From: Betaproteobacteria bacterium Ga0077527
GTDB lineage: Bacteria > Pseudomonadota > Gammaproteobacteria > Burkholderiales > SG8-41
Direction: 5' to 3'
Assembly (NCBI GenBank): GCA_001464815.1
Contig: LNDW01000003.1
Span: 1 to 64,000, forward strand
DNA: 64,000 nt
Shown: piece by piece, positions 1 to 64,000 of the stretch
Position numbering within the stretch: the stretch's first letter is position 1
Layout of the letters: the number at the start of each line of letters is the position of its first letter
Made by a program: the position numbers and the translations under genes
The notes under the pieces: model-generated
The model's database searches: none
What the model saw: the letters and a program-made list of their open reading frames with translations, nothing else
What the model was told of the DNA's origin: nothing

Positions 1-469
1 CGAAGAAGCCTGACAGGTTCGTGGCGCGTTGGGATTTTTGCGTGAGGGGCTGGCCGGCGGCGTCAAGGAATTCCCACGCTGGCTCGAAAGCCTCAGACTC
101 CTGGTTCCATTCGCAAGTTACGCGCAGCGAAATCAAGTTCCGGCCAGCATCACTCAATACGACTAGATCATCCAGGGCCGCGACCATGTCGGCATCCCAA
201 GGTTCGGGCGCCTTTTCTTCCAGACGGAGAAGCACACGAACCGGAGGCGCCGTCTTGGGATCGTGCGTCTCACCGGGCGAATGAACGTCGTGCTCGGTAA
301 ACCCCGTGCCGCGCCTTCCCCAGCGCCGGGATAGGGCGATCCGGACTGCTTCGAGTATCGCAGTCTTTCCGGTATTGTTGGCGCCGATAAAAACCGTCGT
401 GTCTTCTAGATCCACGTCAAGGGCTTGAACACATCGAAAGTTTTCAATTCGGACTTGGCTTATTTTCAC
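1..469 (-). CDS. AAA family ATPase, OLD/RecF-like (3' part cut by window edge)
   Basis: The N-terminal 156 codons are visible and the gene runs off the left edge. It opens with a RecF/OLD-type N-terminus (KISQVRIENFRCVQALDVDL) and a Walker A motif GANNTGKT at residues 29-36, as in overcoming-lysogenization-defect (OLD) nucleases and SMC-like ATPases. The start is GTG at 467-469 with a strong GGGGGAG ribosome site just upstream. It lies about 100 bp downstream of the restriction endonuclease gene on the same strand, so it may be part of the same defence island. Whether a C-terminal TOPRIM nuclease domain follows cannot be seen. ATPase assignment is firm; OLD subfamily is inference. Confidence 0.8.
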   Translation of the reverse strand, partial: MKISQVRIENFRCVQALDVDLEDTTVFIGANNTGKTAILEAVRIALSRRWGRRGTGFTEHDVHSPGETHDPKTAPPVRVLLRLEEKAPEPWDADMVAALDDLVVLSDAGRNLISLRVTCEWNQESEAFEPAWEFLDAAGQPLTQKSQRATNLSGFF

Positions 470-570
470 TGTGCTCCCCCCGGAGGTCGATTAGCTGATC
501 TCCATTTCTATCGGTTTCATCTCTAGCAGCAAGAAACACAGGTTTTGCCTAACGCAGCCGGCCGAGAGAT

Positions 571-1635
571 TCAGCTGCCCTCGATCGCAAGCGACTTGCC
601 GCTGAAGACGATGAGGTTGTCCGGCTCAGATGCAAACCACGCGTAGCTACCCCAGGCGAGGCTACTCACCGTCTTGCGGAAGGGCTGGCCAGCGCGATCA
701 AGATAAGCGGTCACGAAGGCAACGTGCTCGGATGGAAAACCGGCACCCTCCGAAATCTGGAGCAGAGCGGTCTTGCGCGCTTCATTCACTGGCCCATCGG
801 TGTGTACCACCTCGACGAAGACCAGCAGGGGATGGGCGGGACCCAGGTCTACCAGCACAATGTCGGGGAGGCTCTTGTCGGCCGGGATCGTCAGGCCGAT
901 CGCCTTGGCCAGTTCGTCATCCCGCGCGACAACCTTGTTACCGCTCTCGCTCAAGGCGATCACGCCAGGCTTCTTAAGGAATTTCGGCGCAAAGACCTCG
1001 ATAACGGCCTTTGAGATGTCCGCGCTGGGGCCAGTAGTCATCCGGCGGGTTTCGCCGTTCGGAAAAGTAACGAGCTCATACTCGCCGCCGCCGGCCGCGC
1101 CTTTGCGGACGATAGCGATACGGGCAAGCGCGCCGGCGTTAAGGTGCTTTGCCCGCCAGGCGGCCGCCTTTGCGATGAATGTTGCCTCGTCCAGATCGGG
1201 TGTCAGCAGCGCCGCGAAATCGGCTTGCAGCGCATACCGCCCGGCCGGCGATGTCGTCGATAATCCAGGCCGCTCGATCACCGCACCGTTCTGGATAAGC
1301 GCATATCGGATCGTGTCGTCGCGGATCGATTCCCGCGTGTTTACTGCGTACCAGCGGCCCGGCACGTCGGCCTTGCTCGGCCGGATCGACGCCTTCGCCC
1401 ACTCCAGCCGCGCGTCGTCGCCGGTCTGGCCGGCCTGTTGGTCGGTCATGCGAGTGACCTGATCCGGACGTATCCAGTTGTCCGTTCCTTCCACAGCACC
1501 GGCGTAAATCATAACGAAGATGGTCTTCGCCGAAATCTCCCAAATCGAGCGATCGCGGTTGGCCGATCCCTCCGGAAAAATCACCGGTAGACGGGCATGG
1601 ATTTCGTTCCAAGGGAGAAGCGACGGGAGGCTCAT
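571..1635 (-). CDS. Type II restriction endonuclease, BsuBI/PstI family
   Basis: A 354-residue protein matching the BsuBI/PstI endonuclease family (PstI cuts CTGCAG). The C-terminal domain holds the likely PD-(D/E)xK-type core: PDIVLVD at residues 257-263, followed by FVEVVHTDG at 273-281 and a conserved NEARKTALLQI helix. The N-terminal half (wHTH-like, IWEISAKTIFVMIYAGA) fits the family's N-terminal domain. Its ATG overlaps the methyltransferase stop codon by 4 bp (ATGA at 1632-1635), so it is translated after, and probably coupled to, the methyltransferase. Exact recognition sequence is not readable from the protein. Confidence 0.9.
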   Translation of the reverse strand: MSLPSLLPWNEIHARLPVIFPEGSANRDRSIWEISAKTIFVMIYAGAVEGTDNWIRPDQVTRMTDQQAGQTGDDARLEWAKASIRPSKADVPGRWYAVNTRESIRDDTIRYALIQNGAVIERPGLSTTSPAGRYALQADFAALLTPDLDEATFIAKAAAWRAKHLNAGALARIAIVRKGAAGGGEYELVTFPNGETRRMTTGPSADISKAVIEVFAPKFLKKPGVIALSESGNKVVARDDELAKAIGLTIPADKSLPDIVLVDLGPAHPLLVFVEVVHTDGPVNEARKTALLQISEGAGFPSEHVAFVTAYLDRAGQPFRKTVSSLAWGSYAWFASEPDNLIVFSGKSLAIEGS

Positions 1636-3416
1636 GCCTTAAGTCCATAGGCGCCGCGCAGGGCCTTCTCTATTGCGGCTCGCGTCGCGCCCCGCTGGAC
1701 CAATTGCTCGATCGGGGCCATGGCGGAAGCCGGGGGCAGAGGGATGGCTTCCAACTCGAAGGCGGAAACAGCGACGCTGCCGCTGATGCAGCGGAACACC
1801 TGATCAATCGTCTCGCTATTCAGCACGGCAGCGACGGCGGCCGGCGAGACCTTCGGCACGCCCACCGCGCGCACCATATTGAGGTGGTTCTCGACGACAA
1901 CGCCGCCATGCGTCTCTATGAATTCCCGCGACAGCTCAGCCGCGATGAGGCGGCGCTGCTGCTCCTTAGCAGTGGTGCGCTGGACCAGCACACAGCTCCG
2001 GTCGACAACCAGCCATTCATCGCCCTTTTCAGGTTTGAAGAAGGGAGCATGGTTCTTCTTGTCGGCGCGGAACACGAAACGGCCGTCGGCGGTCACAGCT
2101 TCCGCCCAGATGAGGGGATGGAGGCCCCGGCCGGCTCTGGCGCGCATTTGTGGCTTGAAGCGATTCCATACGAGCGGGCCTGTTGAAACCTCATAGCCCC
2201 AGTCAGCCAGCCGAGACGGCAGATCTTCGGCCGCGGCGATCAGCGCGACGTGAGCGGGCTCCCGCGGCGCGAGCCAGGGTGCGGTCGCGTCGGCGGGCAG
2301 GCCGACCTTGCCGTTCTTGGTGAGCCGCGCCTGCCGCTCGCTGTCGACGTTGAGGTAATGCACTTGGAATCGCGTGCGGGCGCCGCCCTTCTGATAAAGG
2401 GCGAGAAGCGTTTCCTGCAGCACGTCTTCAAAGACGCCCTTGCGCGCATGGACGAAGTCGATGGCGACGGGTGGAGCCTCCTCGGCCAGCAATTTCCGGA
2501 GCGCAGCGTAATACTGCCCGCCCAGCACGCTCGTCGGCGTGAGGTAAGCGATGACGCCGCCGGGCCGTGTCCATCGCAGCGCTATGTCCGTGAACACGCC
2601 ATAAAGATTGGCATGGCCGTAAAGGCTACGAGCATAGCGGGCACGCTGCGCGGCCGTCAGCTGTATCCGACCATAGGGCGGATTGCCGACAACGAGGTCG
2701 TAGATCGCATGCGCCTGCTCTTCCAGCGTGTCGCAAACCTTGACGAATACAGGCACATCGCGGCCGCTGGCCCGTGCGAGGTCGGCAAGAGTGATCTCCA
2801 AGGCGGCCTGCGAGAGAGAGGCTGCGTGCGGGTCCAACTCCATGCCGGAAAGGCGGGTGCCGAGCTGCGCGAGGATGAAGGCGGGCTCGCTGCCTGCCAG
2901 GCTGGCGCGCATCCTTGCGGCCGCTTCCAGAAGAAAAGCGCCTCCACCGCTGGCGGGATCGAGCACACGCGCCGTTTTCCAGTCAACCCCGCCCTCTGTT
3001 GCCAGATCAAGGAGGCGCTGGGTCAATGCGGCAGGAGTGTAGAACGCCCCGAGGGAGCTGCGCTCCTTGCCGGGCAGGAGGGTCGTGTAGAGGCTGGTCA
3101 GGGCATTGCAGCCCTCCGTGATGGGCAGAGCGGCCGCAAGGCGGCCCATGGAGTCGGCTAGTTGCTCCGCCGTGGCGTCCAGCTTGCCTTTCGTATTTGC
3201 GAAGGGTGGGCTCAATTTCACCCCCGGCGCGACTTCCTCGGCAAATATCTCCAGGGCGGCGCGCGCGAACCTCGCAGCGTGGCCAGTGCGCCGTGTTTCG
3301 GGGATAGTTTCAGACCACGCGCGCGCCATTATCCGCGCACGGGTCAATTCAATACGGATCGGCTCTAGGTCCAGAGACTTGGGCTTGCGAAGCGGTTTCG
3401 ACAGCACCACGTTCAT
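1632..3416 (-). CDS. Adenine-specific DNA methyltransferase of the BsuBI/PstI-type R-M system
   Basis: A 594-residue N6-adenine methyltransferase that would protect the host from the neighbouring endonuclease. Visible motifs in order: motif X GAFYTPAALTQRL (about 123-135), SAM-binding motif I LDPASGGGAFLLEA (152-165), GMELDP (191-196) and catalytic motif IV NPPYG (245-249). This is the gamma-class order found in Type IIG/Eco57I-like and BsuBI-type enzymes. The remaining C-terminal half would be the target-recognition part. It overlaps the resolvase upstream and the endonuclease downstream by 4 bp each, making one three-gene transcription unit. Confidence 0.92.
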   Translation of the reverse strand: MNVVLSKPLRKPKSLDLEPIRIELTRARIMARAWSETIPETRRTGHAARFARAALEIFAEEVAPGVKLSPPFANTKGKLDATAEQLADSMGRLAAALPITEGCNALTSLYTTLLPGKERSSLGAFYTPAALTQRLLDLATEGGVDWKTARVLDPASGGGAFLLEAAARMRASLAGSEPAFILAQLGTRLSGMELDPHAASLSQAALEITLADLARASGRDVPVFVKVCDTLEEQAHAIYDLVVGNPPYGRIQLTAAQRARYARSLYGHANLYGVFTDIALRWTRPGGVIAYLTPTSVLGGQYYAALRKLLAEEAPPVAIDFVHARKGVFEDVLQETLLALYQKGGARTRFQVHYLNVDSERQARLTKNGKVGLPADATAPWLAPREPAHVALIAAAEDLPSRLADWGYEVSTGPLVWNRFKPQMRARAGRGLHPLIWAEAVTADGRFVFRADKKNHAPFFKPEKGDEWLVVDRSCVLVQRTTAKEQQRRLIAAELSREFIETHGGVVVENHLNMVRAVGVPKVSPAAVAAVLNSETIDQVFRCISGSVAVSAFELEAIPLPPASAMAPIEQLVQRGATRAAIEKALRGAYGLKA

Positions 3417-3985
3417 GCAGCTTGGCCTCCCCTGGCATGTTGAACGTCGAGTGCGCGATAGAGCGTCGATCGCCCGACCTGCAGCGTGCGGGCAATATCT
3501 GCCGGACGCTCGCCAGCCTCCAGCAAGGCGCGCGCGCGTCTCACCTGTTCGGTATTCATCGCCTTCCGGCGCCCGATTTGGACACCACGCATGCGCGCCG
3601 CGGCCAGTCCGGCTTTGGTGCGCTCTGCGATCAGCGCCCGTTCAAATTCGGCGAGGGAGCCCATTAGGTGAAACACGCCGCGACCGCCATCGGTGGTCGT
3701 GTCGATGTTCTCGGAGAGGGATTGGAAGCCGCAGCCCTTGTCGCCGAGTTCCTGGACAATGGTGATGAGGTGAGAAAGGGAGCGGCCGAGGCGGTCGAGT
3801 TTCCAGACCACGAGAACACCGTCCGAGCCGCACTGTTCCAGCGCCTCGTCGAGGCCTGGGCGCTTGGTTGATGTGCCGGAAGTCCGATCCTCAAAAATCT
3901 TCTTGCAGCCAGCGAGGCGCAAGGCTCGGCGCTGCTGGTTCAGGTCCTCATCGTCGGTCGAAGCTCGCACATAGCCTATTTTCAT
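3413..3985 (-). CDS. Serine recombinase (Tn3-type resolvase/invertase)
   Basis: A 190-residue resolvase: N-terminal MKIGYVRAST with the catalytic serine at position 9, the conserved RTSG and KLDRLGRS segments, the long helix with EFERALIAERTKAGLAAAR, and a C-terminal HTH (RPADIARTLQVGRSTLYRAL). An in-frame extension to 4024 exists, but the family begins at MKIGY, and the extra stretch contains GGGACA repeats that look regulatory, so ATG 3983-3985 is preferred. Its stop overlaps the methyltransferase start (ATGA at 3413-3416). A resolvase as first gene of an R-M operon suggests acquisition with a transposon or integron-like carrier. Confidence 0.9.
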   Translation of the reverse strand: MKIGYVRASTDDEDLNQQRRALRLAGCKKIFEDRTSGTSTKRPGLDEALEQCGSDGVLVVWKLDRLGRSLSHLITIVQELGDKGCGFQSLSENIDTTTDGGRGVFHLMGSLAEFERALIAERTKAGLAAARMRGVQIGRRKAMNTEQVRRARALLEAGERPADIARTLQVGRSTLYRALDVQHARGGQAA

Positions 3986-4538
3986 AAGCTTCTTTTGGGA
4001 CAGAGTTTCGGGACACGCAAGCATCTGAATTCATCCTACCTGCAAACGGTCCCAAAATTGGTCCTTTCCGGGACGGTATTGCCGTTTAGCAACTCCTTCA
4101 GAACATAACATGAACATAAGTGGAAATCTACGGCGCAGAGTTCGGTTGCTCTCGTCATCCAACGCAACGATGCTGATCGAAATAGGACTTGCATGAATGA
4201 TGGCGTGACCAAATGCCAATGGAGCAGGCCGGCTCTTTTGGTTGGCGGGGATGGATCGCTCCAGTAAGGCGTGGTAGCTTGTGCTGACGGTACTTTTTGA
4301 GATCGAATCGAGTGTGCGATTTAGCACCGTGGGATCGAAAATCGGCCGATTGGCTCCGATAGTTGGCGAAACGCCAAAAAATATTTTCCGGCGATTTTCT
4401 CTTTAAAATCAAAAGCGTAGTATTTTGACGGCCTCTGCGTCGGCAATTTCTCCCCACCATAAAATACTTGCAAGTAATATCAATGGGTTATGTGACTTTT
4501 AACAATCGAGTGGGAATAACCCGCGGCGAACAGCAGTC
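3986..4538. other. Intergenic region of 553 bp with GGGAC repeats and palindromes
   Basis: No convincing gene. The part next to the resolvase carries GGGACA at 3997-4002 and 4010-4015, GGTCCC at 4048-4053, GGTCC at 4060-4064 and GGGAC at 4070-4074, a possible resolvase (res) site or operator. Further right are a 12-bp palindrome AATCGGCCGATT (4340-4351) and an inverted repeat TTGGCG-AAA-CGCCAA (4363-4377) followed by an A-run. The 4380-4500 part is AT-rich. It separates the island from the ArsC-like gene. Confidence 0.5.
4477..4490 (+). repeat. Weak copy of the dispersed AT-rich repeat
   Basis: ATATCAATGGGTTA matches 11 of 14 positions of the core AAAACAATRRCTTA seen elsewhere in the window. 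It lies about 50 bp upstream of the ArsC-like gene. Less certain than the other copies. Confidence 0.35.
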
Positions 4539-5834
<1,296 letters not shown>

Positions 5835-5920
5835 ACAGCGACTTGCCTGAATTTAGGTACGCTGCATGCGCTGCGACAATCCATTCAACGCATCAAATTG
5901 ATGCGCAACAATTAATTATA

Positions 5921-5950
5921 TTATTTAATAAAAACAGATACTTATATCAT
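5921..5950 (+). repeat. Dispersed AT-rich repeat, copy 1
   Basis: Core AAAACAGATACTTA at 5931-5944, preceded by TTATTTAAT. Lies between the YkuD-domain gene and the SDR gene. See the repeat finding for the alignment of all copies. Confidence 0.65.
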
Positions 5951-6041
5951 AAATGCCTTATCATTGTGCGCCGCGCCAAATTCAGCTAAATTGTGCGCCG
6001 CAAATGCGGATTCTCCCGCTTCACACCGACATAGGCGACAG

Positions 6042-6782
6042 ATGCGACTCAAAGACAAGGTAGCAATCATCACCGGCGCCGGCCGCGGCATCGGGCAGGC
6101 CACAGCCCTGAAATTTGCCCGTGAAGGCGCCCGGGTCATGGTCTGCGACATCAAGCAGGACTGGATCGACGAAACCGTGCAGCAGTGCAAGGCTGCTGGT
6201 TCCCAGGCCATAGGCCAGGTGGCCGATGTCCGCGACATGAAATCGCTGGAAGCCATGGTCAAACGCACCGTGGACGAGTGGGGTCGTGTCGATGTGCTGG
6301 TCAACAACGCCGGTATTGTCTCCGATGCCCAGGTCAAGAACATGACCGAAGAACAGTTCGACAACGTCATAGCGATCAACCTCAAGGGCGTCTACAACTG
6401 CACCAAGGCAGTGGTCAACAAGATGCTGGAGCAGCAGTCGGGGGTGATTCTCAACTCATCCTCGATCGTTGGCCTCCATGGCAATTTCGGCCAGACCAAC
6501 TACGCCGCCGCCAAATTTGGCGTCATCGGCATGGCCAAGACCTGGGCACGTGAGCTCGGCCGCAAGGGCATCCGCTCGAATGCCGTGTGCCCAGGCTTCA
6601 TCTCCACGCCGATCATCAGCACGGTGCCTGAAAAGGTGATCAGCGCGCTCGAAGAGCGTGTGCCAATGGGCCGCCTCGGCAAGCCCGAGGAAATCGCCAA
6701 CACCTTCGCCTTCCTCGCTTCCGACGAAGCAAGCTACATCAACGGCGCAGTGATCGAAGTCAGCGGTGGCCTGACGATCTGA
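6042..6782 (+). CDS. SDR-family oxidoreductase (FabG-like 3-oxoacyl reductase)
   Basis: A 246-residue classical short-chain dehydrogenase. The NADP-binding TGAGRGIGQ is near residues 12-20, NNAG near 85, catalytic serine in NSSSIVG, and the YAAAK pair near 150. It ends with the FabG-like FLASDEASYINGAVIEVSGGL. ATG 6042 gives the standard N-terminus MRLKDKVAIITG; the frame extends upstream to 5964 but that part is unlike any SDR. A second FabG lies in the fatty-acid operon (35613-36359), so this paralogue may act on a different 3-oxoacyl or hydroxyacyl substrate. Confidence 0.9.
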   Translation: MRLKDKVAIITGAGRGIGQATALKFAREGARVMVCDIKQDWIDETVQQCKAAGSQAIGQVADVRDMKSLEAMVKRTVDEWGRVDVLVNNAGIVSDAQVKNMTEEQFDNVIAINLKGVYNCTKAVVNKMLEQQSGVILNSSSIVGLHGNFGQTNYAAAKFGVIGMAKTWARELGRKGIRSNAVCPGFISTPIISTVPEKVISALEERVPMGRLGKPEEIANTFAFLASDEASYINGAVIEVSGGLTI

Positions 6783-6796
6783 AGTAATGGCTGGCG

Positions 6797-7840
6797 TCAG
6801 CCGGCCAGCAGGGCTTCCAATGCTGCCCGTCCTGGTGCGGGCACCACCCCTTTTTCGGTGACCAGCGCGCTGACCAGCTCGGCGGGCGTGACATCAAATA
6901 CAGGATTGGCGATGTGGATGTCCGCGGGCGCCCAGCGCAAATCGCGATAACCGGCGACTTCAGCCGTATCGCGTTGCTCGATGGGGATGTCGGCTCCACT
7001 GGCCACCGCCATGTCCAGTGTAGACAGCGGGCAGGCTACATAGAACGGGATACAGTGGCGTCGTGCGAGCACCGCCATCATGTAGGTTCCGATCTTGTTG
7101 GCAACATCACCATTGGCCGCAACACGGTCTGCCCCCACGATCACCGCATCGATCCGATGTCGCCCCATCATGTAGCCCGCCGCACTGTCGGTAATCAGAG
7201 TGACCGGAATACCATCCTGCTGCAGTTCCCATGCTGTCAGTCTCGCACCTTGCAGGAATGGGCGGGTTTCGTTGGCAATGACTTCGACCGTCTTGCCGGC
7301 CTCGATCGCAGATCGGATCACTCCGAGTGCGGTACCGTGCCCAGCGGTTGCCAGAGCGCCGGCATTGCAGTGGGTCATCACGCAGGCATGTTCAGGTAGC
7401 AGGGCAGCGCCAAAGGAGCCCAGCCGGCGATTGATGTCGAGGTCTTCGTCGACGATCTGTTTCGCCATTGCCAGCAGGGTGGCGGCGCGCTGTCGTCCAT
7501 CCATGCCGGCTGTCTGGGCAACACTGCCGCGCATGCGCTGCAAGGCCCAGGCGAGATTGACCGCGGTTGGACGGCTTTGCGCCAGCACGGTGAAGGCGCT
7601 GTCCATCCCGTCTGCAAACTGCCGTTTTGAGGCTCCGCTCAGTTGCAGTGCCTCCAGGGCGATGCCGTAAGCCGCAGCGCAGCCGATGGCTGGCGCACCA
7701 CGTACCACCAGATCGCGGATCGCTTGGGCTACAGAACGGGCGCTGTCGCAGCGCAAATATTCACAACGGTCTGGCAGCCAACGCTGATCGAGCAATTCAA
7801 GGGTATCGACGGTCCAGCGCAGGGTATGAAAAGCGGTCAT
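6797..7840 (-). CDS. mtnA: S-methyl-5-thioribose-1-phosphate isomerase
   Basis: A 347-residue MtnA, converting methylthioribose-1-phosphate to methylthioribulose-1-phosphate in methylthioadenosine salvage. Signatures: RGAPAIGCAAAYG near 48, the catalytic-cysteine segment THCNAGALATAGHGTALG near 160, and the catalytic-aspartate segment GADRVAANGDVANKIGTY near 235. It is the downstream gene of a two-gene minus-strand unit with a class II aldolase (23-bp gap). No mtnB, mtnC, mtnD or mtnP is in the window. Confidence 0.95.
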   Translation of the reverse strand: MTAFHTLRWTVDTLELLDQRWLPDRCEYLRCDSARSVAQAIRDLVVRGAPAIGCAAAYGIALEALQLSGASKRQFADGMDSAFTVLAQSRPTAVNLAWALQRMRGSVAQTAGMDGRQRAATLLAMAKQIVDEDLDINRRLGSFGAALLPEHACVMTHCNAGALATAGHGTALGVIRSAIEAGKTVEVIANETRPFLQGARLTAWELQQDGIPVTLITDSAAGYMMGRHRIDAVIVGADRVAANGDVANKIGTYMMAVLARRHCIPFYVACPLSTLDMAVASGADIPIEQRDTAEVAGYRDLRWAPADIHIANPVFDVTPAELVSALVTEKGVVPAPGRAALEALLAG

Positions 7841-7863
7841 GGCAAGGTTTTGGAGGACAAATG

Positions 7864-9033
7864 TCAGGGTGCACGTTTTAACAGCACGTCACGTTCAAAG
7901 CCGCCATATTCCAGTTCGGCAAAACTGATATCGGCCAGCGATGCGGCACGGTATTGGCCATGCGCCGCAGCACGGGTCATGATGGCCACGCCGTGTTGGT
8001 AAATTTCAGCGGTAATTGCAGCGTAATGTTGATTGACGCCGAAAATGCAAACACCCAACCCGGGATCCAGCGCGATACGCGGCGTGGCATCAACATGACG
8101 GGCTTCAGCGCCAAGTTCCCGTTCAAGACTCGAACGATATCTGCTGGTATAACCCTCAACGTCATCATCAAGCAAAGGCAGCCGCTTGGTATAGATCGCA
8201 TGTTGAGGCGTTGGCGGCCCCTGAGTGGCCACCTCTGCCAGATCGGCGCGCCTTACCCAGGCCATCGCCAACGGGCTGCGGTCGATATACAAGCTCAACG
8301 GGAACCCTGCCGCAGCAGATATACGTTCACGCAGCACCTCTGCCGAGGCGGCTTTTGCTGCCGTATGATCTTCGGGCAATTGCCAGGCACCTCTATTTTT
8401 CAGCCAATTCTCTGCCAGATTCACCAAACGCAGCAGATTGCCATAGGACTCTCTTGCGTCGCGGCCAAACGCCACCACGCCATGGAAGGCAAGTATCAAT
8501 CCGATGGTGTTATGGGTGGCTGAAGTCTCATAAACCGATTTGCATGCGCGTGCCAGAGCCGCGCCAGAATGACGATAAGGCACGACTGGCGCCAGTTCGC
8601 CAAACACCTCGGCACAGGTTTCGAAGCAGGACTCAACGTTGGCTACAGCCAGTATTGCATCGGCATGCGCATGTTCTACCCAAGGGTGAGGAATGACCGC
8701 ATGGAGCAGGGTTTCAATCGAAGGTTTGGGCGCAGATGTTTCCCTCTTGCACGCTTCAATGCGGCGCATTACTCCGGCGTCATCAAGCGCGGGGTCTTCG
8801 AGCAGCGCGCGCAGCGCAGCAAGGTCCAAGGCGGTGAAATGGGGTTCCAGAACTCCGGCCAGGTCTGAGCCCGTTCCTTTTACGTAAAGAGTATCGGCCG
8901 TCTTGTAAGAGGTGTTGCCGCCACCGTAAAGAACAAGATTCCGGTCGCTGCCAAGAAGGCGGGAGGTCCAGGCCCGCAGGGCCAAGGGAGTGGTGTATTC
9001 GCGTGCTATTGCATCGTCCCAGAGATTTTGCAT
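7864..9033 (-). CDS. Class II aldolase, RhaD/YuxG-type N-terminal half; candidate methylthioribulose-1-phosphate aldolase
   Basis: A 389-residue metal-dependent aldolase. The zinc/metal-binding segment EHAHADAILAVAN is near residues 120-132 and a later THNTIGLILAFHGVVAFG supplies another histidine. It matches the N-terminal half of the bifunctional rhamnulose-phosphate aldolase/dehydrogenase family but ends where the dehydrogenase half would begin. Adjacent mtnA suggests it cleaves methylthioribulose-1-phosphate to DHAP and methylthioacetaldehyde, as in the MTA (DHAP) shunt. That substrate is inference from context. ATG 9031-9033 preferred over TTG two codons upstream. Confidence 0.8.
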   Translation of the reverse strand: MQNLWDDAIAREYTTPLALRAWTSRLLGSDRNLVLYGGGNTSYKTADTLYVKGTGSDLAGVLEPHFTALDLAALRALLEDPALDDAGVMRRIEACKRETSAPKPSIETLLHAVIPHPWVEHAHADAILAVANVESCFETCAEVFGELAPVVPYRHSGAALARACKSVYETSATHNTIGLILAFHGVVAFGRDARESYGNLLRLVNLAENWLKNRGAWQLPEDHTAAKAASAEVLRERISAAAGFPLSLYIDRSPLAMAWVRRADLAEVATQGPPTPQHAIYTKRLPLLDDDVEGYTSRYRSSLERELGAEARHVDATPRIALDPGLGVCIFGVNQHYAAITAEIYQHGVAIMTRAAAHGQYRAASLADISFAELEYGGFERDVLLKRAP

Positions 9034-9054
9034 GGCCAATTATAATCTCACGTC

Positions 9055-9498
9055 ATGCCAATCTTTCCGGATTACAGGCTGCTTCTGACGTCATGGACTG
9101 CCGATGCCCCTGAATTGCGCGCTGTGCGGCACAAGGTGTTTGTCGAAGAACAGCAGGTGCCCGAGGAACTGGAATGGGATGACCGGGATACGCAGTGCCT
9201 GCATCTGCTGGCTATCGATGGCACAGGGAAGGGTATCGGCACCGGCCGCCTGCTGCATGAGGCTCAAACGGGGCACATCGGCCGTATGGCCGTGCTGCGC
9301 GAGTGGCGCGGACAGGGTGTGGGTGCCGCAATTCTCGATATGCTGCTTGCCGTGGCACGTGAACACGGACTGGGCGAAGTGGTGCTCAATGCCCAGACTC
9401 ATGCCCTGGGTTTTTATGCGCGACGCGGATTCATTGCTGAAGGCGGGGAATTTCAGGATGCCGGCATTCCTCACCGGCGGATGCGGCTCAGGCTGTAA
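9055..9498 (+). CDS. GNAT-family N-acetyltransferase (ElaA-like)
   Basis: A 147-residue acetyltransferase. VRHKVFVEEQQVPEELEWDD near residue 25 is typical of the ElaA/YjcF group, and the acetyl-CoA loop is GRMAVLREWRGQGVGAAIL near 78-96. Substrate unknown. It is divergent from the aldolase-mtnA unit with a 21-bp gap, and its 3' end overlaps the convergent NRDE gene by 11 bp. Confidence 0.88.
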   Translation: MPIFPDYRLLLTSWTADAPELRAVRHKVFVEEQQVPEELEWDDRDTQCLHLLAIDGTGKGIGTGRLLHEAQTGHIGRMAVLREWRGQGVGAAILDMLLAVAREHGLGEVVLNAQTHALGFYARRGFIAEGGEFQDAGIPHRRMRLRL

Positions 9499-10276
9499 CG
9501 GCTGACTCGAGCCGAAACATACGCAAATCTTCGCCGGCAGCAATACCACCTGCCGCGAAACGCTTTTCGTGATAAATGACATCGCCGCTGCGGCTGACCA
9601 GCAGCACTGTTGAGGTGCGCGTGCCGTAACGCTCGCCGGTTATGAAAGGTGGTGACAACTCGCGTTCACGCTGGCGGCTGATGCCGGTATCGGGCAGCAA
9701 TGTGTCATGTGCGGCGTCACGGCCACCGAGAAATGCAAACATGGCCGCGGCAATCCGGTCCGGATCATCGTCATCGACGCTGCCTGCGAGCGCAGCCATA
9801 CCCGCACTGACCTTGGGCCAGGGCGTGTCGAGCAGGTGATTGCTCAGCCCGTGTAAACCGGGGGCAATGGCCTGCGCGCCTGCAGAGCCGCGATTGGAGT
9901 AGACATACAAACCGCGCAAATCGCCGGCAATCACGCTGAACGGGTTGTAGTCAGCGGCGTCGCTGGCGACCGTGCCCAGGTAATCACCGGCATGGCCGTC
10001 ACCGGTCAGAAAGTCACTGACAATGGCGCCGCGTGAGCGGGGCGCTGCGGGGCCTGCCTGGCCTTCGCGATAATTGGTGATTGCGGCAAAGCGGCCACTG
10101 GTGGTGATACCCATCCAAGTGCCGCCTTTTTCGAGATCGCGTCCGGCATATACCTGCGGATGATCAGGCCAGAACGCTGCGGCGGCCGCCGCACGGGCAT
10201 GGTGTTCGTCACGGTTGGCGGCGACCATCAGCGGAAATCCGCGGCGCGCGTCGAAGCTGAACAGGATCAGGCACAT
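9488..10276 (-). CDS. NRDE-family protein (TANGO2-like)
   Basis: A 262-residue protein starting MCLILFSFDARRGFPLMVAANRDEHH, the NRDE signature of the Ntn-hydrolase-like TANGO2 family, in which Cys2 is exposed if Met1 is removed. GGTWMGIT near 50 is also conserved. Biochemical role in bacteria is not established. It is the last gene of the ygfZ-DUF4936-NRDE minus-strand run. Confidence 0.88.
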   Translation of the reverse strand: MCLILFSFDARRGFPLMVAANRDEHHARAAAAAAFWPDHPQVYAGRDLEKGGTWMGITTSGRFAAITNYREGQAGPAAPRSRGAIVSDFLTGDGHAGDYLGTVASDAADYNPFSVIAGDLRGLYVYSNRGSAGAQAIAPGLHGLSNHLLDTPWPKVSAGMAALAGSVDDDDPDRIAAAMFAFLGGRDAAHDTLLPDTGISRQRERELSPPFITGERYGTRTSTVLLVSRSGDVIYHEKRFAAGGIAAGEDLRMFRLESAVTA

Positions 10277-10292
10277 CGCGGCGTGAGTGCGC

Positions 10293-10574
10293 TCAGGCGC
10301 TGAAACATTCGGTATGGCGCGTGCTGCCGTCTTGCAGCAGCTTCACAATGCCGGAAGCCGCAACCGCCTCGGTCAGCGCCCATTCGAACTTCGCGTCGTC
10401 CTCGACCATTTCGTAGATTTCCATCCACAGCAAGGGCTCGTTGCGTTTTTTCAGTACACGGCCATTGATGCCGGTCTCGCGCCGTATCGCATCGAACAGA
10501 AATTCCGCGGCCACCGTGCAGGCCCCGGTTTTGGCGGCATCAACGCGGTAGTAAATATAGTAATTCCAGCTCAT
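10293..10574 (-). CDS. DUF4936 family protein
   Basis: A 93-residue protein, MSWNYYIYYRVDAAKTGACTVAAE..., matching the small DUF4936 family common in Betaproteobacteria next to ygfZ. No catalytic motif is evident. ATG 10572-10574 is preferred; a TTG start at 10595 overlapping the ygfZ stop would add seven unlikely residues. Function unknown, probably translated together with ygfZ. Confidence 0.82.
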   Translation of the reverse strand: MSWNYYIYYRVDAAKTGACTVAAEFLFDAIRRETGINGRVLKKRNEPLLWMEIYEMVEDDAKFEWALTEAVAASGIVKLLQDGSTRHTECFSA

Positions 10575-10591
10575 CGCCTCAGCCTGCTTAT

Positions 10592-11452
10592 TCAATGGAT
10601 GGTGTATGGCAGGGTTTCACGTTTCAGCACCGGCCCCTGCAGCGATCCGGCGTGATAGGTGGCAGTCGCCGCGTTGGCGGTCTGCAATACGGCCAATGCT
10701 GCGCAGCCGTTTGCGTCCTGCACCGCACTGACGATCATGCCCGCGGATTGCTCACCCAGCTCCCCGCAATACAGCTTGTCACCGGCGGAAAGCGTGGCTT
10801 GAGCGCTGACGCGATACATGCGCTGTTTCAGGCGGCCGAGGTAGTGCGTGCGTGCAACGATTTCCTGGCCGGGATAACAACCCTTGCTGTAACTCAGCGC
10901 TCCGATCAGGTCAAGGTTCACCATCTGCGGCACAAACTGTTCCTGTGTTTCGGGCCCGATGAAAGGGATGCCGGCTGCGATGTCGAGCCTGCGCCAGTGG
11001 CCATCATCTGCGGGTACCGGCTGATTTTGTTCGCCGATCACCAGCACGCGTTCACCAGGCAGGCGGATGGCACAACCCCCGGCCCGATGGATTTGTGCCG
11101 GCACTTCCAGCCGCAATTCAAACAGCGCCGCTGCCAGGTCATCACCGCTGGCCCCGATGGGGGCGACGGACATCAGGCTGGCTGTCACCTTCGAGCGCAG
11201 CACATACATAGTCAGCCGCTTGCGGATGGCCTCGGCAATCGCTGCCGGCAGCAGCATGGTGTAACCCTCGCCGTCACAGACCAGCAGGAAGGTCGCGAGC
11301 AGGCGTCCCTTGGGCGAGCAATAGCCGCCGTAACTGCTGTGACCCGGCTGCAGCGCCTGCACATCGCAGGTCAGCTGGCCATGAAGAAAATCGCGGGCGT
11401 CGCTGCCGGTGAAACGCAGCAGGGCAAAATCGTTGAGCTGGTGGAGTGGCAT
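10592..11452 (-). CDS. ygfZ: Folate-binding protein YgfZ (Fe-S cluster maintenance)
   Basis: A 286-residue GcvT-like protein. The diagnostic KGCYPGQEIVARTHYLGRLKQRMYRV is near residues 195-220 and the N-terminal FTGSDARDFLHGQLTCDV is typical. YgfZ uses tetrahydrofolate to support maturation or repair of certain iron-sulfur enzymes such as MiaB. It is divergent from the ygfX-like gene, with a repeat copy between them. Confidence 0.93.
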   Translation of the reverse strand: MPLHQLNDFALLRFTGSDARDFLHGQLTCDVQALQPGHSSYGGYCSPKGRLLATFLLVCDGEGYTMLLPAAIAEAIRKRLTMYVLRSKVTASLMSVAPIGASGDDLAAALFELRLEVPAQIHRAGGCAIRLPGERVLVIGEQNQPVPADDGHWRRLDIAAGIPFIGPETQEQFVPQMVNLDLIGALSYSKGCYPGQEIVARTHYLGRLKQRMYRVSAQATLSAGDKLYCGELGEQSAGMIVSAVQDANGCAALAVLQTANAATATYHAGSLQGPVLKRETLPYTIH

Positions 11453-11530
11453 GAACTGGGCAGGGAAGAAAAAAATGGCGCCTCGCCGGACGCATGCGCG
11501 ATGATAGCGCTCCTCTCGGGGTTAAAATAA

Positions 11531-11560
11531 TTTATCAATAAAAACAATGGCTTACAAATA
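11531..11560 (+). repeat. Dispersed AT-rich repeat, copy 2
   Basis: Exact core AAAACAATGGCTTA at 11541-11554, preceded by TTTATCAAT. Lies in the divergent ygfZ/ygfX-like intergenic region. The same 14-base core recurs exactly at 61461-61474. Confidence 0.75.
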
Positions 11561-11588
11561 TCACCGGGTGATTGCCCGGGAACGGTGA

Positions 11589-12059
11589 ATGGAGTGCAAT
11601 GCCGGCATGGATCAACGTCGCCTGCCCGAGCTCGAACTGCGCGCCTCACTGCGGCTGACTGCATTGCTGGCCGTGGCGCACGGCGTGGCACTGCTGCTGT
11701 TGTGCACGCTACCTGCGCCCCTGCTGCTGCAAGGGCTGGCCGGCTTGGTGCTGCTGGCCAGCGCGGTACTGACTATCAGCCGCCATGCCTTGCGCCGGGG
11801 TTCCACTGCCGTATGCGCCCTGCGTTTTAAAGACCGTGAGACGCTACAACTGCGTCGTGGCAACGGCCTCTGGCAATCCGGGCGCATCGCCGGCAGCAGT
11901 ACGGTCGGTGCCTGGCTCACAGTACTCAACATCGAACACCGCCCAAAAGGCATGAGCCATGTCGTGCTGCTCGGCGATGAACTTGATGCGGATGATTTAC
12001 GGCGACTGCGGGTGTGGCTGCGCTGGGGGCCAGCACACAAGGGGGAGGATGAGGTTTGA
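11589..12059 (+). CDS. YgfX-like small membrane protein
   Basis: A 156-residue protein with a basic N-terminus, two adjacent hydrophobic segments (about 25-45 and 48-62) and a soluble C-terminal part with LTVLNIEHRP...VVLLGDELDADDLRRLRVWLR. This architecture and the position beside ygfZ fit the YgfX/CptA family (paired with the SdhE-like antitoxin CptB in E. coli). No SdhE gene is adjacent here. An alternative start is ATG 11607. Confidence 0.65.
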   Translation: MECNAGMDQRRLPELELRASLRLTALLAVAHGVALLLLCTLPAPLLLQGLAGLVLLASAVLTISRHALRRGSTAVCALRFKDRETLQLRRGNGLWQSGRIAGSSTVGAWLTVLNIEHRPKGMSHVVLLGDELDADDLRRLRVWLRWGPAHKGEDEV

Positions 12060-12064
12060 TGTGG

Positions 12065-13297
12065 TCAGCATTCTTCCGGCGGTTTGATGCGGCTGAACAT
12101 GCGCAGCAACGCCAGGTCGTAAACGATTTTAAGCGAACCGCAGATCACCAGCGGCCAGCCGAAGGTGCCGGCGGCCAGCAGTGCACCGGCCAGTGAAGGG
12201 CTCAGCGCACTGGCAAGGCTGCGCGGCACCGCCGTCAGGCTTGCCGCCGCCGCACGTTCTCCCGGCGTCACCACGGCCATCACGTATGAAGTGCGCACCG
12301 GTACATCCATCGAAGACAACGCGCTGCGCAGCAGCAGGAACAGCAACGCCAGTTCCAGCGACGGCATCAGCGGCACCATGATCAGGAACAGGTTGGCGGG
12401 CAGGTGGGTGAACACCATGGTGTTCACCAGGCCGAAACGTCTGGCCACAGGTACCGCTGCAAGTTGGGAAAAGGCGGTGAGCAGGCCGGTCCAGAAAAAA
12501 ATTGTCGCGGTGGCGCTTACAGACAATTCAAAACGCTGGAAGAGCCACAGCGCAAGCAGCGACTGCACGGCAAAACCGCCGGCAAAAGAATCCAGGCTGA
12601 ACAGCGCGGCCAGCCGATAGACGATGCCGCGTGAAGGTCCCAGTGCCACTGGCTGTGCTTCGCGATCAGCTTCCACCCGTGGTGACAGACGGCGATAGAG
12701 CAGGAAACTGGCGACGCCAAGCAGTGCGTATAACAGGAACATCGCGCGCACCGCCTGGAGACGGGCTTCATCATCGCTGCCCGCAAGTTCGGGCAGCCCG
12801 GCCGCCTGTGCACCAAACGCTGCCACCAGCGCACCGATCAGGCTGTGCCGGGCAAACAGCGCCGTGCGCGACTCGGCCGTCGTGGCACGCGCAAGCAGTG
12901 CCTGCTCCAGGGGCGTGATCGGCGTCACGTCATTGGCGGCCGGATTCAGCGTGCCGATGATGGCGACGATCAGCAGCGGCCAGAAGCCGCTGACCGTCGC
13001 GGCGGCGATGCCGGTGGCTGCCATCAGCAGGCTGCCGGCGTAAAGCAGATGCCGCGCCGGATAACGGTGGGCGATAAAACCGACGCCGAGCGTAAGCAGG
13101 CCCGAGCCGAGCAGGGTTGCAGTGACCAGCAGGCCGATTTGCAATGCGTTGTAACCCAGCAGCGTCAGATAGTAGGGCAGCAGCAAACTGACAAAGCCGT
13201 CACCGAAGGCGCGCAGTGCCCGTGCGGCAAGCAGCGGGCGTGCATCGGCTGCGGTGCCCGCGGGAAGAAAAATATTGTCGAGCGTGGAAAGTTTCAA
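12065..13297 (-). CDS. MFS transporter
   Basis: A 410-residue integral membrane protein with about 12 hydrophobic segments and an MFS-like loop after TM2 (GFIAHRYPARHLLYAG). A long cytoplasmic stretch splits the protein into two six-helix halves. Substrate cannot be read from sequence. Its 3' end converges on the ygfX-like gene 5 bp away, and it is divergent from the GST gene. Confidence 0.85.
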   Translation of the reverse strand: MKLSTLDNIFLPAGTAADARPLLAARALRAFGDGFVSLLLPYYLTLLGYNALQIGLLVTATLLGSGLLTLGVGFIAHRYPARHLLYAGSLLMAATGIAAATVSGFWPLLIVAIIGTLNPAANDVTPITPLEQALLARATTAESRTALFARHSLIGALVAAFGAQAAGLPELAGSDDEARLQAVRAMFLLYALLGVASFLLYRRLSPRVEADREAQPVALGPSRGIVYRLAALFSLDSFAGGFAVQSLLALWLFQRFELSVSATATIFFWTGLLTAFSQLAAVPVARRFGLVNTMVFTHLPANLFLIMVPLMPSLELALLFLLLRSALSSMDVPVRTSYVMAVVTPGERAAAASLTAVPRSLASALSPSLAGALLAAGTFGWPLVICGSLKIVYDLALLRMFSRIKPPEEC

Positions 13298-13391
13298 GCG
13301 GCGCAGCTTATCAGAGCCGCGGCTTCAGGCGCGGCGGCTGGGCTATACTGCCGTCCAACCATAGACAACAACGCCGCACCGGGGAGATGCA

Positions 13392-14087
13392 ATGATCGAG
13401 CTTTACAGCTGGGCCACGCCCAACGGCCACAAGATCCACATCATGCTCGAGGAATGCGGTCTGCCGTACCGTGTGCATGGCGTGAACATCCGCACCGGTG
13501 AGCAGTTCAAGCCCGGGTTCCTGAAAATCAGTCCGAACAACCGCATCCCTGCAATCGTTGATCCGGATGGTCCGGGCGGCAAACCGCTGTCGCTGATGGA
13601 GTCAGGCGCGATCCTGCTCTATCTCGCATCAAAGTACGGCAAATTCCTGCCCGTCGACCTGGCCCAGCGCTGGACCTGCACCCAGTGGCTGATGTGGCAG
13701 ATGGGCGGCGTCGGGCCGATGTTCGGCCAGGCCAATCATTTCCGCCGCTATGCCAAGGACAAAATCGAATACGCGATCGAGCGTTATACCAGCGAAGCCA
13801 ACCGCCTGACCCACATCCTCGACAAGCGGCTTGCCGAATCGAGTTTTGTCGCCTGCGACGAATACAGCATCGCCGACATGGCGATCTTCCCGTGGATGCG
13901 CGGCGCTGAAAGCCGCGGCATCGACATGAACGCCTATCCCAACGCCCAACGCTGGTTCGACACCATCAATGCCCGACCCGCCGTGCAACGCGCGCTGCAG
14001 GTGCTTTCGGCCGAGTCGAACAGCAATCCGGTCGACGACAAGGCGCGTGAAGTGATGTTCGGCAAAACCCAGTTCCAGAAACGCTGA
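13392..14087 (+). CDS. Glutathione S-transferase, YfcG/YghU-like
   Basis: A 231-residue GST. The N-terminal thioredoxin fold begins MIELYSWATPNGHKIHIMLEECGLPY; the glutathione-binding NNRIPAIVD and MESGAILLYLASKYG follow at about 50-80. The all-helical domain has the N-capping SIADMAIFPW near 155. The TPNG active-site form is that of Nu-class disulfide-reductase GSTs such as YfcG. It is followed 11 bp later by an MFS gene on the same strand. Confidence 0.9.
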   Translation: MIELYSWATPNGHKIHIMLEECGLPYRVHGVNIRTGEQFKPGFLKISPNNRIPAIVDPDGPGGKPLSLMESGAILLYLASKYGKFLPVDLAQRWTCTQWLMWQMGGVGPMFGQANHFRRYAKDKIEYAIERYTSEANRLTHILDKRLAESSFVACDEYSIADMAIFPWMRGAESRGIDMNAYPNAQRWFDTINARPAVQRALQVLSAESNSNPVDDKAREVMFGKTQFQKR

Positions 14088-14098
14088 AGGCATCCCCG

Positions 14099-15274
14099 GT
14101 GAAGGACCAGACCCGCAACGTCGCGCTGCTCTGTGCGGCCCAGGCCCTGCTGTTCACCAACAACACCATCCTCATCGCGATCAACGGGCTCGCCGGCTAC
14201 CTGCTGGCCGATGACAAGTCACTGGCCACGCTGCCGGTCACCGGTTATGTGATCGGCGCGGCATTGACCACGCTGCCGGTGTCGCAACTGATGCGCAGGG
14301 TGGGGCGGGTCAACGGCTTCTCTATTGGCACGCTGATCGGCATTCTCGGTGCGCTGGTCTGCGGTTACGCCGTGTACAGCCACAATTTCTGGCTGCTCTG
14401 CGCCGGCACCATGATCATGGGCATTTACAACGCCTCGGGCCAGTATTACCGCTTCGCGGCAGCCGATGTTTCAGGTGGCGAGTTCAAAAGCAGGGCGATT
14501 TCCCTGGTAATGGCCGGCGGCCTGGTTGGTGGCGTGCTGGGACCGCAGACCAGCAAGCTGACCAAGGATCTGCTGCCGGCCGAATTCCTCGGCAGCTATC
14601 TTGCGCTGATCGGTTTTTGCGTGATCGCGCTGATTCTGCAGCGGCTGATGCGCATTCCGCGGACCAGCGCCGAGGAGCAGAAATCTCAGGGCCGACCGTT
14701 GGCGGAAATCGCCCGTCAGCCGGCGTTCATCGTTGCCGTGCTCTCCGGCATGGTCGGTTATGGTGTGATGAACCTGTTGATGACCGCCACACCGCTGGCG
14801 ATGCAGTCCTGCGCTCATCCCTTCAGCGATGCCGCTTTTGTAATCCAGTGGCATGTCATCGCGATGTTCGCGCCGTCCTTCATCACCGGCTCGTTGATCA
14901 AGCGCTTTGGCGTGCGTCAGGTGATGTTCACCGGCGTTTTGCTGAGTCTCGCCTGCGTCGCCATCGCGCTCTCCGGGGTCGAGGTCATGCATTTCTGGAT
15001 CGCGTTGATGCTGATCGGCGTCGGCTGGAATTTCATGTACCTCGGCGGCACCACGCTGCTCACCGAAGTTCATACTCCGGCGGAAAAGGCAAAAGTGCAG
15101 GGCGCCAACGACATGGCAATTTTCATCACCATGGCAGTCAGTTCGGCATCCTCGGGCTGGTTGTTCAGTGCCCGTGGCTGGGAAATCATGAACTACGGCG
15201 CGATCCCGTTTCTGCTGTTGACCGGCGCAGCCATATTGGTTGTGCGTCAGCGTGCGTCCGTGGCAGGTGCCTGA
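14099..15274 (+). CDS. MFS transporter
   Basis: A 391-residue protein with about 12 membrane segments. Start is GTG at 14099-14101. Loop motifs such as [12 protein letters not shown] after TM2 and [12 protein letters not shown] between TM8 and TM9 are typical of the superfamily. It probably forms a transcription unit with the GST gene upstream. Substrate unknown. Confidence 0.87.
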
Positions 15275-15399
15275 ACCTTGGCACCCGGAATCGGGTAAAA
15301 TCCGCCCTTTTTCTGCGACGGTCTGCATCAATGTCGGGCCGCTTCGGGATTAATCATAAAAATCAAAGCTTTCCGCATTTTCGTCGAGAGGAGTCTCTG

Positions 15400-17238
15400 A
15401 TGAACCAACCCGCGACCCAGGCGCAACTCGCGCCTGCACTGGACGCACCCGCCTACGTGACCCATGCGCGTTTGAAAACCTGGGTTGCCGAAGTGGCACA
15501 TATGACCAAGCCCGACCGCATCGTCTGGTGTGATGGCTCCCAGGAGGAATACGACCGCCTGTGCGAGGAGATGGTTGCCGCAGGCACCATGATCCGGCTC
15601 AACCGGGAAAAGCGGCCAGGCTGCTTCCTGGCGCGCTCAGACCCTGATGATGTCGCGCGGATGGAAGACCGCACCTTTGTCTGCAGCAAAAACAAGGAAG
15701 ACGCCGGCCCCAACAACAACTGGATGGCGCCGGAGGAGATGAAGGCAACCATGCGCAAGTTGTACGAGGGCTGCATGCGCGGTCGCACGATGTATGTGAT
15801 CCCATTCAGCATGGGACCGCTGGGCTCGCATATCGCCCACATCGGTGTCGAGTTGTCGGATTCACCGTATGTGGTGGTCAGCATGCGCATCATGACGCGC
15901 ATCGGCCGCAAGGTGCTCGACCTTCTCGGCAACAACGGCGAGTTTGTGCCCTGCCTGCACTCGGTGGGCATGCCGCTGGCCCCAGGCCAGCAAGACCTTG
16001 CCTGGCCGAGCAACAAGGAACACAAATTCATCACCCACTTCCCGGAAGAGAAACTGATCTGGTCCTTCGGCAGTGGTTACGGCGGCAACGCCCTGCTCGG
16101 CAAGAAATGCTTCGCGCTGCGTATCGCCTCGATCATGGCGAAGGAGCAGGGCTGGCTGGCCGAACACATGCTGATCCTCGGAATCGAGCCGCCGGGTGGC
16201 AAAAAGCACTACATCGCGGCGGCCTTCCCCAGCGCCTGCGGCAAGACCAATCTCGCGATGCTGATGCCGCCGAAGGCGCTGCAGGGCTGGAAGGTCACCA
16301 CCATTGGCGAGGACATCGCCTGGATCAAGCCCGGTCCCGATGGCCGCCTCTATGCCATCAACCCTGAGGCGGGTGCCTTCGGTGTGGCGCCCGGCACCTC
16401 GGAAGAAACCAATGCCAACTGCCTCGCCGCGCTGAACAAAAACACCATTTTCACCAACGTCGCGATGACCGCTGACGGTGATGTGTGGTGGGAAGGCCTG
16501 AGCAAGGAGCCGCCGAAAAACCTGACCGACTGGACTGGCAAGCCTTGGACGCCTGACAGTGGCCGGGCTGCGGCACACCCGAACGCACGCTTCACCGTTC
16601 ACGCATCGCAGATTCCCTCGATGGATGCCGACTGGGAAAATCCCGCGGGCGTTCCGATCAGCGCCTTCCTGTTTGGTGGCCGTCGCACCACCACCGTTCC
16701 CCTGGTCACCGAGGCCAAGGACTGGAAGCACGGCGTTTATCTTGCCGCGACCATGGCATCAGAAACCACTGCGGCGATCATCGGCAAGGTTGGCGTGGTG
16801 CGCCGCGACCCGTTTGCGATGCTGCCGTTCTGCGGCTACCACTTCGGTGACTACTTCAAGCACTGGCTGGGCATCGGGGAGCGCATCAAGCAGACGCCGA
16901 AAATCTTCGCCGTGAACTGGTTCCGCCGCGATGCCAAGGGCAAATTCATGTGGCCGGGATTTGGCGACAACATGCGTGTGCTGAAATGGGTGGTCGAGCG
17001 TTGCGAAGGCAAAGCTGGCGCGGTCGATACGCCGATTGGCTTGATGCCGCGCTACGAAGACATGGAGTGGGGCGGGCTTGCCGGCTTCACCCGTGAAACT
17101 TTCGACAACCTGACTCATGTCGATCATGAGGCCTGGCGCGCCGAGGTCAAGGATCACGACCAGCTTTTTGGCACACTGCAATCGCGATTGCCGGCTGAGA
17201 TGACCGCGCAGCGCAAGGCGCTGGAGCAAGCACTGTAG
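15400..17238 (+). CDS. pckG: Phosphoenolpyruvate carboxykinase (GTP)
   Basis: A 612-residue GTP-dependent PEPCK, interconverting oxaloacetate and PEP in gluconeogenesis. The kinase P-loop [15 protein letters not shown] lies near residues 273-287, with the preceding [14 protein letters not shown] and the metal-site region [13 protein letters not shown] 15400 has a good GAGAGGAG ribosome site and gives the usual N-terminus; the same frame is open far upstream across the MFS gene, but that is not coding. Followed by a clear terminator. Confidence 0.97.
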
Positions 17239-17264
17239 TTTTTTCATCTTTTGGCTTGCTGATA

Positions 17265-17293
17265 ATGGCGCCTTCGGGTGCCATTGTTTTTTT
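17265..17293 (+). terminator. Intrinsic terminator of pckG
   Basis: An 8-bp stem (17265-17272 with 17277-17284, one G-U pair) closed by a TTCG tetraloop and followed by a run of seven T's. Confidence 0.88.
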
Positions 17294-17392
17294 GCGCTTC
17301 ATGACAGGACAGGTCCACTTGCTGGCGTCTTGCAGCATGCGGCTTTGGAGGCTACGCTGAGCCACTGGTAATCCGTTATCCCCATCTTTCCC

Positions 17393-18853
17393 ATGAACCA
17401 AGGCACCAATCCCTCGATTTCCGACCTGAGCGCCACAGAGCAGTCGCGGCTGATTCACAGCAAATCCCTGTCACCGGTCGAACTGGTCAGATCCTGCCTG
17501 GCACGCATTGAACGTTTCAATCCGCTGCTGCGTGCCTACATCACGGTCTGTGCCGATGCCGCGCTGGCGGCGGCGCGTGAGGCCGAGAGCGAGATCATGG
17601 CCGGCCGTTCGCGCGGCCCGCTGCACGGTCTGCCCTTTGGCGTGAAGGACCAGCTCTACACCGCGGGCATCCGTACCACGCTGGGCTCAAAAGTGCTGGC
17701 CGATCATGTGCCGGATCACGATGCCACGGTGATCACACGGCTGAAAGCCGCCGGTGCGATTCTGATCGGCAAGGAGAACCTGCACGAATTCGGCAAGGGC
17801 GGCACCGTCGATTTTCCCCACGGCCAACCGCGCAATCCCTGGAACCCGGCGCACAATCCGGCCGGTTCCTCCAGCGGTTCCGGCATTGCAGTGGCCTGCG
17901 GCATGACTTCGGGCTCCCTTGGCGAGGACACCGGCGGTTCGGTGCGCAGTCCGGCAGCAGCCAACGGCATCGTCGGCCTGCGCCCGACCTTTGGCCGGGT
18001 CAGTCGCCACGGCGGCGTGATGTACGGCTGGACCGCCGATACCATCGGTCCACTCACCCGCTGTGTGGAGGACAACGCGCTGTTCCTGCAGGCCATCGCG
18101 GGGCATGATCCAGCCGATCCGCTGACCGGAACACGTGCCGTGCCGGATTACCGCGCGGCACTGGGCCGGGATATCCGCGGACTGCGGCTTGGCGTGGTGC
18201 GGGAGTTGTGCTGGCCCGAAGGCGCCAATGCCGAGGTGCAGGCGGCGATGAAGGCGGCACTCAAGACCCTGGAAGATATGGGCGCCGTGCTGGTCGAAGT
18301 TTCGCTGCCACGCGCCAAATACGCGGTACCGCTGCAGATGCTGACATCCGATTCGGATATCGCGACCATGATGCTGCACAAATGGCTGCGCACACACTGG
18401 CATGACCTCGATGTCGGCACCCGTACCCGGCTGGCGGCAGGTTGCCTGATTCCGGCGGCGGTGTATCACCGCGCGATGCGCGGCCGGGTGCTGGTGCGCA
18501 ACGAAATACTCACTGTGCTGGCGAACGTCGATGCTCTGGTCTGTCCGACCAACCTGTATCCGCCGGGTCGCATCGAATCCAGCCGCGAGACCGTCGATTC
18601 CGAGGATGCCATGCAGCAGAAGGTGCTGCTGCGCCGGATCAGCACCTATCCCTTCAGCATGGCCAACGTGCCGGCGCTGGCACTGCCGATGGGCTTCACT
18701 AAGAGTGGTCTGCCGCTGTCGCTGCAGATCGCCGGCAAGCCTTATGACGAGGCTCTGGTGCTGCGTATCGGCCACGCTTATGAGCAGGCTTCGCTCTGGG
18801 TGCGGCAGCGTCCTGATCTTGAAGCACTGAACCGTGAAGGTGCGCAGACATGA
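17393..18853 (+). CDS. Amidase signature enzyme with AtzG-like partner (AtzE/GatA-like)
   Basis: A 486-residue amidase-signature protein. The Ser-cisSer-Lys triad is visible: Lys in PFGVKDQ (about 85), the serine-rich NPAGSSSGSG (about 156-164) and the nucleophile in GEDTGGSVRSPAA (about 183). The downstream 69-residue gene overlaps by 4 bp and encodes an AtzG/GatC-like subunit, as in the AtzE-AtzG 1-carboxybiuret hydrolase. True GatA is less likely because gatB is absent. Natural substrate unknown; neighbours suggest amide or asparagine-related catabolism. Confidence 0.88.
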   Translation: MNQGTNPSISDLSATEQSRLIHSKSLSPVELVRSCLARIERFNPLLRAYITVCADAALAAAREAESEIMAGRSRGPLHGLPFGVKDQLYTAGIRTTLGSKVLADHVPDHDATVITRLKAAGAILIGKENLHEFGKGGTVDFPHGQPRNPWNPAHNPAGSSSGSGIAVACGMTSGSLGEDTGGSVRSPAAANGIVGLRPTFGRVSRHGGVMYGWTADTIGPLTRCVEDNALFLQAIAGHDPADPLTGTRAVPDYRAALGRDIRGLRLGVVRELCWPEGANAEVQAAMKAALKTLEDMGAVLVEVSLPRAKYAVPLQMLTSDSDIATMMLHKWLRTHWHDLDVGTRTRLAAGCLIPAAVYHRAMRGRVLVRNEILTVLANVDALVCPTNLYPPGRIESSRETVDSEDAMQQKVLLRRISTYPFSMANVPALALPMGFTKSGLPLSLQIAGKPYDEALVLRIGHAYEQASLWVRQRPDLEALNREGAQT

Positions 18854-19059
18854 AACAAAATCCCGCGCTCACCCGCGAGCAGGCCCGCCTGCTCGCGCAG
18901 ACGGTCGGCCTGGAGATTCCGGAGGCCGACCTCGACAACGTGACCTTGCGTGCTTCGGCCCTGCTGTCGGCGATGACGGCGATGGAACAGGAGTTTGGTG
19001 CGGAAATGGATGCGGTGGAACCCATCCCGCCAGTGTTCCCGCGCGAGGACTTCATCTGA
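18850..19059 (+). CDS. AtzG-like (DUF4089) small amidase subunit
   Basis: A 69-residue protein with GatC-like features: helical N-terminus LTREQARLLAQTVGLEIPEADLDNV and C-terminal EPIPPVFPREDFI, which in GatC/AtzG wraps around the amidase partner. Its ATG overlaps the amidase stop (ATGA 18850-18853), so the two are probably made in fixed ratio. Confidence 0.8.
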   Translation: MKQNPALTREQARLLAQTVGLEIPEADLDNVTLRASALLSAMTAMEQEFGAEMDAVEPIPPVFPREDFI

Positions 19060-19120
19060 TCAACTGGCAGGAACCTTGCTTTTGCAGAGTCGCGCCAACG
19101 AGCGCACTTCCCAGATTAAT

Positions 19121-19150
19121 ATTTTATTGTTTAAAATCAAATACTTATGA
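19121..19150 (+). repeat. Dispersed AT-rich repeat, copy 3
   Basis: Core AAATCAAATACTTA at 19134-19147, running directly into the start codon of the next gene (ATG 19147-19149). No Shine-Dalgarno sequence is visible between them. Confidence 0.6.
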
Positions 19151-20124
19151 AAAAACTCAGTATTCTTTCCAGCCTCGGCGTGTTGTTGATGCTCAACCTT
19201 GGGGCTGTGCAGGCCCAGAAGCCGGCCTCCGACTATCCCAACCGGCCTGTGCGCCTGGTGGTCACCGCCGCACCAGGTGGCAGCAGCGATGGCGCATCGC
19301 GGGTGATTGCGCAGCGCCTTGGTGACAAGTGGGGACAGCAGTTCGTCATCGACAACCGCGGCGGCGCCGGCGGCATCATCGGCACCAGCACCATCGCCAC
19401 GGCACAGCCCGACGGTTACACCATCGGCATGGTGTCGCTGCGTTTTTCGGTCAACCCGAGTCTGCTCAAGGTGCCGTACGATCCGGTGAAGGATTTTGTC
19501 CATCTGACGATGTCCGCAGCGGTCGGCAACGTGCTGGTGGTCAATATCAAGTCGCCGATCACATCGGTCAAGGAACTGGTGGCGCAGGCCAGGGAAAAAC
19601 CCGGCGCGCTGACCTTCGCATCCTCGGGCATCGGTGGTGCGCCGCATCTTGCCGGTGAATTCTTCGCCCAGCAGACCGGTGTCAAACTGACTCACATCGC
19701 CTACAAGGGCGGCGGTCCCGCAGTTGCCGACCTGCTCGGCGGCAACGTCACCATGAGTTTTGCCTCGCTGACCTCGGCACTGCCGCATATCCAGGGCAAG
19801 CGCCTGCGCCCCCTGGCGGTGGCGGCAAAAACCCGGGCAAGGCAGTTGCCCGAGGTGATGACCATGCGCGAGGCCGGCGTCGGTGAGATCGCCGTGCTCG
19901 ACTGGCAGGGCCTGCTGGCGCCGCGCGGCACACCGAAGGCCGTCACCGACAAGCTGGGCAACGAGATGCGCGCCATCCTGAAGGAACCCGATGTCGAGAA
20001 GCGTTTTGACGCGATGGGTCTCGACATCTACGCCACCAGCGGCGAGGAATTCCGCAAGCTGGTGGAGGAGGAAATCAAGCGTTGGGCCGTTGTGGTGAAA
20101 ACAGCCGGCATCAAAGGGGAGTGA
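19147..20124 (+). CDS. Bug-family (TctC) periplasmic substrate-binding protein
   Basis: A 325-residue protein with a signal peptide (MKKLSILSSLGVLLMLNLGAVQAQ) and the Bug fold hallmarks YPNRPVRLVVTAAPGGSSD, VIDNRGGAGGIIG and HIAYKGGGPAVADLLGG. Bug proteins capture carboxylates or related small molecules for tripartite tricarboxylate transporters, but no TctA/TctB genes are nearby. Ends 1 bp before the asparaginase homologue, so probably the same operon. Confidence 0.92.
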   Translation: MKKLSILSSLGVLLMLNLGAVQAQKPASDYPNRPVRLVVTAAPGGSSDGASRVIAQRLGDKWGQQFVIDNRGGAGGIIGTSTIATAQPDGYTIGMVSLRFSVNPSLLKVPYDPVKDFVHLTMSAAVGNVLVVNIKSPITSVKELVAQAREKPGALTFASSGIGGAPHLAGEFFAQQTGVKLTHIAYKGGGPAVADLLGGNVTMSFASLTSALPHIQGKRLRPLAVAAKTRARQLPEVMTMREAGVGEIAVLDWQGLLAPRGTPKAVTDKLGNEMRAILKEPDVEKRFDAMGLDIYATSGEEFRKLVEEEIKRWAVVVKTAGIKGE

Positions 20125-20125
20125 C

Positions 20126-21121
20126 ATGACAAAACCCAAAATCGCCGTGGTCGGAACCGGCGGCACCATCGCCTCGCGTTATGACGCGAAGCTCGGCGGC
20201 CATGTCTCCGCCGCCAGCGCGAGCGATCTGGTCAGCGCGGTGCCGGCACTGGCCGATGTCGCCGAGGTGGTGGTGGTCGAACACTCCAACATCAACAGCG
20301 CGCTGATGGACAGCGCTACTGCCTTCGCGCTGCGCGACACGCTGCGCAGAGTGCTGGCTGATCCTGCGGTGCGGGGAGCGGTGGTCACCCACGGCACAGC
20401 GACGCTCGAGGAAACCGCCTATCTGATGGATCTAACCGTGGGCGGCGACAAGCCGGTGGTGATGACCGGCGCCCAGCGTAATGCCGACGAGAGCGACCCT
20501 GACGGTCCGCGCAATCTGCTGTATGCGGCAATGATCGCCGCCACACCCGCCGCGGCAGGGCGTGGCGTGATGGTGTCGCTGGGAAGCGAAATCCATGCCG
20601 CGCGTGATGTGACCAAGACCAACCCCGAGGTGCTGACCTGTTTCGGCGCGCGTGACCTGGGGCCGATCGGCGCAGTGTCCAAGGGGGGCGTGGCTTTTTT
20701 TGCTCGACCCGAAGGACGGTTACAGATCGAAGTCGACCACATCAAAAACAATGTGCAGTTGATCCGCATGGCGCAGGGTGCCAGCGACCTGTTTTTTCAG
20801 GCCTGCATCGCCGGCAGGGTTGATGGCATCGTGGTCGAGGGCACCGGTGGCGGCAACGTCAACCGGCCGTTCTACGACGGGGTCTGCGCCGCGATTGAAG
20901 CCGGCATCCCGGTGGTTGCTGGTGTGCGCCTGCCTTCCGGGGCGCCGCATTTCGGCAAGGGTTATGCCGGCTCCTTCCAGAGCCTGCTCGCGAAGGGGGC
21001 GATAGCCTCCGGTTTTCTGAGCGGCCTGAAGGCGCGCATCCTGCTGATGGTCGCGCTGGCAAAGACCCGCGACCGAAACGAATTGCAAGCCCTGTTCAAC
21101 ACCGCCGGCGGACTGGTCTGA
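20126..21121 (+). CDS. Asparaginase-family protein with altered catalytic Asp
   Basis: A 331-residue member of the asparaginase/glutaminase family. Present: VGTGGTIASRYD (first threonine nucleophile, about residue 12), THGTATLEETAY (second threonine loop, about 92-103), RDVTKTN with the catalytic lysine (about 160). In E. coli AnsB the loop reads THGTDTMEETAY, and the Asp is part of the Thr-Lys-Asp triad; here it is Ala, encoded by gcg. No signal peptide is seen, so a cytoplasmic enzyme. It may have reduced or changed activity. It sits between two Bug genes and near two amidases. Confidence 0.88.
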   Translation: MTKPKIAVVGTGGTIASRYDAKLGGHVSAASASDLVSAVPALADVAEVVVVEHSNINSALMDSATAFALRDTLRRVLADPAVRGAVVTHGTATLEETAYLMDLTVGGDKPVVMTGAQRNADESDPDGPRNLLYAAMIAATPAAAGRGVMVSLGSEIHAARDVTKTNPEVLTCFGARDLGPIGAVSKGGVAFFARPEGRLQIEVDHIKNNVQLIRMAQGASDLFFQACIAGRVDGIVVEGTGGGNVNRPFYDGVCAAIEAGIPVVAGVRLPSGAPHFGKGYAGSFQSLLAKGAIASGFLSGLKARILLMVALAKTRDRNELQALFNTAGGLV

Positions 21122-21149
21122 GCCGGGACTTTCTTTCTTGGAGAACCAA

Positions 21150-22121
21150 ATGATTAAACCCCTTCTTGCACTGGCAGCATTGGGTGCAACCCTGCTGTTG
21201 CCGGGCTTTGCCGCGGCACAAAACTGGCCCAACCGCAGCATCCGCTGGATCAGTCCCTTCGCACCGGGCGGCGGTGCCGACATCACTTCGCGCGCCATCG
21301 CACAGCGCCTTTCCGTTACTTTGGGCCAGCAGGTGGTGGTGGACAACCGCGGTGGTGCCGGAGGCATGCTCGGTGTGGAACTGGGCGCGAAGTCGCCACC
21401 GGACGGTTACACCGTGACCCTGGGTACTATTGGCCCGATCGCGATCAACCCCAGCCTCTACAAAAAGATGAACTATGACGCGCAGCGCGACCTGATTGCG
21501 GTGACCCAGGCGGCCAATGCGCTGAACGTGCTGGTGATCCATCCTTCGTTGCCGACCAAAAATGTCAAGGAACTGGTGGCACTTGCCAAGTCGCGTCCCG
21601 GCCAGTTGAACTACGGTTCTTCTGGATCTGGCGCCACGGATCATCTTGCAGGTGAGCTGTTCAACGCGCTGACCGGGGCGAAGATGGTGCACATCCCGTA
21701 CAAAGGCGGCGCTCCGGCGATGCTCGACCTGGTGTCGGGGAATGTGCAGATCGTGTTTTCCACGGTCAGCACCGCTCTTGGCGCCATCGAGTCGAAGCGG
21801 GTGCGCGCGCTGGCGATGACCGGCAATCAGCGCTTCGAGTTGATGCCCGAATTGCCGACTGTGGCCGAGGCCGGACTCAAGGGTTTCGAGGTCAACAACT
21901 GGTACGGCGTGTTTCTGCCGGCTGGCACGCCACGCGACATCGTCAACCGCCTCAATGCCGAGGTGGTGAAGGCGCTTGCCCAGCCGGATGTGAAAAAACG
22001 CCTGCTTGAATCCGGCATTGTCGCGGCGTCGAGCACGCCGGAGGCTTTCACTGCCTACGTCAAGGCCGAAACGGCGAAGTGGGCGAAAGTGATCCGCGAC
22101 GCCAATATCACCGTCGAGTAA
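21150..22121 (+). CDS. Bug-family (TctC) periplasmic substrate-binding protein
   Basis: A 323-residue Bug protein with a signal peptide (MIKPLLALAALGATLLLPGFAAAQ), then WPNRSIRWISPFAPGGGADITSR, VVDNRGGAGGMLG and HIPYKGGAPAMLDLVSG. ATG 21150 has a TTGGAGAACCA ribosome site. It follows the asparaginase homologue by 28 bp. Ligand unknown; the operon suggests an amide, amino acid or derived carboxylate. Confidence 0.92.
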   Translation: MIKPLLALAALGATLLLPGFAAAQNWPNRSIRWISPFAPGGGADITSRAIAQRLSVTLGQQVVVDNRGGAGGMLGVELGAKSPPDGYTVTLGTIGPIAINPSLYKKMNYDAQRDLIAVTQAANALNVLVIHPSLPTKNVKELVALAKSRPGQLNYGSSGSGATDHLAGELFNALTGAKMVHIPYKGGAPAMLDLVSGNVQIVFSTVSTALGAIESKRVRALAMTGNQRFELMPELPTVAEAGLKGFEVNNWYGVFLPAGTPRDIVNRLNAEVVKALAQPDVKKRLLESGIVAASSTPEAFTAYVKAETAKWAKVIRDANITVE

Positions 22122-22143
22122 ACCTGCGGCCGGTACCCGTTAT

Positions 22144-23436
22144 TTACCTGCCGTGGGCGTGCCAGGTCCACAGCGCCGCTTCAAACAGCGCGTGGTCGCG
22201 GTCGCGCCGCGCCACCAGCTGAACTCCCACCGGCAGGCCCTGTTCGCCGCTGTACAGGGGCAGTGTCACTGACGGCGTGTGAGCCGCGGTCCAGATCGAG
22301 CTGAAGGCCGCGGAGCCGGTGGCATTAAGGCCTACCGGCGGCACCCCCGGCGCCGAAGGCGTCAGGATGATGTCGAAGTCACGGAAAATGTCATCCAGTT
22401 GCAGGCGCAGCTTTTCGGCATCGGCACGGGCTTCGCGGTATTCCGCGAAAGTGTAGGCGAGGCCGTGTTTGAGCCGGTTGTCACGCAGCGTCTGGCTGAT
22501 GCGCTCGTAGTGATGGTTGATTTCCCAGGCGCGGTTGCGTGCGAACTCGAAGCTAGATATGCGCTGGTGGATTTCCTCGATCGGGTCGAAGCTGGCCGGC
22601 AGGTTGAGGTCACTGACTTTGGCGCCGGCCTTGGCCATGGTCTCGGCACAGCCTTCAATCGCGGCCTTGGTCGCAGCATCGGTCTTGTCCCAGAACTGGG
22701 TGCGGCAGACACCAACGCGTGGCGGCTTGCCTGCGTCCAGCGCGGGCGCCGCACCATGTTCACCGGCGAGCACGTGGCGGTAGAGCGTGATGTCTTCAAC
22801 CGACCGTGCGATCAGCCCCAGCGTATCCAGCGAGCCCGCGGCTTCCATCACGCCGGCCAGGCGCAGATCGCCCCAAGTCGGGCGATAACCAAAGCAGCCG
22901 TTGTACGCGGCAGGGCGGATGGTGGAGCCGGTGGTCTGGGTACCGATGGCGAGAGGGACCATGTTGTCGCCCACTGCCGCCGCCGAGCCGCTTGAAGAGC
23001 CGCCGGGCGTGCGCTTCGGGTCCATCGGATGCATGGTCTTGCCGGGATGGCGGTTGGCGAATTCGGTGGTCACCGTCTTGCCCATGACCAGACCGCCTGC
23101 ACGCCGTGTCAGCGCGACACAGGTCGCATCAGTGCGCGGGCGATGGCCGGCATGGATCGGAGTGCCGTATTCGGTCGGCATGTCGGCGGTGTCGATGATG
23201 TCCTTGATACCCACCGGCACACCCTGTAACAGTCCACGTTCGCTGCGTTTGTCGATGGCACGCGCCTGACGCAGCACCAGCTCGGGATCGAGGAATTGCC
23301 AGGCCTGGACCGCGGGTTCGCGCCGCGCGATGTGTTCGAGGCAGGATTGCGCCACGGCCTCGGCGCTTGCGCGGCCGGCATGGACGGTTGCAACGATTTC
23401 AGTCGCGGTCAATTCGTGCAGGGATTTTTGTGCCAC
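22144..23436 (-). CDS. Amidase signature enzyme
   Basis: A 430-residue amidase with triad segments GVPVGIKDIIDTADMPTEYGTP (Lys), RTPGGSSSGSAAAVG and GTQTTGSTIRPAAYNGCFGYRPT (nucleophilic Ser). GTG 23434-23436 is chosen because GGAG lies 6 bases upstream; an upstream GTG at 23469 would add 11 residues. It faces the amidase-Bug-asparaginase-Bug run convergently, 22 bp from the last Bug gene, and seems a second, independent amidase of the same cluster. No AtzG-like partner follows. Confidence 0.87.
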   Translation of the reverse strand: MAQKSLHELTATEIVATVHAGRASAEAVAQSCLEHIARREPAVQAWQFLDPELVLRQARAIDKRSERGLLQGVPVGIKDIIDTADMPTEYGTPIHAGHRPRTDATCVALTRRAGGLVMGKTVTTEFANRHPGKTMHPMDPKRTPGGSSSGSAAAVGDNMVPLAIGTQTTGSTIRPAAYNGCFGYRPTWGDLRLAGVMEAAGSLDTLGLIARSVEDITLYRHVLAGEHGAAPALDAGKPPRVGVCRTQFWDKTDAATKAAIEGCAETMAKAGAKVSDLNLPASFDPIEEIHQRISSFEFARNRAWEINHHYERISQTLRDNRLKHGLAYTFAEYREARADAEKLRLQLDDIFRDFDIILTPSAPGVPPVGLNATGSAAFSSIWTAAHTPSVTLPLYSGEQGLPVGVQLVARRDRDHALFEAALWTWHAHGR

Positions 23437-23569
23437 TGGAGACTCCGGAATCGATCTTGGGGATGACACCGATTGTAGCGGCCGTACGCAGCACGGAATA
23501 CGCCGAGTTCACATCGCGCAGCATGGCGGATGGCAAAGCTCATTTATAATCCAGCCTTTTCGCGCAGAC

Positions 23570-24469
23570 ATGTGGTTCAAAAATCTGGTGGCCTATCGCC
23601 TGCCTGCCGGTGCCGGCGAAGCAGACGATCTTGATCGCAAGCTGGCGTCGCAGGGCTTGCAGCCCTGTGGCGGATTCCAGATGGAAAGCCGCGGCTGGGT
23701 CTGTCCGCATGAGGATGGACTTTTTGTCCATCGGCAAAACCGGCACTGGCTGATCGCACTGGGTGAGGAGCAGAAATTGCTCCCGGCCTCGGTCGTCAGG
23801 CAGGAGGCCGAAGACCGTGCCGAGGTGATCGCGCGGGAACAGGCGCATCCGGTCGGCCGCAAGCAGATGCGCGACCTCAAGGCACAGGTGCTCAACGAGC
23901 TGCTGCCGCGCGCGCTGGTACGACGGCGCCAGACCCGGGCCTGGATCGATGCCGCGGGCGGCTGGCTGGCGGTGGATACCTCCGGCGAAGCCAAGGCGGA
24001 ACAGTTCATGGAGGTGTTCCGCCGCAGTGATGACAGCATCACTGCGCGCCGCCTCGAAACCGAACGTTCCCCGGCTTCCGCGCTGGCCTCCTGGCTGGTC
24101 GAGGGTGATGCGCCGGGTGTGTTCACCATCGACCAGGACCTGGAACTGCGCGCCAATGACGGCAGCAAGGCCACGGTGCGTTATTCACGTCATGACCTCG
24201 GCGGCCGTGAAATCCGCGATCATCTGTCCTCGGGCAAGACCGTGGTGCAGTTGGGCCTGACCTGGAACGACCGCATTTCGTTCGTGCTCAATGACCAGTT
24301 GCAGATCAAGCGCCTGTCCTTTCTTGACATCCTGAAGCGCGAAAGTGATGCCGAAGTCGAAAACGACGAGCAGCAGTTCGAGCTGGATTTTGCGCTGATG
24401 AGCGGCGAACTCGCGCTGCTGCTGCGCGACCTGACTCAGGCACTCGGTGGCGAGAAATCACGCGCTTGA
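23570..24469 (+). CDS. rdgC: Recombination-associated protein RdgC
   Basis: A 299-residue RdgC, a ring-shaped DNA-binding protein that moderates RecA activity. The N-terminus MWFKNLVAYRL, the central GRKQMRDLKAQVLNELLPRA and the C-terminal LTWNDRISFVLNDQLQIKRLSFLDI are characteristic. ATG 23570 matches the family start; the frame extends upstream to 23330 inside the amidase shadow. Ends before a strong bidirectional terminator. Confidence 0.95.
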   Translation: MWFKNLVAYRLPAGAGEADDLDRKLASQGLQPCGGFQMESRGWVCPHEDGLFVHRQNRHWLIALGEEQKLLPASVVRQEAEDRAEVIAREQAHPVGRKQMRDLKAQVLNELLPRALVRRRQTRAWIDAAGGWLAVDTSGEAKAEQFMEVFRRSDDSITARRLETERSPASALASWLVEGDAPGVFTIDQDLELRANDGSKATVRYSRHDLGGREIRDHLSSGKTVVQLGLTWNDRISFVLNDQLQIKRLSFLDILKRESDAEVENDEQQFELDFALMSGELALLLRDLTQALGGEKSRA

Positions 24470-24490
24470 AATTGCACCGTGACAGCAATA

Positions 24491-24520
24491 AAAAAGGCAC
24501 GCCGAAGCGTGCCTTTTTTA
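24491..24520. terminator. Bidirectional intrinsic terminator between rdgC and rne
   Basis: A perfect 7-bp stem GGCACGC/GCGTGCC (24496-24502 with 24507-24513) and CGAA loop, with an A-run before and a T-run after, so it can stop both rdgC (+) and rne (-) transcription. Confidence 0.93.
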
Positions 24521-24544
24521 TTTTAAAACAAGCACTTGCATGTG
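24515..24544 (+). repeat. Dispersed AT-rich repeat, copy 4
   Basis: Core AAAACAAGCACTTG at 24525-24538 (11 of 14 consensus positions), right after the terminator in the convergent rdgC/rne junction. Confidence 0.45.
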
Positions 24545-24551
24545 ACTGCCA

Positions 24552-27290
24552 TCAGTTGCGGGTTTCCACCTGCTGCAAAGGCTCCTGGCTCACCGTGTCC
24601 CGCACCGGACGTACGCGTTTGACGCGTTTGGGGGCGCCGTCATCGGCGGCACTGGCGGCGGCCGCGACACGTTCACCGCGGGTTTCAACCTGCTGCAGTC
24701 CGGAAGACCAGTCGAGCTTCAGCGCAGGGGCGGGGATCGCTACAGTGGCGTGAGCCACAGCGGCCTGCGCCACGATCGGCTCGACGGCAACGGGCGGTTC
24801 GGCAACCACCATCGGGGCGGCAGGCGCGGCTACCGGCATCGGCACCACCGGTGCCTGCACCGCGGACGCCGGCGTCTCCGGAACTGACACTTCAGCAGCG
24901 ACCGGGGCGCTGTGCTGCACTGACTCGCGCACGATTTCTTCTTTTGTGATTTCTTCAGCCGCGGCATTCGGATTCGGGATCGCGGATTGAACGTCGGGAT
25001 GCGGCACAAAAGGTGTGCGCGGATACCAGACCCGGTCACCCCTCGGCTCACGTTCGCGACCACCCTGAGACCGCGCTTCGCTGCCCTGTCCCTCTGCGAC
25101 ATGGCTGTCGACGCCGTTGGCATTACGCTCGCCACGCTCGGCACCACCACGGCGCCCGCGGCGGCGGCGATTGCCGTTGCGTTCCTCGCCGGCCTGGTTA
25201 TCACCGACCGGTGCGGCGTTCAACTGCTCTGAAAGTTCAGCGGCTTGAGGAGCTTCCGTAGCTATGGGGCGCTGATTCTCGCGCGCCTCGGTGCTGCGTT
25301 CGCCGCGGACGTCGCGGCCGCGGCGCTGGCGGTCCTCGCCACGGCCTTCGGCACGCGGCTCGCCGCGCTCATGGCGTTCACCGCCACGGTTGCCGCCGCG
25401 GCCGCCACGGCCGCCGCGCTCGCCACGTTCACCACGGCCCTGGGCGCCGCGCTCGCCGCGGTCACTGCGCTCACCGCGTTGCGGGCGGCTGCCCGAACCT
25501 GAACCCCGCTGGGGACGCGCAGCCCGTGCCGGCGCTTCGCCTGCAGTCACGGCGGCTTCAGCCGCCGGCTTGCGCCTGAACCAGCCCATGATCTTGCCAA
25601 TGATGCCGTCGTCGCCCGCGGCAGCAGCCTGTGCGGGCACAGCCGCAGGCGCTGGCGCTGCCTGCGGCGCTGAAACCGGTGCCGGCTGCATCGGAGTGAT
25701 GCCCTTGACCGCGGCCTCGGGGCGAGGCGCCGCGGCTTCGGCGGTACCAGCGTCTTTTTCCTCTTCGCTCGGTGCCTGCACCATTTCGTAGCTCGGTGCC
25801 AGCGGTTCGCTGTTGTTGAGGTCATCGTGGCGCAGTCGCGTCACGGTGTAGTTCGGCGTTTCGATGTGGATGTTCGGGATCAGCACCACGCTGACACGGT
25901 GGCGTGCCTCGAACATCTGCAGGTCGACACGTTTTTCGTTGAGCAGGAAAGTTGCGACATCCACCGGTACCTGGGCATGCACCGCCGCGGTGTTGTCCTT
26001 CATCGACTCTTCCTGAATGATGCGCAGGATGTGCAGCGCCGTCGATTCGGTGCCGCGGATGTGGCCGACGCCGTGGCAGCGCGGGCAGGGGCTGTGGCTT
26101 GATTCGCCGAGCGAGGGACGCAGGCGCTGACGCGACAGCTCCATCAGGCCGAAGCGCGAAATCTTGCCGATCTGGACGCGGGCACGGTCGTACTTCAGCG
26201 CGTCACGCAGGCGGTTTTCCACCTCACGCTGGTTGCGCTGCGACTCCATGTCGATGAAGTCGATGACCACCAGGCCACCGAGATCGCGCAGGCGCAGCTG
26301 GCGCGCGGCCTCATCGGCGGCCTCAAGGTTGGTGCGGAATGCGGTTTCTTCAATGTCGGCGCCGCGGGTCGACCGCGCCGAATTGACGTCAATCGCCACC
26401 AACGCCTCAGTGTGGTCGATGACCACCGCGCCGCCGGAGGGCAGATTGACCGAGCGCGAAAACGCGGATTCGATCTGATGCTCGATCTGGAAGCGCGAAA
26501 ACAGCGGCACGTCATCGTGGTAGAGCTTGGCGCGATCGACGTAATTGGGCATCACATGCCCCATGAACTGCACCGCCTGCTCGTGGATCGACGCGGTGTC
26601 GATCAGGATCTCGCCGATGTCCTCGTGGAAGTAGTCGCGGATGGCCCGGATCACCAGGCTTGATTCCTGGAAGATCAGGAAGGCGCCGTCCTGCTGCTTG
26701 GCGGCATCCTCGATCGCGTGCCACAACTGCAGCAGGTAGGCGAGGTCCCAGTTGAGCTCCTCGGCGCTGCGGCCGATGCCGGCGGTGCGCGCGATCACGC
26801 TCATGCCCTGGGGCACGTCGAGCTGGCCGACGGTTTCCTTCAGTTCGGCACGTTCTTCGCCCTCAATGCGCCGGGAAACGCCGCCGCCGCGCGGATTGTT
26901 CGGCATCAGCACCAGGTAACGGCCGGCGAGGCTGATGAAGGTGGTCAGTGCCGCGCCCTTGTTGCCGCGTTCGTCCTTGTCGACTTGGACGATGATTTCC
27001 TGGCGTTCGCGCAGGGCGTCCTGGATGCGGGCGGTGCTGACGTTGATGCCGGCCTTGAAGTAGGCGCGGGCCACTTCCTTGAACGGCAGAAAACCGTGGC
27101 GCTCATGGCCATAATCGACAAAGGCGGCCTCGAGGCTGGGCTCGATGCGGGTGATGACGCCCTTGTAGATGTTGCTCTTGCGCTGCTCCTTGCCTGCGGA
27201 TTCGATGTCGAGGTCGATCAGTTTCTGACCATCGACGATGGCGACGCGCAGCTCTTCGGCCTGCGTCGCATTGAACAACATGCGTTTCAT
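24552..27290 (-). CDS. rne: Ribonuclease E
   Basis: A 912-residue endoribonuclease and degradosome scaffold. The N-terminus [30 protein letters not shown] and S1 domain (about 38-120) are typical. Catalytic aspartates lie in ALVAIDVNS and [11 protein letters not shown], and the zinc-link is CPRCHG. After about residue 530 it is disordered: an Ala/Pro linker, then an Arg/Gly/Glu-rich tract with repeated RGE/GGRGG units, then Pro/Ala/Val-rich sequence, ending in QQVETRN, a motif that also occurs about 40 residues earlier (LQQVETRGE). The basic tract is probably for RNA binding or partner docking. Confidence 0.97.
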
Positions 27291-27802
27291 TTTCTTCTTC
27301 TCCCGCGCCCAAGGAACTTCAGGTGATTTGCACGGGATGATGCAACCGCTTTGATGCAGCCGGCGCCGTTCAGGCGGGGCTCTCGAGGGGGTTCAACCGT
27401 TATGACTGGATGAGTCTATGGTGATCGCTGTCCTGGAGTTGGTTTGCATCCTGCTTGGAGCCGCGCGGTTCGCGCAGCTCCGGGATTCTGTCAGTGCCTT
27501 GAGCGCGTAATTCGACTACCATCGCTACTTCAAGTGGTGAGCGACTTAACCGGGTGTTTTTACAGCCTGTTCAACACCCGCGGCATGCGCAGCGGGCATT
27601 CATCGCAATCTCGACGACGCCGCATTCGCGGCTGTGCGTCATCCATTGCGGAGCGTACCGGGGCACGGGGAGGCTTGAAGGGTGGAGCCATGTGTCGCGA
27701 TTCGAGTGTAGCGAAGTCGTTGACACAGGCTGTTGCTTCGGGTCTCCGGAATCCGGTGACCATGCCGCCCGGCCGGGTGGCGCTGCCAAGAAGTATAGGT
27801 AA
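27291..27802. other. rne/rluC divergent intergenic region (512 bp), probable long rne leader
   Basis: No supported gene; small frames here have no recognisable protein character. In E. coli rne has a long structured 5' leader through which RNase E controls its own mRNA, and the position fits a similar leader. Weak promoter-like elements for rne occur on the minus strand around 27515-27555 (TTGAAG, 17 bp, TTACGC). Nothing stronger was found for rluC. Confidence 0.4.
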
Positions 27803-28768
27803 ATGAACGAGTTAAGTAAAGATTCCAGAATGCGGCAGGTGGTCGATGAGGAATCGGCCGGGCAGCGCATCGACAACTACCTGATGCGGCTGCTGAAAGG
27901 AGTGCCGAAAAGCCATGTCTACCGCATCCTGCGCAGCGGCGAAGTGCGGGTGAACAGTGGCCGTATCGGTCCTGATTACCGTCTCCAGTCCGGGGATCTG
28001 CTGCGCCTGCCGCCGGTCCGGGTCGCCCGGCCTGAGACGCCGCGCCGGCCGGCTGCTACTGGTTTCAAGCCGGTGGTGCTGTTCGAGGACGAGGTGTTGC
28101 TGGCCATCGACAAACCCGCAGGGCTGGCGGTCCACGGCGGCAGCGGCGTCAGCTTCGGGGTGATCGAGGCCCTGCGCAGCGAGGTTTCAGCGCCCAAATT
28201 CCTGGAGCTGGTGCATCGCCTGGACCGCGAAACCTCGGGGGTGCTGCTGCTAGCCAAAAAACGCGCCGCGCTGGTCGAACTGCACCGCCAGCTACAGGCC
28301 GGCAAAACCGAAAAACGCTATCTGACCCTGGCCAGGGGCCGCTGGACCGAGCGCAAGCAGATCGTCGATCTGGCTCTGGAAAAAAGAGTATCAGGGGCGG
28401 GTGAGCGCAAGGTCAGCGTCAAGCCCGGTGGTGATCCTGCCTTGACCATTTTCCGGCTGGAACGTCATGTCGGCCCGTACAGCCTGCTCGATGCCGAGCT
28501 GAAGACCGGGCGCACCCACCAGATCCGGGTCCATCTTTCCCACCTCGGCTTTCCGATACTCGGTGATGACCGTTACGGGGATTTTGCACTGAACAAGACA
28601 CTGGTCCGCTCGGGCCTGAAGCGGATGTTCCTGCATGCGCGCAAGCTTGCCTTCCGCCATCCGCTGAGCGGCGAGGTGGTGTCTGTCGAGGCTGCGCTGC
28701 CCGCGGAATTGCAGCAGTTTATCGAACGCGTGAAACGAGAAGGCAAGGCCCATGTTGAAGCGCTTTGA
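27803..28768 (+). CDS. rluC: 23S rRNA pseudouridine synthase (positions 955/2504/2580)
   Basis: A 321-residue RluA-family enzyme: an N-terminal S4 RNA-binding domain (about 17-75, AGQRIDNYLMRLLKGVPKSHVYRILRSGEVRVN) and the catalytic HRLDRETSGVLLLAK near 135 with the active Asp. It ends with the conserved GRTHQIRVHLSHLGFPILGDDRYGD. The rne-rluC divergent order is the same as in E. coli. The next gene starts 17 bp inside its end. Confidence 0.94.
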   Translation: MNELSKDSRMRQVVDEESAGQRIDNYLMRLLKGVPKSHVYRILRSGEVRVNSGRIGPDYRLQSGDLLRLPPVRVARPETPRRPAATGFKPVVLFEDEVLLAIDKPAGLAVHGGSGVSFGVIEALRSEVSAPKFLELVHRLDRETSGVLLLAKKRAALVELHRQLQAGKTEKRYLTLARGRWTERKQIVDLALEKRVSGAGERKVSVKPGGDPALTIFRLERHVGPYSLLDAELKTGRTHQIRVHLSHLGFPILGDDRYGDFALNKTLVRSGLKRMFLHARKLAFRHPLSGEVVSVEAALPAELQQFIERVKREGKAHVEAL

Positions 28769-29408
28769 GCTGGTGGTGTTCGACTGGGACGGCACACTGA
28801 TGGATTCGACGGCAGCGATTGCCGAGGCGATCCAGGATGCTTGTCGCGACCTCGGCCAGCCAGTACCCGACGATGAGCGTGCACGTTATGTGATCGGCCT
28901 GGGCCTGCATGATTCGCTGGCCCATGTCGCCCCCGGACTTGATGTCGCCGACTATCCGCGCATGATCGAGCGTTATCGCGTGCATTTTCTGCGCCGCGAC
29001 GGTGGCACCCGATTATTCGACGGTGCACGTGAATTGCTGGATGAATTGCGCGAGGAAGGTTATCTGCTCGGGGTTGCCACCGGTAAAAGCCGGCGCGGGC
29101 TGGATCGCGCGATGGCGGACTGCGGACTGGCCGGTTCTTTTGACATGACACGCTGCGCTGACGAAGGCCACAGCAAGCCGCATCCCGGCATGTTGCAGGC
29201 GATCATTGACGGCCTCGCCACCACAGCGGAACAGACTTTGATGATAGGTGACACCACACATGATGTGCAGATGGCTCAGGCGGCCGGCGCTTCCGCGCTG
29301 GCGCTGACTCATGGTGCACATGGCCGTGAAGCCTTGCAGCGCAGCGCGCCGCTGGCTTTACTCGATGATTTGCCGGCGCTGCGCCAGTGGTTACGCGCTA
29401 CGTCATAG
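28752..29408 (+). CDS. HAD-IA hydrolase, phosphoglycolate-phosphatase-like
   Basis: A 218-residue HAD phosphatase. Motif I FDWDGTLMDS at 10-19, motif II GVATGKS near 111, motif III with SKPHPGML near 137, and motif IV MIGDTTHDVQMA near 158. The rluC-HAD-sppA order is typical of Betaproteobacteria. Substrate not established; Gph-like activity is possible. Overlaps rluC by 17 bp. Confidence 0.9.
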   Translation: MLKRFELVVFDWDGTLMDSTAAIAEAIQDACRDLGQPVPDDERARYVIGLGLHDSLAHVAPGLDVADYPRMIERYRVHFLRRDGGTRLFDGARELLDELREEGYLLGVATGKSRRGLDRAMADCGLAGSFDMTRCADEGHSKPHPGMLQAIIDGLATTAEQTLMIGDTTHDVQMAQAAGASALALTHGAHGREALQRSAPLALLDDLPALRQWLRATS

Positions 29409-29410
29409 AT

Positions 29411-29438
29411 ATTTAATAAATAATTGTTTTTAAAGGAA
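29411..29438 (-). repeat. Dispersed AT-rich repeat, copy 5
   Basis: Minus-strand core AAAACAATTATTTA at 29417-29430, between the HAD gene and sppA. Its T-rich plus strand lies just upstream of the sppA ribosome site AAAGGAA. Confidence 0.55.
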
Positions 29439-29443
29439 AAATA

Positions 29444-30397
29444 ATGTCAGATTCTCCTGAAAAAAAACCCGACTGGGAGCGCAGCGTGTTGGAGAAAGTG
29501 GCGCTTGCCGCGATCCATGAGCAGCGCACTGCGCGGCGCTGGGGCCTGTTCTTCAAGATGATGCTGCTGATCTATCTGTTTGCGCTGCTGTTTGTCGGCA
29601 TGGGCTGGTTTGGCAAGCGGGATGCGCTGCCGGGCAGTCACACCGCGCTGATTGACATCAGCGGCGTCATTGCTGCCGGCAGCCCGGCCAGCGCCGACAA
29701 GATCATGAGCGGGCTGCAGGCTGCATTCAAGGACACCAACACCAAGGGCATCGTCATCCGCATCAACAGCCCCGGCGGCAGTCCGGTGCAGGCCGGCTAT
29801 ATCTATGACGAAATCAAGCGTCTGCGCGCCAAACACCCGGAAATTCCGCTGTATGCGGTGGTTGAGGACATCTGTGCTTCCGGCGGTTATTACATTGCGG
29901 CCGCGGCCGACAAGATTTACGTCGACAAGGCCAGCATCATCGGCTCAATCGGCGTGTTGATGGACGGTTTCGGCTTCACCGGCACGATGGACAAACTCGG
30001 CGTAGAGCGCCGCCTGCTCGCCGCCGGTGAAAACAAGGGTTTCCTTGATCCCTTCTCGCCGATCCAGGGCTCGCAGAAAGCCCACGCCGAGACCATGCTC
30101 AACGATATACACCAGCAGTTCATCACCGTGGTCAAGCAGGGTCGCGGCAAGCGGCTGAAGGAAACCCCGGAGATGTTCTCGGGGCTGCTCTGGGTTGGAC
30201 AGAAAAGTATCGATCTTGGTCTGGCCGATGCGCTGGGTGGGCTCGACTACGTGGCGCGTGAGGTGATCAAGGCCGAGGACATCGTCGATTACACGATGCA
30301 GGAGAACTTTGCCGAGCGTTTTGCCCGCCGCTTTGGTGCCGCCACCGCGGAAACACTGGTGCGGCTGACCGGCCTTAGCGGTTTTTCGCTGCGTTAG
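29444..30397 (+). CDS. sppA: S49 signal peptide peptidase, SppA type
   Basis: A 317-residue inner-membrane serine protease with one N-terminal membrane anchor (about 31-53, LFFKMMLLIYLFALLFVGMGW). The nucleophile is the serine in VEDICASGGYYIAAAADKI, and the general-base lysine lies in YVDKASIIGSIGV. This is the short single-domain form (E. coli SppA is a double-length 67-kDa protein). It degrades cleaved signal peptides. The 3' end overlaps the convergent methyltransferase gene by 23 bp. Confidence 0.93.
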   Translation: MSDSPEKKPDWERSVLEKVALAAIHEQRTARRWGLFFKMMLLIYLFALLFVGMGWFGKRDALPGSHTALIDISGVIAAGSPASADKIMSGLQAAFKDTNTKGIVIRINSPGGSPVQAGYIYDEIKRLRAKHPEIPLYAVVEDICASGGYYIAAAADKIYVDKASIIGSIGVLMDGFGFTGTMDKLGVERRLLAAGENKGFLDPFSPIQGSQKAHAETMLNDIHQQFITVVKQGRGKRLKETPEMFSGLLWVGQKSIDLGLADALGGLDYVAREVIKAEDIVDYTMQENFAERFARRFGAATAETLVRLTGLSGFSLR

Positions 30398-31115
30398 GGG
30401 CAAGTAAAAGGAATACCGCCGGGCGCTTGCCCGGCCTCCAGTCGAGCTTGCGCCAGGCGGCGATGCTGCGGGTGACCACGGTTTCTCCGGGTTCGCCGAG
30501 GCCGGTGGCCACGCAGAGCAGGGCGTCTGGCGCGCATTGTTCGATCAACGCGGCGAGCAGCGCGTCATTTCGGTATGGGGTTTCGATGAAGACCTGGGTG
30601 CTGTCCTCATGCCGTGAACGCTGCTCGACCAGCTTGATTCTTGCCGCGCGCCTTGCTGCATCTACCGGCAGATAACCCTGAAAGGCAAAACGCTGGCCGT
30701 TGAGGCCGGAAGCCATCAGTGCCAACAGGATCGCCGACGGCCCGGCCAGCGGCCGTACACCGACTCCAGCCTCATGTGCGGCGCGAACCAGCAGGGCACC
30801 GGGATCGGCAATGGCCGGGCAGCCGGCCTCTGATAGCAGACCGCCATCACCACCCGCCAGCAGGGGCTGCAGCAAGGCCGGCATGTCCTGCGCGCGACTG
30901 TCCTTGTCGAGCGGCGTCAGCACGGCAGCCTGGAGCGACAGGGGGTAGGCGATGCGTTTCAGGAAGGCGCGCGCCGACTTCGGATTCTCGACGAAAAAAT
31001 GGGTGAGGTGCCGCGCCGTGTTCACCGCTTCAGGCGAGAGCACCAGCTGCGCATCGGCATCGTCGCCCAGCGGCACCGGTATCAGGAACAGGGTTCCGGT
31101 ATTGCTGTTGATCAT
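30375..31115 (-). CDS. SAM-dependent methyltransferase, RsmI-like paralogue (tetrapyrrole-methylase fold)
   Basis: A 246-residue protein: TLFLIPVPLGDD at the start, GLLSEAGCPAIADPGALLVRAAHEAGVGVRPLAGPSAILLALMASGL in the middle and ETPYRNDALLAAL later, all as in RsmI. It belongs to the shorter paralogous group found next to maf in Betaproteobacteria; its target is not known, and a true rsmI is probably elsewhere. ATG 31113-31115 overlaps the maf stop by 4 bp. Confidence 0.88.
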   Translation of the reverse strand: MINSNTGTLFLIPVPLGDDADAQLVLSPEAVNTARHLTHFFVENPKSARAFLKRIAYPLSLQAAVLTPLDKDSRAQDMPALLQPLLAGGDGGLLSEAGCPAIADPGALLVRAAHEAGVGVRPLAGPSAILLALMASGLNGQRFAFQGYLPVDAARRAARIKLVEQRSRHEDSTQVFIETPYRNDALLAALIEQCAPDALLCVATGLGEPGETVVTRSIAAWRKLDWRPGKRPAVFLLLAPNAAKNR

Positions 31116-31702
31116 GGCAACTCGATGCCGGCTCGCAGCAGCATGCCGGTCAGGGCGATCAACGGCAGTCCGATCAGCGCAGTGGGGTCGCTGCTGTGGA
31201 CGGATTCGACCAGGGTGATACCCAAGGCTTCGATCTTGGCACTGCCGGCGCAATCATAGGGTTCGTCGCGACGCAGATAACGTTCGATCTGCGCTGCGGA
31301 GAGGGTGCGCATGCGTACCTTGGTCGGCACCACGGCGCTGTCACTGCCGCCGCTGGCGGCATCGAGCAGCACCAGCGCAGTGTGAAACAAGGTTTCGCTG
31401 CCACTCATGGCTTGCAGCTGGGCTGCGGCCGCATCATGGTTGCCGGGTTTTCCCAATACGCGGCCTTCAAGTACCGCCACCTGATCGGAGCCGATGATCA
31501 GCGCTTCGGGAAAATCCGCTGCGACACGTTGCGCCTTGGACAGGGCCAGGCGTCGCACCGTGACATCGGGAATTTCACCGGGCAGCGCCGATTCGTCGAT
31601 GTCAGGGCTGACGCTGACGTAAGGCAAGCCAAGACGGTCTAACAGGGCTTTGCGATAGCGGGATGACGAGGCAAGAACCAGCCGGGGCGGGGATCCGGTC
31701 AT
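31112..31702 (-). CDS. Maf-family nucleoside triphosphate pyrophosphatase (YceF-like)
   Basis: A 196-residue Maf protein. LVLASSSRYRKALLDRLGLPYVSVSPDIDES at 9-39 is the active-site region, with IIGSDQVAVLEGRVLGKPG near 70 and DEPYDCAGSAKIEALG near 147. The YceF branch hydrolyses 7-methyl-GTP. Divergent from the yceD-rpmF operon, as in many proteobacteria. Confidence 0.92.
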   Translation of the reverse strand: MTGSPPRLVLASSSRYRKALLDRLGLPYVSVSPDIDESALPGEIPDVTVRRLALSKAQRVAADFPEALIIGSDQVAVLEGRVLGKPGNHDAAAAQLQAMSGSETLFHTALVLLDAASGGSDSAVVPTKVRMRTLSAAQIERYLRRDEPYDCAGSAKIEALGITLVESVHSSDPTALIGLPLIALTGMLLRAGIELP

Positions 31703-31808
31703 GTCATGGGCGCTTCACGGGTGAGGTTTGAACCGGAAACGGCTCGGCCTTTGTGGTAGGTGCCGTTGCTAAGTATCTGTCGCACAAGGTTTTTTTTAAG
31801 CATTATTT

Positions 31809-31837
31809 TTGACATCGCAGCGCAAAAATATTATCAT
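31809..31837 (+). promoter_or_regulatory. Sigma-70-type promoter of the yceD-rpmF operon
   Basis: TTGACA (31809-31814), 17-bp spacer, TATCAT (31832-31837). The expected start site (about 31844) is only a few bases before the yceD ATG at 31847, implying a very short leader or leaderless mRNA from this promoter. Confidence 0.75.
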
Positions 31838-31846
31838 GCCGCGCTT

Positions 31847-32380
31847 ATGTCCGGACCGGTCGCAGCACACGTCCTCGAAGATCCGTTTGAGTTCGCGCGC
31901 AGCGCCGGGACCTGTAGCGGCAATGTCGCGGTAACGGCGTTGCCTCGACTGCAGGATCGCCTGCTCGGCTCAGACGGCTCGTTCACTTTCACCCTGCATG
32001 GTGGCCATGATGCGCACCAGAGGCCGCAACTGAGGCTTAAAGCGGAAGGTTCGATGTCACTGTCATGCGGGCGCTGCCTGAAGGCAGTGACGCATCTGCT
32101 GAAGGTGGATTCGACGGTGCTGCTGATGCAGCCAGGCGACACACCTCCCGGCGATGAGGATGCTGAAGCACCGGAGTGGATCGAGGCAGGCCGAGATCTG
32201 GATGTGTTGCAGTTGCTGGAAGACGAGATTTTGCTGGCCCTGCCAATATCGGTGAGACACACCGATGGCCAATGCGTGGATGATCCGCGTGTGGCAGCAG
32301 GGGCGGCGGCCGGAAACCCTTTTGCAGCGTTGTCCGCGCTGCGCGGCAGGAACGGCCCGGACCAGAAGGACAAAGATTAA
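31847..32380 (+). CDS. yceD: YceD family protein (DUF177), 23S rRNA accumulation protein
   Basis: A 177-residue Yce[12 protein letters not shown] near the start, [14 protein letters not shown] with the conserved CxxC near 70, [21 protein letters not shown] near 125, and the C-terminal [11 protein letters not shown] are family marks. It precedes rpmF as in nearly all proteobacteria. ATG 31847 is the only plausible start in the frame before the conserved region. In E. coli it is needed for normal 23S rRNA levels. Confidence 0.92.
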
Positions 32381-32395
32381 TTTCAGGAGAACGAC

Positions 32396-32575
32396 ATGGC
32401 AGTCCAGCAGAACAAGAAGTCCCCCTCGAAGCGCGGCATGCATCGCTCGCACGACGCACTCGGAAAACCGGCGCTGGCCGTCGAGCCGACTTCGGGCGAA
32501 GCGCACCTGCGCCACCACATCAGCCCCAACGGCTACTATCGCGGCAAGAAGGTCATCAAGACCAAGGGCGAATAA
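32396..32575 (+). CDS. rpmF: 50S ribosomal protein L32
   Basis: A 59-residue L32, [22 protein letters not shown]... ending [12 protein letters not shown] 32396-32398 has the ribosome site AGGAG nine bases upstream; stop TAA 32573-32575. Present in the conserved yceD-rpmF-plsX order. The zinc-binding cysteines of some L32 forms are absent, as usual in proteobacteria. Confidence 0.95.
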
Positions 32576-32643
32576 CTCGCCTGTTGTCTGGGAACCCGGC
32601 TCGGCACACACAAGAACCGGGACAGGAAGCGGAGGAGCTGACG

Positions 32644-33660
32644 ATGGATGTCACGGTGGCCATCGACTGCATGGGCGGCGACCACGGTGCTTCAGTCACC
32701 GTGCCCGCGGCCGTTGAATGGTCGCGGCGGGATCCGTCATGCCGTTTCATCCTGGTTGGACTGGAAGCCGTATTGCGCCCGGAGCTGGTCAAGGCGGGCG
32801 CCGGCAGCGATCAGCACTTCACCATCCGCCACGCCACCGAAGTGGTGACGATGGATGAGCCGCCGGCCACCGCGCTGCGCGCAAAAAAAGACTCCTCGAT
32901 GCGCGTCGCGATCGACCTTGTGAAAAGTGGCGAAGCCCAGGCCTGCGTCAGCGCCGGCAATACCGGCGCGCTGATGGCGATTTCGCGCTTTGTGCTGAAA
33001 ACCCTGCCCGGTATCGACCGTCCCGCGATTGCCACCATGCTGCCCAGCGTCAAGGGGCACACCCATATCCTCGACCTCGGCGCCAATGTCGATTGCAGCG
33101 CCGAACACCTGCTGCAGTTCGCAGTGATGGGCTCGGAGCTGGTGGCTTCGGTTGAAAACAAGCCGCGCCCCAGCGTCGGCCTGCTCAATATTGGCGAAGA
33201 AGACATCAAGGGCAATGAAACGGTGAAGCAGGCGGCGGAACTGCTGCGCGCCAGCGGGCTCAATTTTTACGGCAACGTCGAAGGCAATGACATCTACAAG
33301 GGCACCACCGATGTCGTGGTCTGCGATGGTTTTGTCGGCAATGTCGCCCTGAAAACTTCGGAAGGCCTGGCGCAGATGCTTGGCACCTACCTGCGCGAGG
33401 AATTCGGCCGCAACCTGCTGACCCGTGCCGCGGCGCTGGTGGCGATGCCGGTGTTGAAGGCATTCAAGCGCCGCGTCGATCACCGCCGCTACAACGGCGC
33501 AAGCCTTCTCGGCCTGCGCGGCGTGGTCATCAAAAGCCACGGCTCGGCCGATGCCTATGCCTTCCGTTTCGCGATCAAACACGCGGTCGAAGAGGTGCGC
33601 AGCGGGCTTCTTGAACACATCACGCAGCGCATGGCTGCACAACAAAAGGTTGGGGCATGA
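32644..33660 (+). CDS. plsX: Phosphate acyltransferase PlsX
   Basis: A 338-residue acyl-ACP:phosphate transacylase, making acyl-phosphate for phospholipid synthesis. [13 protein letters not shown] starts the protein, [10 protein letters not shown] is near 100 and [14 protein letters not shown] near 180. ATG 32644 follows GGAGGAG; the frame opens earlier at 32584, without a better ribosome site. Overlaps fabH by 4 bp. Confidence 0.95.
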
Positions 33661-34622
33661 CTGCCTACTGCTCGCGCGTCATCGGCACTGGTAGCTATCT
33701 GCCGCAACGCGTGGTCAGCAACGCCGAGCTGGCGGCAAAAGTCGACACTTCCGACGAATGGATACAGCAGCGTACCGGCATTCGCCAGCGTCATATCGCC
33801 GCTGATGGTGAGCTTGCCAGCGATCTCGCGCTGCAGGCTTCACGCCGCGCGCTGGAGATGGCCGGCATCAATGCGGCAGAACTTGATTTGATCATCGTCG
33901 CCACGACGACGCCGGACATGGTTTTTCCGGGCACCGCCTGCATTCTGCAGTCGAAGCTCGGTGTGAAAGGCATGCCGGCCTTCGACGTGCAGGCTGTGTG
34001 CAGCGGTTTTGTCTATGCGCTGGCCACCGCGGATCAGTTCATGCGCTCTGGCCAGTACCGCCACATCCTGGTGGTTGGAGCCGAGGTCTATTCGCGCATC
34101 CTCGACTGGAGCGATCGTGGCACTTGTGTGCTGTTCGGTGACGGCGCTGGTGCGGTGGTGCTGCGTCGCAGCGAGCAGCCTGGCATTCTCGCTTCACGGT
34201 TGCATGCTGACGGCAGCCATGCCGGCATATTGTCGGTGCCGGGTTCGGTCTGCGGTGGTGCGGTGAGCGGGCGGCCACTGCTGCAGATGGATGGCGGCGC
34301 GGTGTTCAAGTTCGCGGTGAAGGTGCTTGAGGAAGTGGCGCTCGAGGTGCTGGAGGTCGCCGGTCTGCAGAAATCAGACATCGACTGGCTGATTCCGCAC
34401 CAGGCGAACATCCGCATCATCCAGTCCACCGCCCGAAAACTCGACGTGCCGATGGAGAAGGTGATCACCACCGTCGATCGCCATGCCAATACCTCGGCAG
34501 CTTCAGTGCCGCTGGCGCTGGACGAGGCAGTGCGCGACGGTCGCATCCGCGAGGGGCAGCATGTGATGCTTGAGGGCGTTGGCGGGGGCTTTACCTGGGG
34601 TGCCGTGCTGATCAAGTGGTGA
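33657..34622 (+). CDS. fabH: 3-oxoacyl-ACP synthase III
   Basis: A 321-residue KAS III, condensing acetyl-CoA with malonyl-ACP to start fatty-acid synthesis. Catalytic Cys115 in [13 protein letters not shown], His in [10 protein letters not shown] (about 245) and Asn in [15 protein letters not shown] (about 275). ATGA overlap with plsX. Followed by a repeat copy before fabD. Confidence 0.96.
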
Positions 34623-34630
34623 CTGTGTTG

Positions 34631-34660
34631 AATATTCGTAAGTTATTGTTTTAATTGATA
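34631..34660 (-). repeat. Dispersed AT-rich repeat, copy 6
   Basis: Exact minus-strand core AAAACAATAACTTA (34639-34652) preceded by TATCAATT. Lies within the fab operon, between fabH and fabD. Matches copy 2 at 24 of 28 positions. Confidence 0.75.
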
Positions 34661-34686
34661 TTTTTTATCAATCAGGAATGATGCGG

Positions 34687-35616
34687 ATGAAACTGGCATT
34701 GGTATTTCCGGGACAAGGCTCGCAGTCGGTGGGCATGATGCAGGGCTTCGCGGACAGCGCCGTGGTGAGCGAAACGTTTGCTGAAGCCTCGTCAGCTCTG
34801 GACCAGGATCTCTGGCAACTGGTTAAAAGTGGTCCGGCCGAGGACCTCAGCGCCACCGTCAACACCCAGCCGGTGATGCTGACTGCCGCTTATGCGATGT
34901 ACCGTGCCTGGCAGGACGCGGGCGGTCCGCAGCCGGCACTGGTGGCCGGACACAGCCTCGGTGAGTACACCGCGCTGGTTGCAGCCGGCGTTCTGGGTTT
35001 TGCCGATGCCGTGCCGCTGGTGCGCTTTCGTGCCCAGGCGATGCAGGAGGCCGTGCCGGTGGGGACTGGTGCGATGGCCGCGGTGCTCGGCCTCGATGAT
35101 GATGCGGTGCGTGCCGCCTGCGCCGAAGCTGCACAGGGCGAGATTGTCGAGCCGGTCAATTTCAATGCACCGAGCCAGGTGGTGATCGCCGGCCACAAGG
35201 CTGCGGTCGAGCGTGCTGCCACAGCGGCAAAAGCCCGTGGCGCCAAACGTGCGCTGCTGCTGCCGGTCAGCGCGCCCTTTCATTCTTCATTGCTCAAGCC
35301 TGCAGCAGCGCGCCTGCGGGAACGCATGCAAGATGTGACTTTTAATGCGCCACGCATAGGCGTTGTCAACAACGTCGATGTCACGATGATCGATGATCCT
35401 GCCGCAATCCGCGATGCACTGGCGCGTCAGGCCTGCAATCCGGTGCGCTGGGTGGAAACGATCAAATCCTTCGCCGCACAAGGCATTACCCATGTCGTCG
35501 AGTGCGGCCCGGGCAAGGTGCTGTCCGGACTCACCAAACGCATCGACGGCAACCTGCAGAGCTTCGCAGTGACCGATGCCGCTACGCTGGCGCAAACGCT
35601 GGAGGCCCTGAAATGA
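34687..35616 (+). CDS. fabD: Malonyl-CoA:ACP transacylase
   Basis: A 309-residue transacylase loading malonyl groups onto ACP. MKLALVFPGQGSQ at the start, nucleophile Ser in VAGHSLGEYTALVAAG (about 92), and the histidine in LPVSAPFHSSLLKP (about 198). ATG 34687 is chosen over 34678 and 34681 because it leaves room for AGGA. Its stop overlaps the fabG start (ATGA). Confidence 0.95.
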   Translation: MKLALVFPGQGSQSVGMMQGFADSAVVSETFAEASSALDQDLWQLVKSGPAEDLSATVNTQPVMLTAAYAMYRAWQDAGGPQPALVAGHSLGEYTALVAAGVLGFADAVPLVRFRAQAMQEAVPVGTGAMAAVLGLDDDAVRAACAEAAQGEIVEPVNFNAPSQVVIAGHKAAVERAATAAKARGAKRALLLPVSAPFHSSLLKPAAARLRERMQDVTFNAPRIGVVNNVDVTMIDDPAAIRDALARQACNPVRWVETIKSFAAQGITHVVECGPGKVLSGLTKRIDGNLQSFAVTDAATLAQTLEALK

Positions 35617-36359
35617 ACGGGATTAAAGACAAAGTCGTCTTGGTCACCGGCGCATCGCGTGGTATCGGCCAGGGTATCGCGATGGCGCTGGGTGCCGCCG
35701 GTGCCGTCGTCGCCGGCACGGCAACCACTGCAGCCGGCGCGGAAGCGATCAGCTCAGCCTTCGCCGCCGCGGGTCATCGCGGCCAGGGTTATGCGATGGA
35801 CGTCAACGACGCGGCACAGATCGACGCCACGCTTGGCGCCATCCAGCAGCAGCACGGCGAGATCGCGATTCTCGTCAATAATGCCGGCATCACCCGCGAC
35901 AATCTGCTGATGCGGATGAAGGACGAGGAGTGGGATTCAATCATGTCGACCAACCTGAAGTCGGTGTTCCGGCTGTCGAAGGCCGTGGTGCGTGGCATGA
36001 TGAAGGCGCGCAGCGGCCGCATCATCAATGTCACCTCGGTGATCGGCAGCATGGGCAATGCCGGCCAGACCAATTACGCTGCAGCCAAGGCCGGTGTTGA
36101 AGGGTTTGCACGGGCGCTGGCACGCGAAGTCGGCAGTCGCAACATCACCGTCAACAATGTCGCACCGGGTTTCATCGACACAGACATGACGCGTGCGCTG
36201 CCCGAAGCACAGCGTACTGCGCTGGTCGGGCAGATCCCGCTGGCGCGGCTCGGCGTGGTTGATGACGTCGCCGGCGCGGTGCTGTTTCTGGCCTCGGATG
36301 CCGCGGCCTACATCACCGGCTGCACTTTGCACGTCAACGGCGGCATGCATATGGCCTGA
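35613..36359 (+). CDS. fabG: 3-oxoacyl-ACP reductase
   Basis: A 248-residue FabG. TGASRGIGQG at 12-21, NNAGITRDNLLMRMKDEEWD near 88, catalytic SVIGSMGNAGQTNYAAAKAG near 140-158, and the C-terminal ITGCTLHVNGGMHM. ATG 35613 overlaps the fabD stop by 4 bp. This is the FabG of the elongation cycle; compare the paralogue at 6042. Confidence 0.96.
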   Translation: MNGIKDKVVLVTGASRGIGQGIAMALGAAGAVVAGTATTAAGAEAISSAFAAAGHRGQGYAMDVNDAAQIDATLGAIQQQHGEIAILVNNAGITRDNLLMRMKDEEWDSIMSTNLKSVFRLSKAVVRGMMKARSGRIINVTSVIGSMGNAGQTNYAAAKAGVEGFARALAREVGSRNITVNNVAPGFIDTDMTRALPEAQRTALVGQIPLARLGVVDDVAGAVLFLASDAAAYITGCTLHVNGGMHMA

Positions 36360-36534
36360 GCAGGGCGTGAAGCCGTTCACACCGTGCGGGTAAGCTGCTG
36401 TTTTTGCAGGGCAAATTAAACGCCGTTTATGGTAAAATTTTGTTTTTAATGGAACCGGACCGGCCATGCAATTCTGATGCCGGCCGCTCCACCAACCGCC
36501 AGCAACTGTTACAGGAAAGAGAAAGGGGAAGCAC

Positions 36535-36774
36535 ATGGAAAACATCGAGCAACGCGTGAAAAAAATTGTTGCCGAACAACTTGGCGTTAATGAGGCCGAC
36601 GTGAAGACCGAGTCGTCCTTCGTCAACGACCTCGGCGCCGATTCCCTTGATACCGTCGAACTGGTGATGGCCCTTGAGGAGGAATTCGAGACCGAGATTC
36701 CCGACGAGGAAGCCGAGAAAATCACCACGGTCCAGCAGGCCGTTGATTACATCAAATCGCACCAGAAGTCCTGA
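36535..36774 (+). CDS. acpP: Acyl carrier protein
   Basis: A 79-residue ACP with the phosphopantetheine attachment Ser37 in [33 protein letters not shown]. Strongly acidic, normal length. A 175-bp gap separates it from fabG, so it may have its own promoter, fitting the high ACP demand. The ribosome site AGGAAAGAGAAAGGGGAAG lies just upstream. Confidence 0.97.
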
Positions 36775-36810
36775 GCTGAAGCGGGGGCTCAGGTCTCTGC
36801 AAACTGACAC

Positions 36811-36834
36811 GCGGGGCGCCCAACAGCGCCCCGC
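36811..36834 (+). terminator. GC-rich hairpin between acpP and fabF (attenuator or 3' stabiliser)
   Basis: A perfect 9-bp stem GCGGGGCGC/GCGCCCCGC (36811-36819 with 36826-36834), loop of six bases, and no T-run. It probably acts as a partial terminator or protects the acpP mRNA 3' end, raising acpP over fabF. Confidence 0.6.
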
Positions 36835-36898
36835 ATCCCATTTGAATGCCGGTTAATCATCCGGTCCCGGTTTTATATCCCTCATATCCGGTCGTCCC

Positions 36899-38155
36899 AT
36901 GTCCAGTTCCTCACGCCCCACCACCCGCAGAGTTGTCGTGACCGGACTGGGCATCATCTCCCCGGTCGGCATCGGCATCCCTCAATCCTGGTCGAACATC
37001 ACCGCCGGCAGATCAGGGATCGGCCGTATTTCGCGCTTTGACGCCTCGCCGTACACCTCCCAAGTGGCCGGCGAAGTCAAAGGCTTTGATCCCGCCAATT
37101 ACCTGCCGGCCAAGGAAGCACGCCGCTTCGACACCTTCATCCATTACGGCCTGGCTGCAGGCATCGATGCGATCAAGGATGCCGGGCTCGATCTCGACAG
37201 ACTCAACCGCGAAATGATCGGCGTGTGTATCGGTTCCGGCATCGGTGGCCTGCCGCTGATCGAAGACACCCACGACGCGCTGAAAGCCGGTGGACCGCGA
37301 AAGATTTCGCCGTTCTTCGTGCCGGGCTCGATCATCAACATGATTTCCGGTCAGCTGTCGATCATGTTCGGCCTGCAGGGCCCGAACATCTCTGTGGTCA
37401 CCGCATGCACCACGGCCAACCACAGCATCGGCGAAGCCGGTCGTCTGATCGAATACGGCGACGCCGACATCATGATTGCCGGCGGCGCCGAATCCACCGT
37501 GTCGCCGCTGGGCATCGGCGGATTCTGTGCGGCACGTGCGCTGTCCTCGCGCAATGACGATCCCGCTGGCGCCAGCCGCCCCTGGGACAAGGACCGCGAC
37601 GGCTTCGTCATGGGTGAGGGCGCCGGCGTGCTGGTGCTCGAGGAATACGAACACGCCAAAAAACGCGGCGCGCGGATTTATTGCGAACTCTCGGGCTACG
37701 GCATGAGCGCCGACGCCCACCACATCACCGCACCCTGTGAAGACGGCGCCGGCGCGGTGCGCTGCATGAACAATGCGCTGCGCAACGCCGGTCTGACCCA
37801 CGACCAGGTTGATTACGTCAACGCGCACGGCACTTCGACACCACTCGGCGACATTGCCGAGACCATCGCGCTGAAAAACTGCTTCGGCACACATGCCGGC
37901 AAACTGGCGGTGAGTTCGACCAAGTCAATGACCGGGCACCTGCTCGGCGCGGCCGGCGGCATCGAGGCCGTGTTTTCGGTGCTGGCGATCCGCGACCAGG
38001 TAGCGCCACCGACCATCAACCTCGTCAACCAGGACCCGCAATGCGATCTCGACTACGTGCCCAACACCGCACGGCAGATGAAGATCGATGTCGCGCTGTC
38101 CAATTCCTTCGGGTTTGGCGGCACCAACGGCAGCCTGGTGTTCCGCAAGATCTGA
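36899..38155 (+). CDS. fabF: 3-oxoacyl-ACP synthase II
   Basis: A 418-residue KAS II for chain elongation. Catalytic Cys in [14 protein letters not shown] (about 166), histidines in [11 protein letters not shown] (about 309) and [15 protein letters not shown] (about 346), and C-terminal [15 protein letters not shown]. Normal length. Confidence 0.96.
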
Positions 38156-38192
38156 GAGAAATCCGGTTGCTGATTCCGGCCGTGACGGGTTC

Positions 38193-39008
38193 GTGGTGAT
38201 CCTGATTGACGGCCAGCCCGGGAACCAGCTTCCCGTCGATGACCGCGGCTTCGCCTACGGCGATGGCGTGTTCCGCACACTTTCGTTGCGTGGCGGTATC
38301 ACCCCGTTGTTGGAGCGGCATTACGCCAAACTTGCCGGTGACTGCCGCGCACTGGGTATCAGGCCACCTGCAGAAGCGGATTTGCGCGCCGATCTTGCAC
38401 AAATCGCCGACAGGCATCCGGATTGCGCCGTACGTATCACCGTGACCCGCGGTAGCGGTGGGCGCGGTTATGCAATGCCTGAAGCCGCACAACCACGACG
38501 CATCGTTTCCGCATCGTCATTGCCGGACTATCCCGCGCAATGGTCCCGCGATGGCGTCACAGTGCGTTACTGCAGCACCATACTGGCGTCACAGCCGCTG
38601 CTTGCCGGCATCAAACATCTCAACCGCCTCGAAAACGTGCTGGCCAGAGCGGAGTGGAACGACCCGCAGATCGCGGAAGGACTGCTCGGTGACAGTGCCG
38701 GGCATCTGATCGAAGGTACCCGCTGCAACCTCTTCATCATCGAGCAGGGCACATTGGTCACTCCCGATCTTTCCGCCTGTGGTGTTGCCGGCGTAATTCG
38801 CCAGGCCATGATTGAGCCGGGAGCCAGCCATGGATTTTCCGTGCGTATCGACCACATCGACCGCGCGCGGCTAGAGAACGCCGATGGCATGCTGCTGGTC
38901 AACAGCCTGATCGGGGTATGGCCGGTGGCCAGGCTGGGTGAACGGCAATGGACCGGATTCTCCGTTGCGCATCACCTGCAGGAATGGCTGGACGAACTCG
39001 CAGGATGA
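38193..39008 (+). CDS. pabC: Aminodeoxychorismate lyase
   Basis: A 271-residue fold-type IV PLP enzyme making 4-aminobenzoate for folate. DDRGFAYGDGVFRTL near 17-31, the PLP-lysine segment LLAGIKHLNRLENVLARAEW near 140, and EGTRCNLFI near 175. No ATG occurs near the expected start; GTG 38193 (or 38196) gives VVILIDGQPGNQLP and the right length. The frame extends back into fabF but that part is not PabC-like. ATGA overlap with mltG. Confidence 0.9.
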   Translation: MVILIDGQPGNQLPVDDRGFAYGDGVFRTLSLRGGITPLLERHYAKLAGDCRALGIRPPAEADLRADLAQIADRHPDCAVRITVTRGSGGRGYAMPEAAQPRRIVSASSLPDYPAQWSRDGVTVRYCSTILASQPLLAGIKHLNRLENVLARAEWNDPQIAEGLLGDSAGHLIEGTRCNLFIIEQGTLVTPDLSACGVAGVIRQAMIEPGASHGFSVRIDHIDRARLENADGMLLVNSLIGVWPVARLGERQWTGFSVAHHLQEWLDELAG

Positions 39009-40015
39009 CCTGGATGCTGCGCCTCGTTAAACGTATGCTCATTGCAGCAGTTCTTGCCGCGCTGGCTGCGGCCACCGGGCTTTATGCCTATGCACAGCAT
39101 GCCCTGCAGTGGCCGGCCGCCAGTATGACTTTTGACGTGCGCAGCGGCAGCAGCCTGCGCTCGGTGTCGGCCCAGCTTGCCACGGCCGGAGTCATCGGCC
39201 GGCCCGAACCTTTCGAACTGCTGGCACGGGTGCTGGGGGAGGCCGGCCGGCTTAAGGCCGGAAACTATGAACTCAATGCGCCGATGACTCCGCTGGAGCT
39301 GCTGAAGCAGATGACCCGTGGTGATGTGGCGCAGATCGCGTTGACCATTGTCGAAGGCTGGAATTTCGCCCAGATGCGCAAGGCGCTCGAAGCTCATCCG
39401 AAAATCCATTCTGAACTGACGGGACTCAGCGACCGCGAGGCTGCAGAGCGCATCGGTATCGACGCGGTGACGCCAGAGGGCTGGATCTACCCAGACACAT
39501 ACCATTTCAGCGACGGCAGCAGTGATGTGGCCATTCTCAAGCGCGCGCACCGATTGATGCAGAAACATCTGGCCGAGCAATGGCAGCAGAGGGCTGCAAA
39601 TCTGCCTTTGCAAACGCCCTACGAAGCGCTGATCCTGGCCTCGATCGTCGAAAAGGAAACCGGCCGTGCAAGCGAGCGCCCCCTGGTCGCCGCGGTTTTC
39701 ATCAACCGGCTGCGCATTGGCATGCGCCTGCAGACCGACCCCACGGTGATCTACGGCATCGGTCCGTCGTTTGACGGCGACATCCGCAAGCGCGACCTGC
39801 TGACCGACACGCCCTACAATACCTATACCCGCAACGGATTGCCGCCAACACCCATCGCCATGCCTGGACTCGAAGCCCTGCGCGCCACGCTGAATCCCGC
39901 CGCGAGCGATGCCATGTATTTTGTGGCACGCGGCGATGGCAGCTCCAAGTTTTCCAGGACCCTTGCCGAACACGAACGCGCGGTTGACCAATACCAGCGT
40001 CGGGGAAAACGATGA
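39005..40015 (+). CDS. mltG: Endolytic peptidoglycan transglycosylase MltG
   Basis: A 336-residue membrane-anchored enzyme that cuts nascent glycan strands. One N-terminal membrane segment (about 11-28), a LysM-like part, then the catalytic glutamate in EALILASIVEKETGRASERPLVAAVFINRL and the conserved QTDPTVIYG and YNTYTRNGLPPTPI. ATG 39005 overlaps the pabC stop. The pabC-mltG-tmk-holB order is highly conserved. Confidence 0.95.
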   Translation: MTWMLRLVKRMLIAAVLAALAAATGLYAYAQHALQWPAASMTFDVRSGSSLRSVSAQLATAGVIGRPEPFELLARVLGEAGRLKAGNYELNAPMTPLELLKQMTRGDVAQIALTIVEGWNFAQMRKALEAHPKIHSELTGLSDREAAERIGIDAVTPEGWIYPDTYHFSDGSSDVAILKRAHRLMQKHLAEQWQQRAANLPLQTPYEALILASIVEKETGRASERPLVAAVFINRLRIGMRLQTDPTVIYGIGPSFDGDIRKRDLLTDTPYNTYTRNGLPPTPIAMPGLEALRATLNPAASDAMYFVARGDGSSKFSRTLAEHERAVDQYQRRGKR

Positions 40016-40647
40016 GCCGCGGCCTGTTCATCACACTGGAAGGCATGGATGGCGCCGGTAAGACGACGCATCTGGAATGGCTGCGTGAACGTCTGGCCAC
40101 AACCGGCATGGCGCTGACAGTGACGCGCGAACCTGGTGGCACCGCGCTTGGTGAAACCCTGCGCGAATGGATGCTCCATGGCGGCGAGCCGCGCCAGCCC
40201 GACACCGAGGCACTGCTGATGTTCGCCGCACGCAATGAACACATTGTCCGTGTGATTCGCCCCGCGCTGGAAGCCGGACGTTGTGTGCTGTGCGACCGTT
40301 TTACCGACGCCACCTATGCCTACCAGTCCGGCGGCAGTGGCATGCTCTGGGCACGGATTGCCGAACTGGAACACTGGGTGCAGGGCGATCTGCACCCTGA
40401 TCTGACGCTGTATTTCGACCTTGCACCGGAAATCGGCCGGGCGCGCAGTCGTTCGGCGCGGGAACCGGACCGCTTCGAACGCGAACAGACGGCATTCTTT
40501 GAACGGGTGCGTGCCGCCTACCTGCGCCGCGCTGGGGAACATCCGCGGCGCATCCGCATCATCGATGCCAGCCGCAGCATTGAAGAGATCCGCAAGGAAC
40601 TCGAAGGCATCGTACAAACCATCCAATCTGCGAAAGGGTCCGGCTGA
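40012..40647 (+). CDS. tmk: Thymidylate kinase
   Basis: A 211-residue dTMP kinase. P-loop GMDGAGKTT at 10-18, TREPGGT near 40 (substrate binding), CDRFTDATYAYQSGG near 92, and the LID-region arginines near 145-150. Overlaps mltG by 4 bp and holB by 1 bp (TGATG). Confidence 0.96.
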   Translation: MSRGLFITLEGMDGAGKTTHLEWLRERLATTGMALTVTREPGGTALGETLREWMLHGGEPRQPDTEALLMFAARNEHIVRVIRPALEAGRCVLCDRFTDATYAYQSGGSGMLWARIAELEHWVQGDLHPDLTLYFDLAPEIGRARSRSAREPDRFEREQTAFFERVRAAYLRRAGEHPRRIRIIDASRSIEEIRKELEGIVQTIQSAKGSG

Positions 40648-41666
40648 TGGTCCAGTGGCTTGAAACACCGCTGAACGATCTGCTGCGTGAGGCCGGCAGC
40701 CTGCCGCATGCCCTGCTGTTGCGTGGTCCGCGCGGCATCGGCAAGCAGGCGATGGCGATCGAACTGGCGCGCAGCCTGCTTTGTGAAAAGCCGCTGGCGA
40801 CCGGTCGTGCCTGCGGCCAGTGCGCCTCCTGCGGCTGGTTCGATGGCGGCAACCATCCTGATTTCCGCATGCTGCAGCCCGAAGCCGACATGCCGACCGA
40901 TGAAACCGGGGAGGGTGCCAAGCAGAAAGAAAAAGAGGGCAAGGTGAGCACCTGGATCACCATTGAACAGGTGCGCGAGTTGCATGATTTCATCCATGTC
41001 TCGAGCCATCGCGGCGGACGCAAGGTGATCGTGGTCAGCCCGGCCGAAGCGCTGAATGTTGCGGCTGCAAATGCCCTTCTGAAAAATCTGGAAGAACCGC
41101 CGGCGCAAACCCATTTCATCCTGGTCAGCCACCGGGCGCAGCGCCTGTTGCGCACCATCCTCAGCCGCTGCCGGCAACTGCCGCTGGCACGTCCGGCAAC
41201 GGCCGAGGCGCTGGCCTGGCTGAAGTCCCGGAATGTTGCACAACCCGAGGTCGTACTGGCCCAGGCTTCCGGCGCACCCTTGCTCGCAGAGGCGCTCAGT
41301 GCCGGCGATGAACTGGCCGGGCGCTCCGAATTGCTGCACCTGCTGGCGGACAGCAGTTTTGATCCGCTTGTCGCAGCCGAGTCGCTGCGTGATCTTCCGC
41401 TGGACCGTTTTGTCAGCTGGCTGCAGAAATGGACCGGTGACCTGGTTGAACAGCGCTTGCTTGGATGTATCCGCTACAACCCGGATTTCACCAGAGAAAT
41501 CACCCTGCTGGCGCGCCGCATCGAACCGCTGGCGGCACTGCGTCTTCAGCGCAAACTGACACGCGAGCAACGCCATGTGCAGCATCCGCTGAATGCCAGG
41601 CTGTACATGGAAAGTGTGCTGCTGGCTTACCACGCGCTGCTCAATCCGGTGCGCCGTGTCGCCTGA
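40647..41666 (+). CDS. holB: DNA polymerase III delta' subunit
   Basis: A 339-residue clamp-loader subunit. It has the altered P-loop GPRGIGKQ (delta' does not hydrolyse ATP), the zinc module ACGQCASCGWFDGGNHPDF near 52-70, NALLKNLEEPPAQTHFILVSH near 140, and the SRC motif in TILSRCRQLPL near 172. A PilZ-domain gene commonly lies between holB and tatD, but here tatD follows directly. Confidence 0.94.
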   Translation: MVQWLETPLNDLLREAGSLPHALLLRGPRGIGKQAMAIELARSLLCEKPLATGRACGQCASCGWFDGGNHPDFRMLQPEADMPTDETGEGAKQKEKEGKVSTWITIEQVRELHDFIHVSSHRGGRKVIVVSPAEALNVAAANALLKNLEEPPAQTHFILVSHRAQRLLRTILSRCRQLPLARPATAEALAWLKSRNVAQPEVVLAQASGAPLLAEALSAGDELAGRSELLHLLADSSFDPLVAAESLRDLPLDRFVSWLQKWTGDLVEQRLLGCIRYNPDFTREITLLARRIEPLAALRLQRKLTREQRHVQHPLNARLYMESVLLAYHALLNPVRRVA

Positions 41667-41674
41667 CTGCCCCC

Positions 41675-42442
41675 ATGTTTGTTGATTCCCACTGTCATCT
41701 CGATTTTCCGGAACTCGCCGGACGGCTGCCGGATATCCTCGCGAAAATGCGCGACAACGCAGTTGACGTCGCACTCTGTGTCAGCGTCACCCTCGAGGAT
41801 TTTCCGAGGGTGCTGGCACTGGCCGAAGCCCACGACAATCTCTACGCCTCGGTCGGCGTTCATCCGGATTATCCCGATCTTGAGGAACCGACAGTCGCCC
41901 AGCTGGTGAAGCTCGCGAACCATCCCAAAATCATTGCCATTGGCGAAACCGGGCTCGACTATTACCGCCTGACCGGCGATCTCAAATGGCAGCGTCAGCG
42001 TTTCCGCAACCACATCCGCGCCTCCCTTGAAACCGGCAAGCCCTTGATCATCCATACCCGCTCGGCCGCCGAAGACACATTGCGGCTGATGCGAGAAGAG
42101 GGTGCAGAGCAGGCGGGCGGGGTGATGCACTGTTTTACCGAAAGCCAGGCTGTTGCTGATGCGGCGCTGGAACTGGGCTTCTACATTTCTTTTTCAGGCA
42201 TCGTGACCTTCAAGAACGCCCGGGAGCTGAAGGCCGTGGCCTGTCAGGTGCCGCTTGAGCGGATGCTGATCGAAACCGATTCACCCTATCTCGCGCCGGT
42301 GCCGTTCCGTGGGAAAACCAATGAACCGGGCCTGGTTCGCCATGTCGGAGAGGAAATTGCCCGGCTGCGTGGTATTCCGCTGACTGATCTTGCGTCGGCG
42401 ACCACAGCCAATTTCAATAAATTATTCAATATAAACAAATAG
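41675..42442 (+). CDS. tatD: TatD-family metal-dependent DNase
   Basis: A 255-residue TatD/YcfH-type nuclease. Metal ligands in MFVDSHCHLDF (1-11), GETGLDYY near 92, LIIHTRSAAEDTL near 126, GVMHCFTES near 152 and ETDSPYLAP near 204. ATG 41675 is the family start. The last codons and stop lie inside repeat copy 7. Confidence 0.94.
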   Translation: MFVDSHCHLDFPELAGRLPDILAKMRDNAVDVALCVSVTLEDFPRVLALAEAHDNLYASVGVHPDYPDLEEPTVAQLVKLANHPKIIAIGETGLDYYRLTGDLKWQRQRFRNHIRASLETGKPLIIHTRSAAEDTLRLMREEGAEQAGGVMHCFTESQAVADAALELGFYISFSGIVTFKNARELKAVACQVPLERMLIETDSPYLAPVPFRGKTNEPGLVRHVGEEIARLRGIPLTDLASATTANFNKLFNINK

Positions 42443-42450
42443 TTATGAAA
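42421..42450 (+). repeat. Dispersed AT-rich repeat, copy 7
   Basis: Core TAAACAAATAGTTA at 42432-42445 (10 of 14), spanning the tatD stop codon and running into the ankyrin gene start (ATG 42445). Confidence 0.5.
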
Positions 42451-43092
42451 TTTTTTCGGATATCTGCCCTATCCCTGATTTTGGCCGCAATACTTCTACC
42501 TGCAAGCCAAGCCAAGGCCAGTGCCTACGAGGACATGCTGCTCGCCATCCGCAACGACAACGAAAATGTGGTCATCGATCTGCTGCGACGAGGCATGGAC
42601 GTCGATACCGTCAGCCCACAGGGCGAAACCCTGCTGATGATGGCGGCACGTGAAGGCAAACCGGCGGTTGTCCGGGCCATCCTGGCCAGCATGCCGCGGC
42701 TGCAGTCCCGCAGCCCGATCGGGGAAAGCGCGCTGATGCTGGCTGCCATCCAAGGCCATACCGATGTGACCCGGATGTTGCTGGATGCCGGAGCACCGGT
42801 AAATCAGCCCGGATGGACGGCGCTGATCTATGCTGCCGCCCGCAACCGGGTTGATATCGCAAGGTTGTTGATCGGCAAGGGCGCCGACGTCAATGCTGCC
42901 GCAGACAATGGCATTAACGCGCTGATGATGGCCGCACGCGAAGGCCACCTGCAGATGGTCTTGCTGCTGCTCGAGCATGGCGCCGATCCCAAACTGGTCA
43001 ATACAGCGGGTCATTCAGCCCTGAGCCTGGCTGTTTCAAGGCAGCATGCTGAAGTTGAGAAATTACTTCGGAGGGCAGGCGTAAATAACTGA
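42445..43092 (+). CDS. Exported ankyrin-repeat protein
   Basis: A 215-residue protein with a signal peptide (MKFFRISALSLILAAILLPASQAKA) and about five ankyrin repeats with typical consensus pieces such as GETLLMMAAREGKPAVVRAIL, GESALMLAAIQGHTDVTRMLLDAGAPVN and GINALMMAAREGHLQMVLLLLEHGADPKLVN. Probably a periplasmic protein-binding scaffold. No clear Shine-Dalgarno sequence, since the upstream bases are the repeat. It is the last chromosomal gene before the dif-flanked element. Confidence 0.9.
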   Translation: MKFFRISALSLILAAILLPASQAKASAYEDMLLAIRNDNENVVIDLLRRGMDVDTVSPQGETLLMMAAREGKPAVVRAILASMPRLQSRSPIGESALMLAAIQGHTDVTRMLLDAGAPVNQPGWTALIYAAARNRVDIARLLIGKGADVNAAADNGINALMMAAREGHLQMVLLLLEHGADPKLVNTAGHSALSLAVSRQHAEVEKLLRRAGVNN

Positions 43093-43140
43093 ATTTAAAC
43101 GTTTATATTGTATGAATAGCTTTATTGAATCAGCTTTTAA

Positions 43141-43168
43141 TTTACGCATAATGTGTAGCGCGGTAAAT
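43141..43168 (+). other. dif: Left dif-like attachment site with degenerate XerD half
   Basis: XerC-side half TTTACGCATAA (43141-43151), centre TGTGTA (43152-43157), XerD-side half GCGCGGTAAAT (43158-43168). The XerC half matches the E. coli dif half in CGCATAA, but the inner part of the XerD half is GCGC in place of TTAT. This asymmetry is what is known for attP sites of TLC-phi-like elements. Confidence 0.75.
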
Positions 43169-43229
43169 TTCCACTGCCAATCAAGCACTTAAGTCCTATG
43201 AATGATAAAACGGGGTGTTTTGTGGGGGC

Positions 43230-43586
43230 TTAACCCTTCGCAAAGTTGTTGCCTCGCTTTCTGGAAACCGCTGCGGTTTGAAACAGCGCGTCTGGCCGGG
43301 GTGCATGGAGCCAGCCCTGACGATCAACGAGCAGCCGAGGGCCACGCCGCCCACTGGTCAATCGAGACAGCCGAACCGTCCACTGACCCCCCGGATTTTT
43401 TGTGCCTGCAAGCCGCCCTGAGGCCAGCAGGAAGCGGATACGCTGCGGGCTGACATCGAGCAGACGGGCCGCCTCAGCCACCGTCACCAGCGAAAACGGG
43501 TGGTTTTGGAAGGTCTGACGGCGCGCAACAGTTTTTTTGGAGGGCATCGGAACTACTTTGCCTTTGTTTTCAGTGACTTGAATCAT
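43230..43586 (-). CDS. Small HTH protein (excisionase/AlpA-like)
   Basis: A 118-residue basic protein. FSLVTVAEAARLLDVSPQRIRFLLASGRLAGTKNPGGQWTVRLSRL (about 31-76) is a MerR-like winged HTH of the excisionase type; the C-terminal tail is Arg-rich. AAAGGT lies eight bases upstream of the ATG. It is the promoter-distal gene of the element, separated from the XafT-like gene by hairpin DNA. It may regulate the element or help excision. Confidence 0.75.
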   Translation of the reverse strand: MIQVTENKGKVVPMPSKKTVARRQTFQNHPFSLVTVAEAARLLDVSPQRIRFLLASGRLAGTKNPGGQWTVRLSRLTSGRRGPRLLVDRQGWLHAPRPDALFQTAAVSRKRGNNFAKG

Positions 43587-43622
43587 AAATTGACCTTTTT
43601 TTGAGTGTCATCCATGGCACTT

Positions 43623-43851
43623 TGTGCGGGTTGTTACTAAGAACCCGCACAGCCGACTTTGGCTGTCTGGAGAACAGACACACCGTCAGGCTCCTGAACC
43701 GGCGCGGCGAGGACGTTGCCCCCAAAAGCGCGCCCACTCGCGAGGGCGCGTTTTGGGGGACCCGATGCCACCGGGGGCGTCCACACCGCCTTGCGCGGTG
43801 TGGTTGCACTTTGAGAGGCGGTGCGCGCAAGCGCGCAGTCACCTCTCAAAG
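43623..43851. repeat. Cluster of long hairpins (ssDNA origin/packaging-like)
   Basis: Inverted repeats in order: 43623-43632 with 43642-43651 (10 bp perfect); 43664-43669 with 43675-43680 (6 bp); 43719-43735 with 43744-43759 (9 bp, one bulged base, 7 bp); 43781-43789 with 43795-43803 (9 bp perfect); 43809-43818 with 43842-43851 (10 bp perfect) enclosing 43822-43828 with 43831-43837 (7 bp, AA loop). The XafT-like reading frame runs through this tract as low-complexity sequence. Filamentous phages carry such hairpin arrays at their origins and packaging signal. Confidence 0.75.
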
Positions 43852-44311
43852 CGCTCAGGTGCTCCGGTAACTCATCCTCAGGGCGCAGTGACAGCAACAA
43901 GGACAGGTCGGCAGGCAGGGGCTGTGGCTGCTCACGGTGGCGATTGAGCCAATGACGGGCGAGGGCACAGGTCAAGCCCCACCACCCCATGTCCGAGGCT
44001 TTGAAACCGAGTCCCTCAGACGAATACAGGGTGTCGCCGACCACACGCCAGCCCTGCCAGTTTTTACCGGGCAGAAAGTGACAGCCGAGCACACGGACCA
44101 GCTCGAACGCGGTGAATGGCACCCGTCGGGCGCCGGCCTCCCAGTTGCGGATGGTCTGTTGGGTCACGCGCAGCCGTTCCGCGGCCACAGGGATGGTCCA
44201 CGTGGCATGCAGACGGGCATCCTTGAAGTCCTCACCGGAGACGAAGGCTGTAGCACTGAGGGCGCTCAATGGGGCCTCCGGATCAGCAGGCCGGGCGGGA
44301 ACATCCACCAT
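43637..44311 (-). CDS. HTH protein resembling XafT/VC1465-type Xer recombination activation factors
   Basis: A 224-residue protein. An HTH (about 38-65, ATWTIPVAAERLRVTQQTIRNWEAG) is followed by a conserved-looking block FELVRVLGCHFLPGKNWQGWRVVGDTLYSSEGLGF (69-103) and WWGLTCALARHW (110-121). HTH plus W-x-G-W and S-x-EGL is, from memory, the pattern of the VC1465/DUF3653 family that includes TLC-phi XafT. Residues after about 153 are encoded by the hairpin tract and look non-conserved. If right, it would activate XerD at the flanking dif-like sites. Family assignment needs a profile search. Confidence 0.65.
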   Translation of the reverse strand: MVDVPARPADPEAPLSALSATAFVSGEDFKDARLHATWTIPVAAERLRVTQQTIRNWEAGARRVPFTAFELVRVLGCHFLPGKNWQGWRVVGDTLYSSEGLGFKASDMGWWGLTCALARHWLNRHREQPQPLPADLSLLLSLRPEDELPEHLSALRGDCALARTASQSATTPRKAVWTPPVASGPPKRALASGRAFGGNVLAAPVQEPDGVSVLQTAKVGCAGS

Positions 44312-44457
44312 TGCCAGGTCAAACGATCACGGCGTGCGCCCAGGACCTGGCCCGAGATGCACAGATGCTTGAGGGTGTTCAGTGGAATGCCGATCAGGCG
44401 AGCGACACGGGTGACCGGCAGGCCCTGTGGCGGCAGATTAACGCGCAGCGTGGCCAT
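44266..44457 (-). CDS. Small HTH-like protein of the dif element
   Basis: A 63-residue protein, MATLRVNLPPQGLPVTRVARLIGIPLNTLKHLCISGQVLGARRDRL..., resembling a short MerR/excisionase-type HTH. ATG 44455-44457 has a strong GGAGGTG ribosome site; an ATG at 44472 would add five residues. It overlaps both neighbours (20 bp upstream gene, 46 bp XafT-like gene), suggesting compact phage-style coding. Confidence 0.6.
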   Translation of the reverse strand: MATLRVNLPPQGLPVTRVARLIGIPLNTLKHLCISGQVLGARRDRLTWQWWMFPPGLLIRRPH

Positions 44458-44752
44458 GGGCGGCACCTCCATGGTCTACGGACGACAACAGATCGGGAGT
44501 GAACTGGACGGGCTTTAAAACGCGGTCGTGATGCAAGGCTTGCACCACAGCCCCGTTGATGACCGAATACTCTGGATGGTCACCGAGCAAACGCCGCAGC
44601 TTGGTGTGAATCTTGGCCGTGGTGATGCAGTCGTTCAGGCTGGCCGAGTAATTCGGTTCTTCGATGATCTCGGACAGAACGCCCAGCAAGACGCAGATTT
44701 CGTGGTCGTTGAGGGGTAATACGTGCCGCCGGTGGATGTTGCCGCTTGCCAT
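44438..44752 (-). CDS. Hypothetical protein, first gene of the dif element
   Basis: A 104-residue protein, not recognised. LNDHEICVLLGVLSEIIEEPNYSASLNDCITTAKIHTKLRRLLGDH is probably helical. AAAGGAG lies five bases upstream of the ATG. It begins about 70 bp inside the right dif-like site and seems to lead the four-gene minus-strand unit. Confidence 0.6.
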   Translation of the reverse strand: MASGNIHRRHVLPLNDHEICVLLGVLSEIIEEPNYSASLNDCITTAKIHTKLRRLLGDHPEYSVINGAVVQALHHDRVLKPVQFTPDLLSSVDHGGAAHGHAAR

Positions 44753-44823
44753 AAAAGCTCCTTTGCAAGAGGCTTGAACCGGCAGTGGAAATCAGAAAAC
44801 TATTGCGCTGAATCGTACTCCTT

Positions 44824-44851
44824 GATTCGTATAATGTGTATTATGTAAAGT
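44824..44851 (+). other. dif: Right dif-like site, probably the functional chromosome dimer resolution site
   Basis: XerC-side half GATTCGTATAA (44824-44834), centre TGTGTA (44835-44840), XerD-side half TTATGTAAAGT (44841-44851). Against E. coli dif (GGTGCGCATAA-TGTATA-TTATGTTAAAT) the dyad CGxATAA/TTATG is kept. Same orientation and identical centre as the left site. XerC/XerD cut here to resolve chromosome dimers under FtsK control. Confidence 0.85.
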
Positions 44852-45001
44852 TATGGCGGAGTCAGTCAAAGTGAAATTCAGAGTTGGTATCCAGAGCCGG
44901 AACCGGAAGGATCGAAGCAGCCCCACCCCGATTTCCGATCAAAGCCATCAGCCGGCCCGGGACTGGTTGCACACCCTAGGCAGCAGCAAAAAGATTGAAC
45001 G

Positions 45002-45021
45002 GGCACCCGAATCCGGGCGCC
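45002..45021 (-). terminator. Probable trpS terminator
   Basis: An 8-bp stem (one G-U pair in the minus-strand RNA) with a four-base loop just after the trpS stop; a short T-run (CTTTTT) follows a few bases later, so termination may be weak. Confidence 0.5.
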
Positions 45022-45027
45022 GCACAA

Positions 45028-46233
45028 CTAGAGCGAGTAATCCAGCCCCATGACCTCGCGTACGTCGCGCAGGGTTTCCTGGGCGAGTTTGCGGGCCTTT
45101 TCGCAGCCGTCGGCGATGATGTTGCGGACCAGGGTCGGGTCGTCCAGGTAGCGTTCGGCACGTTCACGCATCGGTCTTTGTTCGGCAACGATGGCGTCGA
45201 TCACCGGCTGCTTGCATTCCAGGCAGCCAATGCCTGCGCTGCGGCACCCTTCCTGCACCCATTTCTTTTTTGCTTCGTCTGAATACACCTGGTGCAGCTG
45301 CCAGACCGGGCATTTTCCGGGGTCGCCGGGATCAGTGCGCTTGATACGCGCCGGGTCGGTGGGCATGGTTTTGACCTTTTTTGCCACGTTTTCCGGGGTT
45401 TCGCGCAGGGCGATGGTGTTGTTGTAGGACTTGGACATTTTCTGGCCATCCAAGCCAGGCATCTTGGCTGCCTCGGTCAGCAGGGCCTGCGGTTCGGTCA
45501 GGATCACCTTGCCGCCACCTTCGATGTAGCCAAAAAGACGTTCACGGTCACCCAAGGGCAGGTTCTGCGTTTCCTCGAGCAGCGCCCTCGCCGCGTCCAA
45601 TGCCTCGTTATCGCCCTGCTCCAGATAATCGTTGCGCAGCTTGCGGTAGAGCTTGCCGCGGCGGGCGCCAAGCTTTTTGATCGCGGCTTCGGCCTTTTCT
45701 TCGAAGCCGGGCTCGCGGCCGAAAACATGGTTGAAACGGCGCGCGATTTCGCGGGTGATCTCGACATGCGGCACCTGGTCTTCACCCACCGGAACCTGGT
45801 TGGCACGGTAGATCAGGATGTCCGCGCTTTGTAGCAGCGGATAACCGAGGAAACCATAGGTCGCAAGATCCTTTTCGGCCAGTTTTTCCTGCTGATCCTT
45901 GTAGGTCGGCACCCGCTCCAGCCAGGAAAGCGGCGTGATCATCGACAGCAGCAAGTGCAGCTCGGCGTGCTCCGGCACCTTGGACTGGATGAACAACGTG
46001 GCCTGGGCTGGATCAACGCCGGACGCCAGCCAGTCCACCACCATGTCCCAGGCGTGGTTTTCAATGGTCTGCGGATCGTCGTAATGGGTGGTCAGGGCAT
46101 GCCAGTCTGCGACAAAAAACAGGCACTGATGCTCGTGCTGCAGCTTGACCCAGTTTTTCAATACGCCGTGGTAGTGGCCAAAATGCAGTGCGCCGGTCGG
46201 GCGCATGCCGGATAAAACGCGGTTTTCAAACAT
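45028..46233 (-). CDS. trpS: Tryptophanyl-tRNA synthetase
   Basis: A 401-residue class I synthetase. HIGH-type motif HFGHYHG at 17-23 within SGMRPTGALHFGHYHG, and KMSKS in GLDGQKMSKSYNNTI (about 254). It has the extended C-terminal region found in many Betaproteobacteria, with an extra Cys-containing segment (KCPVWQLHQVYSDEAKKKWVQEGCRSAGIGCLECKQ). First chromosomal gene right of the dif element, in opposite orientation to the left arm's operon. Confidence 0.96.
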   Translation of the reverse strand: MFENRVLSGMRPTGALHFGHYHGVLKNWVKLQHEHQCLFFVADWHALTTHYDDPQTIENHAWDMVVDWLASGVDPAQATLFIQSKVPEHAELHLLLSMITPLSWLERVPTYKDQQEKLAEKDLATYGFLGYPLLQSADILIYRANQVPVGEDQVPHVEITREIARRFNHVFGREPGFEEKAEAAIKKLGARRGKLYRKLRNDYLEQGDNEALDAARALLEETQNLPLGDRERLFGYIEGGGKVILTEPQALLTEAAKMPGLDGQKMSKSYNNTIALRETPENVAKKVKTMPTDPARIKRTDPGDPGKCPVWQLHQVYSDEAKKKWVQEGCRSAGIGCLECKQPVIDAIVAEQRPMRERAERYLDDPTLVRNIIADGCEKARKLAQETLRDVREVMGLDYSL

Positions 46234-46273
46234 GAGTTGCTGACGTGAATGTAGGGGCTGGCGGGCCTGACGA

Positions 46274-46306
46274 TTTATTCAATAAAACAATAACTTATCG
46301 AATAAT
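46274..46306 (+). repeat. Dispersed AT-rich repeat, copy 8
   Basis: Exact core AAAACAATAACTTA at 46284-46297, preceded by TTTATTCAAT. Lies about 40 bp upstream of trpS. The 14-base core is identical to copy 6. Confidence 0.75.
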
Positions 46307-46362
46307 TGCATTGAATGGATGCAGAACCATGGCCGATGCCAGCCCCGATTCTAACGCATGCC

Positions 46363-46986
46363 TCACAAGCCCAAGGGCCCCAGAGCCCCCTTGCCGATCC
46401 GGGTCACCACCGGTTCGGGTCCGGTCAGATCGACAACTGTCGACGGTTCAAGCCCGCAGGAACCGCCATCGAGCACAAGATCGACCTGATGTTCCAGACG
46501 TACACGGATGGTCGCGGCGTCAGTTTCAGGCTGCTCGTCACCGGGCAGCAGCAGCGTTGAGGACAGGATCGGCTCTCCCAGTTCGGCCAGCAGCGCATCC
46601 ACCACCGGGTGATCGGGGATACGCAACCCGATGGTGCGCCGCTTCGGGTGCTGCAGCCGTTTCGGCAGTTCGCGCGTGGCTTCCAGGATAAAAACGTAAC
46701 TGCCGGGTGTTGCCGTTTTCAGCAGGCGGAACTGCCGGTTGTCGACCCGCGCATAACTGGCGAGTTCAGACAGGTCTCGGCAGACCAAGGTCAGGTGATG
46801 ACGATCATCCACCTCACGAATCGTGCGGATGCGCTGCATCGCTCCCTTGTCGCCAATATGACAGCCCAGCGCATAGCAGGAGTCGGTGGGATAGACGATC
46901 ACGCCGCCGTCGCGGATGATTTCAGCCGCGCGTTTGATCAGGCGCGGCTGCGGATTCTGCGGATGAACTGAAAAATACTGCGACAT
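46363..46986 (-). CDS. YciO/Sua5/YrdC-family protein
   Basis: A 207-residue protein with the Sua5-type fold: VIVYPTDSCYALGCHIGDK near 30-48, HLTLVCRDLSELASYARV near 65 and TIGLRIPDHPVVDALLAELGEPILSSTL near 118. The TDSCYALGC form and the short length point to the YciO branch; threonylcarbamoyl-AMP synthase activity is plausible but not proved for YciO. Same strand as the PHP gene just upstream, as in E. coli where the yciV and yciO genes are adjacent. Confidence 0.88.
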   Translation of the reverse strand: MSQYFSVHPQNPQPRLIKRAAEIIRDGGVIVYPTDSCYALGCHIGDKGAMQRIRTIREVDDRHHLTLVCRDLSELASYARVDNRQFRLLKTATPGSYVFILEATRELPKRLQHPKRRTIGLRIPDHPVVDALLAELGEPILSSTLLLPGDEQPETDAATIRVRLEHQVDLVLDGGSCGLEPSTVVDLTGPEPVVTRIGKGALGPLGL

Positions 46987-47025
46987 GATGAGTCGGCCGC
47001 TGGCCGTGTGCTGATTGCCCCGGCC

Positions 47026-47853
47026 TCAGAACAGCGACCACACCGGCTCGCAACCGGCCGGCAATGCCGGCACGTTGCCGAGGTCGCGGTAACCCTCCCC
47101 CGGCCCATGAAAATCGGAACCTGCCGAGGCGAACAGGCCGAAGCGCCGCGCATGGCGCGCCCAGGTCACGAATTCATCCGGGGCATGTGAACCGGTCACC
47201 ACCTCGACCGCGCGGCCACCTAGCGCGACAAACTCCCCGAGCAGGCGGTCGCACTGAACGGAACCAAGATCGTAGCGCCCTGGATGAGCGATCACCGCGA
47301 TGCCGCCGGCGCCATGAATCCAGCCCAGTGCTTCGCCCAGTATCGGCCATTGATGCGGCACAAAACCCGGTTTTCCCGGCGTGAGGAATTTGCGGAATAC
47401 CGCATTGGTATCCGAAGCATGCCCGGCTTCGACCAGATAACGTGCAAAATGCGCCCGGCTCACCAGTTCAGGGTTCTTCGCATACCGGCGCGCGCCCTCC
47501 AGTGTGCCCTGGATGCCGATGGCATCGAGGCTCTGCGCGATGCGCTGCGCACGCTGCTCGCGGCCCGCACGCACCGCGGCCAGCCCTTCGACCAGGGCGG
47601 CCTGCAGCGGATCCAGCGCGAGACCGACGATGTGCAGCGTGACCTCCTCCCACAGCACCGAGATCTCGACACCGTCGATCAGGCGCAGGCCCCAGCGGGC
47701 CGCGGCTTCCCGCGCCGCTGGCAACCCCTTCAACTCATCATGATCGGTCAGCGCCAGCACATCGACGCCGCGCTGCACCGCGCGCTCGACCAGTTCCGCC
47801 GGCGCCAGCAGACCGTCGGAGCAGGTGGAATGGCTGTGCAGATCAACAATCAT
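47026..47853 (-). CDS. PHP-domain 3',5'-nucleotide phosphatase / RNase AM (YciV-like)
   Basis: A 275-residue PHP protein. Metal-binding HSHSTCSDG (6-14), LTDHDELKG (35-43), GVEIS near 61, VIAHPGRY near 189, and SDFHGPG near 249. YciV of E. coli hydrolyses nucleoside 3',5'-bisphosphates and trims 5' ends of rRNAs. Repeat copy 9 begins right at its start codon. Followed by the yciO-like gene. Confidence 0.88.
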   Translation of the reverse strand: MIVDLHSHSTCSDGLLAPAELVERAVQRGVDVLALTDHDELKGLPAAREAAARWGLRLIDGVEISVLWEEVTLHIVGLALDPLQAALVEGLAAVRAGREQRAQRIAQSLDAIGIQGTLEGARRYAKNPELVSRAHFARYLVEAGHASDTNAVFRKFLTPGKPGFVPHQWPILGEALGWIHGAGGIAVIAHPGRYDLGSVQCDRLLGEFVALGGRAVEVVTGSHAPDEFVTWARHARRFGLFASAGSDFHGPGEGYRDLGNVPALPAGCEPVWSLF

Positions 47854-47856
47854 TAT

Positions 47857-47890
47857 TATTTATTTTAAATCAATTAGTTATATCAATATA
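47857..47890 (+). repeat. Dispersed AT-rich repeat, copy 9
   Basis: Core AAATCAATTAGTTA at 47867-47880 (11 of 14), then TATCAATA. Lies immediately upstream of the PHP gene, in the divergent region before the membrane-protein gene. Confidence 0.55.
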
Positions 47891-48012
47891 CCCAAACGCA
47901 TCATAACAAAACCGGCAGCATCTCCCTGAGAATCTGACCGTTGACCATAAAAACGGCCAATGCCCTGCAGCGCTCCGCTATACTGCCGCAGGTTTTTTTC
48001 TGACGGGCAAAC

Positions 48013-48582
48013 ATGAATCGCAATCAACGGATTGCACTGGCGGTGGCACTGCTCAATCTGGTGCTGATCGGCCTGTTTCCCCCGGTCGACCAGTTCTCGG
48101 TCGCCGCTTCCAGCCTGCCGGTATTTTCCGGGTTTTATTTCATTCTTGACCTGCCGCCGCTGGGCACGATCAACGCCAATTTTCTTTTCATTGTGGCGAT
48201 GGTGGTGCTGGTCAATCTGGCGATTGCCTGGTTGCTGCTCCGCGACAAGCCTCAAACAGCCAATGCCGGGGGCGGGAAGTACGGCGGCCTGTCGCTGCAG
48301 GGTGCCGCCCTGCTCTTCACCGGCGGCAATCTGCTGCTGATGCTCTTGTTTCCGCCGATGGAATCGGTTTTTGCCGTGACCAAGGCGGCGATACCGACCT
48401 TCGAGGGCTTCTATTTCGTGTTCGCGAAAAAACCTGCGCACGTTATTGTGGAAACCCTGCTCTACATCGAGATCACCTTCATCATGGTCAACGGCGCGCT
48501 GCTCTGGCTGATTTTCCGGGAGCGCAAGCCGCCATCCGCGGACGAAATCCGCGCCGCGATGAGTGAATTCAAACCGCGCTGA
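48013..48582 (+). CDS. Membrane protein with tandem internal duplication, unknown function
   Basis: A 189-residue protein with about four membrane helices. The two halves are copies: NLVLIGLFPP (15-24) to PVFSGFYFI (36-44) recurs as NLLLMLLFPP (106-115) to PTFEGFYFV (128-136), each followed by a long helix ending LLLRDKP (74-80) and LIFRERKP (166-173). Offset is about 91 residues. Not recognised as a named family. Divergent from the PHP gene. Confidence 0.75.
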   Translation: MNRNQRIALAVALLNLVLIGLFPPVDQFSVAASSLPVFSGFYFILDLPPLGTINANFLFIVAMVVLVNLAIAWLLLRDKPQTANAGGGKYGGLSLQGAALLFTGGNLLLMLLFPPMESVFAVTKAAIPTFEGFYFVFAKKPAHVIVETLLYIEITFIMVNGALLWLIFRERKPPSADEIRAAMSEFKPR

Positions 48583-48598
48583 TCGGGCAACACCTGGT

Positions 48599-49267
48599 TC
48601 AGGCGGATTGGTGCAGCCGGCTTTGCGCCGGCACATGCTGGGCGAGGAATTCCATCTGGTCGGCAAGGATGCGACGGTTGGTCAGAATCAGATACTCGGC
48701 GCGGTTCGGCACATAGGGCAGGTATACCAGCTCCATGCCCGCGCCCTCCGGCGTGCGGTCGCTTTTTCTCTCGTTGCAGGCACGGCATGCGGTGACCACG
48801 TTCATCCAGGTATCGCGTCCGCCTTTCGAGAACGGCACGATGTGGTCACGCGTCAGCCGGGCGCCGGCAAAACCGGTGGCGCAGTACGCGCAGATATGCC
48901 GGTCACGGTGGAACAACTCGCGATTGTTCAGTGGCGGCACGCGGTTGAAGGAGCGCATCGCCATCGCCTTGCCCTTGATCGCGATGATGCTGGAGCCGCT
49001 GATGCTGGAACGTTCGCCGGTGATGCGATTGAGCCCGCCGGTTACGGTGAAGGCGCATTCGCCTAGGCTCCATGCCACCTGGTTTTTCGAGTAGTAGTAG
49101 CAGGCGTGCTGCCAACTTATCCAGCGGTGCGGCACACCGTGAGTATCTAGAGTCAGGATCAGCGGGAACCGGTTCACGGTCGCCGTCTCATGCCGCATCG
49201 GAAAGTCGCCGTCCATGTTGCGCAGAATCATCCAGTGTTGGACACGTTGATCTTGCGTCGTCTGCAC
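48599..49267 (-). CDS. HNH endonuclease
   Basis: A protein of up to 222 residues with a complete HNH site: CAYC near 130, LTRDHIVPFSKGGRDTWMNVVTACRACNERKSDRTPEGAGM near 142-182. This zinc-binding HNH type is common as a chromosomal gene in Betaproteobacteria, of uncertain function. The start is not sure: ATGs at residues 13, 18 or 24 would also serve. The 3' end converges on the duplicated membrane protein gene. Confidence 0.85.
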   Translation of the reverse strand: MQTTQDQRVQHWMILRNMDGDFPMRHETATVNRFPLILTLDTHGVPHRWISWQHACYYYSKNQVAWSLGECAFTVTGGLNRITGERSSISGSSIIAIKGKAMAMRSFNRVPPLNNRELFHRDRHICAYCATGFAGARLTRDHIVPFSKGGRDTWMNVVTACRACNERKSDRTPEGAGMELVYLPYVPNRAEYLILTNRRILADQMEFLAQHVPAQSRLHQSA

Positions 49268-49585
49268 CGTTGCGCGATTTCACGCGCCCGGGCAGCAGGC
49301 GAAGCGCCCAGAAAATCCACCCGCATCAGGTCATCATCAAAATTCACAGGGAAATTTACCAGATTTCTGAATTAATGGAACAATTTACCCTTCGGCAGAC
49401 CCGCCAGCCACTGGTTCCGGAGCCGCGGTCAGGCTATACTCCGCTGGCGTGATTCCCCTGCATTCAAACATCCCTTCCACAGCACTGCCCTGCACCGGCC
49501 AGCCCGATGCAAAGTGACCGGCACTTGCGACGTAGTCGCTGAAACTTTGCCGGCGCAGTCTCCACGGCCGCAATTCCCACTGCTC
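49268..49585. other. Intergenic region between the HNH and rhlE genes (318 bp)
   Basis: No gene seen. A TATACT box at 49435-49440 could be the -10 element for rhlE, without a good -35. An in-frame upstream start for rhlE at 49514 lies here but would add residues outside the helicase family. Confidence 0.4.
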
Positions 49586-50968
49586 ATGTCGTTTGCCGAT
49601 CTGAACCTGATTCCCGAGTTGCAGCGCGCCGTCGCCGACGAGGGCTATACCGAACCGACGCCGATCCAGGCCAAAGCCATACCCGCGGTGCTCGAGCGCC
49701 GCGACATCATGGGCTGCGCCCAGACCGGCACCGGCAAGACCGCCGGCTTCACGCTGCCTATGCTGCAACTGCTCGCGCCCTATGCAAATTCCAGCCCGTC
49801 GCCGGCGCGCCATCCGGTGCGCGCCCTGGTGCTGACCCCGACGCGTGAACTCGCCGCGCAGGTCAGCGACAGCGTCAAGGCCTATGGAAAATTCATGAAG
49901 CTGCGCGCCACCGTGGTCTACGGCGGCGTCGACATGCAGCCGCAGACCAAGGCACTGCGCGAAGGCGTCGAAATCCTCGTCGCGACACCGGGCCGCCTGC
50001 TCGACCATGTACAGCAGAAAAGTGTCGCCCTGGGCCAGGTCGAAATCCTGATCCTCGACGAAGCCGACCGCATGCTTGACATGGGCTTCCTGCCCGACAT
50101 AAGGCGCATCCTCTCCCTGCTGCCGGCTCAGCGCCAGAGCCTGCTGTTCTCGGCGACCTTCTCCGACGAGATCAAGAAGCTCGCCAACCAGATGCTGCGC
50201 AATCCGACGCTGATCGAGGTTGCGCGCCGCAATGCTCCGGCTGATCTGGTCAAGCACCAGGTTTACGACGTGCCGGCATTGCGCAAACGCGCGCTGCTGG
50301 CGCGGCTGATCCGCTCGCGCGACATGAAGCAGGTTCTGGTATTCCTGCGCATGAAGCGCGACTGCAACAAGCTGGCGCGTGAACTGGTCCGTGACGGTAT
50401 CAATGCCACGGCCATCCACAGCGACCGCACCCAGGCCGAACGCGAGCAGGCGCTGGCTGATTTCAAGGAAGGCCGCTGCACCGTGCTGGTTGCCACCGAC
50501 ATCGCGGCTCGCGGCATCGACATCGAAGAGCTGCCGTTCGTGATCAATTACGAGCTGCCGTACACCCCTGAAGACTATGTTCATCGCATCGGCCGCACCG
50601 GCCGTGCCGGCATGCCCGGCGAGGCAATCTCACTGGTCTGCCCGGATGAACACCGCCTGCTGGCCGACATCGAGAAGTTGCTCAAGCGGGCGATTCCGCG
50701 CGAGACCGCCGAAGACACTGAAGACCGGCCGCGCCGCAGCCGCCCCGCAGAGGAACGTGAACCCCTTGACGAGGCGCCAAAACGACACGGCAGCACGCCG
50801 CCGCCCGCACCGCGGCCGATGATTGCCGCTGACGGCTTTGATTTCAGCAAGCCTTACGAGCCGTCAACGGCCGCAACCGAACGCGCCGCGCCGCCGCCCT
50901 CCCGGCTGCGCAGCACCCGACCGACTGCCGCCCTGCTCGGCGGCCTGTCCGGCAAAGACAAAAAATAA
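49586..50968 (+). CDS. rhlE: DEAD-box RNA helicase, RhlE type
   Basis: A 460-residue helicase starting [33 protein letters not shown] (Q motif). Motif I AQTGTGKT near 47, Ia [14 protein letters not shown] in [14 protein letters not shown] near 155, III SAT, and [14 protein letters not shown] near 332. The C-terminal 90 residues are disordered and Pro/Arg-rich. Acts in ribosome assembly and RNA turnover. Confidence 0.93.
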
Positions 50969-51035
50969 TCACCAACAGCCGCCCCGGCATCACCATCGTG
51001 TGCCGGGACTGTTTTAGCTGAATAACGGAGTCGAG

Positions 51036-52619
51036 ATGAGCACAGCCCCCACCATGGCCCCCGCCGCACTGCAGTCGGCCCTGCATGACGGCCGCGAAAT
51101 CGCGCTGCTGGACGTTCGCGAAGACGGCGAATTCGGCGAAGATCATCTGCTGTTCGCCACCCCGCTGCCGTACAGCCGCCTCGAGCTCGGTATCGCCGCG
51201 CTGGTGCCGCGCAAGACCGCGCGCATCGTGCTTTGCGACGATGGCAGTTCCGGCATTGCACAACGCGCCGCAGCCCGTCTTGCAGCGGCCGGTTACAGCG
51301 ACCTCGCGGTACTCGATGGCGGCATCAATGGCTGGAAGGCCGCGGGGTATCCGCTGTTCAAGGGCGTCAACGTCCCGAGCAAGCTGTTCGGCGAAATGGT
51401 GGAACACGTCTACAACACGCCGCGCATCACCGCCCGGGATCTGGTGCGGATGCGTGAAACGAATGAAGACTTCGTGCTGTTCGACGGCCGCCCGCTGCAC
51501 GAGCACCACAAGATGACCATACCCGGCAGCACCTGCTGCCCGAACGCCGAGTTGCCGTACCGCGTGGCCAGCATGGTGAAAAATCCGAACACCAAGATCG
51601 TCGTCAACTGCGCCGGCCGCACGCGTTCCATCCTTGGCGCGCAGACGCTGATCAACTTCGGCGTTCCGAATCCGGTATATGCACTGGAAAACGGCACCCA
51701 GGGCTGGTTCCTGTCCGACCTCCAGCTCGAGCATGGCTCGAAGCTGCGTTATCCAGAAAACCTGGATGCCGCGGCATTGCCCGCGCAACAGCAGGCTGCG
51801 CGCGAACTGATGCAGCGTTTCAAGCTGCGCAGCGTCAGTGCGGCAGAAGTTGCCGCCTGGTTCCAGGACAGGGAGCGCACGACCTACCTCTGCGATGTGC
51901 GCACACCCGAAGAATTCGCCAAGGGCTCGATACCCGGCGCCCAGCACACCCCCGGCGGCCAGCTGATCCAGGCGACCGACCAGTGGGTCGGCGTACGCAA
52001 CGCACGTATCGTGCTGGTTGATGGCGGCGAAGCCGTACGCGCGCCGGTGGTGGCGAGCTGGCTTGCACAGCTTGGTTGTGAAGCCTATGTGCTCGAAGGC
52101 GGCGTCAAGGCTCCGGTGAATGTGGACATTGCCCCGGCTCCGGCCCTGCCACAACTGCCGGTCATTGAAGCCGGCGCACTCAAATCGCTGATCGACACTC
52201 AAGCCTGCAGCGTCTTCGATGTCGGCGCGAGCATGAATTTCCGCAAGGCGCATATTCCGGGCAGCCGCTGGAGCATCCGCAGCCGTATTGCCGCCGATGC
52301 AAAAAATGCCAGGCAGCCGCTGGTGCTGGTCGGTGATACCGATGTCGCACGCCTTGCCGCCACCGAACTGCTCGATGCCGGCATCAGCGATGTCCGCCTG
52401 CTCCAGGGCGGACTCGCGGTCTGGACCGCGGCCGGTCATGCCACTGCGGCGACTCCGGACAGCCCGGCCGACCGCGACTGCATTGATTACCTGTTCTTCG
52501 TCCACGACCGCCACGCCGGCAACCGCGAGGCGATGAAACAGTACCTCGCCTGGGAAACCGGCCTGATGGCCCAGCTCGGCGAGCAGGACAAATCGGTATT
52601 CAAACTGCCCGCGCACTGA
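51036..52619 (+). CDS. Multi-domain rhodanese-like sulfurtransferase
   Basis: A 527-residue protein with four rhodanese-like modules: about 8-112, 128-235, 265-365 and 378-470. Active-site positions read VLCDDGSSG in module 1 and VNCAGRTRSILG in module 2, but LVDGGEAVRAP and LVGDTDVAR in modules 3 and 4, so only the first two keep the catalytic cysteine. An extra C-terminal part (DYLFFVHDRHAGNREAMKQYLAWETGL) follows. No signal peptide. The substrate is unknown. yaiI follows 15 bp later. Confidence 0.88.
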   Translation: MSTAPTMAPAALQSALHDGREIALLDVREDGEFGEDHLLFATPLPYSRLELGIAALVPRKTARIVLCDDGSSGIAQRAAARLAAAGYSDLAVLDGGINGWKAAGYPLFKGVNVPSKLFGEMVEHVYNTPRITARDLVRMRETNEDFVLFDGRPLHEHHKMTIPGSTCCPNAELPYRVASMVKNPNTKIVVNCAGRTRSILGAQTLINFGVPNPVYALENGTQGWFLSDLQLEHGSKLRYPENLDAAALPAQQQAARELMQRFKLRSVSAAEVAAWFQDRERTTYLCDVRTPEEFAKGSIPGAQHTPGGQLIQATDQWVGVRNARIVLVDGGEAVRAPVVASWLAQLGCEAYVLEGGVKAPVNVDIAPAPALPQLPVIEAGALKSLIDTQACSVFDVGASMNFRKAHIPGSRWSIRSRIAADAKNARQPLVLVGDTDVARLAATELLDAGISDVRLLQGGLAVWTAAGHATAATPDSPADRDCIDYLFFVHDRHAGNREAMKQYLAWETGLMAQLGEQDKSVFKLPAH

Positions 52620-52634
52620 AGGCTGGAGCAGCGC

Positions 52635-53087
52635 ATGGCGATCTGGGTGGATGCCGATGCCTGCCCCGCCGTCATCAAGGACATCCTCTATCGCGCTGCC
52701 GTACGCACCTCGACCCGGCTGACGCTGGTCGCCAACCGTGCCTTGCAGGTACCGCGTTCACCGTGGATTGCGATGGTTCAGGTATCTCAGGGATTTGATG
52801 TGGCCGACCGGCACATCATCGATGCAGCCGTCGCTGGCGATCTGGTGATCACTGCCGACATTCCGCTGGCCTCCGCAGTCATCGACAAAGGTGCAAGCGC
52901 GCTGAATCCGCGCGGCGAGCGTTACACCGGCGACAACATCAGAGGTCTGCTCGACATGCGCAATTTCATGGACACCCTGCGCAGCAGCGGTGTTGATACC
53001 GGCGGGCCACCGGCACTCAGCCTTGCCGATCGCAAAGCTTTTGCCGCGGCGCTTGATCGTTGGCTGGCACAACAAGAAAAATCATAA
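52635..53087 (+). CDS. YaiI/YqxD (DUF188) family protein
   Basis: A 150-residue protein with the family marks [20 protein letters not shown] at 3-22, [16 protein letters not shown] near 76 and GERYTGDNI near 97. The fold is PIN/NYN-like, suggesting nuclease activity, but function is not established. Probably co-transcribed with the rhodanese gene. Confidence 0.9.
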
Positions 53088-53088
53088 A

Positions 53089-53120
53089 ATAGTTAATTAA
53101 AACAACAGGTTAAGAATATT
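53089..53120 (+). repeat. Dispersed AT-rich repeat, copy 10
   Basis: Core AAAACAACAGGTTA at 53099-53112 (12 of 14), in the convergent junction between yaiI and a Bug gene, where no promoter is expected. Confidence 0.6.
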
Positions 53121-53137
53121 TTTCGGGCAATGGCAGC

Positions 53138-54130
53138 TCACGGCTTGCGCAAACCAAGTGTGGCCACCAGTCCATCGACATCGGCCGCGTATTCATTGAC
53201 GGTGGCCACGGTCTTCACCGCATCAAGAAAATTCCACGCCCAGAGATTGGCATCGAGGTCCTTTTTCCATTCATCTTCAGTGGAGAGCTGGGCGTAGCGG
53301 CTCTCCCAGAAACGCACCACCGCAGGCGCCGTCCCCCTGGGTGCCATCACCGCCCGGAAATTGGTCATCGTCGCCTTCACCCCCATCTCGTGCCAGGTCG
53401 GTGCACTGGCGAGCGCGCCACCCAGCCGCTGCGGAGCGGACACCGCAATCGTGCGCAACTGGCCGCCACGCACAAAAGACACCGTTGCCGACGCTGCGGT
53501 CGACACCACATCGACATGGCCACCCAGCAGCGCTGTCACCGATTCGGCGCTGCCCTTGAAGGCCACAAAGCGCACCTTGCGCGGATCAATGCCGGCACGG
53601 GCCAGCGCCAGCGCAGCCGACAGATGGTTGGCACCGCCGATCGAAGTCGACACACCGATGGCCAGCGCCGCAGGGTCCTTCTGCAGCCGCGCGATCAGGT
53701 CGCGGCCACTCGCCAGCGCTGATTCGCTGCGCACCGACAACGCGAAATATTCATCGAACAGCGTTGCGATCCAGGTGAAGTCGCCATGACCGTACGGACT
53801 CGCGCCCAGAGCCCGGCTGATCAACACATTGAGGTTGCCGATCATCTGGTAGTGACCATTGCCGGCCTGCTGGTTCAGATAACTCCAGGCAATGACGTTG
53901 CCTCCGCCGGGCTTGTTGACCACTGTGAGCGGCCCCTCGTAGATGCGCCGCTCCTGCCACAGCTTCTGGATCAGTCTTGCCGTCTTGTCGGGTGCCGCAC
54001 CCGCAGCGGTGCCGACGATGATCTCGACATTACGCTCGGGTTTCCAGGCTGGCTGGGCCTGTACATGCTGCGGCAGCAAAAGAGAAAACGCGGCTGAAAA
54101 AACGGTTGCAGTCAGACATGAACGTGACAT
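53138..54130 (-). CDS. Bug-family (TctC) substrate-binding protein, divergent member
   Basis: A 330-residue protein with a signal peptide (MSRSCLTATVFSAAFSLLLPQHVQAQ). The Bug pattern is looser here: KPERNVEIIVGTAAGAAPDKTARLI in place of the usual PGGxxD, VVNKPGGGNVIAWSYLN, and FVAFKGSAESVTALLGGHVD. ATG 54128-54130 with GGAGGGG five bases upstream is clearly better than the longer frame to 54205. Standalone; no transporter genes nearby. Confidence 0.87.
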   Translation of the reverse strand: MSRSCLTATVFSAAFSLLLPQHVQAQPAWKPERNVEIIVGTAAGAAPDKTARLIQKLWQERRIYEGPLTVVNKPGGGNVIAWSYLNQQAGNGHYQMIGNLNVLISRALGASPYGHGDFTWIATLFDEYFALSVRSESALASGRDLIARLQKDPAALAIGVSTSIGGANHLSAALALARAGIDPRKVRFVAFKGSAESVTALLGGHVDVVSTAASATVSFVRGGQLRTIAVSAPQRLGGALASAPTWHEMGVKATMTNFRAVMAPRGTAPAVVRFWESRYAQLSTEDEWKKDLDANLWAWNFLDAVKTVATVNEYAADVDGLVATLGLRKP

Positions 54131-54261
54131 CGCTGCCCCTCCGGTTGCGGCGCTGTGGTGCGCCATCTTGCGGAAACTATAGCAGTGCCGCCGCACCGCG
54201 GACATACATCGTCCGGCAGGTCGCCCGGTGTTAGCATGACGGCTTTTTTCGCCGCCCCATC

Positions 54262-54711
54262 ATGCCCAGCAAATCCCGCATCGACGAAACCACCGCACGC
54301 CGCGCCTTCGAGGACGCTCTGGCCAGCCACGAACAGGACTTCGGCAAGTTTTTCCTCGCCCGCTTTTACGGGCTCGACATCGCTTACACCGATGATGAAT
54401 GTCGCATTGAATTCGACCTCCATGAATTCATGCTCAACCCCCAGGGCGGCATTCATGGCGGCGTCACCGCCTTTGTGCTTGATGTATCGATGGGCCATCT
54501 GCTGCACCGGACCAGCGGCCCGGGTGCCACGCTCGAAATGAAGGTGCAGTACCTCAACACCGCACGCGCGGGCCGCATGGTCTGCACTGCGCGCTTCATC
54601 CGTCACGGTCGCAGCATTTCCTTCCTGCGTGCCGAACTGGTCGACCAGAATGGCGAAATGGTGGCCTGGGCCACCTCGACCTGGAAATCGCTGCGACCAA
54701 AAACCGCCTGA
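54262..54711 (+). CDS. PaaI-type hotdog thioesterase
   Basis: A 149-residue hotdog protein. GGIHGGVTAFVLDVSMGHLL near 66-86 is the active-site helix of the PaaI/YdiI group (HGG followed by an acidic residue), and ATLEMKVQYLNTARAGRMVCTARFI follows. It probably hydrolyses an acyl-CoA; which one is unknown. The PIN gene follows 4 bp later. Confidence 0.87.
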   Translation: MPSKSRIDETTARRAFEDALASHEQDFGKFFLARFYGLDIAYTDDECRIEFDLHEFMLNPQGGIHGGVTAFVLDVSMGHLLHRTSGPGATLEMKVQYLNTARAGRMVCTARFIRHGRSISFLRAELVDQNGEMVAWATSTWKSLRPKTA

Positions 54712-54715
54712 TCCG

Positions 54716-55156
54716 ATGCCACGTCCGCTCGTCCTCGACAGCAACGTCTGGCTGGACTGGCTGGTATTCGAGGACGCCGCGCTCTCGGTATTGCGTGCCG
54801 ATGTTGCAGCAGGCCGCGCCGAAGTGATCATTGACGCCGCCTGCCTTGAAGAACTGACACGCGTACTCGCCTATCCGCTGCAACGCTGGACACTGGATGC
54901 CGACGGCATCGAACGCGCGCTCGGGCAATGCCGGCAACTGGCGCGGCTGGTGGTCACGCCACCCGGGCTGCAATTGCCGCGCTGCGCCGATGCCGATGAC
55001 CAGAAATTCCTCGAACTTGCCGCAGGCCATTCCGCGTTTGCCCTGCTCAGCCGCGACCGCGAACTGCTGCGCATGTCACGGCCCCGTCATGCACTGCCGT
55101 TCCATATCGTGACTCCAGCCGCATATGCGGCGCTGCCGCGCGTAGAATCGCGGTAA
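54716..55156 (+). CDS. PIN-domain protein (putative toxin component)
   Basis: A 146-residue PIN domain of the PIN_3 type: acidic residues in LVLDSNVWLDWLV (5-17), EELTRVLAYP near 46-55, ADADDQKFLELA near 88 and LLSRDRELL near 108. This family is often annotated as a toxin, but no antitoxin gene precedes it here, so a housekeeping or orphan nuclease is as likely. Confidence 0.82.
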   Translation: MPRPLVLDSNVWLDWLVFEDAALSVLRADVAAGRAEVIIDAACLEELTRVLAYPLQRWTLDADGIERALGQCRQLARLVVTPPGLQLPRCADADDQKFLELAAGHSAFALLSRDRELLRMSRPRHALPFHIVTPAAYAALPRVESR

Positions 55157-55189
55157 GTGGTCGCGCCACCGGCGCCGGAGGAGATCATC

Positions 55190-56071
55190 ATGGAAGTCAT
55201 CAAACTGGGACCCGGATTTGCCGCGGAAATCCGCGGGGTTGGCATGGCCGAAGTGGCTGCCGACGAAGCGGTCTATACCGCGGTACGCGCCGTTTTTGAA
55301 GAACATTCGGTGCTGGTGTTCCGCAGGCAGCCGATCACCGACGAACTCCAGCTTGCCTACTCCAAACGCTTTGGCCCTCTCGAAACGGCCAAGGCTGCCT
55401 CCCGTGGCGAAGGCACGCAGTTCAGCATACTCACCAACGTCGAGCCTGACGGTTCGCTGGTCAAGCCCGGCCACAAGGAAGAATTGCGCGCCCGTGCCAA
55501 CCAGCTCTGGCATACCGACAGCTGCTTCAAGATTCCGCCGGCACTGGCTTCGGTGCTGTCGGCGAGAACCATCCCCACCCATGGCGGTGAAACCGAATTT
55601 GTGTCGATGCGCAACACCTGGCAGCGCCTGTCCCCGGAGCTGCGGGCGCGGCTCGACGGCGCCTGCGCCTGGCATGACTACGCACATTCCCGCGGCAAGA
55701 TTGCCCCGCATCTGGCTTCGGAACGCGAGCGCTCGGTGATGCCCCCCGTTTCGTGGCGCATGCGCTGGCGCAATCCGGTGAACGGCCGTGATGCGCTGTA
55801 CATCGCCTCTCACACCTATGCCATCGACGGCCTGTCGCGTGAAGACTCGCTGCGACTGATAGACGAACTCACGGCGCTGGCCACACAGCCGGAGCAGATT
55901 TACCAGCATCGCTGGCAGGCCGGCGACGTGGTGATGTGGGACAACCGTGCCACGATGCATCGCGGCCGGCCCTGGCCCGAAGACCAGCCGCGCTACATGA
56001 TCCGCACCACGATTACCGCCACCGATGCCGACGGCCTTGCTGGAATGTGGCCGCAACGCAGCGCTGCCTGA
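55190..56071 (+). CDS. TauD/TfdA-family 2-oxoglutarate-dependent dioxygenase
   Basis: A 293-residue non-haem iron dioxygenase. HTDS near 110 gives the first His and Asp of the iron triad, MHRGRPW near 263 the distal His, and RYMIRTTITA near 275 the 2-oxoglutarate-binding Arg. ATG 55190 follows GGAGGAG. Possible substrates are sulfonates or aryloxyalkanoates, as in TauD and TfdA, but no sulfonate transporter is adjacent. Confidence 0.9.
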   Translation: MEVIKLGPGFAAEIRGVGMAEVAADEAVYTAVRAVFEEHSVLVFRRQPITDELQLAYSKRFGPLETAKAASRGEGTQFSILTNVEPDGSLVKPGHKEELRARANQLWHTDSCFKIPPALASVLSARTIPTHGGETEFVSMRNTWQRLSPELRARLDGACAWHDYAHSRGKIAPHLASERERSVMPPVSWRMRWRNPVNGRDALYIASHTYAIDGLSREDSLRLIDELTALATQPEQIYQHRWQAGDVVMWDNRATMHRGRPWPEDQPRYMIRTTITATDADGLAGMWPQRSAA

Positions 56072-56088
56072 ACACGGCCTGCAACATG

Positions 56089-56118
56089 AATAAGCCGCGC
56101 AGTGCGCGGCTTATTTCT
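56089..56118. terminator. Bidirectional intrinsic terminator
   Basis: A perfect 12-bp stem AATAAGCCGCGC/GCGCGGCTTATT (56089-56100 with 56104-56115) with an AGT loop, lying between the convergent dioxygenase and Bug genes. Confidence 0.85.
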
Positions 56119-56133
56119 TGGGCCTTGACGTGT

Positions 56134-57108
56134 TCAGGCCTTGATGCCCACGGCCCGGATCACCTTGCCCCATTTGTCGTATTCAGACTGGATGAAGCGG
56201 CCGAATTCCGCCGGTGTTGACGGTGCCGCGTCGGTGCCGGCACGCCGGAAACCTTCAACGAGGTCCGGCGACTTCAGTATCACCGTGGTTTCCCGGTGCA
56301 GCAGATCGATGATTGCCTTCGGTGTCCCTTTCGGCACCGACATGCCCATCCAGAACGTCGCCTCGTAGCCGGGCACACCCGCTTCAGCAATGCTCGGCAC
56401 GTCGGGCATCTGCTGCGAACGTTGCGCGGTGGTCACGGCCAGTGCCAGCAGGCGGCCCGCCCGGTGGTGCTGCAAGGCAATCGCGATGCCCGGGAAACCG
56501 ATCTTGACCTGGCCGCCGAGCATGTCCGCGATGGCGGCGCCGCTGCCCTTGTATGAAATATGGGTAACCTTGATGTTGGCCATGGACATGAACAGTTCGC
56601 CGAACAGATGCTGGCCGCCGCCGGTGCCGGACGATGCCCAGTCGAGCTTGCCTGGCTGGCTGTTGGCCAGGGCGATCAATTCCTTCACCGATTTCGCCGG
56701 CAACGTGGGATGTACCATCAGCACGTTGGGCGCCGAGCCGAACTGCGTCACCGGCACAAAATCCTTCAACGGATCATAGGACAGCTTGGCGTAGACATGC
56801 GGGCTGACCACAAAAGGTGTTGCGGCCTGCAGGATGGTGTAACCATCAGGCTCGGCTTTTGCAGCCACTGCGGTGCCCAGCGCGCCGCCCTGCCCCGGAC
56901 GGTTATCGATGACGAACTGCTGGCCCAGACGTTCGGCGAGTTTGGCCGAGGTCAGCCGTGTCGGCACGTCGGTGGCACCGCCTGCGGCAAAGGGAATGAT
57001 CATGCGCACCGGACGCTGGGGGTAAGCCTGCGCCGCCAGCACGCTGCCGGCCGTCATCATCAGTGTCAATCCCAGCGGTAAACTGCTGCGTTTCAAGCTT
57101 CGATTCAT
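56134..57108 (-). CDS. Bug-family (TctC) periplasmic substrate-binding protein
   Basis: A 324-residue Bug protein with a signal peptide (MNRSLKRSSLPLGLTLMMTAGSVLAAQA), then YPQRPVRMIIPFAAGGATDVPTR, VIDNRPGQGGALG and HISYKGSGAAIADMLGGQVK. Very similar in plan to the next Bug gene upstream (57262); the pair may be an old duplication. A terminator lies between them, so they are separate units. Confidence 0.92.
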   Translation of the reverse strand: MNRSLKRSSLPLGLTLMMTAGSVLAAQAYPQRPVRMIIPFAAGGATDVPTRLTSAKLAERLGQQFVIDNRPGQGGALGTAVAAKAEPDGYTILQAATPFVVSPHVYAKLSYDPLKDFVPVTQFGSAPNVLMVHPTLPAKSVKELIALANSQPGKLDWASSGTGGGQHLFGELFMSMANIKVTHISYKGSGAAIADMLGGQVKIGFPGIAIALQHHRAGRLLALAVTTAQRSQQMPDVPSIAEAGVPGYEATFWMGMSVPKGTPKAIIDLLHRETTVILKSPDLVEGFRRAGTDAAPSTPAEFGRFIQSEYDKWGKVIRAVGIKA

Positions 57109-57195
57109 GTTGTCTCCTCCATCGTTGTAATTGGTTTGATGCCGCCTGATTCCACCACCGCGTCATGTTAACAATGGCGCCGGATTCCGGTGTAC

Positions 57196-57224
57196 AAAAA
57201 ACAACGCCGCCCGAAGGCGGCGTT
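57196..57224 (-). terminator. Intrinsic terminator of the upstream Bug gene
   Basis: A 9-bp stem AACGCCGCC/GGCGGCGTT (57203-57211 with 57216-57224) with a TTCG loop on the minus strand, followed by a T-rich run (GTTTTTTGT). Confidence 0.85.
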
Positions 57225-57261
57225 GAGATCGATGATGCGGTGCAGCGTCCGCTTTACAGTC

Positions 57262-58242
57262 TCAGTTGATTTCAGCACCGCTGGCACGAACCACCTTGGC
57301 CCATTTATCGGCCTCGACCTTGATGAAGTCGAAAAACTTCTCCGGCGTGTCCTGCCAGGCCGGTTCCTGGCCCACGGCCTGCAGGCTCTTCGCCATTTCC
57401 GGCGACTTCAGCACCCGCAGCAGATCGCCGTGCAGGCGCATCTGCAGGTCACGCTGCAGACCCTTGGGGCCGGAAATGCCGAACCACGCCACCATCTCGT
57501 AGCCCTTGACCCCGGCTTCGGCAACCGTCGGCACCTCGGGCAGTTCCGGCGAGCGTTTGCCACCGGTCACGCCCAGCGCGCGCAGCCGGCCGGTCTTGAT
57601 GTGCGGCAGCATGCCGGCAATACCCGGGAATGCCAGCATCACCTGACCTCCGAGCAGATCGGTGGTCACCGGACCGCTGCCGCGGTACGGGATGTGGTTG
57701 ATCTTGATGCCAGCCATGTTGGCGAACAAGGCCCCGGTCAGGTGCTGGGTGCTGCCGTTGCCTGACGAGGCATAATCGATTTGGCCCGGACGTGCCTTGG
57801 CCAGCGCGATCAGCTCCTTGACCGATTTGGCCGGCAGCGAGGGATGCACCACCAGCACATTCGGTGCACTGGTGACCTGGGTGATGGGTGTGAAGTCATT
57901 GAGCGAATCGTAGGGCAGCTTCTTGTACAGGGCAGCACTGACAAAGTGGGTGTTGCTGATCATGAACAGCGTGTAGCCGTCGGGCGGTGATTTGGCGGCG
58001 ACGTCGGCGCCGATGGTGGATCCGGCACCGGGACGGTTGTCGACCAGCACCTGCTGCTTGAACTGGTCGGCAAGGCGCTGGGTGATGATGCGGCCCGGCA
58101 CATCGGCGGCACCGCCTGCCGAAAACGGGATGATCAGGCGCACCGGCTTGGCCGGAAAGGACTGCGCCGCGAGGGGTGCTGAAGCCACGGCGGACAGGGT
58201 TATGACCGCGGTCAGAACATGCTTGCAAGTTATTGATTTCAA
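57262..58242 (-). CDS. Bug-family (TctC) periplasmic substrate-binding protein
   Basis: A 326-residue Bug protein with a signal peptide ending at APLAAQS, then FPAKPVRLIIPFSAGGAADVPGRI, LVDNRPGAGSTIG, HIPYRGSGPVTTDLLGGQV. No ATG start is available. TTG at 58240-58242, with GGAG nine bases upstream, is preferred over a TTG at 58257. Ligand unknown. Confidence 0.9.
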   Translation of the reverse strand: MKSITCKHVLTAVITLSAVASAPLAAQSFPAKPVRLIIPFSAGGAADVPGRIITQRLADQFKQQVLVDNRPGAGSTIGADVAAKSPPDGYTLFMISNTHFVSAALYKKLPYDSLNDFTPITQVTSAPNVLVVHPSLPAKSVKELIALAKARPGQIDYASSGNGSTQHLTGALFANMAGIKINHIPYRGSGPVTTDLLGGQVMLAFPGIAGMLPHIKTGRLRALGVTGGKRSPELPEVPTVAEAGVKGYEMVAWFGISGPKGLQRDLQMRLHGDLLRVLKSPEMAKSLQAVGQEPAWQDTPEKFFDFIKVEADKWAKVVRASGAEIN

Positions 58243-58339
58243 GATACTTTTCTCCAAATTTCAAGAGCGGCTGCAAAAACAGGCGCGCAATCATACCACC
58301 GAGAAATCAGATTCGCTTCATGCCCTGTATCTCAAAGCA

Positions 58340-58426
58340 GAAATGAAACGCCCTGCATCAAGCGGGTGAAATGAAATGCACCGCATCAAGCGGATAAAAA
58401 TGAAACGCCCCGCATTAAGCGGGGCG
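58340..58426. repeat. Three imperfect tandem repeats with terminator-like hairpins
   Basis: A unit of about 29 bp, AAATGAAACGCCCYGCATYAAGCGGG-like, occurs three times in a row. The last copy forms a perfect hairpin CGCCCCGC-ATTAA-GCGGGGCG (58406-58426). On the minus strand it is followed by TTTCATTTTT, so it can terminate transcripts coming leftward from clpB. Confidence 0.65.
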
Positions 58427-58758
58427 TGGTGCACCCTGAGGTGCGGGCACCTTGCGGTGCGGCGCCGCCAGAGCGGCGTCCTTTGATGAATGGCATCACA
58501 CCACTCCGGACTCAGGCGATCGCAGTGCGCACCGCAATCGTGGCAGGCGATATCCGGACGGTTGCCCGGAATCTCGCACGCGGCGCCGCGGGTACCGGCG
58601 ACACCGTGCTGCATGAATCTGATGCCAGTTTTACGCCCGTCAAAAAGTGGCGTCAACCCTCTTTTTCTGATTTGCGACGCCGCCATTGGCATGAAACGTG
58701 ACGTCGCAAAAAAACAAAAACTTAGGTCACGGTGTTAAAGCAATCTGCAGCAGCCGGT
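58427..58758. other. Intergenic region downstream of clpB (332 bp), no supported gene
   Basis: GC-rich, with several GGTGC-type short repeats near 58430-58480 and a small hairpin GGCGCCGCC region. A 124-codon minus-strand frame (58318-58692) crosses it but runs into the tandem repeats and shows no recognisable family, so it is not called. Confidence 0.4.
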
Positions 58759-61356
<2,598 letters not shown>

Positions 61357-61450
61357 CGTTGTTCCGTAACGAAATGATCGATGGCTCAGAGATGGGGCTC
61401 CGGAGCGGAAATTTCAATGCATCCGGAAGGGGTATTCTTTCGTAAGAAAA

Positions 61451-61480
61451 TTATTAAATTAAAACAATGGCTTATAAAAA
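61451..61480 (+). repeat. Dispersed AT-rich repeat, copy 11
   Basis: Exact core AAAACAATGGCTTA at 61461-61474, preceded by TATTAAATT. Lies between clpB and the glutamate-synthase-like gene; core identical to copy 2. Confidence 0.75.
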
Positions 61481-61494
61481 AACTGGAAGCGGCG

Positions 61495-63018
61495 TCAGAG
61501 CGCAATGCTGCCCGGCATCACCGGCGCCGCGACCACGCCGCGCCGGCCGACCTCGGGATAGGGATGCAGCATGTTCAACGCGATGCTCTGGTTGGCGGTC
61601 TGCACGATGCGCACATGCTCGCGCTTCAGCTCTCGCGCGTGGCGGCAGCCACAGGCGTGGGCGATCATGTCGATCTCCTTGTTCATGTTGCGGCAGTAGT
61701 TCGCCACGCGCAGGTATTTCTCTTCCACCACCAGACCACGCTGCAGGCGTTTGTTATGGGTGGTGACCCCCGTCGGACAGGTGTTCTGGTGGCAGCGCAG
61801 CGACTGGATGCAGCCCAGTGCGAACATGAAGCCGCGCGCGGTGTTGATGAAATCGGCACCGACACACAGCGCCCAGGCCGCCTTGGCCGAGGTCACCAGC
61901 TTGCCGGCGGCCACCACCTTGACCCGTTCGCGCAAACCGGACTGGATCAGCGCATCAACCACCCGCGGCAGTGCTTCGGCAATCGGCAATGCCATGTGAT
62001 CCATCAATGTCTGCGGTGCGGCACCGGTGCCGCCCTCACCGCCATCAATGGCGATGAAGTCCGGCGCATATTCCGGACCACGGCGCAGGATCGCATCACA
62101 AAGATCGTTCATGAACGCCCAGCCGCCGATGGCAGTCTTCACGCCCACCGGGCGGCCAGTCAGATTGCGGATGTACGCCACCTTGTCAAGCAGCTGTTCG
62201 ACGTTGGCGATGTCGCGGTGGCGGTTGGGGCTGATCGAATCCTGACCGACCGGAATGCCGCGGATGCGTGCGATTTCCTCGGTCACTTTCTCGCCCGGCA
62301 ATACACCGCCTTTGCCCGGCTTGGCGCCCTGCGACAGCTTGATTTCGAAGGCCGCGACACGCTGCGCCAGCTCCTTCGCCTTCGCAGCCGAAAAACTGCC
62401 GTCCTGTTCGCGGATGCCGTACTTGGCAGTGCCGATCTGCATGATCACGTCGCAGCCGCCGGAGAGGTGGTATGGCGACAGCCCGCCCTCGCCGGTGTCC
62501 ATCCAGCAACCGGCGGCAGCGGCGCCGCGTGACAGCGCTTCAACCGCCGGCTGCGAAATCGCGCCGAAGCTCATGCCGCTGACATTGACGATGGATTTTG
62601 CCTCGAAAGGCCGGGCGCAGTAACCGTCACCGATCAGGATCGACGGCGTCGGCAGCCGGTCTTCCTCGAGCACCGGGTATGGATGATTGACAAAAATGAT
62701 CGAGCCCGGCGCGCTCAGGTCATTGGTCGAGCCGAAGCCGATGATGCCGCCCTCGTTCTTCGCTTCCTTGTATACCCAGCCGCGGGTGGCGCGGTTGAAG
62801 GGCATTTCCTCGCGGTCGTTGAGGAAAAAATACTGGCGGAAATATTCGCCGAGATTCTCGAAAAAGAAACGCAGCCGGCCAATCACCGGATAGTTGCGCA
62901 GCACCGTGTGCTTTTTCTGCGTGACATCGTGGATGATCAGGATGATCAGCCCGCCGATCAGCAGCAGGCCAAGCACCGTGCCGATGCCATACGACAGCAC
63001 GCCCATGAATCCGTCCAT
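61495..63018 (-). CDS. FMN-binding glutamate-synthase-like protein, membrane-anchored
   Basis: A 507-residue protein with an N-terminal membrane segment (about 6-32, LSYGIGTVLGLLLIGGLIILIIH) and a GltB-type FMN/Fe-S synthase domain: SGMSFGAISQPAVEALSRGA, GEGGLSPYHL, IKLSQGAKPGKGG, DGGEGGTGAAP and the Cys cluster CIQSLRCHQNTCPTGVTTH (3Fe-4S type). It lacks the glutaminase domain, so it is not a complete GOGAT; physiological role unknown. ATG 63018 follows GGAGGAG. Confidence 0.9.
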   Translation of the reverse strand: MDGFMGVLSYGIGTVLGLLLIGGLIILIIHDVTQKKHTVLRNYPVIGRLRFFFENLGEYFRQYFFLNDREEMPFNRATRGWVYKEAKNEGGIIGFGSTNDLSAPGSIIFVNHPYPVLEEDRLPTPSILIGDGYCARPFEAKSIVNVSGMSFGAISQPAVEALSRGAAAAGCWMDTGEGGLSPYHLSGGCDVIMQIGTAKYGIREQDGSFSAAKAKELAQRVAAFEIKLSQGAKPGKGGVLPGEKVTEEIARIRGIPVGQDSISPNRHRDIANVEQLLDKVAYIRNLTGRPVGVKTAIGGWAFMNDLCDAILRRGPEYAPDFIAIDGGEGGTGAAPQTLMDHMALPIAEALPRVVDALIQSGLRERVKVVAAGKLVTSAKAAWALCVGADFINTARGFMFALGCIQSLRCHQNTCPTGVTTHNKRLQRGLVVEEKYLRVANYCRNMNKEIDMIAHACGCRHARELKREHVRIVQTANQSIALNMLHPYPEVGRRGVVAAPVMPGSIAL

Positions 63019-63166
63019 GTGCCGCTCCTCCGCCTTCGGTTGACCCGCTCGGTTAAAATCCCGATCCAGCTTGTTGCCCACTATAGCAGCTTGCCGTTAA
63101 CGGCAAGTTTCAGCCTGCTCTGCAGCCCCTTTCGTAATCACCGTGCAACAAACGACCCTGTCGAAC

Positions 63167-64000
63167 ATGAATCTGAACGCAGACTTGACCGCAGAAATCG
63201 AACGCAATGTTACGGCTGCACTGGCCGAGGATGTCGCCGGCGGAGACCTCACCGCCCTGCTCACTCCGGACCACCCGGCTGCCGCCAGGGTGATCTGCCG
63301 TGAATCCGCGGTGCTTTGCGGCAGTGCCTGGTTCGAAGCCTGCATGCGCCGTCTCGATCCCGGCGTACACATCGCCTGGCAGGCCCGCGACGGCGACCGT
63401 ATCGAGCCCGGCACCCTGCTGTGCACTCTCCATGGCCGCAGCCGCGCCCTGCTCACTGGCGAACGGTCCTCACTGAATTTCCTGCAACTGCTGTCTGCAG
63501 TAGCCACCACGACCCGCCGTTATGTCGATGCCGTGGCCGGCACCCGCGCTGCGATCCTCGACACCCGCAAGACCCTGCCCGGCCTGCGCGTGGCGCAGAA
63601 ACACGCGGTGCTTGCCGGTGGCGGCATGAATCACCGCATGGGGTTGTGGGACGCGATCCTGATCAAGGAAAACCACATTGCCGCGGCTGGTGGTGTCAGT
63701 GCTGCATTACGTGCCGCAGCGGCGCAGGCAGATCAGGCGCAGTGGATACAGATCGAAGTCGAAACGCTGGATCAGCTGCGCGAGGCGATTGAAGCCGGCG
63801 CAAAGATGGTGTTGCTTGACAACATGAGCGTCGAGCAGATGCGCGAAGCGGTGAACTGGACTGCGGGCCGCGCCGCACTGGAGGCCTCGGGTGGCATCAC
63901 GCTGGACAATGTGCGGGCGATTGCCGAAACCGGGGTCGACCGTATTTCAATCGGCGCACTGACCAAGGATGTCAGCGCCATCGATCTGTCGATGCGTTTT
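63167..64000 (+). CDS. nadC: Nicotinate-nucleotide (quinolinate) pyrophosphorylase, 3' end beyond window
   Basis: The first 278 codons are visible; usual length is about 280-290, so only a few residues are missing. Converts quinolinate and PRPP to nicotinate mononucleotide in NAD synthesis. Visible: [25 protein letters not shown] near 98, [29 protein letters not shown] near 132-160, LIKENH near 166, EVETLDQ near 197, LLDNMS near 217, EASGGIT near 239. Start ATG 63167; GTG upstream are less likely. Confidence 0.94.

Follow-up and report, generated by a model that had tools for sequence, protein, structure and literature searches.

A dif-flanked unit of small genes and hairpins

The window analysed here is a stretch of 64,000 nucleotides from Betaproteobacteria bacterium Ga0077527. 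Beside an ankyrin-repeat gene it contains a repeat unit of 1,683 bp, in which four small minus-strand ORFs with relatives in other elements, together with hairpins, lie between two dif-related sites in direct orientation (Table 1). A preliminary description of this DNA had reported two directly oriented dif-like sites that share the centre TGTGTA and enclose 1,683 bp. This arrangement was confirmed, except that only the right site (GATTCGTATAA TGTGTA TTATGTAAAGT) is a full dif. The left one (TTTACGCATAA TGTGTA GCGCGGTAAAT) is a half site, in which the XerC arm and the centre match dif but five of the eight scored positions of the XerD arm are mismatched.

Table 1. Features of the dif-flanked unit, in window coordinates.
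Feature	Position	Strand	Description
Left junction	43141..43168	+	Half dif: host XerC arm and centre TGTGTA; element DNA replaces the XerD arm
Inverted repeat, left arm	43167..43178	+	Perfect 12 bp; 0/60 shuffles
Gene A	43230..43586	-	118 aa, HTH_17/MerR-type DNA-binding protein; PF12728 E 4e-8, above Pfam cut-off
Double hairpin, TTAC loop	43606..43651	+	Putative rolling-circle origin, inovirus G2P (Phage_CRI) type
Gene B	43637..44311	-	224 aa, HTH and DUF3653; PF12375 above cut-off
G+C-rich hairpin	43719..43759		16-nt arms, 88% complementary
Second long hairpin	43806..43854		Contains an internal hairpin
Gene C	44266..44472	-	68 aa, weakly HTH-like
Gene D	44438..44752	-	104 aa; homologues in L051 and L041
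Inverted repeat, right arm	44781..44792	+	Same perfect 12-bp repeat
Right junction	44824..44851	+	Full chromosomal dif

The core CGYATAATGTRTA occurs exactly twice in the 3,418,246-base, 26-contig assembly, at 43145-43157 and 44828-44840, and a looser full-dif pattern matched the right site alone. The GC skew changes sign across the element, from +0.019 on the left to −0.042 on the right. The left:right counts of GGGNAGGG, small numbers from flanks of 43 and 19 kb, are 4:0 on the plus strand and 1:4 on the minus strand. The skew flip and the strand switch fit a replication terminus and a true dif, and the chromosomal dif is the right one of the two sites. The XerC arm of this site would be derived from the element and its XerD arm from the host. 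Insertion at the host dif, with the element lying between dif and a dif-like site of the same orientation, is characteristic of IMEXs, as is the lack of an integrase of their own; no recombinase was found among the five minus-strand ORFs of the element that were scanned. The degenerate XerD arm is a feature shared with attP of TLC-phi. The perfect 12-bp inverted repeat would flank attP in a circular form. It was rejected as a general trait, being significant in only 3 of the 17 units described below.

The same dif in related genomes

The preliminary description had proposed a search for an empty dif in close relatives. With the ankyrin-repeat gene (42445-43092) as the locus marker, 20 relatives were counted that carry its orthologue at ≥50% identity, leaving out L054 and L061 (distant paralogues) and L055, L057 and L058 (no ankyrin-repeat gene). 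The expected empty site was found in 14 of them (L037-L040, L042/L118, L043-L046, L048, L050, L056, L059 and L060), where a single dif lies about 10-70 bp past the ankyrin-repeat gene, with no second core in the stretch examined. Three others hold a comparable element at the locus (L041, L051 and L047, the last cut by a contig end), two end at the locus (L052 and L053), and one (L049/L112) has a 6.6-kb stretch with a filamentous prophage encoding Zot and Rep between the ankyrin-repeat gene and dif. We conclude that the element is mobile and not a lone remnant. Its absence from relatives in which dif is intact is a further feature of IMEXs. The prophage at this dif locus (L112 8861-15440) comes from G159, a member of the window genome's family; on its ankyrin side, no half site could be clearly made out.

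The closest relative of the window genome, G191 (TrpS 98% identical), has an empty dif with the centre TCAGTA. This centre was seen in two of the 14 empty relatives, G191 (L037 4716-4743) and G046 (L118 7940-7967), which belong to one genus, in place of TGTGTA or TGTATA. A dif centred on TCAGTA should be incompatible with the window element.

Gene B encodes a relative of TLC-phi VC1465

Pfam recognises DUF3653 in the B proteins of the window, G205 and G115; their HTH matches fall near the cut-offs, just under them in the window. VC1465 of the TLC-phi satellite, annotated at a dif junction, shares this domain composition (DUF3653 E 4e-24), and hhalign aligned a family alignment (A1) with it over 102 columns (probability 96.6, E 5e-10). 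By this profile comparison, B is related to VC1465, which we take to be XafT. The protein is thus a candidate Xer activation factor of the XafT kind. In PMC13142030, xafT and cri are used as TLC markers. DUF3653 was found in 6 of the 74 genomes of the window genome's family.

Matches to this protein type also turned up in other settings. Pfam finds DUF3653 in phage PG21, filed as Corticoviridae (L076 1-417), and Villovirus Vf33 (L075 around 1501-1722) has it by a weak tblastn match alone, so the protein type may serve several kinds of phage. In G049 (L064 7370-9614), two B-like genes stand in tandem with no paired dif sites recognised around them, and a site at 9658 has the XerD arm and centre only. 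A record named Rudaea (L121 517-2103) has a B-like stretch in a single long frame with a membrane-protein-like continuation and no dif core at the locus.

Of the three small genes with HTH character announced in the preliminary description, A scores above the Pfam cut-off; the HTH of B falls just short and C is weakly HTH-like. Homologues of A are present in L062 and L047. In G205 and G155, its slot is taken by a different small protein with a weak ribbon-helix-helix/TacA resemblance below Pfam cut-offs. C has a homologue in L062 (E 7e-11), which scores 21 bits against MerR, below cut-off. A probable role for A, C and D is regulation of the element or its helper.

A family of small units

Searches with the window's B alone gave no match among phage and plasmid records or in IMG/VR, and relatives and profiles were therefore needed to find the family. 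An order-wide profile search gave matches in 162 of 399 genomes, those listed being mostly short, weak and restricted to the HTH part, and only the strong ones were used. Scanning genome contigs with alignment A2 yielded 28 loci, from which nine (L137, L138 and L140-L146; unrelated phyla, short matches) were dropped. Among the 19 remaining, which have a good B match, 14 have paired sites, three have one site and two have none (L121 and L126). L064 and L066 also lack flanking sites, and L067 has just a dif 5 kb off. The 14 paired-site loci, the window, G048 and the IMG/VR contig L147 make up 17 distinct complete units with paired sites, 1125-2031 bp long (median 1751), in answer to the suggestion that the same element be sought in other genomes. 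Their record names are Gallionella, Gallionellaceae, Gallionellales, Sideroxydans, Thiobacillus and Burkholderiales.

Each of the 16 other units has a half site like the left junction of the window, with the XerC arm and centre in common and a variable XerD side. In L124 and G347 the far site is a half site as well, because another element comes next. Those genes that a unit has are arranged as full dif, D, C, B, A, half dif. Matches of type A were found in 15 units, C in 10, D in 10 and B in all 17, the last by construction, since the units were found through B. No unit of the 17 matched Rep, Zot, pIII or SSB at E 1e-3, with queries from the inoviruses L148, L147 and L112. The unit thus lacks coat and assembly genes, as judged on Zot and pIII matches, which is a feature of inovirus satellites in the broad sense. 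The earlier reading, an element that lacks integrase, initiator and coat genes, is in accord with these searches and with the ORF scan.

A double hairpin shared with inoviruses

A stretch common to the units and neighbouring inoviruses first drew our attention to the putative origin, which consists of a small hairpin, a few bases and then a longer hairpin with TTAC in its loop. An automated definition set after examples had been seen picks out 13 double hairpins in the units (29,128 b); the chromosomal control (218,694 b) has 6, or 0.27 per 10 kb, and the shuffled units (582,560 b) have 16. The origin was called in 12 of the 17 units, ten clearly and two doubtfully (G205 and G347, minus strand); it was not found by this definition in the other five. 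In an alignment of eight sequences, with L131 one column off in the second stem, 90.9% of the stem cells are paired versus 75.5 in shuffles. Changes on both sides occur in 8 of 14 pairs, a number reached by 3 of 500 shuffles, and covariation is 0.421 versus 0.183 ± 0.041 (0/500 shuffles); further pair types are at chance (211/500). The stems of the origin are kept by compensatory changes.

Two cores, sought as exact matches in IMG/VR, turned up 99 loci, and the hairpin is complete in 14 contigs (16 places). A Rep match was found in all 14, and in each the hairpin is on the strand opposite to rep, either at the 5′ end of its frame or no more than about 300 nt ahead of it. Since L191 equals L210 over 9.8 kb, 13 of these contigs are distinct. 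An enlarged search placed 13 of the 14 Reps above threshold, and the weakest, in L257, has PF05144 at E 7e-10. A Rep was present in only 1 of the 85 other loci, which served as controls (L233, where the core is at the very end of the contig). The G2P family domain PF05144 was detected in all five Reps tested (L148, which is L191; L170; L256; L257; and prophage L112). L191 and L210 have a second hairpin within the mini-element adjoining the phage, and 27 of its 28 core letters agree with the phage origin. The window origin is 80% identical over 51 nt (E 0.001) to that of inovirus contig L197. Its exact variant has no copy in IMG/VR, and a close variant, as in G048, has two, both with Rep. Rfam gave no match here at the gathering threshold. 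Because the hairpin lies at rep in inoviruses and stands without Rep in the element, the element carries an inovirus-type origin minus its initiator. The structure and sequence of the origin are common to units and inoviruses, and helper proteins may recognise it as a cis site.

The hairpin tract noticed earlier is real, with DNA-fold z scores of −5.4 and −6.4. Stems of at least 10 bp number 28 in the units versus 3.8 in block shuffles, and the TTAC hairpin accounts for 6 of the 28. The hairpins at 43719-43759 and 43806-43854 are candidates for a packaging signal or a complementary-strand origin, the packaging role being a guess. Three units share with two inoviruses a long hairpin that has the loop TTGGCGTGGCTTGCGCC or a close variant, and another motif is common to five units and four inoviruses; both are absent from the window element. 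Inoviruses and mini-elements (L170 6440-6610, L197 350-505 and units L124, L127, L130, L132 and G224) also have in common a short stretch of conserved sequence, in which CCCATGCGGG precedes CTAGTGCCAA or a close variant. The D-type matches in L170 and L197 overlap or adjoin the CCCATGCGGG motif and may not be real genes.

Inoviruses next to the units

In four distinct arrays (L148/L149/L124; L113/L125; L130; L147), a mini-element adjoins inovirus DNA that encodes Zot. The two are separated by a separate half site in the first two arrays and by a full dif in L130 and L147. Two arrays are known from a viral collection, one of them, L147, only from there, and such a collection favours viral neighbours; the other three are also in genome collections. 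The window genome, in an assembly 91% complete, has neither Zot nor a G2P-type Rep (PF05144), nor any match to the Rep of prophage L112. Zot was found in 1 and the G2P-type Rep in 2 of the 74 genomes of its family.

Discussion

The proposal of a Xer-exploiting element in a betaproteobacterium is borne out by the empty dif in 14 of 20 relatives, the 17 complete units and the four arrays adjoining inoviruses, and the helper that such an element had been said to need fits the same arrays. To that first reading the analysis adds a gene resembling one of TLC-phi, an origin of the helper type and the connection with inoviruses next to the units. We consider it probable that the 1,683-bp unit is an integrated inovirus satellite without a recognisable replication protein, coat protein or recombinase. 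We further think it reasonably probable that the units form a family of natural integrating phagemids in Burkholderiales, including Gallionellaceae, of 1.1-2.0 kb, which leave all enzymatic work to others. They would integrate by host XerCD with the aid of an XerD activator that they encode themselves, and copied cis elements would let them replicate and spread by means of the Rep and coat of an inovirus. Points that tell against the satellite reading are the lack of Zot and G2P-type Rep in the window genome, the units in which no origin was called, the chance level of further pair types in its stems, the good B matches with one flanking site or none, the inverted repeat that is significant in few units, the differing dif centre of the closest relative and the viral collection as a source of arrays.

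According to the model that we propose, the G2P-type Rep of a co-resident inovirus would nick the double hairpin at 43606-43651 of the excised element, leading to rolling-circle replication in trans. The single strand, with its strong hairpins, would be packaged by the Zot and coat proteins of the helper. In a new host, the double-stranded circle would recombine with dif through host XerC/XerD, attP having the XerC arm and centre only. B may activate XerD for recombination independent of FtsK, as XafT does for TLC-phi.

One alternative is that the unit is a decayed, immobile remnant of a complete filamentous prophage or TLC-like satellite that has lost its rep, zot and coat genes. The missing rep, zot and pIII matches and the lack of a helper in the window genome would agree with this. 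However, 17 distinct units, found across families of the order, vary little in size and keep their small genes open, their dif cores are intact, and their origin stems are kept by compensatory changes. The recurrence of size, gene order and origin in these families weakens the case for decay, which we regard as improbable. A cassette unrelated to phages, which moves as DNA only, by natural transformation or between replicons, and uses dif as a safe docking place as pdif modules do, would explain integration, for which host Xer could suffice, and would agree with packaging being no more than proposed. It would not account for the inovirus-type origin, the four inovirus arrays or the relationship of B to a gene of a satellite phage, and we think it very improbable.

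The unit might instead be an island hostile to helpers, in which B, A, C and D provide immunity to or interference with dif-integrating inoviruses and the origin is a decoy for Rep. Many satellites interfere with helpers, and DNA-binding proteins together with a copied origin could titrate Rep. Element and inovirus occur together at four loci, however, so exclusion would be incomplete. We think this rather unlikely as the explanation, although it is compatible with the satellite reading. The possibility that a dif-like sequence arose by chance near the real dif, among ordinary small ORFs, has the small size of the genes in its favour and nothing further. It is refuted by the presence of only two cores in 3.42 Mb, by the empty sites and by the 16 further paired-site units, and its probability is negligible.

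The satellite reading can be set beside known systems. TLC-phi of Vibrio cholerae is about 4.7 kb long, compared with 1.7 kb for the unit, and both have a gene for HTH and DUF3653 next to the site (VC1465 in TLC-phi). PMC4246890 describes an attP-TLC in which the XerC site and centre are almost identical to dif1 and the XerD site is degenerate, and integration in which XerD starts the exchange without FtsK. As in the unit, dif is used without an integrase and the XerD arm of attP is degenerate. By the same account, TLC-phi uses the coats of another filamentous phage, as we propose for the unit, and has its own replication module, whereas the unit has an origin only and no Rep match (PMC4246890). 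In the absence of a replication gene of its own, of the kind that cri represents, we do not file the unit as a member of TLC-phi in spite of its TLC-like integration. The features tested agree with an IMEX and, in a broad sense, with an inovirus satellite.

RS1 of CTX-phi is likewise a satellite at dif that forms arrays with a filamentous prophage and carries regulatory genes; unlike the unit, it keeps rstA and rstB. CTX-phi, VGJ-phi and XacF1 also use a dif site and host recombinases, but they are about 7-8 kb long with Rep, Zot-type and coat genes. M13 miniphages and laboratory phagemids, with an origin and packaging hairpin only and with Rep and coats in trans, are neither integrative nor natural families with genes of their own. 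The gonococcal genetic island is large, unlike the unit, and we know of no phage origin in it or in other IMEXs. Like the unit, these islands are bounded by dif on one side and by a modified dif on the other, as stated in PMC9765430. RS1 is named as the CTX satellite in PMC11389934 and is classed with CTX-type integration in PMC4246890. Titles and the starts of abstracts, from few subscription journals, yielded no Rep-less inovirus satellite at dif; related elements may be in print, and one title in the reference list of PMC11389934 concerns a plasmid as an inovirus satellite. New here is that the element bears the double hairpin found at the 5′ end of G2P-type rep in virus contigs.

If our reading is true, the units are among the smallest integrative satellites known. 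A DNA parasite may then need no more than one attachment half-site and an origin that it borrows, along with packaging-type hairpins and several small proteins that bind DNA, and the theme of TLC-phi and RS1 would reach, in a Rep-less form, from Vibrio to environmental betaproteobacteria. Elements of this kind tend to escape annotation, and the combination of a half dif, a DUF3653 gene and the TTAC double hairpin is a signature by which they can be searched for. The units would also offer a naturally minimal set for asking in what way DUF3653 proteins may direct XerD when FtsK is not involved.
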